Assembly: GCA_029063085.1 (NCBI GenBank)
Contig: JAIDOW010000070.1
Coordinates: 66,711-113,413 of the forward strand
DNA length: 46,703 nt
Reading direction: 5' to 3'
Source: Lachnospiraceae bacterium
GTDB lineage: Bacteria > Bacillota > Clostridia > Lachnospirales > Lachnospiraceae
The notes under the pieces were generated by a model. The model was not told the DNA's origin and did not search any database. It worked only from the letters and a program-made list of their open reading frames with translations. Made by a program: the position numbers and the translations under genes. This document shows, piece by piece, positions 1 to 46,703 of the stretch. How positions within the stretch are numbered: position 1 is the stretch's first letter; each line of letters begins with the position of its first letter.

Positions 1-76
1 TCGGTCACGGCTGTCGCCTTCCTCTCGCCATGCAACCTCGATTTCGCTCCGCTCCATCTCGGTCACGGCTGTCGCC
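1..76. repeat. Direct repeat with 58-bp period at the window edge
   Basis: An identical 18-base unit, TCGGTCACGGCTGTCGCC, occurs at 1-18 and 59-76. The intervening DNA contains a GC-rich stretch unlike the A+T-rich surroundings. The array is cut by the window edge, so copy number is unknown. No ORF with a ribosome binding site covers it. It resembles dispersed intergenic repeats, but I cannot name a family. Confidence 0.6.
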
Positions 77-78
77 GT

Positions 79-150
79 ATGAGTATAATGATAAAACTGC
101 CTATTTGTGAGCAAGCTCCCAATAGCCAGCTTTATCATTATACTCGCATG
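79..150. repeat. Near-perfect 70-bp palindrome (REP-like)
   Basis: The arm containing AGTATAATGATAAA (about 84-97) is inverted as TTTATCATTATACT (about 131-144). An inner stem pairs CTATT with AATAG and GAGC with GCTC. As RNA this makes one long hairpin. It lies downstream of the T-box terminator and directly abuts the direct repeats, so it probably belongs to the same repetitive intergenic element. No U-tract follows either arm, so it is not an obvious terminator. Confidence 0.55.
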
Positions 151-166
151 GCTCGTAGCTAACGTG

Positions 167-462
167 AAAAAAGTCCGTCCCAAAAGGGACGAACTTGCTC
201 GCGGTACCACCCTGATTCCAAAGCATCTGCTCTGGCTCTCATCATGTGTTAACGTTCATGACCCGTCAAAACCTACCATTTCATCAAAACAACGGTCAAA
301 CCATCTATGGCTATCTTTCCTTCATATAAAACTTCAATTTTGAAACTCCGGTGTGAAATTAAAATAATACGTGAACCAAAGAAGGCTTACAGCCAATGAC
401 CTTCTCTCTCTGCTGGAACATATTATTCTTTTGCACCATCATTGCCTTATTCTTAATTTAAT
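167..462 (-). promoter_or_regulatory. T-box leader, probably reading tRNA-Phe
   Basis: Read on the minus strand, this holds the invariant T-box AGGGTGGTACCGCG (213-200). An intrinsic terminator follows (196-167: stem AAGTTCGTCCC/GGGACGGACTT, then T4). Upstream is a Stem I with the typical distal sequence AGAGAGAAGGTCATTGGCTG near 410-391. GGTG pairs with CACC and AATAATA with TATTATT, which frames a specifier loop containing AATTTCA. The best in-loop triplet is UUC at 357-355, a Phe codon. The base after UGG in the T-box is U, matching an A discriminator as in tRNA-Phe. The regulated gene (pheS would fit) lies beyond position 1. The specifier assignment is inference. Confidence 0.88.
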
Positions 463-466
463 AAAC

Positions 467-1384
467 CTATTGTAACATCTTTTTTACTCGTGTCAAGTAT
501 CCTTTTGACAATAAATAATTAATAACTGCCCCAATGAAGATTGAATACATACAAAAATACAACCATAGCATTGCAATCACTATTCCCGCCAGGGAACCAT
601 ACATAACGGACAAATTAGGAAAATACTCTATATAGAGCAATACTACTCTCGAAATCACCAGCCATGCTACCGAAGAAAATGCAGCACCCGGCATCTGAGA
701 CTGAATCCTGCGTCCCAAATTCATTTTTTCCTCCTGACCCATTGGGAACCCAAATCCTCCTGGCAGTATTACATATAACATGAGTATAAATGCATAAAAA
801 AGCAGCCAGCCCATTGCATATCGGATAAATAGCAAAATATCTGCCGCCACGGAACCAATCTCAAATATATCACGGATATAACTTTTATAATAATGGCTCA
901 CCGTAACATAAATTGACATAACGACAGCAAATAAGATAATGAATAAAAAGGTATATACAATTGCTATCGCTCTGGATTTTATAAAACCATTCTCCTGTCT
1001 GATCTGATACATACTGTTAAATCCATCCATCAAGGCCGCAATTCCTTTAGATGCAGACCAAAGCAGTGCAACTGCCGAAACAGAAATTACCGTTTTGCCG
1101 GCTCTGCTGTACAGATCATTAATAATATCAGCAACATAAGCCGCAAATTCATCCGGTATCACCCGCATTAAAACGTCCAGTACATCCTGGGGACCAAACG
1201 GCAGATATGTCGTAACCGCTAATAATAAAGATATCAGCGGAACTACCGACAACAATACAAAGAATGCCGCCTGTGCCGCACACGCCGCTGTATAACTGTC
1301 ACTTATCTTAACAGAGAATTTGTAGATAAAATTTGCAAGTAATTTAATTTTAGAAAACTTTTCATTTTCCCGGAGTTTATACAT
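467..1384 (-). CDS. YihY/BrkB-family inner-membrane protein
   Basis: This is a 305-residue polytopic membrane protein with about six hydrophobic segments. Near residues 33-52 is the family's typical AAQAAFFVLLSVVPLISLLL stretch, followed by a short amphipathic region and four or five more helices. The family was once mislabelled RNase BN; its biochemical role is unknown, although members are often described as transporters or envelope proteins. The start ATG has GGAGCGG upstream. It lies 39 bp downstream of the SpoIID-domain gene on the same strand and is probably cotranscribed with it. Family assignment is confident; function is not. Confidence 0.85.
   Translation of the reverse strand: MYKLRENEKFSKIKLLANFIYKFSVKISDSYTAACAAQAAFFVLLSVVPLISLLLAVTTYLPFGPQDVLDVLMRVIPDEFAAYVADIINDLYSRAGKTVISVSAVALLWSASKGIAALMDGFNSMYQIRQENGFIKSRAIAIVYTFLFIILFAVVMSIYVTVSHYYKSYIRDIFEIGSVAADILLFIRYAMGWLLFYAFILMLYVILPGGFGFPMGQEEKMNLGRRIQSQMPGAAFSSVAWLVISRVVLLYIEYFPNLSVMYGSLAGIVIAMLWLYFCMYSIFIGAVINYLLSKGYLTRVKKMLQ
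469..496 (-). promoter_or_regulatory. Sigma-A promoter of the T-box leader
   Basis: On the minus strand TTGACA (496-491) is followed by 16 bp and TACAAT (474-469). This predicts transcription starting near 462, just ahead of Stem I. The promoter lies inside the last codons of the upstream YihY-type gene, so the two units are packed end to end. Confidence 0.75.
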
Positions 1385-1423
1385 ATCCGCTCCTACCCAT
1401 CATTTATAAACATATGGTCAATA

Positions 1424-3712
1424 TTATTTTCCCATCATTTCATACATATCCTTAAGTTCTACCGCTGTATAATAATGTCCTATGATATCACTGGCAGTAT
1501 ACCCCAGTTTTGCCATATCATTCGCTCCATTCTGGCTCATGCCGACACCATGCCCAAATCCGCCTCCCCGAATCACAAAGCCATTACTGTCATCCACATA
1601 AAAGTATCCACTTGGAAGCGTCTTCCAGCCCTTTACGACAGAACCGTCCTGTTTCCGGATTTCAACTGCTTCCGGACTTAAAAGTGCCCGTGCATTCGAC
1701 TGCCCGGTTACCAGTATGGTTTCGGCAGTTCCCGTTATCACCATCTCCTCAATAATACCACTGTTCCCCCGCTTGGTCACTTCAATACTTACCAGCTCAC
1801 CGATACTGTTAATTGATCTTTTCTCATAATTCCCCTGTGCATTCATCACCAACAGATTCTCTGGCATTGCCTCAATCCGTTCATACAAATGTGTATTAAT
1901 CGCCTCTGTCAGCTTCTCCTTTGTAAACCCGACACTCCATCTGAAAAACGGCTCCTCTGCCTCAATAAAACCTGTTCCCAACTCACCGTCAATAAACTTC
2001 CTGAAGCTTTCTTCATTATTGAGATTTGCCATATCATTCAGTTCTGTTTCCATGGTATCCAGTAAATATGGCTCCTGATTACCTCCCCATACAACACTGT
2101 TATTACTTGTCGTTCCACAGGACGTAGAAAAGAAAAATGCTTCAATCACCTGATCACCATAACACGGAACAACTCCATACGTATCATCTACTGCATAAAT
2201 GGCACGTTCATCTTCTTCCACATTATTATACACCTGACTGGAAACACTGTCATCCAGATGTGCACCATACTGCGAATACGTATTACTCTCCATCTGCCTG
2301 TATGCATAAGCCCGTGCACAGATTGCCTGTGCTTTTAATGCCTCTGTCTCATAAGAAACCGGCATCTCACTCGGCAATACCCCATACAGATATTCTTCCA
2401 CAGGCAGCTCATTAATCAGCAGCACCCCTTTATCATCTTTGGAAAGTTCTAAAACGCCCCGGTAAGCAGGACTTCCTCCCTGCCTTTTGACAGAACTTAC
2501 CTTAATCTTCCCGCCTTCCACTTTGGAAGCAATCTTCGCATTATCATTTTGCAATTCTTCACTTCCGTTTCTAAAAGATACTTTATCTCCCGCTGCATAT
2601 TCTTTTACAGTCTCCCCAAAAGTAACCGTAAAATCTGTATCTGATGTAACGTTGATTTCATTATGGTAATAATCCGAATAATCGCTGTTACTGATTAACA
2701 CCCTGATATTTTTAGCATAAATATCCTCCGTAATCAACGCTGCCTCCAGGATTCCATCTTTTACATATAGTGAAACCTGATCATATCCGATCAATGTTCC
2801 TGCCGATTTCATCGCTTTAAAAGCCCCATTCACCTTATATACATTAAATGCTTCCGAAAGATACAAAGCATCCCCGGACCCGTCAATTGTAACAACGCCC
2901 TCTGTATAAGAAGTTATCTTTGCTGTCATCAGTTCACCCGTATGATCAGCAATTTGGGTAACACCTTTATTGGAAATTGTGATATCACAAAGACATCCGT
3001 TTTGCACGTCTCCGATATCCGTTTTGCCGGACAGCGGAAGCTTCTGCATCCCTCCATTTACATAAGCTAACAGATATTTCTTTCCATCTTCTTCGGATAT
3101 TTTTGATGCGTATGCATTCCGTATATCAACATCCTCATCACTTTCCCCAAGGCATAGGATAATCTCATTATTGGATACATATAACCTGACAATTTTCCCT
3201 ATATAGTCACTGTCTAGTCCGTAGTCTTTTTCCATATAATAATCACCGCTGCTGGTGCCTACTACCTCATAAACGATTCCGTCAATCTCCTTATCGTTCG
3301 CACTGTCAATATCATATATGTATAAACTAACGCTTTGCAGACGGTCCAGCTGAAGCTCTTCAATCATGGAATCATACATCCGCTCAAACTGCTTTCTGGT
3401 AAGTGCCAGAAAACCCGGCATATGTTCTAATGTTATATCCACTTTATCATAAGAAATCTTTGCCGAGTCCAGCAGTTTCTTTGCCGACTTCACTGTAAAG
3501 CAGGAACCTATCCTGTCTGTGTACTCATAGTCACTGATTCCCAGATAACTAATCAGACGGTTGGCTTCTGCATTTGGCATAAGATTATCAACTGCCTTCT
3601 GGTAAAAACCTGTTTTAATCAGTACCCCTCCCGTTATTCCAAACATTACCAGAAGAAATAGAAAAATCCACAATCCTTTTTTCTTTTTCTTAGCCTGCTT
3701 TTCTCGTTTCAT
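1424..3712 (-). CDS. SpoIID/LytB-domain protein, membrane anchored
   Basis: This 762-residue protein starts with a lysine-rich tail and one transmembrane helix (about 14-33), so most of it should lie outside the membrane. The C-terminal third is a SpoIID/LytB domain: LYGVLPSEMPVSYETEALKA, ARAYAYRQ, FFFSTSCGTTSNN and the closing GGGFGHGVGMSQNGA. SpoIID enzymes are lytic transglycosylases acting on denuded peptidoglycan during sporulation; relatives modify peptidoglycan in vegetative cells. At about twice the size of classical SpoIID, it has a long N-terminal beta-rich region (about 40-390) I do not recognise. Its size and lack of sporulation-gene neighbours suggest a vegetative envelope role. 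AGGAAGG precedes the ATG. Confidence 0.85.
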   Translation of the reverse strand: MKREKQAKKKKKGLWIFLFLLVMFGITGGVLIKTGFYQKAVDNLMPNAEANRLISYLGISDYEYTDRIGSCFTVKSAKKLLDSAKISYDKVDITLEHMPGFLALTRKQFERMYDSMIEELQLDRLQSVSLYIYDIDSANDKEIDGIVYEVVGTSSGDYYMEKDYGLDSDYIGKIVRLYVSNNEIILCLGESDEDVDIRNAYASKISEEDGKKYLLAYVNGGMQKLPLSGKTDIGDVQNGCLCDITISNKGVTQIADHTGELMTAKITSYTEGVVTIDGSGDALYLSEAFNVYKVNGAFKAMKSAGTLIGYDQVSLYVKDGILEAALITEDIYAKNIRVLISNSDYSDYYHNEINVTSDTDFTVTFGETVKEYAAGDKVSFRNGSEELQNDNAKIASKVEGGKIKVSSVKRQGGSPAYRGVLELSKDDKGVLLINELPVEEYLYGVLPSEMPVSYETEALKAQAICARAYAYRQMESNTYSQYGAHLDDSVSSQVYNNVEEDERAIYAVDDTYGVVPCYGDQVIEAFFFSTSCGTTSNNSVVWGGNQEPYLLDTMETELNDMANLNNEESFRKFIDGELGTGFIEAEEPFFRWSVGFTKEKLTEAINTHLYERIEAMPENLLVMNAQGNYEKRSINSIGELVSIEVTKRGNSGIIEEMVITGTAETILVTGQSNARALLSPEAVEIRKQDGSVVKGWKTLPSGYFYVDDSNGFVIRGGGFGHGVGMSQNGANDMAKLGYTASDIIGHYYTAVELKDMYEMMGK

Positions 3713-3785
3713 CTTATCCTACCTTCCTATTTCCTGCTTTATCGGCATTATCACAGACTCATATATCAGTCCCGTGCAAATGCAA

Positions 3786-3836
3786 GAAGCAGCAATCAGA
3801 CTTAAGCAAATGCTTTCCGTCGTCCAATGCTGCTTC
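3786..3836 (-). terminator. Hairpin between the 6S-like RNA and the SpoIID gene
   Basis: GAAGCAGCA (3786-3794) is inverted as TGCTGCTTC (3828-3836). On the minus strand the stem lies downstream of the 6S-like RNA and is followed by TTGCATTTG, a poor U-tract. It may attenuate or end transcription of that RNA ahead of the SpoIID gene. This is a weak call. Confidence 0.35.
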
Positions 3837-3900
3837 ATTCTTCTTTTGTACTATGTATAATCTTCCGTATCTTATCAATCCTTAGTACTTCTCTATTCTT

Positions 3901-4090
3901 AAAGTAGAACAACCGATTATGCCGTTTCCTGCATTTTGAGTCCTAGCCAAGCTAGGTGGGCTACTTCACATAAGAATCTGCCATCCGGTCAATGCCGGCC
4001 CGACATCCGCTTATAAATATCAGTTCCCCATAAAAATAAATGTAGGTTCAAAATTACAAGAGTTGTCGTGCACACCAGAAGTTCTACTTT
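3901..4090 (-). ncRNA. ssrS: Candidate 6S RNA (190 nt)
   Basis: The ends are exact complements: AAAGTAGAAC at 4090-4081 (5' end, minus strand) and GTTCTACTTT at 3910-3901. They close a 190-nt transcript, the usual 6S length. Inside are imperfect paired arms, a GGGCCGGCATTGACCGG apical hairpin and a CCTAGC/GCTAGG helix, consistent with a long rod and central bubble. A minus-strand promoter lies just upstream and no ORF covers the region. 6S RNA binds housekeeping RNA polymerase and modulates transcription in stationary phase. The identification rests on length, closed ends, internal pairing and general resemblance to clostridial 6S. A covariance-model hit would settle it. Confidence 0.68.
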
Positions 4091-4115
4091 ATTAACATTC
4101 CTAAAACATATCTAA

Positions 4116-4144
4116 ATTATACAATAACTATTAGAAAAATACAA
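4116..4144 (-). promoter_or_regulatory. Promoter of the 6S-like RNA
   Basis: On the minus strand TTGTAT (4144-4139), a 17-bp spacer and a consensus TATAAT (4121-4116) predict a start near 4109, about 19 nt before the closing stem. It faces away from the phosphofructokinase promoter. Confidence 0.65.
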
Positions 4145-4155
4145 GAAAATATTCC

Positions 4156-4184
4156 TTGAATTTTTATATTGTTTAACGTATCAT
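4156..4184 (+). promoter_or_regulatory. Probable promoter of the phosphofructokinase gene
   Basis: TTGAAT (4156-4161), a 17-bp spacer and TATCAT (4179-4184) form a fair sigma-A promoter about 80 bp upstream of the start codon. It is divergent from the 6S-like RNA promoter. Confidence 0.5.
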
Positions 4185-4271
4185 AATTATACACAAGTGG
4201 AAGTGGAACGTTATCTCTTAGAACACCCACTTTCATAATAAATGAATTATTATCACAAAAGGAGAAACTCC

Positions 4272-5513
4272 ATGTCGAAAAAAAATGTAATCGTTGCACA
4301 GTCAGGAGGTCCTACCGTTGCAATCAATGCCTCTCTTGCAGGTGTTGTCCAGGCTGTTATTCAAAGTGAAAATTATGATATTGTATATGGATCCATCTAT
4401 GGAATCCTTGGTATCTTAGAAAATCACATATTAAACCTTAGTGAAAAAGCCGAAGAAGTTCCCAATTTTATCGAAACCTTAAAAATAAGCCCTTCCATGT
4501 ATCTTGGCTCCTGCCGGTACAAACTTCCGGATTACGAAGATGATGATGCTACTTATGCTTTTATCTTTAATCAGTTTAAAAAGTATGACATCGGTGCATT
4601 TTTCTATATAGGCGGCAATGATTCCATGGATACGGTATCAAAGCTTAGTCATTATGGGGAACAAATCGGCAGTGATATCCGAATCATCGGCATTCCCAAA
4701 ACAATTGATAACGACCTTTGCATTACAGATCATACCCCGGGCTATGGTTCTGCCGCCAAATATGTCGCTTCCTCTATCCTTGAAGTAGCCCATGATACTT
4801 TTATTTACAGTGTAAAAAGTGTTACCATAGTAGAAATCATGGGAAGAGATGCCGGCTGGCTTACTGCGGCTTCCGCGCTCGCCAGGAATTCTTACAACAC
4901 TGCACCTCATCTGATTTATTTCCCTGAAGTGGCATTTGACAAAGACCAGTTTATTGCAGATGTAAAGGAGCAGCTTTCTAAACGCAATAACGTGATCATC
5001 GCAGTTTCCGAAGGCATCCGGGATAAAGACGGAAACTATTTCAGTGCTGCCAAGCCTGCCAGCGACCAATTCGGACATGCCCAGTTAAGCGGTGCCGGCA
5101 AATGTCTGGAATATTTTATAAAAGAAAGCATCAATGTAAAGGTACGTTCTATTGAGTTAAATGTATTACAGCGCTGTGGAGCACATATTTCTTCGCTTAC
5201 CGATATTGAAGAATCCTTTTCTCTGGGACTTCATGCTGTCTCATGTGCGGCTTCCGGAATGTCCAAATGTATGCTGATAATAAAACGAATCTCTGATTCT
5301 CCTTATCAGACCGCAATTGAAACTGCCGATATCAAGGGTATTGCTAATGAAGCCAAGTCCATTCCCCGACAGTGGATCAACGAAGCTGGCAATGACGTCA
5401 CTCCCGACCTGATCAATTATATGGCTCCATTGATTACAGGAGAACCGGATATCTCGTATCAGAATGGATTGCCTGTATACCTTCCTGTCACACATCTGAA
5501 CACAATTAACTGA
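4272..5513 (+). CDS. 6-phosphofructokinase, PPi-dependent type
   Basis: This 413-residue enzyme phosphorylates fructose 6-phosphate to the 1,6-bisphosphate in glycolysis. The PFK fold is clear: N-terminal IVAQSGGPTVAINASLAG, GGNDSMDT at 114-121, PKTIDND at 142-148 and MGRDAGWLTAAS. ATP-dependent PfkA has GGDGS and PGTIDND. Asp117 in place of the second-position Gly and Lys in place of Gly before TIDND are the classic signature of PPi use, which would make the step reversible. Asn116 replaces the usual metal-binding Asp of GGDGS. I chose the ATG at 4272 because AAAGGAG lies just before it; an earlier in-frame ATG has no ribosome site. Phosphate-donor specificity is inferred from these residues only. 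Confidence 0.9.
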   Translation: MSKKNVIVAQSGGPTVAINASLAGVVQAVIQSENYDIVYGSIYGILGILENHILNLSEKAEEVPNFIETLKISPSMYLGSCRYKLPDYEDDDATYAFIFNQFKKYDIGAFFYIGGNDSMDTVSKLSHYGEQIGSDIRIIGIPKTIDNDLCITDHTPGYGSAAKYVASSILEVAHDTFIYSVKSVTIVEIMGRDAGWLTAASALARNSYNTAPHLIYFPEVAFDKDQFIADVKEQLSKRNNVIIAVSEGIRDKDGNYFSAAKPASDQFGHAQLSGAGKCLEYFIKESINVKVRSIELNVLQRCGAHISSLTDIEESFSLGLHAVSCAASGMSKCMLIIKRISDSPYQTAIETADIKGIANEAKSIPRQWINEAGNDVTPDLINYMAPLITGEPDISYQNGLPVYLPVTHLNTIN

Positions 5514-5531
5514 TATCACATGAGAAAGTTC

Positions 5532-5564
5532 GGGCTGCCGCAGTAATCTTTGCTGCGGCGGCCC
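5532..5564. terminator. GC-rich hairpin between convergent genes
   Basis: GGGCTGCCGCAG pairs with CTGCGGCGGCCC around a short loop. It is 18 bp past the phosphofructokinase stop and 47 bp past the stop of the convergent EAL gene, the expected position for a shared terminator. Neither side has a strong U-tract, so efficiency is uncertain. Confidence 0.45.
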
Positions 5565-5611
5565 CAATGATTTCAATTGATTCACTATAATATCTGCCGG
5601 ATTCTCAGCCG

Positions 5612-8600
5612 CTACAGATCAATGTCTTCTACTTTCCGTATGATACTTTTCCCATTCAGGGTAAAGATACACCGGGCATTTGCAATATAAATATCCTCTT
5701 CACCGGCTCCCATATCCGTGTCAAGGGAAGATTTCAGCTTACTGTCCACAGTAGCATTTACAATATGAATCCGGGCATTCCGTTCCCTGTTACCAAACGC
5801 TAATGCATATTTCCCCTCTCCGTTGATTCGGACAGATGCATATTCTATGTCTAATTTCGTAAAACCATTCTCTGCCCCAATTCCACACATATTTGTTGCC
5901 CGTAAATCCATTTCTACATTTGCATTGTAGATTCCTATCTCACTTTGCCCTCCGTCAACGGTTCCGATTCCTATCAGCTTTTCCCCTCCGAAAACAAATC
6001 TTGCTGAAAGATTTTTCAGATTGATTCTGGCATTTTCTTCCATGGAACCAATGCCAACTCCTTTTGAAATATCAATGTTCATATTAATATCACATTGTAA
6101 TATATCTGCACTGACATCCGAATAAAATGCCCCAATACCGACTCCTTCTCTTCCTTTTAGATGCAAGACATATTTTCCCTTATTGATATGAATATTTCCT
6201 CCATAACCGGATCCAATTCCGATTCCTTTCATTCCGTTCGCCTGAATCTCAATAATACCATCCTGCTCAAATTCAATCGTACCATGTGCTGACTTCAAAT
6301 CATTTCCAATACCAAAATACCCGGTATGGTCTTCCTGTATCAGCAAATTTCCATTCCCTTCTAATATCAGTTTAGACTCCTCCGGCACACGGATTCCTCC
6401 GGCTCTTAACTCATTATCCCCCTGTAATACCAGAATCACCTCACATTGTTTTCCAATATTGATACAAGTCTCAGCTTTTCCACTGTCAAAAACCACATTC
6501 TCCAGTACGATTCTTCCCTGATAACCGTCTCCTATATCCAGCGTCATATGAGATACCATTCCTGGTACTCCCACAATAGTAATATCCCTGTAAGTTGTTT
6601 TTTCGTGGACAATCTGGATTTTAACATACTGATCTGCCACAAGCTTTGCAAGAGAAACCCTTCCTTCTCTGCCGGCAACATATACTTTCTGGCTTTCCCT
6701 TTTCTTATTGTACTGCAAAATTTCACTAACAACTGTATTATCAAGGGTTTCCACCACTGCTTTGGATGGCTTAGCTGTATAGAATCCCTGAATCAGGTCC
6801 GCACCAAGATGAATCACCATTTCAAGCTCCTCTGATGTCTCAATCCCCTCTGCCAGAGCCATAATCGCATTGTCATGTGCAAATTCAATTATCTCCCTCA
6901 CAAAATGCTGTTTCTGAGGACTATTCTGGATTTCTGTCAAAAGCATTCTGTCAATCTTAACATAGTTCGGCATATAGCGTAACAAATTGGTAACATTGGA
7001 ATAACCGGTTCCGTAATCATCAACTGCCGTTTCTATCCCCATTTTTTCATAACTTGCCTTCATCTGTGCCAAAGCTTCATCATCTATCTCTGTCTGCTCT
7101 GTCAGTTCCACAACGATCTGTCCCGCATACTCCATAATTTCCTTTTCCAGCCAGACAGCATCTTCATCTTTCAGCCTGTTTCCCGGAATACTGTTGATAA
7201 ATACTTTCTTTCCGGAAAACAAATCCTCATTATCCTTAATCTGTTTTATCACATTAAAAAATGTCGCTTTCTCCACATCATACAGATTGCCAAAATAATC
7301 GGCATATTTCAGTACCTTCAGCGGAGACAGATATGGAGTAACATCTGCTCGCATCAATGCCTCATAAGCGTAAACCTCTCCGTTTTTTGCATTGATGATA
7401 GGCTGAAAATGATATAAAAACAAATTCTCTTCTAAAACCCGGCGTACAATCTGTGCCTCTTCCAGCTCTTCTGCCGTTAATTTCGAATTATTTGTGATAC
7501 GCTGTTCACTGGCCTTGTTTCCGTTTTTCCTGCTCACTGCACCATTAACCAGATGTTCAAACTCCGTTACATCATTCACCCTGCCGGTTACACTTCCCGT
7601 ATATACCAGCAAAGCATAATCCGCAGGTCTTTCGTTATTATATTTTTCCAGCATATTAAGCAGTTTGTTTCGAATCAGATGAATCAATTTCCTGTCATTA
7701 TTACCCGATAAAATGGCAACCATATATTCACCATTTCCCAAGCAGCAGCTCATTCCGTCATCAATACAGCCTTCCAAACATCTGGCAACTTTTATAATTG
7801 CCTGATTTCCTTCTTCTCTTCCATGTTCATCATTAATCACAGCAAGACTTCTGATATCTACTGCCATTGTACTGATATAACAATTCAGTCTCTTGGCTCT
7901 TTTAATCAATGCCTCGGACTGCCGGATAAAACCCTTATAATTATATAAACCGGTAAGAGAATCCCGAATCTGGCTTTCCTCTAATAAGGTACTGCTCTGT
8001 CGTAATGCCTCTATTCTACGAAAACATTCCAATCCCTGCATAGCACTTCTAAGCCACAGCCGATAAGTATCATTATAACTTTTTGCCTCATTACCGTAAC
8101 TGATTACTGCATAACCTAAACAACGGTCTTCAAAATGCAGGGGTGTGAAAAAATACGCCTTAGGTTTATCCCTATCCACATACAGATCCGGCAGAAGGAC
8201 TTCTGTTTTAAATCTGCCCTTCAAATCTATTTTATCCCTGTTTTCTCCTCCGGTACCACATTCCAATATAGGAATCATCTGTTTTGTATAATCCTTCCAT
8301 TCCGCATCAGACTTTCCCATATCCTTAAAATTTCCCCAATGCTCATTTAAGCAGAGGTGAAAGCTTTCGAACTCGCGAATCTGATAAATATAAGAGAAAA
8401 TCACGTTCATCAGATTTTTAAAATCCGACTGGGATAACATATCCTCCATCATATGATTAAAACAGGAGTAAAAGCTGTGTTCCGAAATATCAGTTCCCCA
8501 GTTTTCCCGAAGCTGTAGTTTAGGAATCATACTGTCATTCTGACATCCACAGCTGCTGCCGATAAATAAATCCGGATCAGCCTGGAACTCTGGAAGGGTA

Positions 8601-9403
8601 GAGCCGTCAAACATGGCCTGCAAACATTTTGCCGCATAATCTCCAAAAGCTTTGGCCGGAATCGGAACGGAAGTAATCGGCTTCGGGCTTGTCTGACCTT
8701 CCTCCACGGAATCATAACCAACAACAGCAACATCTTCTGGCACACGAATCCCATTCTCTGTCAATGCCTTTGCCACACCAATTGCCATACAGTCATTTGC
8801 ACACGCAATCGCTTCCGGCATATTCTCTCTGTCCTTTAGCAGCTTTTCCACCATACTTTCTCCACTGCTATACCAGAAATCGCCATAAAATATGCGGTTA
8901 TCTTTTACTGGCAGTCCATATTCCTTCATACAGTCAACATATGCCTGTAATCTCTGTTGGGAATGGAGATGCCATTCTTTTCCTGTTAAATACGCAATAT
9001 CCTTCAATCCGTGATGTTCTATCAAATGGACTAACAGCTTTTTAACCGGATAATAGTTATCGTTCATGATTGTTGGAAAATATTTACTTTGTTTATCTAT
9101 ACATAGAACAGGTCCGGAAAAGGAATTCTTTATCTGTTCTTCTAACCGTTCTGCTACACCCGGTGTCTGCAAAGTGTCAAGAAGAATAATAAATGCATCA
9201 AACAAATTGTACTGAATCAAAGAAAAAATATTGGACTCACCAACCTCTCTGGCAGCAGACTCCTGATATTTCTGATACATCGCAAAAATACACACATCCC
9301 AATCACTTGCAAATGCCTGATTTAAAAATCCCTGTATAAACAGATTCTGATAATTTTCTTCCGGTTGTCCAACCAGCAATGCAATTCTTTTACGTTTTTC
9401 CAT
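5612..9403 (-). CDS. LacI-type sensor, degenerate GGDEF, EAL phosphodiesterase, beta-solenoid tail
   Basis: A 1263-residue protein without signal peptide or transmembrane helix, so probably cytoplasmic. Residues 1-285 are a type I periplasmic-binding (LacI/GalR ligand-binding) fold without a DNA-binding HTH, ending in SCGC (284-287). About 300-470 is an uncharacterised helical/GAF-like linker. The GGDEF domain (about 480-610) has GNGEY at 556-560, so it should not make c-di-GMP. The EAL domain (about 660-890) keeps EAL 681-683, FINS, ELTE, DDYGTG 795-800, KIDR, AEGIET and QGFY, so c-di-GMP hydrolysis is expected. Residues about 940-1263 are a repetitive beta-rich region with recurring GIG motifs. 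The start follows TCCTCC (complement) at 9411-9416 and aligns with the paralogue at 44172-46490; a GTG/ATG at 9463/9460 with its own AGGAG is the alternative. Confidence 0.88.
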   Translation of the reverse strand: MEKRKRIALLVGQPEENYQNLFIQGFLNQAFASDWDVCIFAMYQKYQESAAREVGESNIFSLIQYNLFDAFIILLDTLQTPGVAERLEEQIKNSFSGPVLCIDKQSKYFPTIMNDNYYPVKKLLVHLIEHHGLKDIAYLTGKEWHLHSQQRLQAYVDCMKEYGLPVKDNRIFYGDFWYSSGESMVEKLLKDRENMPEAIACANDCMAIGVAKALTENGIRVPEDVAVVGYDSVEEGQTSPKPITSVPIPAKAFGDYAAKCLQAMFDGSTLPEFQADPDLFIGSSCGCQNDSMIPKLQLRENWGTDISEHSFYSCFNHMMEDMLSQSDFKNLMNVIFSYIYQIREFESFHLCLNEHWGNFKDMGKSDAEWKDYTKQMIPILECGTGGENRDKIDLKGRFKTEVLLPDLYVDRDKPKAYFFTPLHFEDRCLGYAVISYGNEAKSYNDTYRLWLRSAMQGLECFRRIEALRQSSTLLEESQIRDSLTGLYNYKGFIRQSEALIKRAKRLNCYISTMAVDIRSLAVINDEHGREEGNQAIIKVARCLEGCIDDGMSCCLGNGEYMVAILSGNNDRKLIHLIRNKLLNMLEKYNNERPADYALLVYTGSVTGRVNDVTEFEHLVNGAVSRKNGNKASEQRITNNSKLTAEELEEAQIVRRVLEENLFLYHFQPIINAKNGEVYAYEALMRADVTPYLSPLKVLKYADYFGNLYDVEKATFFNVIKQIKDNEDLFSGKKVFINSIPGNRLKDEDAVWLEKEIMEYAGQIVVELTEQTEIDDEALAQMKASYEKMGIETAVDDYGTGYSNVTNLLRYMPNYVKIDRMLLTEIQNSPQKQHFVREIIEFAHDNAIMALAEGIETSEELEMVIHLGADLIQGFYTAKPSKAVVETLDNTVVSEILQYNKKRESQKVYVAGREGRVSLAKLVADQYVKIQIVHEKTTYRDITIVGVPGMVSHMTLDIGDGYQGRIVLENVVFDSGKAETCINIGKQCEVILVLQGDNELRAGGIRVPEESKLILEGNGNLLIQEDHTGYFGIGNDLKSAHGTIEFEQDGIIEIQANGMKGIGIGSGYGGNIHINKGKYVLHLKGREGVGIGAFYSDVSADILQCDINMNIDISKGVGIGSMEENARINLKNLSARFVFGGEKLIGIGTVDGGQSEIGIYNANVEMDLRATNMCGIGAENGFTKLDIEYASVRINGEGKYALAFGNRERNARIHIVNATVDSKLKSSLDTDMGAGEEDIYIANARCIFTLNGKSIIRKVEDIDL

Positions 9404-9531
9404 TGCTATCTCCTCCAACGAAAAAAACCTCAAATCAGATTTCTCCGATTCAAGGTCCATCACTTTTTCTCTCCTGCATCTTATCTATCCCATGTTATCT
9501 GTTCCCGATAATAAAAAATATATCATATAAC

Positions 9532-9559
9532 AGGGGTAACATGTGACCTTGCTACCCCT
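9532..9559 (-). promoter_or_regulatory. Hairpin at the 5' end of the EAL-gene transcript
   Basis: AGGGGTA (9532-9538) is inverted as TACCCCT (9553-9559). The stem begins within a few bases of the transcription start predicted from the adjacent promoter, so the mRNA should open with a hairpin and carry a leader of about 150 nt. This could stabilise the mRNA or be an operator; no known riboswitch was recognised. Confidence 0.5.
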
Positions 9560-9588
9560 ATTGTACCTTGCATTTAAAGGCTTTTCAA
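9560..9588 (-). promoter_or_regulatory. Sigma-A promoter of the EAL gene
   Basis: On the minus strand TTGAAA (9588-9583), exactly 17 bp, then TACAAT (9565-9560). It sits 157 bp before the chosen start codon. Confidence 0.7.
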
Positions 9589-9676
9589 GCCCCTATTTAT
9601 ATTTCAAACATAAAACCCGGCTATTTACCTGATATTGGTTTAAGGAACAAAACACAGAACAAAAAAACTAATTTAA

Positions 9677-11275
9677 TCACCGTTCCCACTTATCGCACAG
9701 ACTGTTAATCTGGTCTGTAAACCGAACCAGATCTTTATTTGCCCCGCCTTTATTATGGGCAATAACCGTAAGAAGACGATTACCCGCTGCCACAAGACGT
9801 TCGAAGATTGCCTGTGCCCGAAATGCCTTCTGGCTGATTTTTACTTTCCGTACTGCAACACCCTGGAAGATCAATTCATTAGCTCCAAGATCAAACTCTG
9901 CTCCTGAAAATGGTGCAATTGCTTCATATCCCTCATCCTGTATCATTTTCTTGAAATGTTCGCATACCAGATCTTCACCATGCACCACAAATACTTTCGG
10001 TTTTGGCTCAAAAGAATGCAGCCACTTTAATAATCCCTTCTGGTCTGCATGACCACTGATACCATCCAGCTTTTCAATCTTTGCACGTATCTCAATCTGC
10101 TCTCCAAACAGTTTTACATTCGGTGCACCTTCCACAATACTCCGCCCCAAAGTTCCATGTGCCTGATAACCCACAAATAAAATGGTACACTCTTTTCTCC
10201 AGAGATTATGCTTTAAATGATGCCTGATCCGCCCAGCTTCACACATACCGGAAGCAGAAATGATCACCTTCGGTTTCATGTCAAAATTGATTGCCTTGGA
10301 ATCATCACTGGTAACAGCTGTTTTCAAACCCGGAAATGAAATCGGATTGATCCCCTGTCTGACTAACTCCATTGCCTCTTCATCAAAACAGGATTCCACA
10401 TTCCTGTTGAATATATTAGTCGCCTCAATTGCCAGAGGACTGTCAACATATACCTCAAACCCCTCATATTCCGGCAAAAGATTATCATATTTTATCTTTC
10501 TGATAAAATATAAAAGCTCCTGGGTTCTTCCCACTGCAAAAGAAGGAATGACAACATTTCCCCCCTTATCAAAGGTCTCCTTTATGATTCTGGTAAAGTC
10601 TGCGACATAATCCGGTGTTCCTCCATGACTGCGGTCACCATATGTAGATTCCATTACCACATAATCTGCCTCTGTCAGATACTGCGGGTCCTTGATGATA
10701 GGCTGGTTGATATTGCCGATATCTCCTGAAAATACAATCTTCTTTGAAACATCCCCCTCTGTCAGCCATACCTCAATACTGGCAGAACCCAGCAAATGAC
10801 CGACATCAGAAAATCTGATTTTAATCCCCTCTGTCAGTTCGATCATATCCTCATACTGACATGGAACAAAATGCTCCAGTACTCCTATGGCATCATCCAT
10901 ACTATAAAGCGGCACATATTCCTTTTCACCGGCTCTTTTTCCTTTCCGGTTCCTCCATTCTGCTTCAAACTCCTGAATATGGGCACTGTCTCTTAGCATA
11001 ATCTGGCAAAGGTCTGTTGTTGCCTTTGTAGTATAAACCTGCCCCCGAAATCCCTTTGCATACATTAGCGGCAAAAGTCCTGAATGGTCAATATGTGCAT
11101 GGGTAAGCAATATGTAATCCACATCCGAAGGATTCATCGGCAGTTCCTGATTCTCATATATGTCCTGTCCCTGCTCCATCCCGCAGTCAATCAGAATATT
11201 CTTATCACATGCCTGCAAACAGTGACAGCTTCCGGTTACTTCATGATCCGCTCCGATAAATACTAATTTCATCAT
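9677..11275 (-). CDS. Metallo-beta-lactamase/beta-CASP hydrolase (RNase-like)
   Basis: This is a 532-residue MBL-fold protein. THAHIDHSG (about 58-66) is the zinc-binding HxHxDH motif, followed by GSDVGH-type DVGHLLGSA, FSGDIGN and, near the end of the core, SGHADQ. ESTYGDRSH and the insert between FSGD and the SGHAD histidine are typical of beta-CASP proteins (CPSF-73/RNase J superfamily), so RNA endo- or exonuclease activity is the best guess. About 65 residues after the core form a basic tail (KVKISQKAFRAQAIF). It starts at an ATG-ATG pair after AAGAGG. The flippase gene lies 22 bp upstream on the same strand, so they are likely cotranscribed. Substrate unknown. Confidence 0.85.
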   Translation of the reverse strand: MMKLVFIGADHEVTGSCHCLQACDKNILIDCGMEQGQDIYENQELPMNPSDVDYILLTHAHIDHSGLLPLMYAKGFRGQVYTTKATTDLCQIMLRDSAHIQEFEAEWRNRKGKRAGEKEYVPLYSMDDAIGVLEHFVPCQYEDMIELTEGIKIRFSDVGHLLGSASIEVWLTEGDVSKKIVFSGDIGNINQPIIKDPQYLTEADYVVMESTYGDRSHGGTPDYVADFTRIIKETFDKGGNVVIPSFAVGRTQELLYFIRKIKYDNLLPEYEGFEVYVDSPLAIEATNIFNRNVESCFDEEAMELVRQGINPISFPGLKTAVTSDDSKAINFDMKPKVIISASGMCEAGRIRHHLKHNLWRKECTILFVGYQAHGTLGRSIVEGAPNVKLFGEQIEIRAKIEKLDGISGHADQKGLLKWLHSFEPKPKVFVVHGEDLVCEHFKKMIQDEGYEAIAPFSGAEFDLGANELIFQGVAVRKVKISQKAFRAQAIFERLVAAGNRLLTVIAHNKGGANKDLVRFTDQINSLCDKWER

Positions 11276-11297
11276 AAATACCTCTTTTCAACTAGAA

Positions 11298-12968
11298 TTA
11301 AATCAAATGTAATTTTTCTGCAATTCTGACAAGCAATGCCCCTTTTGGGAATGCCAGCAGCATATCTTTTGTATAACCTCCTATTTTAATCATGGAAATA
11401 AAATAAACACAAGCCGCCAATACGATTGCAATTAAAACAGCCGCTCCATTGCAGACTCGTTCTCCCATCACATAACCCAATAACAGATAAAATCCATTGT
11501 ATAAAACAACAGCAGTAATCCCCATAACAAGAGCCGATATCATCGGAACCCATACTATATGTTTCCACTTCATCCGAAAGCCCAGATACTTTTTCACATA
11601 AAGGTAATTCATAAACACGACAATAACCGCATAAAATGCTGTTGCAAAAATCAGTGAATAAATTCCCACCCCGCATACCGCAACAAGAAATACCAATAGG
11701 ACCATATGAAGCAACAGAGCAACGATTGCACTGATGACAGGAACATTTACTTTCCCGATTCCCTGTAATACCCCGTTTAATACACTGGATATACCATAGA
11801 TTACAATAGAAATGCCGCCAAGTAATAATAGCATTCCCACCATATCTATCTCTTCTTCTGTCAGGCTATAATATAACAACCGTACAATTGGCTTTCCAAG
11901 GACGGCAAATCCCACTGCACAAGGGATCGTCATAACCATTGTCAACTCCATGGACTGGTTAAGCTTACGACTGCATTCTTTCTTATTCCCTACAGCATAT
12001 GCACTGGAAACTCCCGGAATGACTGCCGATGCAACCGCTGACGCCATAGCAATCGGTACATTTGCAAGTACTAAGTACATTCGGCTGTATAATCCGTATT
12101 GCCCATCTATCACTTCTTTTCCATAACCCATTGCCTTGGACACCTTTTGAAAAATAGTCATATCCAGCATGGCATTGGCATTATAGATAGCCGAACTTAA
12201 TATGATAGGGGTAGCGATCATTAATAACAGCTTGATCACTTCCCTGTAAGACAGAATATGTTCCGTCACATCTGTCTTCATACGCATATTCAGCTCCCTT
12301 TTCTCCTTCCGAAAGAGAATCATCATATAAACCAAGCCCGCAAGCAGACCTACACCTGTTCCAATCGTCCCGCCGGCAGCACCAAACTTGTCAATCTCAC
12401 TTTCCCTGCCCAAAGCAGATGCCCATTTTATAAACAATAACGCTAACGTAATACTTCCCGCTGCATTAAAAATCTGTTCAATCACCTGTGAAGCCGAAGT
12501 TGGCACCATATTACCATAAGCCTGAAAATACCCCCGGTATACACTAAGGAATCCTGAAAAGAATATGGTAGGAGCCAATACCCTGAAAGACAGCACTGCA
12601 TTTTGGGAAACCAGATAAGGTGCCGCCACATAAGCAAATACAGCCGCCGCCAGACCCACTATCATTACATACAGCATGGAACCATTAAAAATCCTCTTCA
12701 CATTGCGGTACTCTCCCCGCTCAATCCGTTCTGCCATTATCTTTGACACTGCGGAAGGAATACTAAATGTTGCGATAATTAAAATATAGAAATACCATGT
12801 CTGGGCAGCACCATAATATCCGTTACCATACCCTTCTCCACTTTTTCTCAATATATTTGCAAAGGGAATGTTATAAACCATTCCAATCAACTTTGATACA
12901 ATACTTGCAGCTGCCAGAATTGTTGCCTGCATGGCAAAACCACCAGCTATTTTTTTCTTTTTACTCAT
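11298..12968 (-). CDS. MOP-superfamily lipid/polysaccharide flippase, SpoVB/YtgP-like
   Basis: A 556-residue protein with about 14 hydrophobic segments. It opens with GGFAMQATILAAASIVSKLI, the usual SpoVB/YtgP/MurJ-type entry helix, and carries YRGYFQAYGNMVPTSASQVI, the loop signature of the polysaccharide-flippase family. Members move lipid-linked precursors such as lipid II across the membrane; B. subtilis YtgP relatives and SpoVB act in wall and spore cortex synthesis. Length is normal. The metallo-hydrolase gene follows after 22 bp. Just upstream is a palindrome, GGATATCGTCCTATCC (13000-13015), beside a TATAAT-like box (12998-12993); it may be an operator. Confidence 0.85.
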   Translation of the reverse strand: MSKKKKIAGGFAMQATILAAASIVSKLIGMVYNIPFANILRKSGEGYGNGYYGAAQTWYFYILIIATFSIPSAVSKIMAERIERGEYRNVKRIFNGSMLYVMIVGLAAAVFAYVAAPYLVSQNAVLSFRVLAPTIFFSGFLSVYRGYFQAYGNMVPTSASQVIEQIFNAAGSITLALLFIKWASALGRESEIDKFGAAGGTIGTGVGLLAGLVYMMILFRKEKRELNMRMKTDVTEHILSYREVIKLLLMIATPIILSSAIYNANAMLDMTIFQKVSKAMGYGKEVIDGQYGLYSRMYLVLANVPIAMASAVASAVIPGVSSAYAVGNKKECSRKLNQSMELTMVMTIPCAVGFAVLGKPIVRLLYYSLTEEEIDMVGMLLLLGGISIVIYGISSVLNGVLQGIGKVNVPVISAIVALLLHMVLLVFLVAVCGVGIYSLIFATAFYAVIVVFMNYLYVKKYLGFRMKWKHIVWVPMISALVMGITAVVLYNGFYLLLGYVMGERVCNGAAVLIAIVLAACVYFISMIKIGGYTKDMLLAFPKGALLVRIAEKLHLI

Positions 12969-13091
12969 GTGTCATTCCCTGTTCATTCACTAATTATAAG
13001 GATATCGTCCTATCCAAATACCATTCCTTATGTAGAATACTTTGTTTTAAAGTATACCACATCTTACCTTTTATTAAAAGCATATACAAAA

Positions 13092-13863
13092 AAATTCCTG
13101 TTTAGTTTACTGGGGACGCTTCCAACATGAAGGGCTGGTGGGGTTCGCTGTGGAGATATCACAGGATTCACGTTCCGTCCCCGATTTAAGGTAGAGCCCC
13201 CTCTCTTTGTTCGGCGGCAAGTTTGTTGCCACCATTAAAAACCCTTCGGGTTGGGTGGCAACTCGCGCTCCGTCTCATGCGTAACGGTACATAAGCCATC
13301 AGCCTGCATTTTATGCAGACTGACAGCTAAGTACCGACGGATGAGACAGTCCTACACTTAGAATCCTATAATATCCCCACAGCTTAGACTTTTCAAAAGC
13401 TCATGTTGAAAGCTGTTTTTTGGTAGAATCAACACAAGAATTTATACGTCGCCAGCGGGGCAGAGGATATTTGTTCTAAGCGCAAGGCAATCTCTTATCA
13501 AATATTGCTTTTCTTAGCGAATGTTAATAAATAATATTTAAAGTCCAATAGCTAACCGGTCACATAGTACCAGCCAGTGCCGCCCGCAAGGCAGAAATTC
13601 TTGTATATTGTATCAAGAAACAGCTTCCATACGACGGTATCGGTACACAGCAGGAAAAGGGGGCTTATGGTTGTCCTAAGAGAGACCCGTCTGAAAACGT
13701 CGGTACTTAGAGGGTAGCCTGCTTGCAGGATAGCCTCTTATGTACCGCTACGTTGAAGTCAGAGTGCAAACGAGTCTCTCATGGAAACCATAAGCCCCCT
13801 TTTCCTGCGTCCGCCACCATCACTGTATGGAAGCGTCCCTCTTAGTAAGCTAAACCGGAATTT
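13092..13863. repeat. Large non-coding foldback element / candidate structured RNA
   Basis: About 770 bp without a credible ORF that folds back on itself. The termini are imperfect inverted repeats: left AAATTCCTGTTTAGTTTACT plus GGGACGCTTCCA (to 13124), right from 13828, with the same blocks inverted. Nested pairs: 13147-13169 with 13361-13383; 13225-13233 with 13254-13262; 13272-13278 with 13341-13347; 13408-13422 with 13614-13628; 13434-13443 with 13595-13604; 13650-13672 with 13786-13808. Two hairpins, 13285-13336 and 13701-13747, share CGGTAC arms but differ in their apical stems. It is either a MITE-like element or a large ornate RNA. It sits between the flippase gene and the aconitase terminator. 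I cannot match it to a named family and see no clear promoter. Confidence 0.7.
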
Positions 13864-13885
13864 AAAAGGGAGCCGGAAGGCTCCC
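13864..13885 (-). terminator. Intrinsic terminator of the aconitase-family gene
   Basis: On the minus strand GGGAGCC (13885-13879), a TTCC loop, GGCTCCC (13874-13868) and T4 (13867-13864). It lies 11 bp past the stop codon. The stem would also function on the opposite strand, but the tail there is poor. Confidence 0.85.
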
Positions 13886-13896
13886 TTAGTATATTT

Positions 13897-16179
13897 CTAT
13901 CTGCGGTTATAATTAATAAGACATCCTTTTAAGATAATCTCTCTTTCATCATCTGTTAAATCCCCCAAATGGAAGGTTAACTCTTTCATATCTTTATTTA
14001 CCACATATGCTTTGATATCATCATTCTTTTCCTTAACAGCCCTGGCGATATCCGGAATAAAGATATAATCATCAATCTCAAATGCATAATCCTCTGGCAT
14101 CAGAAACGGAAGCATTCCCCAGTTAATCAGATTCGAACGATATCTCTTGGTCGCATACTCCTTTGCTATATTAGCCCATCCACCAAGCACTTTCTGACAG
14201 GAAGCCGCCTGCTCTCTGGCAGAACCATCCCCCGGCTTAACTGCAAAAATAGTGGAACCAATACCGGTATTATTATGATTTACCTCCGAAAACTTCCCTT
14301 TAATTGTTTCCATAACCGGTTTCATTTCCGGTGCGAAATCACATATGCACTGATCTTCTTCTCTTGCCTTTTCAATCACCTGAACTGCCTTTGCTCTTCC
14401 AACATACTCCGGATCTTTGCGTGATAATGTAAACTCAGCCAGCCCCAAAGGATTGGAACGATATGAAGAAGTTTCTCCTGAAGGAATCAATTCATCCGTA
14501 GTTGTAACCGGATCATTAATAACGGATGCAACCTTTAAAATCAAATTATCGGTTAATGCTACCATAGCTGGCCAGTCTTTAATATTAGGACCAAATTTAA
14601 TCTCTACTGTTGGATCTGCTTTTCCAACACCATTGTAAATACGATTCTCATATATTGTCTGGTCAAAGAAATATTTGGGGTTACCAAAATTCACATCTAC
14701 ATCTGTAGCAGCAGTCAGATATCCTTTATTTGCTGCGGTTGCTGCAATAGAACGGGCATCCATTAACGCCACGGAAGAAATCTGTCCGTTCTGAACCTTA
14801 GAACCTTCACGGTTCGGGAAATTTCTGGTTGAATGACGGATTGAAAATGCATTATTAGCAGGTGTATCACCAGCACCAAAACAAGGACCACAAAATGCAG
14901 TCTTTACAATCGCACCTGTTGCAATCAGATCCGCTAATCTGCCGTTCTTAGCCAATTCCATATAAATCGGCGTAGAAGCAGGATACACACTAAGGGTAAA
15001 CTCATCTGCGCCAATACTTGCACCTTTTAAAATATCAGCGGCCGCACAGATATTTTCAAAACCACCACCGGCACATCCTGCAATAATACCCTGATCAACA
15101 TATAATCTGCCATTACGCACTTTATCTTTTAATGTGAAATCTACCTTTCCATCTAAACTTACAAGTGCACGCTTCTCACAATCCTCTAAAATATCCATGA
15201 GATTTGCATTCAGTTCTTCAATCGTGTACGTATTGCTTGGATGGAATGGCATAGCTATCATAGGTTTTACCTTGCTTAAATCCACATAAACCATCCCGTC
15301 ATAATAAGCAACTGCACCCGGATTCAGTTCCTTATAGCTGTCACTTCTGCCATGAATATCATAGAATTCCTTTATCTTACTGTCAGTCTTCCAGATAGAA
15401 GATAAACAGGTTGTCTCTGTCGTCATGACATCAATTCCGATTCTATAATCCGCACTTAAATGATCTACTCCGGGACCTACAAATTCCATTACCTTATTCT
15501 TTACATAACCATTTGCAAACACCGCCCCGATAATAGCAAGTGCAACGTCCTGAGGACCAACTCCTGCTTCCGGTTTACCATCCAGATAAATGCCTACTAC
15601 TCCCGGCATCTTTACATCATAGGTCTGACACAAGAGCTGTTTTACAAGTTCTCCGCCGCCTTCTCCAATGGCCATGGTACCAAGTGCTCCGTAACGGGTA
15701 TGAGAATCCGAACCTAATATCATAGCTCCACATTCTGCCAGCATCTCTCTTGCATACTGATGGATAACTGCCTGATGTGGAGGAACATAAACCCCACCAT
15801 ATTTTTTAGCACAGGTCAGTCCAAACATATGGTCATCTTCATTAATTGTTCCGCCCACTGCACATAAGGAATTGTGACAGTTAGTCAGAACATAAGGAAT
15901 TGGAAATTCCTCAAGACCTGATGCTCTGGCTGTCTGGATAATACCAACAAAAGTAATATCGTGAGAAGTTAATTTATCAAATTTGATCTGAAGCTTGTCC
16001 ATATTATCAGATGTATTATGGGCTTTCAGAATATCATATGCAATCGTATTTTTTGCTGCGTCTTCCTTAGAAACCACACTTCCTGTTTTACTCTTTAAAA
16101 TCTCTTCCTGATTGGCACCCTCTTCAATGATATCTGTACCATTTACAAGATAAGCACCACCTTCATATAACTTAATCAC
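13897..16179 (-). CDS. Aconitase-family hydratase (YbhJ-like)
   Basis: A 760-residue protein with the aconitase catalytic domain and swivel domain. Fe-S and active-site stretches are visible: [46 protein letters not shown] and [16 protein letters not shown], which supplies two cluster cysteines. RNFPNREGS near 470 is the usual substrate loop. The whole protein resembles the putative hydratases of the E. coli YbhJ type more than standard AcnA or LeuC. Whether citrate is the substrate cannot be told from sequence. The start is GTG, supported by AAGGAGG eight bases upstream. It is monocistronic, with its own promoter and terminator. Confidence 0.85.
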
Positions 16180-16230
16180 ACATTCATCCTCCTTGTTCTT
16201 AATTCATAAAAATATTCTCAATCGAAACAC

Positions 16231-16259
16231 ATTGTAGCATAAGACCACAGACATTTCAA
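16231..16259 (-). promoter_or_regulatory. Sigma-A promoter of the aconitase-family gene
   Basis: On the minus strand TTGAAA (16259-16254), 17 bp, then TACAAT (16236-16231), about 52 bp before the GTG start. Confidence 0.75.
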
Positions 16260-16261
16260 GT

Positions 16262-16372
16262 CAACAACCCCGCTGCAAGCAACGGGATATCAAGCTTACA
16301 ACGCGACAGAGCAGCAGGGTATGTGATCCTTGCAGCAGTCGTCAAATGTGCATAAAGGCACGCACACTTGAC
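16262..16372. repeat. Cluster of inverted repeats
   Basis: GCTGCAAG (16272-16279) is inverted as CTTGCAGC (16329-16336). GTCAAATGTGC (16341-16351) is inverted, with one mismatch, as GCACACTTGAC (16362-16372). The cluster lies between the transglutaminase gene and the aconitase promoter. It could end transcription of the former, though no U-tract follows, or be a dispersed palindromic repeat. Confidence 0.5.
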
Positions 16373-16430
16373 TTGTTACCCACAGGAATCATTTGCAAAT
16401 ACTTCTTCAAAATACAAAGCATATATTTCC

Positions 16431-17267
16431 TTATTTCCTGCCAGAATATGAAGTTTTTGCCTTACAAAGGGATTCCAGCCATTTTGACCTTGGACGTTTA
16501 TGTCCTGGAAAATCCAAATCAGATTTAAGAAAATACCGATACCTGTTTCTATTGTCATCCCATGTCACATCCACGTTATACCAATATTTTCCTATCTTTA
16601 CCATATTCCATGCGTGATTATTGCCTTTTACATAAATGCACGGTATACCCATCTCCTGCAAAATCCTCTGATATGCCAGAGCATACGACATACACATTCC
16701 TCTTCCCTTTGAAAATGCATAGTATGGATTATAATAATTACTGTCATACTGCATATGCTCAACCAGATAATCATGCACTACTCTGGCTTTATATGCCCTG
16801 CTTCCTTTTCCGATTTTTTTAACGATAGATCTCACCTTTTTATCAATATACCGTTCCTGTTTCTTTGTTGTGAGATATCCGAACTGAAATGTTACATATT
16901 GCACCTGTATCCCACGAACTGTAATGCATGCGCCTGAAATGATGCCTGTCATATATCCGTCCCTTTTAGCAAGCTTATCAAAAAATTCTGAATATGCATT
17001 CTTCTTTTTCTGATATTTTTTGAAATCTTTTGCAATTCCCGGATAGTAAAAACTGATGCAGGTCTCATGATTTTTGATACTCTTTTGCAGTTTTTGAATC
17101 ATCCTTTGCTCATTCTTTACCACTATAACTTCTTCAGGCAGTACGTATTCCTGTGCATATACGTATTCCATTCTTGAGGTTATGTAAACCAAAAGAATTA
17201 AAAGTAAAAAAATAAAATGATTCCGCTGCTTAGTGCAAATATGTGTTTTGTTAACAAATTTAACCAT
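16431..17267 (-). CDS. Secreted transglutaminase-like domain protein
   Basis: 278 residues. The N-terminus has a basic region and a hydrophobic core (about 19-31) ending near YVYAQEY, a plausible Sec signal peptide. The C-terminal half is a transglutaminase-like cysteine-protease fold: RVVHDYLVEHMQYDSNYYNP, GRGMCMSYALAYQ with the nucleophile Cys, GNNHAWNMVKI with the His, and WYNVDVTWDD with the Asp. Such proteins in Firmicutes are usually extracellular peptidases or cross-linking enzymes acting at the wall; the substrate is unknown. GGAGG lies 8 bases before the ATG. It appears monocistronic. Confidence 0.85.
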   Translation of the reverse strand: MVKFVNKTHICTKQRNHFIFLLLILLVYITSRMEYVYAQEYVLPEEVIVVKNEQRMIQKLQKSIKNHETCISFYYPGIAKDFKKYQKKKNAYSEFFDKLAKRDGYMTGIISGACITVRGIQVQYVTFQFGYLTTKKQERYIDKKVRSIVKKIGKGSRAYKARVVHDYLVEHMQYDSNYYNPYYAFSKGRGMCMSYALAYQRILQEMGIPCIYVKGNNHAWNMVKIGKYWYNVDVTWDDNRNRYRYFLKSDLDFPGHKRPRSKWLESLCKAKTSYSGRK

Positions 17268-17554
17268 ATGACATCCCTCCTGTTTGATACTGTCTCTTAG
17301 TTATAAATCCTAACTTATCAGGTTAATGTCATCTTACACTATTTGCTGTCCGTCTTTCAGTACAATAAAAAACTCTCTATTTTTCAAATTTTTGAATATT
17401 TGAACATAAATATAGTGCATAAATTCATACTTATTTCAAAAAAACAAATATTTTTTCATGCTTTTTCATATTTCATCCATTGTAATTCATAAAACGCTTT
17501 AATATAATATAACACAAGTAATTACTTAATTCTTAACACTTCTAAATTCTAACT

Positions 17555-17609
17555 ATGTTACCGTTTGCAGCCGAATCTATGCAGGCAGCAGACGGTAACA
17601 TATCTTTTT
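17555..17609 (+). terminator. Palindrome with T-tract in the 17268-17695 gap
   Basis: ATGTTACCGT (17555-17564) pairs exactly with ACGGTAACAT (17592-17601), followed by ATCTTTTT on the plus strand. As drawn it is a plus-strand terminator, yet no plus-strand gene lies upstream. It may be an operator or leader element for the transglutaminase gene on the other strand. The rest of this 430-bp gap is A+T-rich and otherwise featureless. Confidence 0.4.
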
Positions 17610-17627
17610 ACCAATCTTCTGGATTCC

Positions 17628-17665
17628 AAAAAAACAACTGCCCAGAATAATTTATTTCTGAACAG
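17628..17665 (-). terminator. Intrinsic terminator of the small HTH-like gene
   Basis: On the minus strand CTGTTCAGAA and TTCTGGGCAG form a stem (two internal mismatches) around an A+T loop, followed by TTGTTTTTTT. It lies 30 bp past the stop at 17696. Confidence 0.75.
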
Positions 17666-17695
17666 TCATATCAATGATTAAAACATTTTAACCCT

Positions 17696-17887
17696 TTATA
17701 ATACTTTGTTTTTCACTTCATCTGCCGATACCCCGAGATAAACACATAAAGTCATAAATTCATCTGCGGAAAGTTCTTTTCCTTTGGAAACCACACCATT
17801 TAAATTAATTCCAATATCATCTTCTATCTTCACTAATGAAATATTATGATCTAATATGTGCTGTAACAAATAATTTTCTGCTTTCAT
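17696..17887 (-). CDS. Small HTH-like (Cro/CI-type) protein
   Basis: 63 residues. LLQHILDHNISLVKIEDDIG followed by LSADEFMTLCVYLGVSADEV resembles the end of an XRE/Cro-type helix-turn-helix domain: a recognition-like segment and then the typical C-terminal helix pair with a GVSADEV-like ending. It is short for a full repressor but a common size for clostridial XRE-like minis. It is transcribed divergently from an XRE regulator across a 183-bp gap and ends in its own terminator, so it is probably a real gene. DNA binding is inferred. Confidence 0.6.
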   Translation of the reverse strand: MKAENYLLQHILDHNISLVKIEDDIGINLNGVVSKGKELSADEFMTLCVYLGVSADEVKNKVL

Positions 17888-18000
17888 AAGAATGATTCCT
17901 CCCTCTTCTACATATAATAGAATACACTGCTAATTTCTATCATTATATTCTATTTTTCGTAGAAATACAATTCATTTTTCTAAATTTCGAAGCAAATTGA

Positions 18001-18029
18001 TTGACAGAAAAAAACAGTTACTATAAGAT
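18001..18029 (+). promoter_or_regulatory. Sigma-A promoter of the XRE regulator gene
   Basis: A consensus TTGACA (18001-18006), 17 bp, then TAAGAT (18024-18029). The predicted start is near 18036, giving a leader of about 35 nt. The surrounding divergent gap contains short repeats of the TTTCTA/TTTCGTAGAAA type that could bind either regulator. Confidence 0.8.
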
Positions 18030-18070
18030 AAAGTACAGAAAACATATATAATAAAGAAATGGAGATAATT

Positions 18071-18415
18071 ATGAAAAACCCTAATCTTGGAAGAATGTTA
18101 AGATATTACAGGAAATCACGCCATTATTCTGTGCAGCAGGTTGTCAACCAGTTGAAAAATGACTACTCTGTATCTATTTCCCCCAAAACAATTTATGGCT
18201 GGGAAAACAGTCAAAACCAACCTTCCGCAGATATGCTTTTAATATTATGTAAAATTTATCAAATCAATAATATATTAGAATCACTGGGTTATGAAGGGAG
18301 TTTAGAACAAGCCCCCCTTGTTCTGTCTGCCGAAGAAAGAGAACTTGTTCTCAAATACCGCACCCATAAATACTACCATTCCGCAATACACAAACTACTG
18401 GATATGGAAAATTAA
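18071..18415 (+). CDS. XRE-family transcriptional regulator
   Basis: 114 residues. An N-terminal HTH_XRE domain covers about residues 4-65: LGRMLRYYRKSRHYSVQQVV, then the recognition part VSISPKTIYGWENSQNQPSA and LLILCKIYQI. The rest (LSAEERELVLKYRTHKY) is the short helical tail seen in many Firmicute XRE regulators of the DUF-like 'helix-turn-helix plus alpha-helix' type. The ATG at 18071 is preferred because GGAG lies six bases before it; an upstream in-frame ATG at 18059 has no site. It is the only plus-strand gene besides the phosphofructokinase. Targets unknown, possibly itself and the divergent small gene. Confidence 0.85.
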   Translation: MKNPNLGRMLRYYRKSRHYSVQQVVNQLKNDYSVSISPKTIYGWENSQNQPSADMLLILCKIYQINNILESLGYEGSLEQAPLVLSAEERELVLKYRTHKYYHSAIHKLLDMEN

Positions 18416-18431
18416 ATGTTAACGATAAAAC

Positions 18432-18480
18432 AAAGGGGCTGCCACATGAAGAAATTTTTACGACAGCTTCTTTATTTTTT
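18432..18480 (+). terminator. Intrinsic terminator of the XRE gene
   Basis: AAAGGGGCTG (18432-18441) pairs through G-C, A-T and G-T pairs with CAGCTTCTTT (18464-18473), followed by ATTTTTT. It reaches into the stop codon of the convergent aminopeptidase gene. Confidence 0.7.
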
Positions 18481-20541
18481 GAATGGCTCATTTAAAATAT
18501 CACAGCCTTCCAAGACAAATCTTCCGTTTTCTATAACAGGAATCTCCGTTCCATCCTTATGCACACTGATAATCGCTGCAATCTCATCATAAGGAATTGT
18601 GATATCCGTATGACAGTTAAAATAAGCCCGCTCCTCTTCGGTATGACGAAGCAGGGAACATTCATTGTCTTTTGCCACGATCTCCTTGCCGTCCGGATTA
18701 AACAAACGTATATCTTCACTATGGCTGTAACAGGTATCTCCCACTGCGAAATGAGGACCCATTTTCTCCACAATCAAAATTGGCAGTTTATATACAATGT
18801 CATATGCATTTGCCATTACATAAGCTGTGGTATTAGTTCCGATGGCAAACTCTCCAATCGGAAGAGTATCCCTGTTAAACAGCACATTTTCCTTAATATA
18901 TGACTGGTTTTCCGCTTCTGTCTCAAAATTGTCACATGTATAATCTATAATCTTACCATTCTCAAAAGTAAGCATCAGATTTTTAAATTTCAATTCATTC
19001 AGATAGACTTCAGATACATTTAATGTCCCTTTTGTTCCTGCAAGTTTTGGAGAAGTAAATACTTCCCCCACCGGTATATTTACATCTGCGGTACAGTTTT
19101 CAAAATTGGTCTCCTTTTCCGGATTCTCCAGATCATGCATCTGAACTGTCATATCTGTTTTATTGGTCCCTCTGCCAAGGACTCTAACCTCGACTGCCTT
19201 GTCCAGTTCGTCAATGATAATCTGCTGAACCTGCTTATATACCTCATTATTTAATGTATTCACTTCAACAATCTTCGCAAAAATCTCTTCAAACTTCTCC
19301 CCAATTTCCGGAACCGGATAAGCAATGATCGTAAAACTATATTCACTTTGAGGAATATATTCATTCATAATCTTTGCACTTTCAGAAGCCGCTGCAACAG
19401 ATAGCTTTTGCTGCTGTTCCGACAATTTCAAATTTTCCTGCTTATTAACCGGTTCAAAAGGATTCTCACCAAATACCTCCACTACAGCAGGTCCTGCATA
19501 TTCTGCGGCAAGTACTTTTCTTCTTTCATATGCATTCCTAAGCACAGATGTTTTCCGCTCCACAAATGCTTTATCCAAAAACAAAGCATCATCCATACGA
19601 TGATCATACTCATACTGCTTATTTGCTGTTGTTCCTTTGTAGCCCGAGCCCTTATAAATCTTAACAGCCGGCACACGGCAGATAACCGGTGTAAGTCCCA
19701 TTTTTTCAAACTGCCTGATAGCTGCCTTTATCATGCGTTCCTGTCCGATAGCATACCTGATATTTACAGTTCTTTTTCTGCCAAGATCAATTCCGGCAAT
19801 CCTGAATCCTTCTTCATAACCATGTGTATAAGTATATGCCATCTCCTCTATTTGTGTTTCCGGCATACTGTTTAAAAAACGAGCCAGACGAATTTCATTT
19901 TCTGTAATATATTCCCCATATTGAAACAGATACCGCAAATCTGTCAAATCGCTGTTCATAATAATATCAACAGCAAATGTAAGCGAAGGATCCAGCAGCT
20001 CTGCCGTCCTGTAATCAATTGTCTTGTCTGCATAATCGCTCACAAAATAATATAATACTTCCCTTAACTCTTTTACTGCCGGAATACCTTCTTCAAAAAG
20101 ACATAGCACTTCCACGAATAACTCTGCATGAATGGTCATATCAAATAAACGCTGTTCGACAGCATAAATGATATCCCCACGCAGCTGTGTATATAAGAAA
20201 GAAAGCATCTGACCATAGTCATTACCAAGCTTTTTTACTGCATAGGCAGGATTTCCATAACTTTTCTCATAAGCACCACCATCGCTAAGGATATCACTAT
20301 ATAAAGTCCGGTTATATTCCTTCATGTCCTCAAAGGAAGATTCCTTCATGTCCTCTGTATCCACGTGGTTTTTTAATTCATCCATCATTTTTACAAAATT
20401 AGCAGTTTTATAAAAATAATCCAGATACGGTTCTTCTATCCGGGTATCTCCTTCCAAGAATGTCAAAATTCTACCCATTGCCAGTTCATACCGCTCTGAT
20501 ACACTTTCATTTTCTTCCTTTAACAATTCACGATATCCCAA
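18472..20541 (-). CDS. M29-family metallo-aminopeptidase
   Basis: 689 residues, longer than the roughly 400 of classical M29 enzymes (AmpS/PepS). The catalytic domain is the C-terminal half, with the expected dinuclear metal ligands in order: NIPVGEVFTSP (Glu), LPIGEFAIGTN (Glu), GPHFAVGDTCY (His) and CHTDITIPYD (His, Asp). The N-terminal approximately 270 residues are helical and unassigned; this extension is seen in some clostridial members. Role: release of N-terminal amino acids from peptides in the cytoplasm. The start is TTG, supported by AGAGGAA; no better ATG has a site. It lies 15 bp downstream of the HD-domain gene and is likely cotranscribed with it. Confidence 0.85.
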   Translation of the reverse strand: MGYRELLKEENESVSERYELAMGRILTFLEGDTRIEEPYLDYFYKTANFVKMMDELKNHVDTEDMKESSFEDMKEYNRTLYSDILSDGGAYEKSYGNPAYAVKKLGNDYGQMLSFLYTQLRGDIIYAVEQRLFDMTIHAELFVEVLCLFEEGIPAVKELREVLYYFVSDYADKTIDYRTAELLDPSLTFAVDIIMNSDLTDLRYLFQYGEYITENEIRLARFLNSMPETQIEEMAYTYTHGYEEGFRIAGIDLGRKRTVNIRYAIGQERMIKAAIRQFEKMGLTPVICRVPAVKIYKGSGYKGTTANKQYEYDHRMDDALFLDKAFVERKTSVLRNAYERRKVLAAEYAGPAVVEVFGENPFEPVNKQENLKLSEQQQKLSVAAASESAKIMNEYIPQSEYSFTIIAYPVPEIGEKFEEIFAKIVEVNTLNNEVYKQVQQIIIDELDKAVEVRVLGRGTNKTDMTVQMHDLENPEKETNFENCTADVNIPVGEVFTSPKLAGTKGTLNVSEVYLNELKFKNLMLTFENGKIIDYTCDNFETEAENQSYIKENVLFNRDTLPIGEFAIGTNTTAYVMANAYDIVYKLPILIVEKMGPHFAVGDTCYSHSEDIRLFNPDGKEIVAKDNECSLLRHTEEERAYFNCHTDITIPYDEIAAIISVHKDGTEIPVIENGRFVLEGCDILNEPFKK

Positions 20542-20556
20542 ACTTATTCCTCTTTT

Positions 20557-21174
20557 CTATTCATTCTTCAGATTGCCCAAATCCCTGTTCTTTTCAACCA
20601 GAGACTTTGTATGTCTCCAAAGTGTCTCTGAACCCAGATGAGTATCAGAATTCCGGTTGATCACCTGAGACATTGCCACCCCGTGTTCTCTCCATGCCCT
20701 GCCGCCTGTAATATCATTTAACATAATAGGCTGTATATGGTCAAGTGCCGCTGCAAATTTCGCTTCCGGTGTAATTCCAGCCTCAAACTCTTCCCATATC
20801 TTTCGCATTTCTCCTGCCTGATCCTCCGGCAGGATATTAAAAATACGGTCTGCTGCCTTCTCCTCTCTTGCCCTTTTGGTCTCATTCCCTGCTGTATCAT
20901 ATGCATAAGTATCCCCTGCATCAATTTCCACAGCGTCATGAATTAATACCATTTTTATCACATGCAATACATTCACTTCTTCATTGGCATACTCACTAAG
21001 CAGCATCGCCATTAATGCCAGATGCCAGGAGTGTTCCGCATCGTTCTCATGACGACTTGCATCTGCAACATAAGATTGTCTCTCAATATACTTTAACCTG
21101 TCCAATTCCAATATGAAATCCAGTTGCTTTTGCAGCCGTTCTCCATCCTTTGTTAGTCTTTCCCCATTCTGCAT
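20557..21174 (-). CDS. HD-domain hydrolase (YfbR/5'-nucleotidase-like)
   Basis: 205 residues. The HD metal-binding core is clear: RHENDAEHSWHLALMAMLL (His, and the paired EHSWH) and LIHDAVEIDAGDTYAYD (the HD pair with the following E-x-x-x-GD). The layout matches the HD_3/YfbR-like family, whose members hydrolyse deoxynucleoside 5'-monophosphates. A late Asp in AALDHIQP probably completes the site. Function as a nucleotidase is inferred from the family. The aminopeptidase gene follows after 15 bp. Confidence 0.8.
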   Translation of the reverse strand: MQNGERLTKDGERLQKQLDFILELDRLKYIERQSYVADASRHENDAEHSWHLALMAMLLSEYANEEVNVLHVIKMVLIHDAVEIDAGDTYAYDTAGNETKRAREEKAADRIFNILPEDQAGEMRKIWEEFEAGITPEAKFAAALDHIQPIMLNDITGGRAWREHGVAMSQVINRNSDTHLGSETLWRHTKSLVEKNRDLGNLKNE

Positions 21175-21242
21175 TTTTATCCACCTGCTTGTCTATCAAA
21201 AGTCAAACCCCGCCACAAACAGCGGAGCATCAAAATAAGTTC

Positions 21243-21554
21243 TTACATCCAGCCCCAAACATAAAATATCACTGCAACCAATAACGGAATTGTATTTAAA
21301 ACCCCTGCAATTCTTTTCATTAACAGACCACCGTCCTCTGATTTCCATGCATAAACTGTAAACACGATCCCTAAAACTGCCAGAATCAGACTCCCTATTC
21401 CCAGCAGTCCCACTGCCGCCGGACCTTTTCCATCATAAAGATAAGATATCAGCAATGCCCCCAACATACAGCATAGAGAAACCCCGGCCAATATGCAGGC
21501 TATTATTGCATCCGTACTGACGCTCTTTACGCTATAAGCACTCTCCTTAATCAT
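21243..21554 (-). CDS. Small membrane protein with three or four helices
   Basis: 103 residues with hydrophobic segments at about 20-42, 47-66 and 80-100 and a short N-terminal cytoplasmic tail. It resembles small clostridial membrane proteins of DUF6142 type, but that match is from memory. The ATG at 21554 is chosen because GGAG lies eight bases upstream; an in-frame GTG at 21563 is too close to the same site. It overlaps the VanZ stop by 8 bp (ATGATTAA), so the two are translationally coupled. Function unknown. Confidence 0.7.
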   Translation of the reverse strand: MIKESAYSVKSVSTDAIIACILAGVSLCCMLGALLISYLYDGKGPAAVGLLGIGSLILAVLGIVFTVYAWKSEDGGLLMKRIAGVLNTIPLLVAVIFYVWGWM

Positions 21555-22008
21555 TCCTCTCACTCCTTCTGTTAATCAATAGCAGCAGATAGTATACAAT
21601 AAATCCCAGCAATCCTCCCAGAGTATTTAAAATCAGATCATCCACATCAAACACTCCAACTTTGGCAACCAATTGCAGCAATTCTACACATAAACTAAAT
21701 AAAAATGTATACCCCACTGCCTGAAACCACCGTATTTTCCGGTCAATCACCCATCTGATCAATGCTCCAAAAGGCATAAAAGCAACCACATTTCCTAACA
21801 GATTCACCACTACACTAAAAAAATCAATATACTCCCAATACTTAATAAACCTGACAATTTCCCGAAAGGGTATCAGATTATACCGATACTGGCTATACCC
21901 ATCCATCCTGCCAAATCCGTCGCTCAAAAGTAAAAAATATACCAAAAGTGCCATATAAATTCCAAAACAAATTCTGCTTATTATCCTGATTATTCTTCTC
22001 TTTTTCAC
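21547..22008 (-). CDS. VanZ-family membrane protein
   Basis: 153 residues with four or five hydrophobic helices. The VanZ-like signature is present: YNLIPFREIVRFI, FFSVVVNLLGNVVAFMPFGA, and FSLCVELLQLV followed by GVFDVDDLILNTLGGLLGF. VanZ of vancomycin clusters gives low-level teicoplanin resistance; most VanZ-like proteins have no known role. The start is GTG. It lies 24 bp downstream of the LTA-synthase-like gene, pointing to envelope functions. Confidence 0.85.
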   Translation of the reverse strand: MKKRRIIRIISRICFGIYMALLVYFLLLSDGFGRMDGYSQYRYNLIPFREIVRFIKYWEYIDFFSVVVNLLGNVVAFMPFGALIRWVIDRKIRWFQAVGYTFLFSLCVELLQLVAKVGVFDVDDLILNTLGGLLGFIVYYLLLLINRRSERND

Positions 22009-22032
22009 TTTATAAACCTGTCTTTACACTTC

Positions 22033-24393
22033 TTATTTCCCTTTTACAGAACCCTGTGTTGTCTCTGCCTGTGTATCTGTTGTCCCTGTATCTTCTTCCT
22101 GATTAATCTGAATCATATTGCTCATTGATAATACCACATGATCGTCTCCTGCCTGGGCAACATACAATTCCCTGCCGCCTTCCAAAGCATCCAGCGGTAT
22201 CGTCAGCGTCCTGTAACTCATCCAGTTTGTTTCTACCGATTTACCATCCACATAGACTCCGGAAAATTCATTAAATCCTTCTCCATAAACCCGGATTTCA
22301 TTTTCCCAGATTTCGTATCTTTCCACTATAATGTCACGGATTCCCATTTTCATATCCGTTTGTGGAAATGGATTTTTACCGTCAAATGCATAATTATTTC
22401 CATAAAGCGTATCATATTCCAACAGTTCCATTTTATCCAGATAATACTCCTGATCCTTGCTGTTCATATACTTATTATGGAAATTCTGCATTAATCCGCC
22501 TTCTAATCCAAGACGGTTAAATATATACGTACTTGCCTGATAAGCGGCCAGATCCTTTTTTTCCGCTTCCAAACCAATGTTATCCCACATAACCCATTCT
22601 GTCTGATATAAGTCAATCCCCTCCAAATCTTCCTCCTCAAGATTCAGACTTGGTAAATGATCTCCATACATAAACACGACAGTTGGCTCTCCCATCTTCT
22701 CTATCTGTTCAATTAAATCTGTAATCATATTATCTGTTTCTTTGCACATATTGATATAGTACTGCCATGCTGCCTGCTTTTCTAAATCTCCTTCATACTT
22801 TCCTTCAAAATGGCAGGTTAAATCCGTAAGTGTCTTTGTATACTTTTTAGGATATCTTCCATGTGCCTGCACAGTGATCGTCGTTATATAATCCCTGCCC
22901 TCCGTCTGGTTCATGCGTTCTATCATAATATCATCCAGTACATTATCTTTTGCCCATCCTCTTGGTGTATAATTAAGCAGGTACATATGCTCCATACCGG
23001 AAAAAGAATCGAATCCAAGATTGGAATAATCCACATATCTCTCATAAAAAGTCGCATCATTATTGTGGAATCCCGCTGTTGCATATCCCAACCGCTTCAA
23101 ATCATAAGCCATACTGTCACAGGTGGTATCCCGCATAACCGTTTTAAACGGATATTCACCCGCACCAAAAAACTGCGTGCTCATCCCTGTCTGAACCTCA
23201 AACTCTGTATTGGCAGTACCCGCACCAACTGCCGGCACCCTGAACAGACCCGAAGAATACTTTCGTTTCAGTTTAACAAAAGTCGGCATCGGATTCTCTG
23301 ACGCATAGAAATCCTTCATATATACCGTATCAAAAATAGACTCCAGCTGAATCACAATGATATTGGGATGCTCTTTTGTTGCCTTTTCATTTTTGTAATA
23401 GGAAATATCTTCCTTCCCAATATGATTCTGTTTTACATAATCAGTATCTTTTGATACATCTGTAGAACGATCTATCACATCAGCATCTTCACTTGTATGC
23501 CCGTTATCTCCCTGTACTTCATTTCCTTCTTCGGTTGTCACGGAATTCTCCTGCTGCTCCGCTTCTTCTTTTGTCAGTAAAACAACCTCACTCTTATCAT
23601 ATTCAAGACCATCTGTAATATCCTTGACAAGCTGTTCATTGTATTCCTTAGGTTTGCTGATACCAACATCAATAATACTGTTGGAGAAACAATACGCAAA
23701 TCCATAATCATTATAAGCATATGCGAGATTTCCAAAATTATCCGATACGGTCTGTGTTTCCACAGCAACTTTTGTCAGTGTTACCGTCAAAATAATACAC
23801 ATACAGACATATGCCGATGCCCTGAATGGATTTCTCTTATGCTCTGACTTTGGAAGCCTTATATATAAGTATACCAATAAAGCCACCAGCAGACAGATTC
23901 CTACAATACTTAGCCCAATCTGGAACTTAGTCATATACTTATCCAGCATAGTCATGACATTTCGAATCATTAAAACATCAATGGCAGAAAACGGCGTCGT
24001 ACGAAAACAAAGTACAATCCAGTTTGCAAATGCAGAAATAACCCATGCCGCACAAACAAATATCGTTGCAAAAACCTTTCGTTTCGCAAACAAGACCAGT
24101 GAAAGGGTTACAAAAATAATAACTGCATTATACAGGAAAACCAATGGGGATTCCCCAATAAAATTAAATGCCTTTATAAAAGAATGCCTGCTTAACACCT
24201 CTAAAACAAAATTTAATATACATGCTAACAGCAGATATCCTACAAACGGTATTCTGATTACTTTGATTACCGTCTGTATGCCTTTCCTTTCTGCCAGTTT
24301 ACGAAAAGGGGCTCCTGCCGCTTTCCATACTCTCCTGACACCATTTTTTACTGTATTCACTTTATCACTTATATTTTTTATCAAATTCTTCAT
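22033..24393 (-). CDS. LTA-synthase-family sulfatase-fold transferase
   Basis: 786 residues. Five N-terminal transmembrane helices (about 50-230) are followed by a Glu-rich linker and an extracellular alkaline-phosphatase-fold domain: IIVIQLESIFD (metal-binding Glu), GTANTEFEVQTGM (nucleophilic Thr region), GFHNNDATFYERY, and MYGDHLPSLN (metal Asp/His). This is the lipoteichoic-acid synthase layout; LtaS polymerises glycerol phosphate from phosphatidylglycerol, while related proteins add phosphoglycerol or phosphoethanolamine to glycans. After the catalytic domain an Ig/IPT-like beta module (about 690-765, IRVYGEGFNEFSGVYVDGKS) is an extra not found in LtaS. Exact substrate not determinable. 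Confidence 0.85.
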   Translation of the reverse strand: MKNLIKNISDKVNTVKNGVRRVWKAAGAPFRKLAERKGIQTVIKVIRIPFVGYLLLACILNFVLEVLSRHSFIKAFNFIGESPLVFLYNAVIIFVTLSLVLFAKRKVFATIFVCAAWVISAFANWIVLCFRTTPFSAIDVLMIRNVMTMLDKYMTKFQIGLSIVGICLLVALLVYLYIRLPKSEHKRNPFRASAYVCMCIILTVTLTKVAVETQTVSDNFGNLAYAYNDYGFAYCFSNSIIDVGISKPKEYNEQLVKDITDGLEYDKSEVVLLTKEEAEQQENSVTTEEGNEVQGDNGHTSEDADVIDRSTDVSKDTDYVKQNHIGKEDISYYKNEKATKEHPNIIVIQLESIFDTVYMKDFYASENPMPTFVKLKRKYSSGLFRVPAVGAGTANTEFEVQTGMSTQFFGAGEYPFKTVMRDTTCDSMAYDLKRLGYATAGFHNNDATFYERYVDYSNLGFDSFSGMEHMYLLNYTPRGWAKDNVLDDIMIERMNQTEGRDYITTITVQAHGRYPKKYTKTLTDLTCHFEGKYEGDLEKQAAWQYYINMCKETDNMITDLIEQIEKMGEPTVVFMYGDHLPSLNLEEEDLEGIDLYQTEWVMWDNIGLEAEKKDLAAYQASTYIFNRLGLEGGLMQNFHNKYMNSKDQEYYLDKMELLEYDTLYGNNYAFDGKNPFPQTDMKMGIRDIIVERYEIWENEIRVYGEGFNEFSGVYVDGKSVETNWMSYRTLTIPLDALEGGRELYVAQAGDDHVVLSMSNMIQINQEEDTGTTDTQAETTQGSVKGK

Positions 24394-24436
24394 AGTCTTC
24401 TTCTCTATACTCTTTTCTTAATGCAATTCCTATGCT

Positions 24437-24464
24437 AATATACCATGCTTTCAAAAAAAAGCAA
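24437..24464 (-). promoter_or_regulatory. Probable promoter of the LTA-synthase-like operon
   Basis: On the minus strand TTGCTT (24464-24459), 16 bp, then TATATT (24442-24437), about 44 bp before the start codon. Confidence 0.5.
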
Positions 24465-24504
24465 GACTCTTCACAATATTTTAAGATTTCATCCTCATGT
24501 TCTC

Positions 24505-26441
24505 TTACGATACCTTGTATTGGCTATTATATAATTCCGCATAAAATCCACCCTTTTTCAAAAGAGTTTCATGACTTCCCTGTTCGATAATATCCCCGTC
24601 CTTCATTACCAGAATCACATCTGCTTCTTTTATCGTAGAAAGCCTGTGTGCCACCACAAAGCTTGTCCTTCCTTCCATCAGACGTGCAAAAGCATTTTGC
24701 ACCCTGATTTCTGTACGGGTATCAATGGATGAGGTCGCCTCATCCAAAATCAGCATGGGCGGAAGCTCCAGCATTACCCTTGCAATACACAAAAGCTGTT
24801 TCTGCCCCTGAGAAAGGTTTCCACCATCCTCACCAATCACCGTATGGTATCCATCCGGCATCCGCTTAATAAAGCTATGTGCATGGCACGCCTTTGCGGC
24901 ATCCATTATTTCTTCCATGGATGCTCCAGCATTACCCTTGCAATACACAAAAGCTGTTTCTGCCCCTGAGAAAGGTTTCCACCATCCTCACCAATCACCG
25001 TATGGTATCCATCCGGCATCCGCTTAATAAAGCTATGTGCATGGCACGCCTTTGCGGCATCCATTATTTCTTCCATGGATGCATCAGGTCTCCCATAAGC
25101 AATATTTTCTGCGATCGTACCTGATTTTAACCATGTTTCCTGCAATACCATACCATAATTTCCCCTTAGGCTGTCTCTCGTAATTTTGTAAATACTGGTT
25201 CCGTTAATGGCAATACTTCCGTTGTCAATATCATAAAAACGCATCAAAAGATTAATTAGCGTAGACTTCCCGCAGCCGGTAGGACCCACAATTGCAACTC
25301 GCTGCCCCTTTTTTACATTAAGATTTAAATCCCTTATCAGCGGTTTTTCCTTATCATAAGAAAAGGCTACATGACTTAATGTAATGCTGCTTGCCTGTTC
25401 TACCTCTTCTCTCGTAAGAACCTTCCTTTCTTCCATATCTGCTTCCTCTACCGGTTCATCCATCAGCTCGAATACCCTTGCCGCACAAGCAATCGCATTC
25501 TGGACTTCTGTAATAACTCCGGAAATCTCATTAAAAGGTTTTGTATATTGATTGGCATAGCTCAAAAAACAGGAAAGCTGACCAACGGTAATTCCACCCT
25601 TCACCGCTGCAAACGCTCCCACAATTCCCACTCCTGCATATACTAATCCATTCACAAAACGGGTCGCCGGATTGGTAATGGAAGAAAAGAAAATCGCCCG
25701 CAGACTATACTTTGAAAGCTCTCCGTTAATTTTGTCAAAACGCCGCATGGCATCATCCTCATAACCAAATGCCTGCACAATCTTCTGATTTCCAATCATT
25801 TCATCTACTAATGCCGTCATATCTCCCCTGCTTTCAGACTGAAGCCGGAACATATGATAGGTCTTTTTTGCTATAAAACTTGCGACAAACAATGACACCG
25901 GTGTGATGAGCACCACAACAATAGTAATCCTTAAGTTAATGGACAGCATGAAGAGCAGGGTTCCCAATATCGTAATGATACCTGTAAACAGCTGCGTAAA
26001 CCCCATCAACAGTCCCTCCGAGAACTGATCCACATCATTTATGATCCGGGATACTACTTCACCATATTGTTTACTGTCTATATATTTTAGCGGCAAATGA
26101 TTAATTCTCTCAAATACCTGTGTTCGGATATCATTCACTACCTGATAGGTAATCCGGTTATTACAAAGGCTCATGAGCCACTGGGTAACGGCTGTGACAA
26201 GGATGACCACTGCAAATTTCATCAATAAAGGTTTTAAACCCGTGAAATCCACCATTCCTTCGCCTATGATCATATCTATAGCATCTCCTGTCACAATCGG
26301 TGCATAAAGAGTTGTCAATACCGTAATAAACGCAAAGAAAAGAGAGAGCCAGACATATCCCCGGTATGGTTTGATAAAAGCAAAAACCCGTTTTATGGTG
26401 TTTTTCTGACTTTCCTTTGAAAATGATTCTCTATCTGCCAT
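24505..26441 (-). pseudogene. ABC exporter half-transporter, frameshifted by a 158-bp tandem duplication
   Basis: This should be the catalytically competent half of a heterodimeric multidrug-type exporter: six transmembrane helices, then an ATPase with Walker A (GPTGCGKST) and signature LSQGQ. An exact 158-bp duplication between signature and Walker B shifts the frame. The intact 5' part (stop at 24906) ends shortly after the signature, with three foreign residues (PWKK context). The rest (LILDEATSSID, switch AHRLST) continues in another frame. Removing one copy restores a 592-residue reading frame. The start at 26441 has GGAGGAG and lies 11 bp inside the end of the upstream partner gene. Confidence 0.88.
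24765..25080. repeat. Exact 158-bp tandem duplication, two copies
   Basis: Copy 1 is 24765-24922 and copy 2 is 24923-25080; I compared them base by base and found no difference. 158 is not a multiple of three, so the duplication breaks the ABC gene. The outer edges share only GGAxGC, which suggests slippage or microhomology-driven duplication. Perfect identity implies a recent origin, or an assembly error. Confidence 0.92.
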
Positions 26442-28182
26442 CCTTCTTCTCCTCCTTTTTTTCCTTTGCAGTATCATCCTGGGATTTTACGATTTCCTGA
26501 TAAACATCACATTTTTTCATCAGTTCTTCATGGGTTCCAATCCCTGCCACAGCACCATCTTCCAGAACAATGATCTGATCAGCCTGCTTGATGGTAGCCG
26601 CCCTTTGGGATACAATAAATACAGTCATTCCCTTCGTTTGTTCCTTAATTGCCTTTCGCAGCTTTGCATCTGTCGCAAAATCAAGAGCCGATGCGGAATC
26701 ATCCAGAATTAAAATTTCCGGTTCCCTTATCAGTGCTCTTGCGATTGTCAGACGCTGTCTCTGCCCTCCGGAAAGATTTTTTCCGCCTTGCAGGATTATT
26801 TCTTCCAGACCATTTTTCTTACTGGCAATCACATCTTTCCCCTGGGCAATCTGAATCGCATTTTCCATTTCCTGTTCAGTCGCATCTTCCTTTCCCCACC
26901 GAAGATTATCCGCAATAGTTCCGTTAAACAACACCGCTTTTTGCGGTACAACACCGATCCGATCCCTAAGCTGATGAAAAGAGTAATTCTTTACATTTAC
27001 CTGATCCACAAAAACGTCACCCGCTGTCACATCATAAAACCGGGGAATCAGATTTACCAGTGTAGATTTTCCGCACCCGGTTCCTCCGATGATTCCTATC
27101 GTCTGTCCTTTTTTTGCTGTAAAGGAAACATCTTTTAATGCCGGTTCTTTCGCCCCCTGATAGGTAAACGTTACATTTCTAAACTCTACCTTATTCTCCG
27201 TCGGCTTCAAATCCACTCCGGTAGGATGCTCTACGACAGATGCAGACATGGCAAATACTTCTCCCACACGCTTGGAACAGGCTGCTGCCTTGGTCAGCAG
27301 AATAATCAGATTCGCAAGCTTCACCAGTTCCACCAGAATCTGCGACATATAGTTTACCAGGGCAATCACCTCTCCCTGCGTAAGATTTCCGATACTTACC
27401 TGTACCCCTCCTATCCAGATAATGGCAATAATCGCTGCATTTACAATAATATATGTTACAGGATTCATCATTGCAGAAATCTTACCCACAAAAGTCTGCA
27501 TCTGCATCAGGACATCACTGCCCTCCCTGTAATCCTGTTTTTCATCCTCCTGTCTGCAAAAAGCACGAATCACCCTTGCCCCCACAAGATTTTCTCTGGT
27601 CATCAAAAGAACATGATCCAAAGCTTTTTGCACCTTCTGATAAAGAGGTATGGAATACAGCATAATTCCAAAAACCACTACAGACAACAGCGGAATTGCC
27701 AGAACAAATACCAATGCCGCCTTTATATCTACCGTAAATGCCATCACCATGGCACCTGCCACTATAAAAGGCGACCTTAAAAACAGACGTAAAAACATAT
27801 TCACACCCGACTGGAGCTGATTGATATCGTTGGTCATCCTCGTGATCAGTGTAGAAGTCCCTGCCTGATCGATCTCTGTATAAGACAAAGAATTGATATG
27901 GGCAAACAAATCCCTTCTTACGCTTTTCCCAAAACCTACGGAAGCTTTTGCCGCAAAATACTGGGCCGTAATGGAGCAAACCAGTCCCACTATGCCAAGC
28001 AGGATCAAAACAGCACCCATTCTTATAATATACGCATTGTTTTGCTCCTTAATCCCTATATCTACAATAGCTGCCATCACAAGTGGTACAAACAATTCAA
28101 AACTTGCCTCTAACATTTTAAATAACGGTGCAATAATGCTTTCCTTCTTATATTCTTTTAAATAATTAGTAATCTTATACAT
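26431..28182 (-). CDS. ABC exporter half-transporter, degenerate-site subunit
   Basis: 583 residues: six-helix exporter membrane domain (about 10-305), then an ATPase with Walker A GGTGCGKST, Q-loop VPQKAVLF, signature LSGGQ and Walker B LILDDSASALD. The residue after Walker B Asp is Asp rather than Glu, the mark of the degenerate site in heterodimeric exporters (BmrC/LmrC type). Its partner is the adjacent frameshifted gene. The ATG at 28182 is preferred because AGGAG lies eight bases upstream; earlier in-frame starts have none. It follows the hydrolase gene by 51 bp. Likely role: export of drugs, peptides or lipids, but the complex may be dead because the partner is broken. Confidence 0.9.
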   Translation of the reverse strand: MYKITNYLKEYKKESIIAPLFKMLEASFELFVPLVMAAIVDIGIKEQNNAYIIRMGAVLILLGIVGLVCSITAQYFAAKASVGFGKSVRRDLFAHINSLSYTEIDQAGTSTLITRMTNDINQLQSGVNMFLRLFLRSPFIVAGAMVMAFTVDIKAALVFVLAIPLLSVVVFGIMLYSIPLYQKVQKALDHVLLMTRENLVGARVIRAFCRQEDEKQDYREGSDVLMQMQTFVGKISAMMNPVTYIIVNAAIIAIIWIGGVQVSIGNLTQGEVIALVNYMSQILVELVKLANLIILLTKAAACSKRVGEVFAMSASVVEHPTGVDLKPTENKVEFRNVTFTYQGAKEPALKDVSFTAKKGQTIGIIGGTGCGKSTLVNLIPRFYDVTAGDVFVDQVNVKNYSFHQLRDRIGVVPQKAVLFNGTIADNLRWGKEDATEQEMENAIQIAQGKDVIASKKNGLEEIILQGGKNLSGGQRQRLTIARALIREPEILILDDSASALDFATDAKLRKAIKEQTKGMTVFIVSQRAATIKQADQIIVLEDGAVAGIGTHEELMKKCDVYQEIVKSQDDTAKEKKEEKKDGR

Positions 28183-28233
28183 ATTTACCGCTCCTATTTC
28201 ATCTGTCCTTATTTCCAAATTTTGTGATAATTC

Positions 28234-29208
28234 CTATTGTGCTGTCCTTCTTTCTTTGGATAATTTACGGATAAATCTTCCTGCTTCTACCCATGCTTCC
28301 TTTGCTTCAGGATACAGAAGCAAGCCCATCTGGAATACATGGAACATGCCATTGTACACATGTTCCTTTACCAGCACGCCTTTTTCCCTTGCTTTTTTTA
28401 CCACTTCTAATGTATCACTTAAAAGCATCTCATATTCACCAACCTGCATAAGCATGGGAGGAAATCCGCTGAAATCTCCGTTTATCGGAGAAATATATGG
28501 ATTTTCCGGATCTTCCCCTTTATAATAGCCATCTTTATATACAAGGCTGTCTTTCGTCCCCCCAAATATGGGATCAATATCAAAATTTTCTTCGTATGAC
28601 TCCCCGCTTTTGGTAAGGTCTGTCCATGCAGACATAGTGATAATCCCTGCCGGAAGTTTCAGTCCATGATTTCTCAAATACAGGCAAAGTGAAAGTGCCA
28701 GACCACCGCCTGCGGAATCACCCGCCACAAACAGCTTTTCCGTATCATATCCCTGTTCCAGCACCCATTGATACGCTGCAATTGCATCCTCTAAAGCCGC
28801 AGGAAACGGATATTCCGGTGCCACACGGTAATCTATACTCAATACATCCATTCCATTGCTTATCTCATTATAAAGTCCTGCCATGTCACGGTATGTATTA
28901 TGAAGCTTTCCATAATATCCCCCTCCGTGAAGCTGCAAAATAATTCCACCAGCACTTTCCACTCCGTCTGATGCATCATCCGGTAATCCATTCCTGTTGT
29001 CCCTTTTCTTTAGCAGCTCCATCCTAAAGTTCTCCATCCCGATTACTTCCAGCTGCAAATGTGCCGGACATTCCCATATTTTTTCTCTTTCGCTGAGTTT
29101 CATGCGAATTTCTCCGTTTTGTGCCTTATTACCGAACAGGGGAAAATGATTAGCCAAACGCACCATCTTCCTTGCAGTTCTCCCCCTGATACTCGTTTTT
29201 CGCTCCAT
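28234..29208 (-). CDS. Alpha/beta hydrolase, hormone-sensitive lipase family
   Basis: 324 residues with the HSL-type esterase features: oxyanion LHGGGYYGK, nucleophile elbow VAGDSAGGGLALS, acid in LLSDTLEVVKKA and catalytic His in GMFHVFQMG. No signal peptide, so a cytoplasmic or membrane-associated carboxylesterase is expected. The ATG at 29208 has AAGAAGG nine bases upstream. It ends a three-gene unit with a zinc-ribbon membrane protein and a condensation-like acyltransferase, which suggests linked ester chemistry (one makes, one cleaves, or both act on a common lipid). Confidence 0.88.
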   Translation of the reverse strand: MERKTSIRGRTARKMVRLANHFPLFGNKAQNGEIRMKLSEREKIWECPAHLQLEVIGMENFRMELLKKRDNRNGLPDDASDGVESAGGIILQLHGGGYYGKLHNTYRDMAGLYNEISNGMDVLSIDYRVAPEYPFPAALEDAIAAYQWVLEQGYDTEKLFVAGDSAGGGLALSLCLYLRNHGLKLPAGIITMSAWTDLTKSGESYEENFDIDPIFGGTKDSLVYKDGYYKGEDPENPYISPINGDFSGFPPMLMQVGEYEMLLSDTLEVVKKAREKGVLVKEHVYNGMFHVFQMGLLLYPEAKEAWVEAGRFIRKLSKERRTAQ

Positions 29209-29233
29209 CTGTTCTATCCTTCTTATTTTTATT

Positions 29234-29929
29234 TTATACATGAAATCTTCGTTTCAACTCTCTTGCAAGCTCCCTGTCGCCAAATATGATCGTTCCCAAA
29301 AGATACACTCCTGTTACAGCCGTACAGGTTACCGGAAGCACCACATTGGTAATTTTCCCAAGAAAATATAAACTGATAATTCCTACACTGAATATTGCAA
29401 TCATCAAAAGTAATAAAGTATAACTGTACCAATGCTGTCTGTTTAACATCATAAGAAAAAACACGATAGCATCCCCAAATAGAATCACTCCGGGAATTGC
29501 CCATTTTAATGACCAGCCTGTCATTCCGGTAAAATAATCAATTCCAAACAGCAGTATCATGGTAAGTGTAAGCTGAAGACCTATTTTGGCAGCATATCCA
29601 GCATCATGTTTAATCCAATATACCATGGACAGATAGATATAGATCATCGCCACCCCACTGATTCCCGACCACCAGAACCCTCGTGTTGTAAAATAATTAA
29701 TTACAACCAGCCCGATTTCTGCCAGAATAAACAAAAACAAAATCAGACGCATGACAAAATGAAGACGTTTTGTACGCTTGCGCACATCCGGATATGGTGC
29801 CCCTGCTCCCAGAATTTTATCCATTTGTGCTTTCTCTTCTTCCGTCATTTCATCCAAAACACTGTGGCACAGCGGACAAACCTCAATATTATCATAGATT
29901 ACGATATTACAATGTCTGCATTTATTCAT
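29234..29929 (-). CDS. DUF6320-type zinc-ribbon membrane protein
   Basis: 231 residues. An N-terminal zinc ribbon (CRHC near 4-7, CPLC about 15 residues later) is followed by six or seven transmembrane helices and an RELARELKRRFHV tail. It matches the DUF6320 group found beside alcohol-acetyltransferase-like proteins in clostridia. The start is taken at the Met just before the ribbon; this overlaps the acyltransferase stop by 8 bp (ATGAATAA), so translation is probably coupled. An in-frame ATG four codons earlier is possible. Function unknown. Confidence 0.75.
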   Translation of the reverse strand: MNKCRHCNIVIYDNIEVCPLCHSVLDEMTEEEKAQMDKILGAGAPYPDVRKRTKRLHFVMRLILFLFILAEIGLVVINYFTTRGFWWSGISGVAMIYIYLSMVYWIKHDAGYAAKIGLQLTLTMILLFGIDYFTGMTGWSLKWAIPGVILFGDAIVFFLMMLNRQHWYSYTLLLLMIAIFSVGIISLYFLGKITNVVLPVTCTAVTGVYLLGTIIFGDRELARELKRRFHV

Positions 29930-31235
29930 AGTAGGCACCATTACTTTCTATTGCAACTAAAACTCCGTCTTTTGCAATGATTTGAAAAAAACTTTTCTGG
30001 ATCGATAAATCCATTAATACGGAACTAAACGTAAAAGTCAGCATTCCGTTATAAGAACAGATACCACCTTTCATGTTCTGGCCCTTGGACATAGATAATG
30101 TCACATAAAAATGTTCCACATACCGCTTATATGGTTCCTTTAATTCAATATTGCCTATATTGGTCACCGTAGCGGAGGTTGCCCTGGCAGAAACCCCGTA
30201 TACCTGTTTCATAACAAAGTTCTTAACCACAAGAGGTACTGCTCGCAAAATCCAGTTCTTCTCATTGGACACATTATAAGACATAATATTATTCAAATTC
30301 TCTGGTGTAATCTGTTTCTTCAAATCCTCTGCCACAATCTCTAAGACCTCCGAGAATGTATACTTTTCTTTTTCGGGCTTAAAGGTGGCAAACACCATGG
30401 CAAAGAAATTTTTCATTGTATGGGAATCATAATATGGTCTTAAATTAACCGGAACGCAGCATCTGATGGGAATTCTGGAAGGCTGTTCCTTCAAATATTC
30501 CTTATATACTGCATAAATAAACACTCCCACCAGATACTGATTTATCGTCACACCATACTTCTTTGCGGCAGCTTTTAACTCATCAACCGGAAGATATCCG
30601 TGTACGACTCCCATCTCATCACCCGGAAGCCTCTCCCCGTTTAAGGTCAATGCCTTTTCCGACTTATACACCTTGGCATGTCCTTTTTTGAAATTTTTCA
30701 CATAACTGTCTTCCTTGTCCAAAAAAATACCGGAAGATATCTTATCCTTATCCTCTTTTAGAATATCCGGATATTTCAGGCGCAGATACTGATATACCAG
30801 CTCCTTTAAAAAAGTGATTCCGCCGGCTCCGTCCGTCAGTGCATGGAAAACCTCCAGATTGATCCGGCATTTAAAATATGTCACCCGGAACATATAATGG
30901 TTATTTCTGCTCTTATCAATATAAGCACCCGGATGGGAATATTCCTCCCTTACAATAGGTGCCGGACGTGTATTTTCTTCAAAATAATACCAGAATATGC
31001 CCATTCTAAGGCGCATACGAAATACCGAAAACTGCGGCAGAATCCGGTTTAATGCCTCCTGTAAGAGAACCCGGTCTATCTCTTCCGTCAAAGTGACAGA
31101 AATCCGGTACACATTGGTCATATCCTCTGTTGCAATCACCGGAAACAGATTCGCTGTATTATCTAATTTATCCCAGGCAAGCTGCTCTTTTCTAAGACTT
31201 TTGCTGTTTCCCTTTTTATTTTCTTTGCTTCTCAT
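29922..31235 (-). CDS. Condensation/alcohol-acetyltransferase-like acyltransferase
   Basis: 437 residues of the condensation-domain/AATase superfamily. The motif FHALTDGAGG is the variant of HHxxxDG that carries the catalytic His. Other typical pieces are VNLRPYYDSHTMKNFFA and the late NIGNIELK strand. These enzymes form esters or amides from acyl-CoA or acyl-carrier donors. No carrier protein or NRPS is near, so a stand-alone acyl- or alcohol-transferase is more likely. The ATG at 31235 has AAGGAC nine bases upstream. It is the first gene of the unit with the zinc-ribbon protein and the hydrolase. Confidence 0.8.
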   Translation of the reverse strand: MRSKENKKGNSKSLRKEQLAWDKLDNTANLFPVIATEDMTNVYRISVTLTEEIDRVLLQEALNRILPQFSVFRMRLRMGIFWYYFEENTRPAPIVREEYSHPGAYIDKSRNNHYMFRVTYFKCRINLEVFHALTDGAGGITFLKELVYQYLRLKYPDILKEDKDKISSGIFLDKEDSYVKNFKKGHAKVYKSEKALTLNGERLPGDEMGVVHGYLPVDELKAAAKKYGVTINQYLVGVFIYAVYKEYLKEQPSRIPIRCCVPVNLRPYYDSHTMKNFFAMVFATFKPEKEKYTFSEVLEIVAEDLKKQITPENLNNIMSYNVSNEKNWILRAVPLVVKNFVMKQVYGVSARATSATVTNIGNIELKEPYKRYVEHFYVTLSMSKGQNMKGGICSYNGMLTFTFSSVLMDLSIQKSFFQIIAKDGVLVAIESNGAYYE

Positions 31236-31330
31236 TCTACTCTGTCCTTTATTTTTAACCAATTTGATATAAAACTATCCTAATCTAATGCGTAATTCAC
31301 GCAATCTTTTTTAGTATAACATTTATTACC

Positions 31331-31370
31331 AAAAAAAAAAAGCCATCAACCACATAAACTGTGATTGATG
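31331..31370 (-). terminator. Intrinsic terminator of typA
   Basis: On the minus strand CATCAATCACA (31370-31360), a short loop, TGTGGTTGATG (31354-31344) and then a run of 11 T after GGC. It lies 42 bp past the typA stop. Confidence 0.9.
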
Positions 31371-31412
31371 ACCGCAAATCCGTCTATCCTCTTCAAATGA
31401 CAAATATGTCCA

Positions 31413-33242
31413 TTATTTATTGATTCTGGAACGCTTTCTCAAAGTCGGATCTAAAATCTTTTTCCGAATACGGATATGTTCCGGTGTAATCTCCAAAAGC
31501 TCATCTGTATCAATGAACTCCAAAGCCTGCTCCAGACTTAAAATTCTTGGAGGCGTCAGCTTTAATGCATCATCTGCTCCCGAAGACCGGGTATTTGTTA
31601 AATGTTTTGCCTTACACACATTAATCTCAATATCCTCTGCCTTCCCCGTCTGTCCGATTACCATTCCTGCGTATACCTGCTCTCCCGGCCCGATAAACAG
31701 CGTTCCTCTGTCCTGTGCATTATAAAGACCATACGTGATAGTCGTTCCCGTCTCAAAAGCAATCAGAGAACCCTGATTTCTATAGTTCATGTCTCCCTTG
31801 TAAGGACCATAGTCATCAAAAATCGTATTGATAATTCCGGTTCCCTTAGTAGAAGTCATAAAATCACCTCTGAAACCTATTAATCCTCTGGCTGGAATAT
31901 GAAATTCCAAACGCACTGTACCGTCATGGGCAGGGGTCATTGCCCGTAATTCTCCCTTACGCTCATTTAACATACTAATGATCGTCCCGGAAAACTCCTC
32001 CGGTACATCAATATAGGCAACCTCCATAGGCTCTAATTTCTTTCCCTTTTCATCCGTCTTATAAATAACTTCTGCTTTGCTTACTGCAAATTCATATCCT
32101 TCACGGCGCATATTTTCAATCAATACAGACAGATGCAGTTCTCCGCGTCCCGATACCTTATAAGTATCCGTCCCCTCTGTTTCTTCCACACGCAAAGAAA
32201 CATCCGTATTCAGCTCCCGGAACAACCGGTCCCTTAAATGTCTGGACGTTACAAATTTACCCTCTTTTCCGGCAAGGGGCGAATCATTAACCATAAAATT
32301 CATGGAAATTGTCGGCTCGGATATCTTCTGGAAAGGAATCGGCTGCGGATTATCCACAGAACATAATGTATCCCCAATATGAATATCTGCAATACCGGAA
32401 ATCGCCACAATTGCACCAATTCCCGCTTCTTTTGTTTCTACCTTATTCAGTCCCTCAAATTCGTACAGCTTTCCAATCTTAACCTTTTTACATTTGCTCT
32501 CATCATGAGCATTCACTAAGAGAACCTCCTGATTGAGCTTAAGAATCCCGTTATCGACCTTCCCCACGCCGATGCGTCCTACGTACTCATTATAATCAAT
32601 GGTAGAGATCAATACCTGGGTATCCGCATCAGGATCCCCTGTCGGAGCAGGAATATAGTCGATAATAGTTTCAAAGAGAGGTGACATGTCCACCGCTTCT
32701 TCATCCATATCAGTCTTTGCCACGCCATCTTTCGCAGAAGCATATACAAACGGGCAGTCAAGCTGTTCATCTGTCGCTTCCAGATCAAGCAAAAGTTCCA
32801 GAACTTCTTCTTCTACTTCCTCCACTCTTGCTTCCGGACGATCAATTTTGTTTACACATACAATTACATGAAGACTTAATTCCAATGCCTTTTTCAATAC
32901 AAATTTGGTCTGCGGCATAGCCCCTTCAAAGGCATCCACTACAAGAATTACACCGTTTACCATTTTGAGAACACGTTCCACCTCTCCACCAAAATCCGCA
33001 TGACCTGGCGTATCAATGATATTAATCTTTGTTCCCTTATAATCTACTGCCGTATTTTTAGAAAGAATCGTGATTCCCCGTTCCCTTTCGATATCATTGG
33101 AATCCATGACACGCTCTGCCACTTCCTGATTCTCCCTAAAGACACCACTTTGTTTTAAAAGTTCATCCACTAAAGTTGTTTTACCATGATCGACATGGGC
33201 AATTATCGCTACATTACGAATATCTTCTCTTGAAATCTGCAT
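31413..33242 (-). CDS. typA: Ribosome-associated GTPase TypA/BipA
   Basis: 609 residues, the normal length. G1 [19 protein letters not shown], the G2/G3 segment [15 protein letters not shown] and [15 protein letters not shown], and G4 NKIDRPEAR are complete. It then has domain II, the EF-G-like domains III and V and the family-specific C-terminal domain ([20 protein letters not shown]). TypA is an EF-G-like translational GTPase that helps ribosome assembly and stress or low-temperature growth. AGGAAG precedes the ATG, and the gene has its own promoter and terminator. Confidence 0.97.
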
Positions 33243-33301
33243 AATACTTCTTCCTTTACACTTTCAATGCTTTCCATAATAATTTGTACACAACGTTTAC
33301 A

Positions 33302-33330
33302 AGTGTAGCACAAAGGACATTAGCTTTCAA
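33302..33330 (-). promoter_or_regulatory. Sigma-A promoter of typA
   Basis: On the minus strand TTGAAA (33330-33325), 17 bp, then TACACT (33307-33302), about 60 bp before the start codon. Confidence 0.65.
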
Positions 33331-33351
33331 GAAATTTTTTCTATAATCAAA

Positions 33352-34734
33352 TTATTGGGGATATTCGATTCTTTTCCCTTCAGTTCCGCTTTTTGCAATT
33401 TGCAGCATATTCTCTAAATCAGCAATCAATTCCTTGGAATAATGTTCTGCTTCTCCATAAATCTGCTCTGCCCGGAAATAGTCTTCACAATTCAAGGCCT
33501 CTATTACATCTCCTCCAAACTTATGGAACTTCTTGTGCTTTGCCCCCAGTGCATTCCATATTGGAAGAATACCCGGTATTCTCGGTGTCAGTGCATAATA
33601 AAAATGTCCAAACCCACATTTTGAAGAATCCAGCTGTAACGGCATTACTTTCTTTTGTCTCACCATTTTTTCTAAATTAGACAGCCATGTATGATGAGCC
33701 GAAATCGCATTATTCACATAAGAAGCAAATTCTGAATTTTCCAAATGAAAAAAGGCATCCTCTGTCATAGTTCCCATCTGCTTCACTGTTTCATCCAATG
33801 TTTTTTCGATGTCAACAACCGGTTCTGCCGCCTTTTTCAAATCCTGGCTGACATTTTGCATAAAGTCAGTGCTATCCCGCAGCTGATTCTCCATTTTTGT
33901 CATGGAACCAGTGATTTCTTCACTTACGGATGCAATAGAACTAACCGAATCATTCACTTTTGAAACATTATTTTGATTTTCGCTGTTTAACTCCCATATA
34001 TTTTCAATCTTTTCCGTCATTGTGCCAAGTGCATCAATGGTACTGCCTGCACTCTTCACACTCTTTTGAGATGCACCTTTTATACTGTCTACAAGATCCC
34101 CCATACTCTGGGTCAGTTTCTGGGTCTCCTCTGCCAATCCGCGAATCTCATTTGCCACAACTGCAAATCCCTTTCCGGCAGTACCTGCTCTTGCAGCCTC
34201 AATGGAAGCATTTAATGCCAGTAAATTTGTCTGCATGGAAATATCGTCAATTCCGGCAACAACATTATTCATCTGATTAATAACTGCCAGAAGTTCATCC
34301 AGATCTTTTTGCATTTCTCCCGATACCTTAATGGTCTGATTAGAAAGTTCTCTAATCATAGTGAGCTCTCCCTGACTCTGCTCAATCTTTTCATATACCT
34401 CCTGCGTCTGAGTGGAGACTTCAACAATAGTATTTGTCAGCTCCTCATGCTGATTGCTGGAGCTGCCTCCTGCACTGCCAAAAATAGTCTCAGTAGCTCT
34501 TGCTACATCCATTGATATATCCATAATTCTCTCTGTCTGATGCTGCATCATCAGGTCAAGTGAACTAATCTGCATAACTGCCTTAATATTTTTCTCAAAT
34601 ATCTCTGCAAACTGTTTTCTTCCGTCCGACAGTCTGTGGTAAATACTATTTAATTCAGGTTCTTTAGAGTAATCCTCTTTCCGTAATTCTGAAACTGCTC
34701 TGGTAAGCTTTTTTCTTTTACTCTCGTTCCCCAT
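33352..34734 (-). CDS. Soluble methyl-accepting chemotaxis-type receptor with CZB domain
   Basis: 460 residues without transmembrane helix or signal peptide, so a cytoplasmic receptor. Residues about 40-330 form the coiled-coil signalling rod; the hairpin tip is [32 protein letters not shown] (quoted in parts: [31 protein letters not shown]). The C-terminal 120 residues are a CZB zinc-binding domain, with the His in AHHTWLSNL, the Cys in SSKCGFG and the two histidines of [13 protein letters not shown] receptors sense zinc or oxidants such as hypochlorite. The ATG at 34734 has AAGGGG eight bases upstream. No che genes are in the window. Confidence 0.88.
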
Positions 34735-34770
34735 ATTCATTTCCCCTTTTCTTAAATATTTTATATTTTT

Positions 34771-34821
34771 AAAAAGGGTTAAATCAGTCCAAAACATTCA
34801 TGAATTTTACTAATTTAACCC
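34771..34821 (-). terminator. Intrinsic terminator of glgB
   Basis: On the minus strand GGGTTAAATTAG (34821-34810) pairs with CTGATTTAACCC (34787-34776), followed by T5. It is 16 bp past the glgB stop, within the glgB/chemoreceptor gap. Confidence 0.8.
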
Positions 34822-34836
34822 ATTTATTACTACTTG

Positions 34837-37158
34837 CTATTTTTTTGGTGTCGTCTTCTTTCCGGCTTTTGCAGTTTTACCGCTTTTCGAGACTGACTTT
34901 GCTGCTGTTTTCTTTGGTGTATCTTCTTTATAATCATACTTAAATACAGTAACTGACAAAGGTGGCAGATGCATCGCAATAGAATGCTTTTTCCCATTCC
35001 ATGGCTCATTCGATGCCTTGATCGGCTCTGCATTTAATCTTCCCTGTCCTCCAAATTCTACTGCATCTGAATTCAGAATCTCCGTATAGTTACCCGGACA
35101 AGGAACTCCTACAATGAAACCATTCCTGTCTACTGGTGTAAAATTACATACAAACAACAATTGGTCTTTGGCAGTAGAGCCACGGCGGATAAAGGAAATG
35201 ATACTGCTTTGCGGATCATCGCAGCTAATCCATTCAAATCCCATCTGATCCTGATCATTATAGTACATCGCATCATAGTCATGATATAATGTATTCAATG
35301 CTTTTACATAATTCTGAATACCTTTGTGACTCTTTGCATCTTCTCCTTCCATCAGGAACCAGTCAAGGCTTCTTGCCTCACTCCATTCTCTAAGCTGAGC
35401 AAACTCCTGACCCATAAATAACAGCTTTTTCCCTGGATGTCCATACATAAATCCATAAGCCGTACGAAGATTTGCAAACTTATCATCATGAAGTCCTGGC
35501 ATCTTATTAAGCATAGAACATTTCAGATGTACAACCTCATCATGTGAGATAACTAAAATAAAGTTTTCGGAATACGCATACATCAGACTAAAGGTCAGGC
35601 GATTATGGTTAAACTGTCTGAAATATGGATCTAACTTCATATATTCCAAAAAATCATTCATCCAGCCCATATTCCATTTGAACAGAAATCCCAGACCATC
35701 CATTGTCACCGGTGCGGTAACACCTGCCCATGAAGTAGATTCCTCTGCTATGACAAACACACCAGGCTCCAGTTCCTCAATGGTCTTATTCAGCTTCATT
35801 AACAGCTTAATGGCATCATAATTCTCATTACCACCATCTTCATTTGGCAGCCAGTTACCATCCTGCTTACCATAATCAAGATATAACATGGAAGCAACCG
35901 CATCCACACGAAGTGCATCCACATGATACTCTCTTGCCCAGAAAACAGCATTTGCAATCAGGAAATTGGACACCTCATTCCTTCCGAAATCAAATATATA
36001 AGTCCCCCAGTCAGGATGCTCCCCTCTTCTGGAATCAGGATGTTCAAATAAAGGCATACCATCAAACTTACCTAAACCATGTGCATCCCTTGGGAAATGT
36101 GCCGGTACCCAGTCTAGAATCACACTGATTCCATTCTTATGCATATAATCAACAAAATACATAAAATCTTCCGGATCCCCATATCTTCTGGTAGGGGCAT
36201 AATAATTGGTCACCTGATATCCCCACGAACCGTCAAAAGGATACTCTGCAATGCCCATTAATTCGATATGTGTATACCCCATCTCTTTTACATACTCTGC
36301 AACCATATGGGCAAGCTCACGATAACTGAAAAATCCGTTATCACTGTCCTCTACCTTCTTTTTCCAGGAACCCAGATGTAACTCATAGATTGCCATCGGC
36401 TTTCGCATAGCATCCGTTCTGGAAACTTTTTTACGATTTTCAATCCACGCTGTATCCTTCCACCGGTATTTTGTAATGTCCTTTACCACATTCGCATTAT
36501 CGGGACGGAACTGACAACAGTTTCCAAAAGGATCTGCCTTATAGATGTCTTCTCCAAAACGTGTTAATATATTAAACTTATATACCGCATCTTCTCCCAC
36601 ATCCGGAATAAACAACTCATAGATTCCCGATGTACCCATCATATGCATAGGATGAAGAGCACCATCCCACATATTAAAATCGCCTACCACAGAAACCCTT
36701 CTTGCATGGGGTGCCCAGACTGCAAAATACGTACCTGACACACCATCGATCTTCATAGGATGTGCACCTAATTTTTTATAGATATCCCAATGATTTCCTT
36801 CCGAAAACAAATATATATCCATAGAACCAATCTGGCTTTCAAAGCTGTAAGGATCCGCAGAAACAACAGTAGAACCATCCTGATAATTTGTTACCAGACG
36901 GTACTTACTTCCGGAAAATTTTTTCTTGGGAAGATACAATGCATAAAATCCTCTGTCATCCACTTTCTCCATCTCGTATTCCGTTTTGCCTGTGGGTGCA
37001 ATTACTTTACAGCTTGCAGAATGCGGTTTGAATGCAGTAATCATCTGACCTTCTCCATAATCATGATTACCTAACAGATGCTTGGGGGCATTGATCTTGC
37101 CATCCATTAATTCATCAAAGAGTATCCAATTCATCCACTGTTCAATTTTTACGTTCAT
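34837..37158 (-). CDS. glgB: 1,4-alpha-glucan branching enzyme
   Basis: 773 residues. The enzyme cuts alpha-1,4 chains and rejoins them as alpha-1,6 branches during glycogen synthesis. Two N-terminal beta-sandwich modules (about 25-110 and 125-230, CBM48-like) precede the GH13 barrel. Catalytic residues: RVDA with nucleophile Asp419, AEES with Glu472, and SHDEVVH with Asp540. The motif after the third Asp is HDEVVHLK, where most branching enzymes have HGK. Residues 742-773 are a Lys/Ala/Thr tail (KKTAAKSVSKSGKTAKAGKK) foreign to GH13 enzymes. GGGAGG precedes the ATG. Other glycogen genes are not in the window. Confidence 0.95.
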   Translation of the reverse strand: MNVKIEQWMNWILFDELMDGKINAPKHLLGNHDYGEGQMITAFKPHSASCKVIAPTGKTEYEMEKVDDRGFYALYLPKKKFSGSKYRLVTNYQDGSTVVSADPYSFESQIGSMDIYLFSEGNHWDIYKKLGAHPMKIDGVSGTYFAVWAPHARRVSVVGDFNMWDGALHPMHMMGTSGIYELFIPDVGEDAVYKFNILTRFGEDIYKADPFGNCCQFRPDNANVVKDITKYRWKDTAWIENRKKVSRTDAMRKPMAIYELHLGSWKKKVEDSDNGFFSYRELAHMVAEYVKEMGYTHIELMGIAEYPFDGSWGYQVTNYYAPTRRYGDPEDFMYFVDYMHKNGISVILDWVPAHFPRDAHGLGKFDGMPLFEHPDSRRGEHPDWGTYIFDFGRNEVSNFLIANAVFWAREYHVDALRVDAVASMLYLDYGKQDGNWLPNEDGGNENYDAIKLLMKLNKTIEELEPGVFVIAEESTSWAGVTAPVTMDGLGFLFKWNMGWMNDFLEYMKLDPYFRQFNHNRLTFSLMYAYSENFILVISHDEVVHLKCSMLNKMPGLHDDKFANLRTAYGFMYGHPGKKLLFMGQEFAQLREWSEARSLDWFLMEGEDAKSHKGIQNYVKALNTLYHDYDAMYYNDQDQMGFEWISCDDPQSSIISFIRRGSTAKDQLLFVCNFTPVDRNGFIVGVPCPGNYTEILNSDAVEFGGQGRLNAEPIKASNEPWNGKKHSIAMHLPPLSVTVFKYDYKEDTPKKTAAKSVSKSGKTAKAGKKTTPKK

Positions 37159-37172
37159 AAAAACCTCCCTTA

Positions 37173-37187
37173 ATACGATATACGTAT
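37173..37187. promoter_or_regulatory. Palindrome upstream of glgB
   Basis: ATACGATATACGTAT is a perfect interrupted palindrome (ATACG-ATATA-CGTAT) 15 bp before the start codon, overlapping the leader. It could be a repressor site; no regulator is assigned. Confidence 0.4.
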
Positions 37188-37212
37188 CATCATCTTAATT
37201 TGAAGAGTAATC

Positions 37213-37270
37213 AAAAACCCCGCGGCAGTCGCCAGAGTCATGAAACATGGCTTTGGCTCGTTGCTCGCGG
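37213..37270 (-). terminator. Terminator-like hairpin downstream of the AICAR transformylase gene
   Basis: On the minus strand CCGCG (37270-37266) pairs with CGCGG, with further inner pairs GAGCCAAAG/CTCTGGC and CATG/CATG, followed by GGGTTTTTG. It lies about 100 bp past the stop, between this gene and glgB. Confidence 0.6.
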
Positions 37271-37368
37271 AAATAAATAATTAGCTATATCATACCACTT
37301 TTTATAGCTTCTGTAAATGCAATCCAGCAAGATTATAGGCATTTGTCTATTATTAAATACACTCCTTT

Positions 37369-38547
37369 TTAATGATGGAATAACCGTATTCCCGTAAATG
37401 CCATAACCATATCATACTGGTCACAGCACTCAATAACAAGATCATCCCGGACAGAACCGCCCGGCTGTGCAATATATTTAACACCACTTTTATGTGCTCT
37501 TTCAATATTATCTGAAAATGGGAAAAATGCATCCGATCCTAAGGTAACATCCTTATTGCCATCAAGCCATGCTCTTTTCTCTTCTCTGGTAAATACTGCC
37601 GGTTTCACCTTAAAACGCTTCTGCCATTCCCCTTCCCGCAGCACATCTTCATACTCATCTCCAATATAAACATCAATAGCATTGTCACGGTCGGCACGTC
37701 CCAATCCATCTACAAACTGTAGTCCTAAGACCTGAGGTGCCTGACGCAGATACCAGTTATCCGCCTTCTGTCCTGCCAGTCTGGTACAATGGATTCTCGA
37801 CTGCTGACCTGCACCGATGCCAATAGCCTGTCCTGCCTTAACATAGCATACGGAATTTGACTGTGTATACTTTAAAGTGATCAGGGCTATCTTGATATCG
37901 ATCAATGCTGACTCTGGAATCTCTTTACACTTCGTTACTATATTGGATAACAACTGGGCATCAATATTCAGTTCATTTCTTCCCTGTTCAAAAGTAATTC
38001 CATATACCTGCTTGCGTTCCAGCTGTTCCGGCACATAATCCGGATCAATCTGAATCACATTATATCCACCTTTTTTCTTTGCCTTTAATAACTCCAAAGC
38101 TTCCTCTGTGTATCCCGGTGCAATCACACCATCGGAAACTTCCCGTTTGATCAGCCTTGCAGTATCGGCATCACAGACATCAGATAACGCAATAAAATCG
38201 CCAAAAGAAGACATTCTGTCCGCACCTCTGGCTCTCGCATAAGCACAGGCAAGCGGCGATAATTCTCCCAGATCATCCACCCAGTAAATCTTAGCCAACG
38301 TATCATCTAACGGAAGACCCACTGCGGCTCCGGCAGGAGATACATGTTTAAAGGAGGTCGCAGCAGGAAGACCCGTTGCCTCTTTTAATTCTTTTACAAG
38401 CTGCCAGCCGTTAAATGCATCCAGAAAATTAATATAACCCGGATTGCCATTTAATACTGTAACCGGCAGTTCACTGCCATCCTCCATATATATCCTTGAC
38501 GGTTTCTGATTTGGATTACATCCATATTTTAATTGAATCTCGTTCAT
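37369..38547 (-). CDS. purH: AICAR transformylase, stand-alone (PurH C-terminal type)
   Basis: 392 residues that match only the transformylase half of PurH: LKYGCNPNQKPSRIYMEDGS, SFKHVSPAGAAVG (the catalytic KH pair), ARARGADRMSSFGDFIALS, IGIGAGQQSRIHCTRLAG and SDAFFPFSDNI. It adds the formyl group from 10-formyl-tetrahydrofolate to AICAR to give FAICAR. The N-terminal IMP cyclohydrolase domain of normal PurH (about 200 residues) is absent; that job is done by the gene just upstream (41-bp gap, same strand). GGAGG lies just before the ATG. Confidence 0.92.
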   Translation of the reverse strand: MNEIQLKYGCNPNQKPSRIYMEDGSELPVTVLNGNPGYINFLDAFNGWQLVKELKEATGLPAATSFKHVSPAGAAVGLPLDDTLAKIYWVDDLGELSPLACAYARARGADRMSSFGDFIALSDVCDADTARLIKREVSDGVIAPGYTEEALELLKAKKKGGYNVIQIDPDYVPEQLERKQVYGITFEQGRNELNIDAQLLSNIVTKCKEIPESALIDIKIALITLKYTQSNSVCYVKAGQAIGIGAGQQSRIHCTRLAGQKADNWYLRQAPQVLGLQFVDGLGRADRDNAIDVYIGDEYEDVLREGEWQKRFKVKPAVFTREEKRAWLDGNKDVTLGSDAFFPFSDNIERAHKSGVKYIAQPGGSVRDDLVIECCDQYDMVMAFTGIRLFHH

Positions 38548-38588
38548 TCTTTTCCTCCTAATCCTATGCTTACATATCTATATTCTCA

Positions 38589-39302
38589 TCACTGATTTTT
38601 ATTTATGATTCTTGTCTCATATTCTCCTGAACAGATATCAATAAACCTGACAAACAAGGATACTTTATTCTCTTCATTCAGGCTGTTCCATATCATATCG
38701 GTAAAACTATCTATATCCCCTTTGATATCCACCCATTTGGGCTCACCTTCAAAACTCGGAAGCGGTTCTTCATTTCTTGCATATGTATGAATAAAACGTC
38801 CTTGTCCCGCTTTGGGATTCTCATAAGAAAAGGTATAACGATTACAGGAGTCTGCATCACCCTGATTACTCTTCAAAATTGACATGGAATATGTATACTG
38901 CCCATTTGCAACATGCATCACTCCTGAGATACGTGGTGTATAATTGGGTCCATCCGGTTCAAATTCCCTTTTTCTTAAAGACTGCTCAAAAGTTAATTCC
39001 TCATCCAATCCTTCATAAACCGTATCTGTCTGATCTCCATTAGTCACAATGGTTTTATTCCCCAGCACCCGGACAGGTGCATAGATGATCAGGCTCGGAT
39101 CCTCCAGCTTTGCGGGATCAAAAGCCTCCGTCCGGATTCCTTCCCCCTCTGTAACAAACACACGGTTACGGCTATTGGAGCTTCTTCCCATGATAAAATA
39201 AGCGGTAACTGCTTTTGTCCCATCTTCCGATCTGCCGATAACAATACCTCGCCCAGGGTATGTATTATTTTTCAACTCTGTCTCTAACGATATCTGTTTC
39301 AT
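38589..39302 (-). CDS. purO: IMP cyclohydrolase, PurO type
   Basis: 237 residues of the archaeal-type IMP cyclohydrolase fold, which closes FAICAR to IMP. Typical stretches are NNTYPGRGIVIGRS, YFIMGRSSNSRNRVF and RISGVMHVANGQYTYSMSIL. This enzyme is unrelated to the PurH N-terminal domain. The Met at 39302 is taken as start: GGAGG lies 12 bases upstream, and two earlier in-frame Mets sit on or before that site. With the neighbouring transformylase gene it forms a two-gene unit for the last two purine steps, driven by the promoter at 39341-39369. Confidence 0.9.
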   Translation of the reverse strand: MKQISLETELKNNTYPGRGIVIGRSEDGTKAVTAYFIMGRSSNSRNRVFVTEGEGIRTEAFDPAKLEDPSLIIYAPVRVLGNKTIVTNGDQTDTVYEGLDEELTFEQSLRKREFEPDGPNYTPRISGVMHVANGQYTYSMSILKSNQGDADSCNRYTFSYENPKAGQGRFIHTYARNEEPLPSFEGEPKWVDIKGDIDSFTDMIWNSLNEENKVSLFVRFIDICSGEYETRIINKNQ

Positions 39303-39340
39303 TCTGATAAGCATCCTCCTTTGAATCAAAATTCAATGAC

Positions 39341-39369
39341 ATCATACCGAAATTTTGACATGAATGCAA
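39341..39369 (-). promoter_or_regulatory. Sigma-A promoter of the purine gene pair
   Basis: On the minus strand TTGCAT (39369-39364), 17 bp, then TATGAT (39346-39341), about 35 bp before the start. No purine riboswitch was recognised in the short leader. Confidence 0.65.
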
Positions 39370-39391
39370 TACCCTATCACCAAAAGTTTTA

Positions 39392-41245
39392 TTAAGCTGT
39401 CTCTTCAAACTGGGAATTATAAAGTTCCGCATAAAATCCGTTTACAGCCATAAGCTGGTCATGGCTGCCCTGTTCAATAATATCCCCATCTTTCATAACA
39501 AAAATAATATCTGCATCACGAATTGTTGAAAGTCTGTGTGCTATGATAAAACTGGTCCTTCCCTTCATCAGATTATCCATCGCTTTTTGAATCCGTACTT
39601 CCGTTCTGGTATCTACAGAAGACGTTGCCTCATCTAAGATTAAAAGTTTTTTATTAGCAAGGATTGCCCTTGCTATAGTAAGCAGCTGCTTTTGCCCCTG
39701 AGAAACATTTGTCGCTTCTTCATTTAATTCCATCTCATAACCACCCGGCAGTGTCTGGATAAAATGATGCGCATGTGCAGCCCTGGCAGCAGCAATAACT
39801 TCTTCATCTGTCGCATCCAGTCTCCCATAACGGATATTTTCCATAATAGTCCCTTTAAACAGCCATGTATCCTGTAATACCATTCCAAAAGCATTTCTAA
39901 TCTCTGTTTTATCAAATTCCTTTACATTGATACCGTCTATAAAAATATCTCCGGCATTCAAATCATAAAACCTCATCAACAGTTTTACCAGTGTGGTCTT
40001 TCCTGCCCCTGTAGGCCCTACAATCGCTATTTTCTGTCCTTCTTTCACCTCTGCCGAAAAATCCTTTAATATGATCTTATCCGGGTAATATCCGAAACAT
40101 ACATGGGAGAAAGTGATATTTCCTTGTACATCTTCCATTTTCTTATCTGTATGATGTTGTGCCAGAAGAACCTCCTCTTCTTCTCCAAGGAACTCAAAAA
40201 CCCGCTCTGCTGCTGCCATGGTAGACTGTAACATGTTGGAAACCTGTGCCACCTGCTGGATTGGCTGGGTAAACTGTTTAACATACTGGATAAAAGACTG
40301 GATATCTCCAACTTCTATCGTTCCTTTCACACTCAGGTAGCCACCCAGAATTACCACTCCCACATAGCCGAGATTGCCCACGAAAATCATTACCGGCTGT
40401 GCCAGACCTGAAATAAACTGTGATTTCCACGCTGAAGTATACAATTTTTCATTTGTTTCATTAAATTCTTTAAGAACAATTTCTTCCCGCGTAAACAGCT
40501 TTACTACATTATGCCCTCCGAAATTCTCCTCAATTTTTCCATTTACATCACCAAGATAATTCTGCTGATCCACAAAATATTTTTGTGAGTGTTTTACGAT
40601 CATCATGATACCCACGGCAGATACCGGAAGCAATAGCAATGCGATCAAAGTCATCAGAGGCGAAATGCTGAGCATCATAACCAGAATACCAACCAATGTT
40701 GCCGCAGCCGATATAAGCTGCGTTACTGACTGATTCAATCCCTGCGTCAATGTATCCACATCATTTGTAATTCGGGAAAGCACGTCACCAAAACTGTGTT
40801 TATCATAATAATTCATTGGAAGACGGTTAATTTTTTCTGAAATCTCTCCCCGCATTTTAAATGCCAGTTTCTGAACTATGCCTGTCATGACAAGCCCCTG
40901 CATATATCCCATAACCATGGAAACCAGATATAAACCCACCATGATAAGTATGATATGACCAATACGGTCAAAATCAATTCCTGTTCCTCCCTGAAGCTTG
41001 CTCACCAGACCATTAAAAATCTCTGTAGTTGCTTTACCTAATACTTTAGGTCCTATAATAGTAAAAACCGTAGATGCAGCTGTAAAAAAGGCAACGATTA
41101 CCAGTGCCGCATGGTATCTTGAAATATACTTAAGCAGCTTTTTTAAAGTGCCCTTAAAATCTTTTGCTTTTTCTGCTGGTCCTGCCGGTCCCGGACCATG
41201 AGGTCCTCTTCTTTGCTGTTTGTATTTTATTTCCCCTGACGCCAT
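39392..41245 (-). CDS. ABC exporter half-transporter, catalytic-site subunit
   Basis: 617 residues. A Gly/Pro-rich N-terminus (PHGPGPAGPAEK) precedes six transmembrane helices and an ATPase: Walker A GPTGAGKTT (near 410), Q-loop VLQDTWLF, signature VSQGQ, Walker B LLILDEATSSVD with the catalytic Glu, and switch AHRLST. Together with the next gene upstream (3-bp gap) it forms a heterodimeric exporter; this subunit supplies the competent Walker B. It closely resembles the broken gene at 24505-26441 in design (same VSQGQ/LSQGQ signature and DGDIIEQGSH tail), so the two systems are paralogous. Substrate unknown; drugs or peptides are likely. Confidence 0.93.
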   Translation of the reverse strand: MASGEIKYKQQRRGPHGPGPAGPAEKAKDFKGTLKKLLKYISRYHAALVIVAFFTAASTVFTIIGPKVLGKATTEIFNGLVSKLQGGTGIDFDRIGHIILIMVGLYLVSMVMGYMQGLVMTGIVQKLAFKMRGEISEKINRLPMNYYDKHSFGDVLSRITNDVDTLTQGLNQSVTQLISAAATLVGILVMMLSISPLMTLIALLLLPVSAVGIMMIVKHSQKYFVDQQNYLGDVNGKIEENFGGHNVVKLFTREEIVLKEFNETNEKLYTSAWKSQFISGLAQPVMIFVGNLGYVGVVILGGYLSVKGTIEVGDIQSFIQYVKQFTQPIQQVAQVSNMLQSTMAAAERVFEFLGEEEEVLLAQHHTDKKMEDVQGNITFSHVCFGYYPDKIILKDFSAEVKEGQKIAIVGPTGAGKTTLVKLLMRFYDLNAGDIFIDGINVKEFDKTEIRNAFGMVLQDTWLFKGTIMENIRYGRLDATDEEVIAAARAAHAHHFIQTLPGGYEMELNEEATNVSQGQKQLLTIARAILANKKLLILDEATSSVDTRTEVRIQKAMDNLMKGRTSFIIAHRLSTIRDADIIFVMKDGDIIEQGSHDQLMAVNGFYAELYNSQFEETA

Positions 41246-41248
41246 AAA

Positions 41249-43438
41249 TCAGCACACCTTCCCTTCCAAATCCTTCTGCGACAATTGAGATGCCGCTATC
41301 TGCTGATACACCTCATTCTGTCTCAAAAGCTCCTGATGTGTTCCCTGACCAACGATTTTTCCATCTTCTAAAACCAAAATTTTATCAGCATGCATAATGG
41401 TACTGATTCTTTGTGCAACAATAATCACCGTGGCACCGCTTACCCTGTCACGAAGTGCCTTGCGGAGTGCCACATCTGTTTTGTAGTCAAGTGCAGAAAA
41501 ACTGTCATCAAACACATAAATTTGAGGATTCTTTGCAATCGCTCTGGCAATCGCAAGCCGTTGTTTTTGTCCTCCCGATACATTATTTCCTCCTTGTGCT
41601 ACATCCGATTCATATTTTTTCTCTTTTTCTTCAATAAATCCTGCAGCCTGGGCAATTTCAGCAGCATTTATTACCGCTTCCTCTGATGCCTCCACATTTC
41701 CAAACCGAATATTGGAAGAAATTGTACCGGAAAACAGAGTTCCCTTTTGCGGTACAAACCCTATTCTTTTCCGCAGTTCCTTCATCTTAATATCCCGTAT
41801 ATCCATATCACCAATCATAATTTTCCCTTCCGATACATCAAATAATCTTGGTATCAGGTGAACCAGCGTCGATTTACCACATCCGGTGCTTCCGATGATC
41901 GCTGTGGTTTTTCCTGCTTCTGCGGTGAAATCAATATCAGTGAGTGCATATTCCTTTGCATTTGGGTACCCAAACGATACATGGGAAAACGTTACCCCCA
42001 TATTACCTTCCGGCATCTCCCCTGTTTCTTCCTTATCCAGTATCAATGTTTGGGAATCCAGAATTTCATCTATACGGTCAGCTGCCACCGCTGCTCTTGG
42101 CAGCATGATAGATACCATGGAAATCATCAGAAAGCTCATTACTATATGCATTGCATACGTAAGAAACGCCATCATCTCTCCTACCTGAATCTCTCCTGCA
42201 TCAATTTTTCCAGCCCCTACCCACACGATCAGGACACTGACACCATTCATGATAAACATCATCGTTGGCATCATCAATGCCATTGTCCGCGAGGTAAACA
42301 GCTGCGTCTTCATCAGCTTATAACTTGCATTTTCAAAACGTTCTTCCTCATATTTTTCTCTTCCGAAAGCTCTGATAACGGAAAGCCCTGTCAGTATTTC
42401 ACGCGACACCAGATTCAATCCGTCTACCAGCTTCTGCATCACCTTAAACTTAGGCATTGCAACCACCATAAGCACCATGATCAGCATAAAGACTGCAAGT
42501 ACCGCCACAACAATTACCCATGCCATGGAAGTCGTGGCAGCCAGCACCTTAAAAACCGCCCCAAGACCCATGATAGGCGCAAATGCCACCATACGGAAGA
42601 TAATGGTCAATACCATCTGTATCTGCTGGACATCATTAGTACATCGGGTGATCAGTGATGAAGTCGAAAACTGATTCATTTCCGCATTCGAAAATCCCAT
42701 AACTTTGGTAAAAACTTTCTCTCTGACGTCCTTTGCCGTGTACGCTGCAAGCCTTGAGGCAAGCAAACCCACCAATATGCTGACCAGCATGGACAGCACT
42801 GCAATTTCCAGCATTTCAAGTCCTACCCGTTTGAGATAATTCATCTGACAGTCATGCATATCCATTCCTAATTTTTCATATTCTGCCGCCACAAATTGTA
42901 TTCCCGCCGCCTCTGACATATAATCCGGATATTCCTTCATTTTCTCCTTCAGATCCTCTGCAGCTGCCAGACGCTGCTCAAGCGGCAGGACTTTAAAAAT
43001 ATCCATGATATCGGTACCTTCCCCCGGTATTCCCATCCCTTTAAGCATTTCGCCCTGCATTGCTTTTGCCTCATTGGAGTCACCGGTTAAAAAAAATACT
43101 ATCATTTCCGCATACAGCATTGCATTTTTCAAATCTGTAAGCGACTCCCCTTCCAGGACTTCTTTATCAATTCTATACGTTTTATCTGCCTTTTCATAAC
43201 AGGCATCTATAATTTCCTTTTCCTCCTCCGTCAAAAAAAGAAGCAGTGCATCATAGGTTTCCTGTGTCATTTCTTCCGGAACCGGATATTCAATACCCTG
43301 ATTCTGGATTCCCACGTCCACGATATCTGAAGTATATCCGGGCAATGCCAGCTCGCAGTATACCTGAACTACCAGGAGTACCAGAATAGCTATCATAATA
43401 TACCAGAGTTTTTTAGCAAATTTTAATATCTTAAACAC
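41249..43438 (-). CDS. ABC exporter half-transporter, degenerate-site subunit with large external loop
   Basis: 729 residues, about 140 longer than usual. The extra length is an acidic, soluble segment (about 45-195) between the first and second membrane helices, so it should lie outside the cell. The ATPase has Walker A GSTGCGKST, Q-loop VPQKGTLF, signature VSGGQ, and Walker B YVFDDSFSALD with Asp instead of Glu, the degenerate site. It pairs with the downstream subunit. The start is GTG with GGAGGG upstream; it overlaps the MarR gene stop by 8 bp, so the repressor and transporter are translationally coupled. Confidence 0.93.
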   Translation of the reverse strand: MFKILKFAKKLWYIMIAILVLLVVQVYCELALPGYTSDIVDVGIQNQGIEYPVPEEMTQETYDALLLFLTEEEKEIIDACYEKADKTYRIDKEVLEGESLTDLKNAMLYAEMIVFFLTGDSNEAKAMQGEMLKGMGIPGEGTDIMDIFKVLPLEQRLAAAEDLKEKMKEYPDYMSEAAGIQFVAAEYEKLGMDMHDCQMNYLKRVGLEMLEIAVLSMLVSILVGLLASRLAAYTAKDVREKVFTKVMGFSNAEMNQFSTSSLITRCTNDVQQIQMVLTIIFRMVAFAPIMGLGAVFKVLAATTSMAWVIVVAVLAVFMLIMVLMVVAMPKFKVMQKLVDGLNLVSREILTGLSVIRAFGREKYEEERFENASYKLMKTQLFTSRTMALMMPTMMFIMNGVSVLIVWVGAGKIDAGEIQVGEMMAFLTYAMHIVMSFLMISMVSIMLPRAAVAADRIDEILDSQTLILDKEETGEMPEGNMGVTFSHVSFGYPNAKEYALTDIDFTAEAGKTTAIIGSTGCGKSTLVHLIPRLFDVSEGKIMIGDMDIRDIKMKELRKRIGFVPQKGTLFSGTISSNIRFGNVEASEEAVINAAEIAQAAGFIEEKEKKYESDVAQGGNNVSGGQKQRLAIARAIAKNPQIYVFDDSFSALDYKTDVALRKALRDRVSGATVIIVAQRISTIMHADKILVLEDGKIVGQGTHQELLRQNEVYQQIAASQLSQKDLEGKVC

Positions 43439-43898
43439 CGTCTTCCCTCCCTGCTGCCTGCTCTTTTTCCATTTCCTCTATAATATCAAACATTTTATTC
43501 ATCAAATCCAGCATCTGCCGGGTATCATCAATCCCCATGCGTTCAATCACTTTTTCAACCCACTGGCTCTTTAATGCTCTTTCCCTGTCGCTGATTTCTT
43601 TTCCCTTCTCTGTCAGCTTAATATATACATTCCGGCGGTCTGTCCCTGATGTACGTCTTTCAATCAATCCCTTTTTTTCCAATATCGTAATCTTTTTTGA
43701 AGCAGCGGACATGGACATATCCGTCTCCTTAATAAGCTCTCCTAATGTAATCCCTTCATCTCTTCCCTCTAACATAACCGAAATTCCACATAATATAAAA
43801 AACTCCACATTGGCAAGATTTCCGTTTCCTCTGAATTTGGCTCTGCATTTGTGAGACCGACGAACCACTTTAAATAACGCTTCTATTGTATCTTTCAT
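43431..43898 (-). CDS. MarR-family transcriptional regulator
   Basis: 155 residues with the MarR winged-helix domain (about 40-130): ITLGELIKETDMSMSAASKKITILEKKGLI is the helix-turn-helix, quoted here as LGELIKETDMSMSAASKKI, followed by the wing RRTSGTDRRNVYIKLTEKG. It heads the ABC exporter operon and probably represses it until a substrate binds. The ATG at 43898 is chosen because the predicted transcription start is near 43943, which rules out the upstream in-frame TTG. A palindrome at 43928-43946 overlaps that start and is the likely operator. Confidence 0.9.
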   Translation of the reverse strand: MKDTIEALFKVVRRSHKCRAKFRGNGNLANVEFFILCGISVMLEGRDEGITLGELIKETDMSMSAASKKITILEKKGLIERRTSGTDRRNVYIKLTEKGKEISDRERALKSQWVEKVIERMGIDDTRQMLDLMNKMFDIIEEMEKEQAAGREDGV

Positions 43899-43927
43899 TC
43901 CGTTTTCCCACTTTCTTTTATTTTCAA

Positions 43928-43946
43928 TAGTTTCCTTAGGCAACTA
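43928..43946. promoter_or_regulatory. Probable MarR operator
   Basis: On the minus strand TAGTTGCC-TAA-GGAAACTA is a 19-bp palindrome with seven of eight positions matching per half. It covers the predicted transcription start of the marR-ABC operon, so a dimer bound there would block initiation. Confidence 0.6.
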
Positions 43947-43949
43947 ACC

Positions 43950-43977
43950 ATTATATACTCTTTTACAGATTTGTCAA
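43950..43977 (-). promoter_or_regulatory. Sigma-A promoter of the MarR/ABC operon
   Basis: On the minus strand a consensus TTGACA (43977-43972), 16 bp, then a consensus TATAAT (43955-43950). Transcription should start near 43943. Confidence 0.85.
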
Positions 43978-43996
43978 CATTTCCCTTTCTGGCAAG

Positions 43997-44138
43997 AAAA
44001 GGGACTGCCACACTAAAGTTTTATTCTTCGTATTACTATATATCTTCAACAAAGAACGCTGCCATGTGCTGCCTAATATCCGCTTATCCTTGTTGAAGCT
44101 GTATAGCAAAAGAAATATGCCCTTAGTGAAACAGCCCC
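43997..44138. repeat. Foldback element / extended terminator
   Basis: About 140 bp that folds on itself: AAAAGGGACTGCCACACTAAAG (outer left arm, quoted in two parts GGGACTGCC and CACTAAAG, 44001-44018) pairs with CTTAGTG and CAGCCCC (44122-44138). TTCTTCGTATTACTATA pairs partly with TATAGCAAAAGAA, and CTTCAACAA (44044-44052) pairs exactly with TTGTTGAAG (44090-44098). On the minus strand it ends the diguanylate cyclase gene and is followed by CCCTTTTC, so it may be a terminator enlarged by an inserted hairpin. Confidence 0.55.
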
Positions 44139-44171
44139 AAAATATTAAAGTAAAATTGATTTATCCCCTCT

Positions 44172-46490
44172 TTATCGTACCTTATACACTACCTTCTTTT
44201 TATGTTTCTTTTCTTTGTATAAAGCTTCATCTGCTGCATTCAGAATATGATCTAAATTGGAATCTTCTCCAATAACAAATTCATATGTACCCACACTCAT
44301 GTTTACATAATATGCCTTGTCACAATTATCATTCATTTCCTTTAACACTGCATGAATTCTCTCTTTGATCGTCTCAGCAAAATTATCCTGACCGATCAAG
44401 GCAAATGCCGCAAATTCATCACCGCCCATCCTTCCGACCACGTCTGACTGCCGGAAAGATTCAGAAAGTGCTTTTGCGATAGTCTTTAAAGAAAAATCTC
44501 CTTCATCATGTCCGAATTCATCATTGATAATTTTCAAATTATCCATATCCGCATAGATGGCAATGGCTCTTTTCCCATAATTCTTCTGATCTTCCATAAT
44601 TCCTTTCACTGTATCCAAAAATCCTCTTCGGTTGGATATTCCTGTTAAAGGGTCGGAACGGCTCATCTCATCCAATACCTTGTTATTGGCTACCGTTTTT
44701 GCCAGATTCCTCTCCAATTCTTTCTTAATAGCACTCTGCTTTCTCAAAATCTCAATTACTTCTATGGAAACACTAACCTGACAAGCAATCTGGGATGCAT
44801 AACGGAAATGTTCTAATTTGGATTCCGTCAACAAAAGTCCGTATTGCATTTCTCCAGAAAACAAAGGCATGACCAGCATATCAAACCTACGGTTATCCGG
44901 CATTAATCTGGAAGAAAAAATGTTATCCATCTTCATTCTTTTTTCTTTCCCTTTATATAAATGTGTCTCTCCTTTATCATGATAAGCCTTCACATAAGCC
45001 CGCTCAGGCACAATCCATTCATCCTTCTGCTTATGACAGATTCCCTGACCATATGTCACAATATAACTGGAATCAAAACCCATCCTGCAAAGTTTGGTAA
45101 TGACACTTCCATACTTCGACCGCTCTTCCTTTGAAAATTGGAGCATATCCCTTGTAATATTGGTGAAAATAATCTCAAAAACCTTGCTTTTTTCATCAGA
45201 AACCATCTTCTGCTTGGTAATAGAAATCATTAGTTCCTGATTTACTTCCGACATCGCTTCCAATAACCGCATCCGGTCCTTTTCCTCTTTGATCTGACGA
45301 TTCAGATACCCATGCAAAATATATCCAATGGACAAAAACTGCCCTAGATCAACATATCCGTTCAAATAAGTCTGGCTAAACTCAATATAGGCATCTGAAA
45401 ATTCCTTTACATCCATTTCCAAAGAACCGTCTTCTTTTACCAAATGAAGGTAATAGTCAAAATAATCTTCTACCTTTTTCCTCATTTTTAAAGTTTCACT
45501 GCTTTCGAAATAAATGTTAAAATACTTATCAAACATATCGTCTGCTAATTTTTTGACAAGATCATCCCGAAAACCGTCTACCATAATATCTACTTCAGTA
45601 TCCACTCCTGCCATGTCACCGCAGCCACATGATTCCCTCATGATCAGTCTGGATCTTACCATCTGGTGAACTTCTTTACCCTCCATAACATTCAGACATT
45701 CCAATACTGCCCTGTATGCCACTTCCTTGGTATCTGCCTTTACCGTTGTCAGATGCGGTTCTAACAGCATTGCCGTGGGGCTGTCATCAAACCCTGTTAC
45801 CAAAATGTCTTTCCCCGGTTTAATATGTAACTTTTTCATAATATTATAACCGCCCATTGCCATCTGGTCATTTGCGAAGACAATGGCCTCAATATCCGGA
45901 TGCTTCTGAATAAGGTTTTCAACTACCTCTTCTGAAAATTCCGAAAAGTTGCCATATACAATCCAGTCTTCTGACACTTCCAGGTTCCGGCTTTTCATTG
46001 TATCATAAAAAACATTCAGTCTTTCTCTTGCATCCTGGCTGGTTTCAATCGGTCCGCTGACAAATCCAATCTTTTTACAGCGATGCTGATCGATCAAATG
46101 CAAAATCGCCTCATTCAGTCCAGCCTCATTATCTACACAGACACTGGAATATCCTTCTTCTTCTCCGGCCAATAAAATCACAGGAATATCTCCCAGCTTC
46201 TCCAAAAATTCTTTTTTCTTTTTGGCATCCAAAAAAGAAGTAATCGTGCCATACTCAATGATGATGGCATCAATTGCTTTTGATTTCAGACACGAATATA
46301 AAGTATTATATTGATATCGATAACAGTTTGCATCAAAATCATCATACTTGGCATCAATGATACCACCTGGTAAAATAAAAAGATTTGCATCAATCTCCTT
46401 AGCCCCCATCAATGCACCTTCACAAATGGCATAAGAAAATTCATTCTCTATCATTGCAACAAGTAATGCTATATTTTTCCTTTTTTTCAT
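44172..46490 (-). CDS. Diguanylate cyclase with LacI-type ligand-binding sensor
   Basis: 772 residues, no signal peptide or membrane helix. Residues 1-285 are a LacI/GalR-type ligand-binding fold without HTH, ending in SCGC (287-290). The middle (about 300-590) is helical with a possible GAF-like part (MPLFSGEMQYGLLL). The GGDEF domain (about 610-770) is intact: DPLTGISNRRGF, GGDEF 689-693, and RQSD at 680-683, five residues before it, the product-inhibition I-site. It should make c-di-GMP from GTP in response to a small ligand, perhaps a sugar. It shares its sensor layout and the SCGC position with the EAL protein at 5612-9403. GGAG precedes the ATG. Confidence 0.92.
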   Translation of the reverse strand: MKKRKNIALLVAMIENEFSYAICEGALMGAKEIDANLFILPGGIIDAKYDDFDANCYRYQYNTLYSCLKSKAIDAIIIEYGTITSFLDAKKKKEFLEKLGDIPVILLAGEEEGYSSVCVDNEAGLNEAILHLIDQHRCKKIGFVSGPIETSQDARERLNVFYDTMKSRNLEVSEDWIVYGNFSEFSEEVVENLIQKHPDIEAIVFANDQMAMGGYNIMKKLHIKPGKDILVTGFDDSPTAMLLEPHLTTVKADTKEVAYRAVLECLNVMEGKEVHQMVRSRLIMRESCGCGDMAGVDTEVDIMVDGFRDDLVKKLADDMFDKYFNIYFESSETLKMRKKVEDYFDYYLHLVKEDGSLEMDVKEFSDAYIEFSQTYLNGYVDLGQFLSIGYILHGYLNRQIKEEKDRMRLLEAMSEVNQELMISITKQKMVSDEKSKVFEIIFTNITRDMLQFSKEERSKYGSVITKLCRMGFDSSYIVTYGQGICHKQKDEWIVPERAYVKAYHDKGETHLYKGKEKRMKMDNIFSSRLMPDNRRFDMLVMPLFSGEMQYGLLLTESKLEHFRYASQIACQVSVSIEVIEILRKQSAIKKELERNLAKTVANNKVLDEMSRSDPLTGISNRRGFLDTVKGIMEDQKNYGKRAIAIYADMDNLKIINDEFGHDEGDFSLKTIAKALSESFRQSDVVGRMGGDEFAAFALIGQDNFAETIKERIHAVLKEMNDNCDKAYYVNMSVGTYEFVIGEDSNLDHILNAADEALYKEKKHKKKVVYKVR

Positions 46491-46656
46491 AATCCCATCT
46501 CCAAATAGCTGCTTATCCCCAACAGTTCATATCTTCCCACATTGTTAAAATTATCTATATTATATACCAATAATTGTCTAAATTCTAGTGAATATTTCTT
46601 CACTCCCCCTCACCGGAGTTCCAAAAGAAGCATTTTTACTTTAAAATATTTCAGAT

Positions 46657-46703
46657 AAAAAAGAACAGAATCAGCCGAACAATCTGTTCCGCCAATTCTG
46701 TCC
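46657..46703 (-). terminator. Terminator of a gene beyond the right edge
   Basis: On the minus strand GGACAGAATTGGCGGAAC and GTTCGGCTGATTCTGTTC form a long stem, followed by T6 (46662-46657). It ends a minus-strand gene outside the window and insulates the diguanylate cyclase gene, whose own leader fills 46491-46656 with no other feature I can name. Confidence 0.85.

Follow-up and report, generated by a model that had tools for sequence, protein, structure and literature searches.

A MITE-like foldback element of Lachnospiraceae with a conserved, structured core of about 100 nt

Palindromic foldback repeats dispersed through bacterial genomes are known as REP/BIME, ERIC, RUP and Correia elements, to which the element treated here can be likened by description alone. 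The usual view of bacterial MITEs is that of transposon ends plus filler. Transposases carrying the PF01609 domain are presumably those of the IS4 family, in which a target duplication of 10–13 bp is usual. The nearest published idea is the class of mobile or repeat sequence candidates (MRSC), among which MRSC-65-2 is described as one long stem that contains a UYCCGG repeat and occurs in diverse phyla (PMC11109978).

From a Lachnospiraceae genome (G000) we analyzed the window, a stretch of 46,703 nt in which a first-pass annotation had noticed a foldback with at least six nested complementary blocks. This was borne out by an inverted-repeat search, which returned at least six nested pairs, namely 13092–13111/13844–13863 (90% pairing), 13113–13124/13828–13839 (100%), 13147–13169/13361–13383 (87%), 13407–13434/13602–13629 (79%), 13434–13458/13580–13604 (76%) and 13650–13683/13775–13808 (88%). 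The RNA fold calculated for 13060–13900 had −348.2 kcal/mol, compared to −227.9 kcal/mol (sd 7.8, n = 20) for shuffled sequences (z −15.3). The two halves had been described as inverted, each with a CGGTAC hairpin, and these hairpins indeed pair with each other (13315–13339 with 13698–13722, 80%). In line with the statement that no ORF explains the interval, none of at least 80 amino acids was found inside it, and a 102-amino-acid ORF on the plus strand reaches only its first 14 bases. The flanking genes, both on the minus strand, encode a MurJ/polysaccharide-flippase-like protein and an aconitase (PF00330), and the hairpin adjoining the latter's stop codon (Table 1) would be the terminator of this minus-strand gene. 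In a scan for promoters and terminators the window copy remained at chance level (one terminator found, the hairpin just named, with 0.9 expected). Elsewhere in the window, Rfam matches on the minus strand correspond to a T-box leader (182–451) and 6S RNA (3906–4084).

Table 1 Features of the foldback element and its border in the window
Feature	Position	Strand	Details
Whole composite foldback element	13092..13863	.	772 bp; alignment of 9 complete copies
Left terminal inverted repeat	13092..13124	+	inverted-repeat search, copy alignment
Right terminal inverted repeat	13828..13863	-	inverted-repeat search, copy alignment
Left unit	13092..13443	-	bounded by AAATTC(C/T)TG and ACAAGAATTT; core on minus strand
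Left core	13176..13354	-	P2 13273-13345 (approximate); GNRA mini-hairpin split by GA-cis insert
GA-cis-containing 78-bp insert	13184..13261	-	missing from 8 other complete copies; Rfam match 13186-13266
Spacer between units	13444..13594	.	151 bp
Right unit	13595..13863	+	bounded by AAATTCTTGT and right terminal repeat
Right core	13680..13782	+	P1 outer helix, P2 CGGTAC stem, P3 GNRA mini-hairpin GTGCAAAC (13764-13771)
Terminator-like hairpin	13866..13887	.	found on + only; adjoins aconitase stop; abuts foldback

A BLAST search of the window genome with the foldback returned 86 matches, including many fragments and matches of a copy to itself in reverse; they comprised 27 left ends, 21 right ends and nine copies with both ends. 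Because of the 27 left ends we count at least 27 copies, the incomplete ones mostly running into contig ends. Many contigs of this draft assembly end inside element copies (e.g., L060–L081); the element therefore seems to fragment the assembly. Eight complete copies measure 687–696 bp and the window copy is longer because of its insert. In the alignment, homology ends sharply at AAATTC..GAATTT, near AAATTCTTGTTT..AAACAAGAATTT. Of seven further complete copies that could be resolved, three (C14, C80b, C80c) have a gene whose stop codon extends into the end of the element or abuts it.

The element is built from two units that lie in inverted orientation on either side of a spacer; AAATTCTTGT or a sequence close to it delimits each unit, and their cores are oppositely oriented. 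Across the complete copies there are two versions of the left arms and two of the right, and all four combinations occur. The differing-yet-paired arms are therefore mostly swapped hairpins, not the product of many separate compensatory changes. The first-pass annotation had taken paired change at differing sequence as a sign of selection on structure; the pairing itself holds, but within this genome the change involves whole hairpin blocks, and the argument is sound for the core across species (GNRA rule and covariation, see below), not for the arms. Outside the window genome, two further species of the genus, G009 and G012, had this subtype's ends or spacer, including a spacer-like GC-rich piece in G012.

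Within the two groups of copies defined by the right arms (six and three copies), the right core (13691–13757) has a divergence of 0.000, whereas the outer repeats, spacer and right arms have mean pairwise divergences of 0.046–0.129 and 0.061–0.100, respectively. Over all nine copies the value for the right core is 0.030. The left side of the element is more divergent, with mixed versions, and the left core is not specially conserved in this genome (0.064 in its group of five). The conservation of the right core could be explained by selection on the copies or by gene conversion.

The insert in the left unit matches GA-cis RNA (RF02987) on the minus strand with 49.8 bits (gathering score 34.7), and the left core (L001, minus strand) accordingly falls among the cores lacking an intact mini-hairpin. 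A named Rfam match, put forward in advance as a refuting result, was thus found for these 78 bp alone. The sole further GA-cis match in the window genome (C99) scored below the gathering score and occupies the corresponding position of a truncated copy. Among 60 relatives six had GA-cis matches (L083–L112); G010 had 15 and G020 had 14, part of them arranged in tandem. Many of the copies inspected begin at an AGGAGGA and stop right ahead of a second AGGAGGA with a start codon, so that GA-cis looks like a small insert duplicating ribosome-binding sites rather than a fixed sRNA.

Each unit of the element encloses a core of ~100 nt, which contains the CGGTAC stem with a 2-nt bulge and the mini-hairpin with a GNRA loop. 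The stem P2 follows the scheme CG(T/C)(C/T)GGTAC..GTACC(G/A)-(2-nt bulge)-(A/G)CG, capped by an apical hairpin that varies, and its frequent TGAG/CGAA flanks allow tandem G-A pairs. In 123 distinct cores, aligned by fitting to the structure of the model and hence leaning towards it, 97.8% of the cells were paired compared to 91.4% after shuffling, and 10 of 13 pairs had changes on both sides compared to 4.9; slid versions were lower on every measure. The loop of the 2-bp mini-hairpin P3 was of the GNRA type in 152 of 170 cores, compared to 5 of 170 shuffled ones; these cores were chosen on P2 alone, with some loci fetched by a P2 pattern and some with a model (R1) that includes P3, making the test partially independent. 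The loops were GAAA (67), GAGA (32), GCAA (25), GGGA (10), GGAA (9), GCGA (8) and GTGA (1), and a single GNYA loop was seen among the 18 non-GNRA cores. This rule of a purine at the third position favors RNA. For the outer helix P1, 20 distinct perfect 6-bp versions occurred in 78 of 155 cores, a set pre-selected for a GNRA-like string. Five elements of G009 (L350–L354) have an extra hairpin of ~57 nt (about CACTTAGCGAGG..CCGAGCTTAGTG) inside the P2 stem, and similar strings flank copies in G303.

Wobble counts gave a mixed picture. In P1 we found 27 GT and no AC mismatches (116 of 157 cores with five or six of six pairs), or eight genomes against none, and in P2 four genomes with GT against eight with AC (19 and 12 cells), some loci counting as their own genome in both tallies. 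The outer stems had 215 GT, 258 AC and 744 other mismatches in cores pre-selected for a GNRA-like string. For P3, where the first GNRA-like string was taken and pairing was not demanded, 2 GT and 14 AC were counted, a figure on which we do not rely. Given these mixed results, the core may possibly act as single-stranded DNA.

For the distribution of the core we used R1, built from 14 cores, among them the right core of the window copy (97.6 bits). Matches were obtained in 47 of 115 relatives, the window genome counted, including all 26 searched genomes of the genus. A positive genome contains anything between a single copy and over 30, and many positive genomes had at least 34 matches. In an order-wide and a phylum-wide sample, which overlap and were filtered so strictly that weak matches may be missed, the core was present in 30 of 295 and 4 of 299 genomes, respectively, every positive belonging to the Lachnospiraceae; many members of the family had no match. 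A scan of named genomes with a P2 pattern yielded at least 115 stretches under the names Lachnospiraceae, Clostridia, Eubacteriaceae, Eubacterium, Coprococcus, Agathobacter, Lachnoclostridium and, once, “bacterium”. According to the BLAST matches, relatives harbor smaller elements of ~200 bp with a single core and other ends. Altogether the elements that carry the core have no fewer than three kinds of ends, and outside the genus these ~100 nt are all that they have in common.

The core has no family in Rfam 15 in the searches made: over the window (E ≤ 1) only three microRNA families matched, below their cut-offs and over the left hairpin, 20 other loci (E ≤ 0.05) gave no match over the core, and part of L119 (E ≤ 1) gave one microRNA family over the core, far below its cut-off. 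Sub-threshold matches to Clostridiales-1 RNA (RF01699) were seen in two loci with core elements (L119:1218–1334 and L130:70–168), and a related string occurs twice in L023, which suggests another dispersed foldback. No report of such elements in Lachnospiraceae was among the best matches listed in a literature search outside of which most subscription papers lie, and word searches in PMC2864571, PMC11109978, PMC8632094, PMC2267715 and PMC10969869 led nowhere. Spread on phages or plasmids was not supported, with 0 matches of one exact pattern in viral contigs and of one 88-base query in plasmids and phages.

Several observations connect these elements to transposition. Direct repeats of at least 11 bp flank 23 of 164 cores compared to 1 of 164 mispaired controls; in at least four of the 23 the repeats do not abut recognizable ends. 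Two kinds of ends are associated with target duplications of ~9–12 bp. In the genus and in G355, single-core elements terminate in sequences resembling TAGGYRATTGCGAAACTC. The TAGGTAATTGCGAAACTC ends have 63–143 matches per genome in four genomes (up to two mismatches), compared to 0–1 for a reversed-pattern control. In G009, TAGGYRATTGCGAAACTC-like ends occur 75 times (up to two mismatches), and 24 end pairs were read off this list, 20 of which were fetched. The core was present in 18 of these 20 elements and a duplication of at least 10 bp in 11. The other two are shorter derivatives that lack the core stem and keep the ends, one with an 11-bp duplication, so that movement may do without the core. 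In G355, 4 of 12 copies had a duplication of ~10 bp recognized by eye, and six copies in G303 showed, by eye, neither kind of end. The core elements of G115 have CAATGTCATTAAGTTAAG ends and 9–11-bp duplications.

Ends of the last type also lie on both sides of 6 of 28 PF01609 transposase loci (four in G115, two in G020), none of these 28 loci containing the core. Candidate autonomous partners with matching ends were found for one end type, in the PF01609 loci of G115 and G020 and in one of G065. The G065 transposon (L370:1123–2684) has CAATGTCATTAAGTTAA ends and an 11-bp duplication, ggaacggagcg, which reads like part of the core, as if it had inserted into a core copy. In searches limited to PF01609, no such gene was found in the window genome, in G009, G025 and G013 or, among 13 further core-bearing genomes, in eight, including G355 and G303, and no autonomous partner with the window-type ends (AAATTCTTGTTTA) was detected.

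The first-pass annotation had considered a MITE with two structured ends. Dispersed copies and terminal repeats agree with this, as do the duplications in related elements, which are missing in the window subtype. The many dispersed copies without coding capacity and the terminal inverted repeats are features of MITEs, and we use the term MITE-like because a target-site duplication was found at none of the nine complete composite copies. We consider it fairly probable that the window interval is a copy of a non-autonomous mobile foldback element of this kind, whose core is a cis-acting module for its own spread. Transposases reading the terminal repeats would move the DNA in trans, which is supported for one end type by the ends shared with PF01609 transposons. 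We infer that the mover would be of the IS4 type where the repeats match and some other enzyme for the window subtype, and that the folded core would act in cis, either in the form of RNA or through extrusion as single-stranded DNA, so that the copies keeping it would be those that multiply. Going further, the core might be an undescribed folded-RNA module and its own unit of selection, helping any carrier element to spread through an RNA step of DNA transposons, a proposal we put forward tentatively.

A role for neighboring genes is probably not involved. For 109 of the 164 cores of the set pre-selected for a GNRA-like string, those with enough flank and neighbors, the core had the same orientation as the adjacent genes in 31 cases and the opposite one in 44, while 17 lay between convergent and 14 between divergent genes and 3 inside ORFs. 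Because of this mixed orientation, without a clear preference, and of the intergenic placement, a cis-regulator of the neighbors is held unlikely.

It is conceivable, if somewhat doubtful, that we are dealing with an ordinary MITE family in which the core is an inherited passenger, appearing conserved only because the copies are young and related, and the ends have drifted or been exchanged. Terminal repeats, target duplications and the ends common with PF01609 transposons would suffice for movement, the core-less derivatives of G009 exist, and the wobble in the outer stems shows no strand preference. Against a mere passenger, different genera retain the core but not the ends and outer stems, the core loops obey the GNRA rule, most of the pairs tested changed on both sides, and the right core is identical within copy groups despite a divergence of ~5–13% in their outer repeats, spacer and right arms.

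We regard it as rather unlikely that the core is a structured RNA gene, trans-acting or useful to the host, that hitch-hikes in MITEs with different ends. The loop purine rule, the P1 mismatches (GT and never AC) and the occurrence in all searched genomes of the genus would fit such a gene; the widely varying copy number, the many family members without a match, a window copy without promoter or terminator above chance and the opposite tendency of the P2 wobble do not. The single ornate RNA of ~700 nt proposed earlier (GOLLD, ROOL or OLE kind) can, despite the very strong fold, be rejected as highly improbable, since there is no GOLLD, ROOL or OLE match in Rfam, copies are numerous and of mixed orientation, only the ~100-nt cores are shared beyond the genus, and, with the two cores oppositely oriented, any one transcript would have just one of them in sense.

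The MITE-like element with its structured core bears on several questions. A core with GNRA loops and covarying helices in many Lachnospiraceae permits a direct test of whether some DNA elements carry functional RNA, and the element may explain assembly breaks in genomes of this family. It also calls for caution with GA-cis, typed as an sRNA in Rfam, whose behavior in some relatives is that of a dispersed insert.

Compared to GA-cis RNA (RF02987), likewise dispersed in several relatives, the resemblance is confined to the 78 bp of the insert in one arm, which is not the element itself. With IS4-type MITEs the elements share terminal inverted repeats, the lack of an ORF and a mostly intergenic location, and in related elements also duplications of ~9–12 bp and, in G115, ends matching those of resident PF01609 transposons. 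They differ in the composite nature of the window subtype, without target duplication, and in a conserved, structured core common to elements with different ends; what would be filler is here the conserved part. The MRSC class resembles them in being an abundant structured repeat of mixed orientation, with covariation and suspected selfishness (PMC11109978). MRSC-65-2 is set apart by its single stem and its spread over phyla (PMC11109978), whereas the core reported here has three helices and a GNRA loop and belongs to one family.
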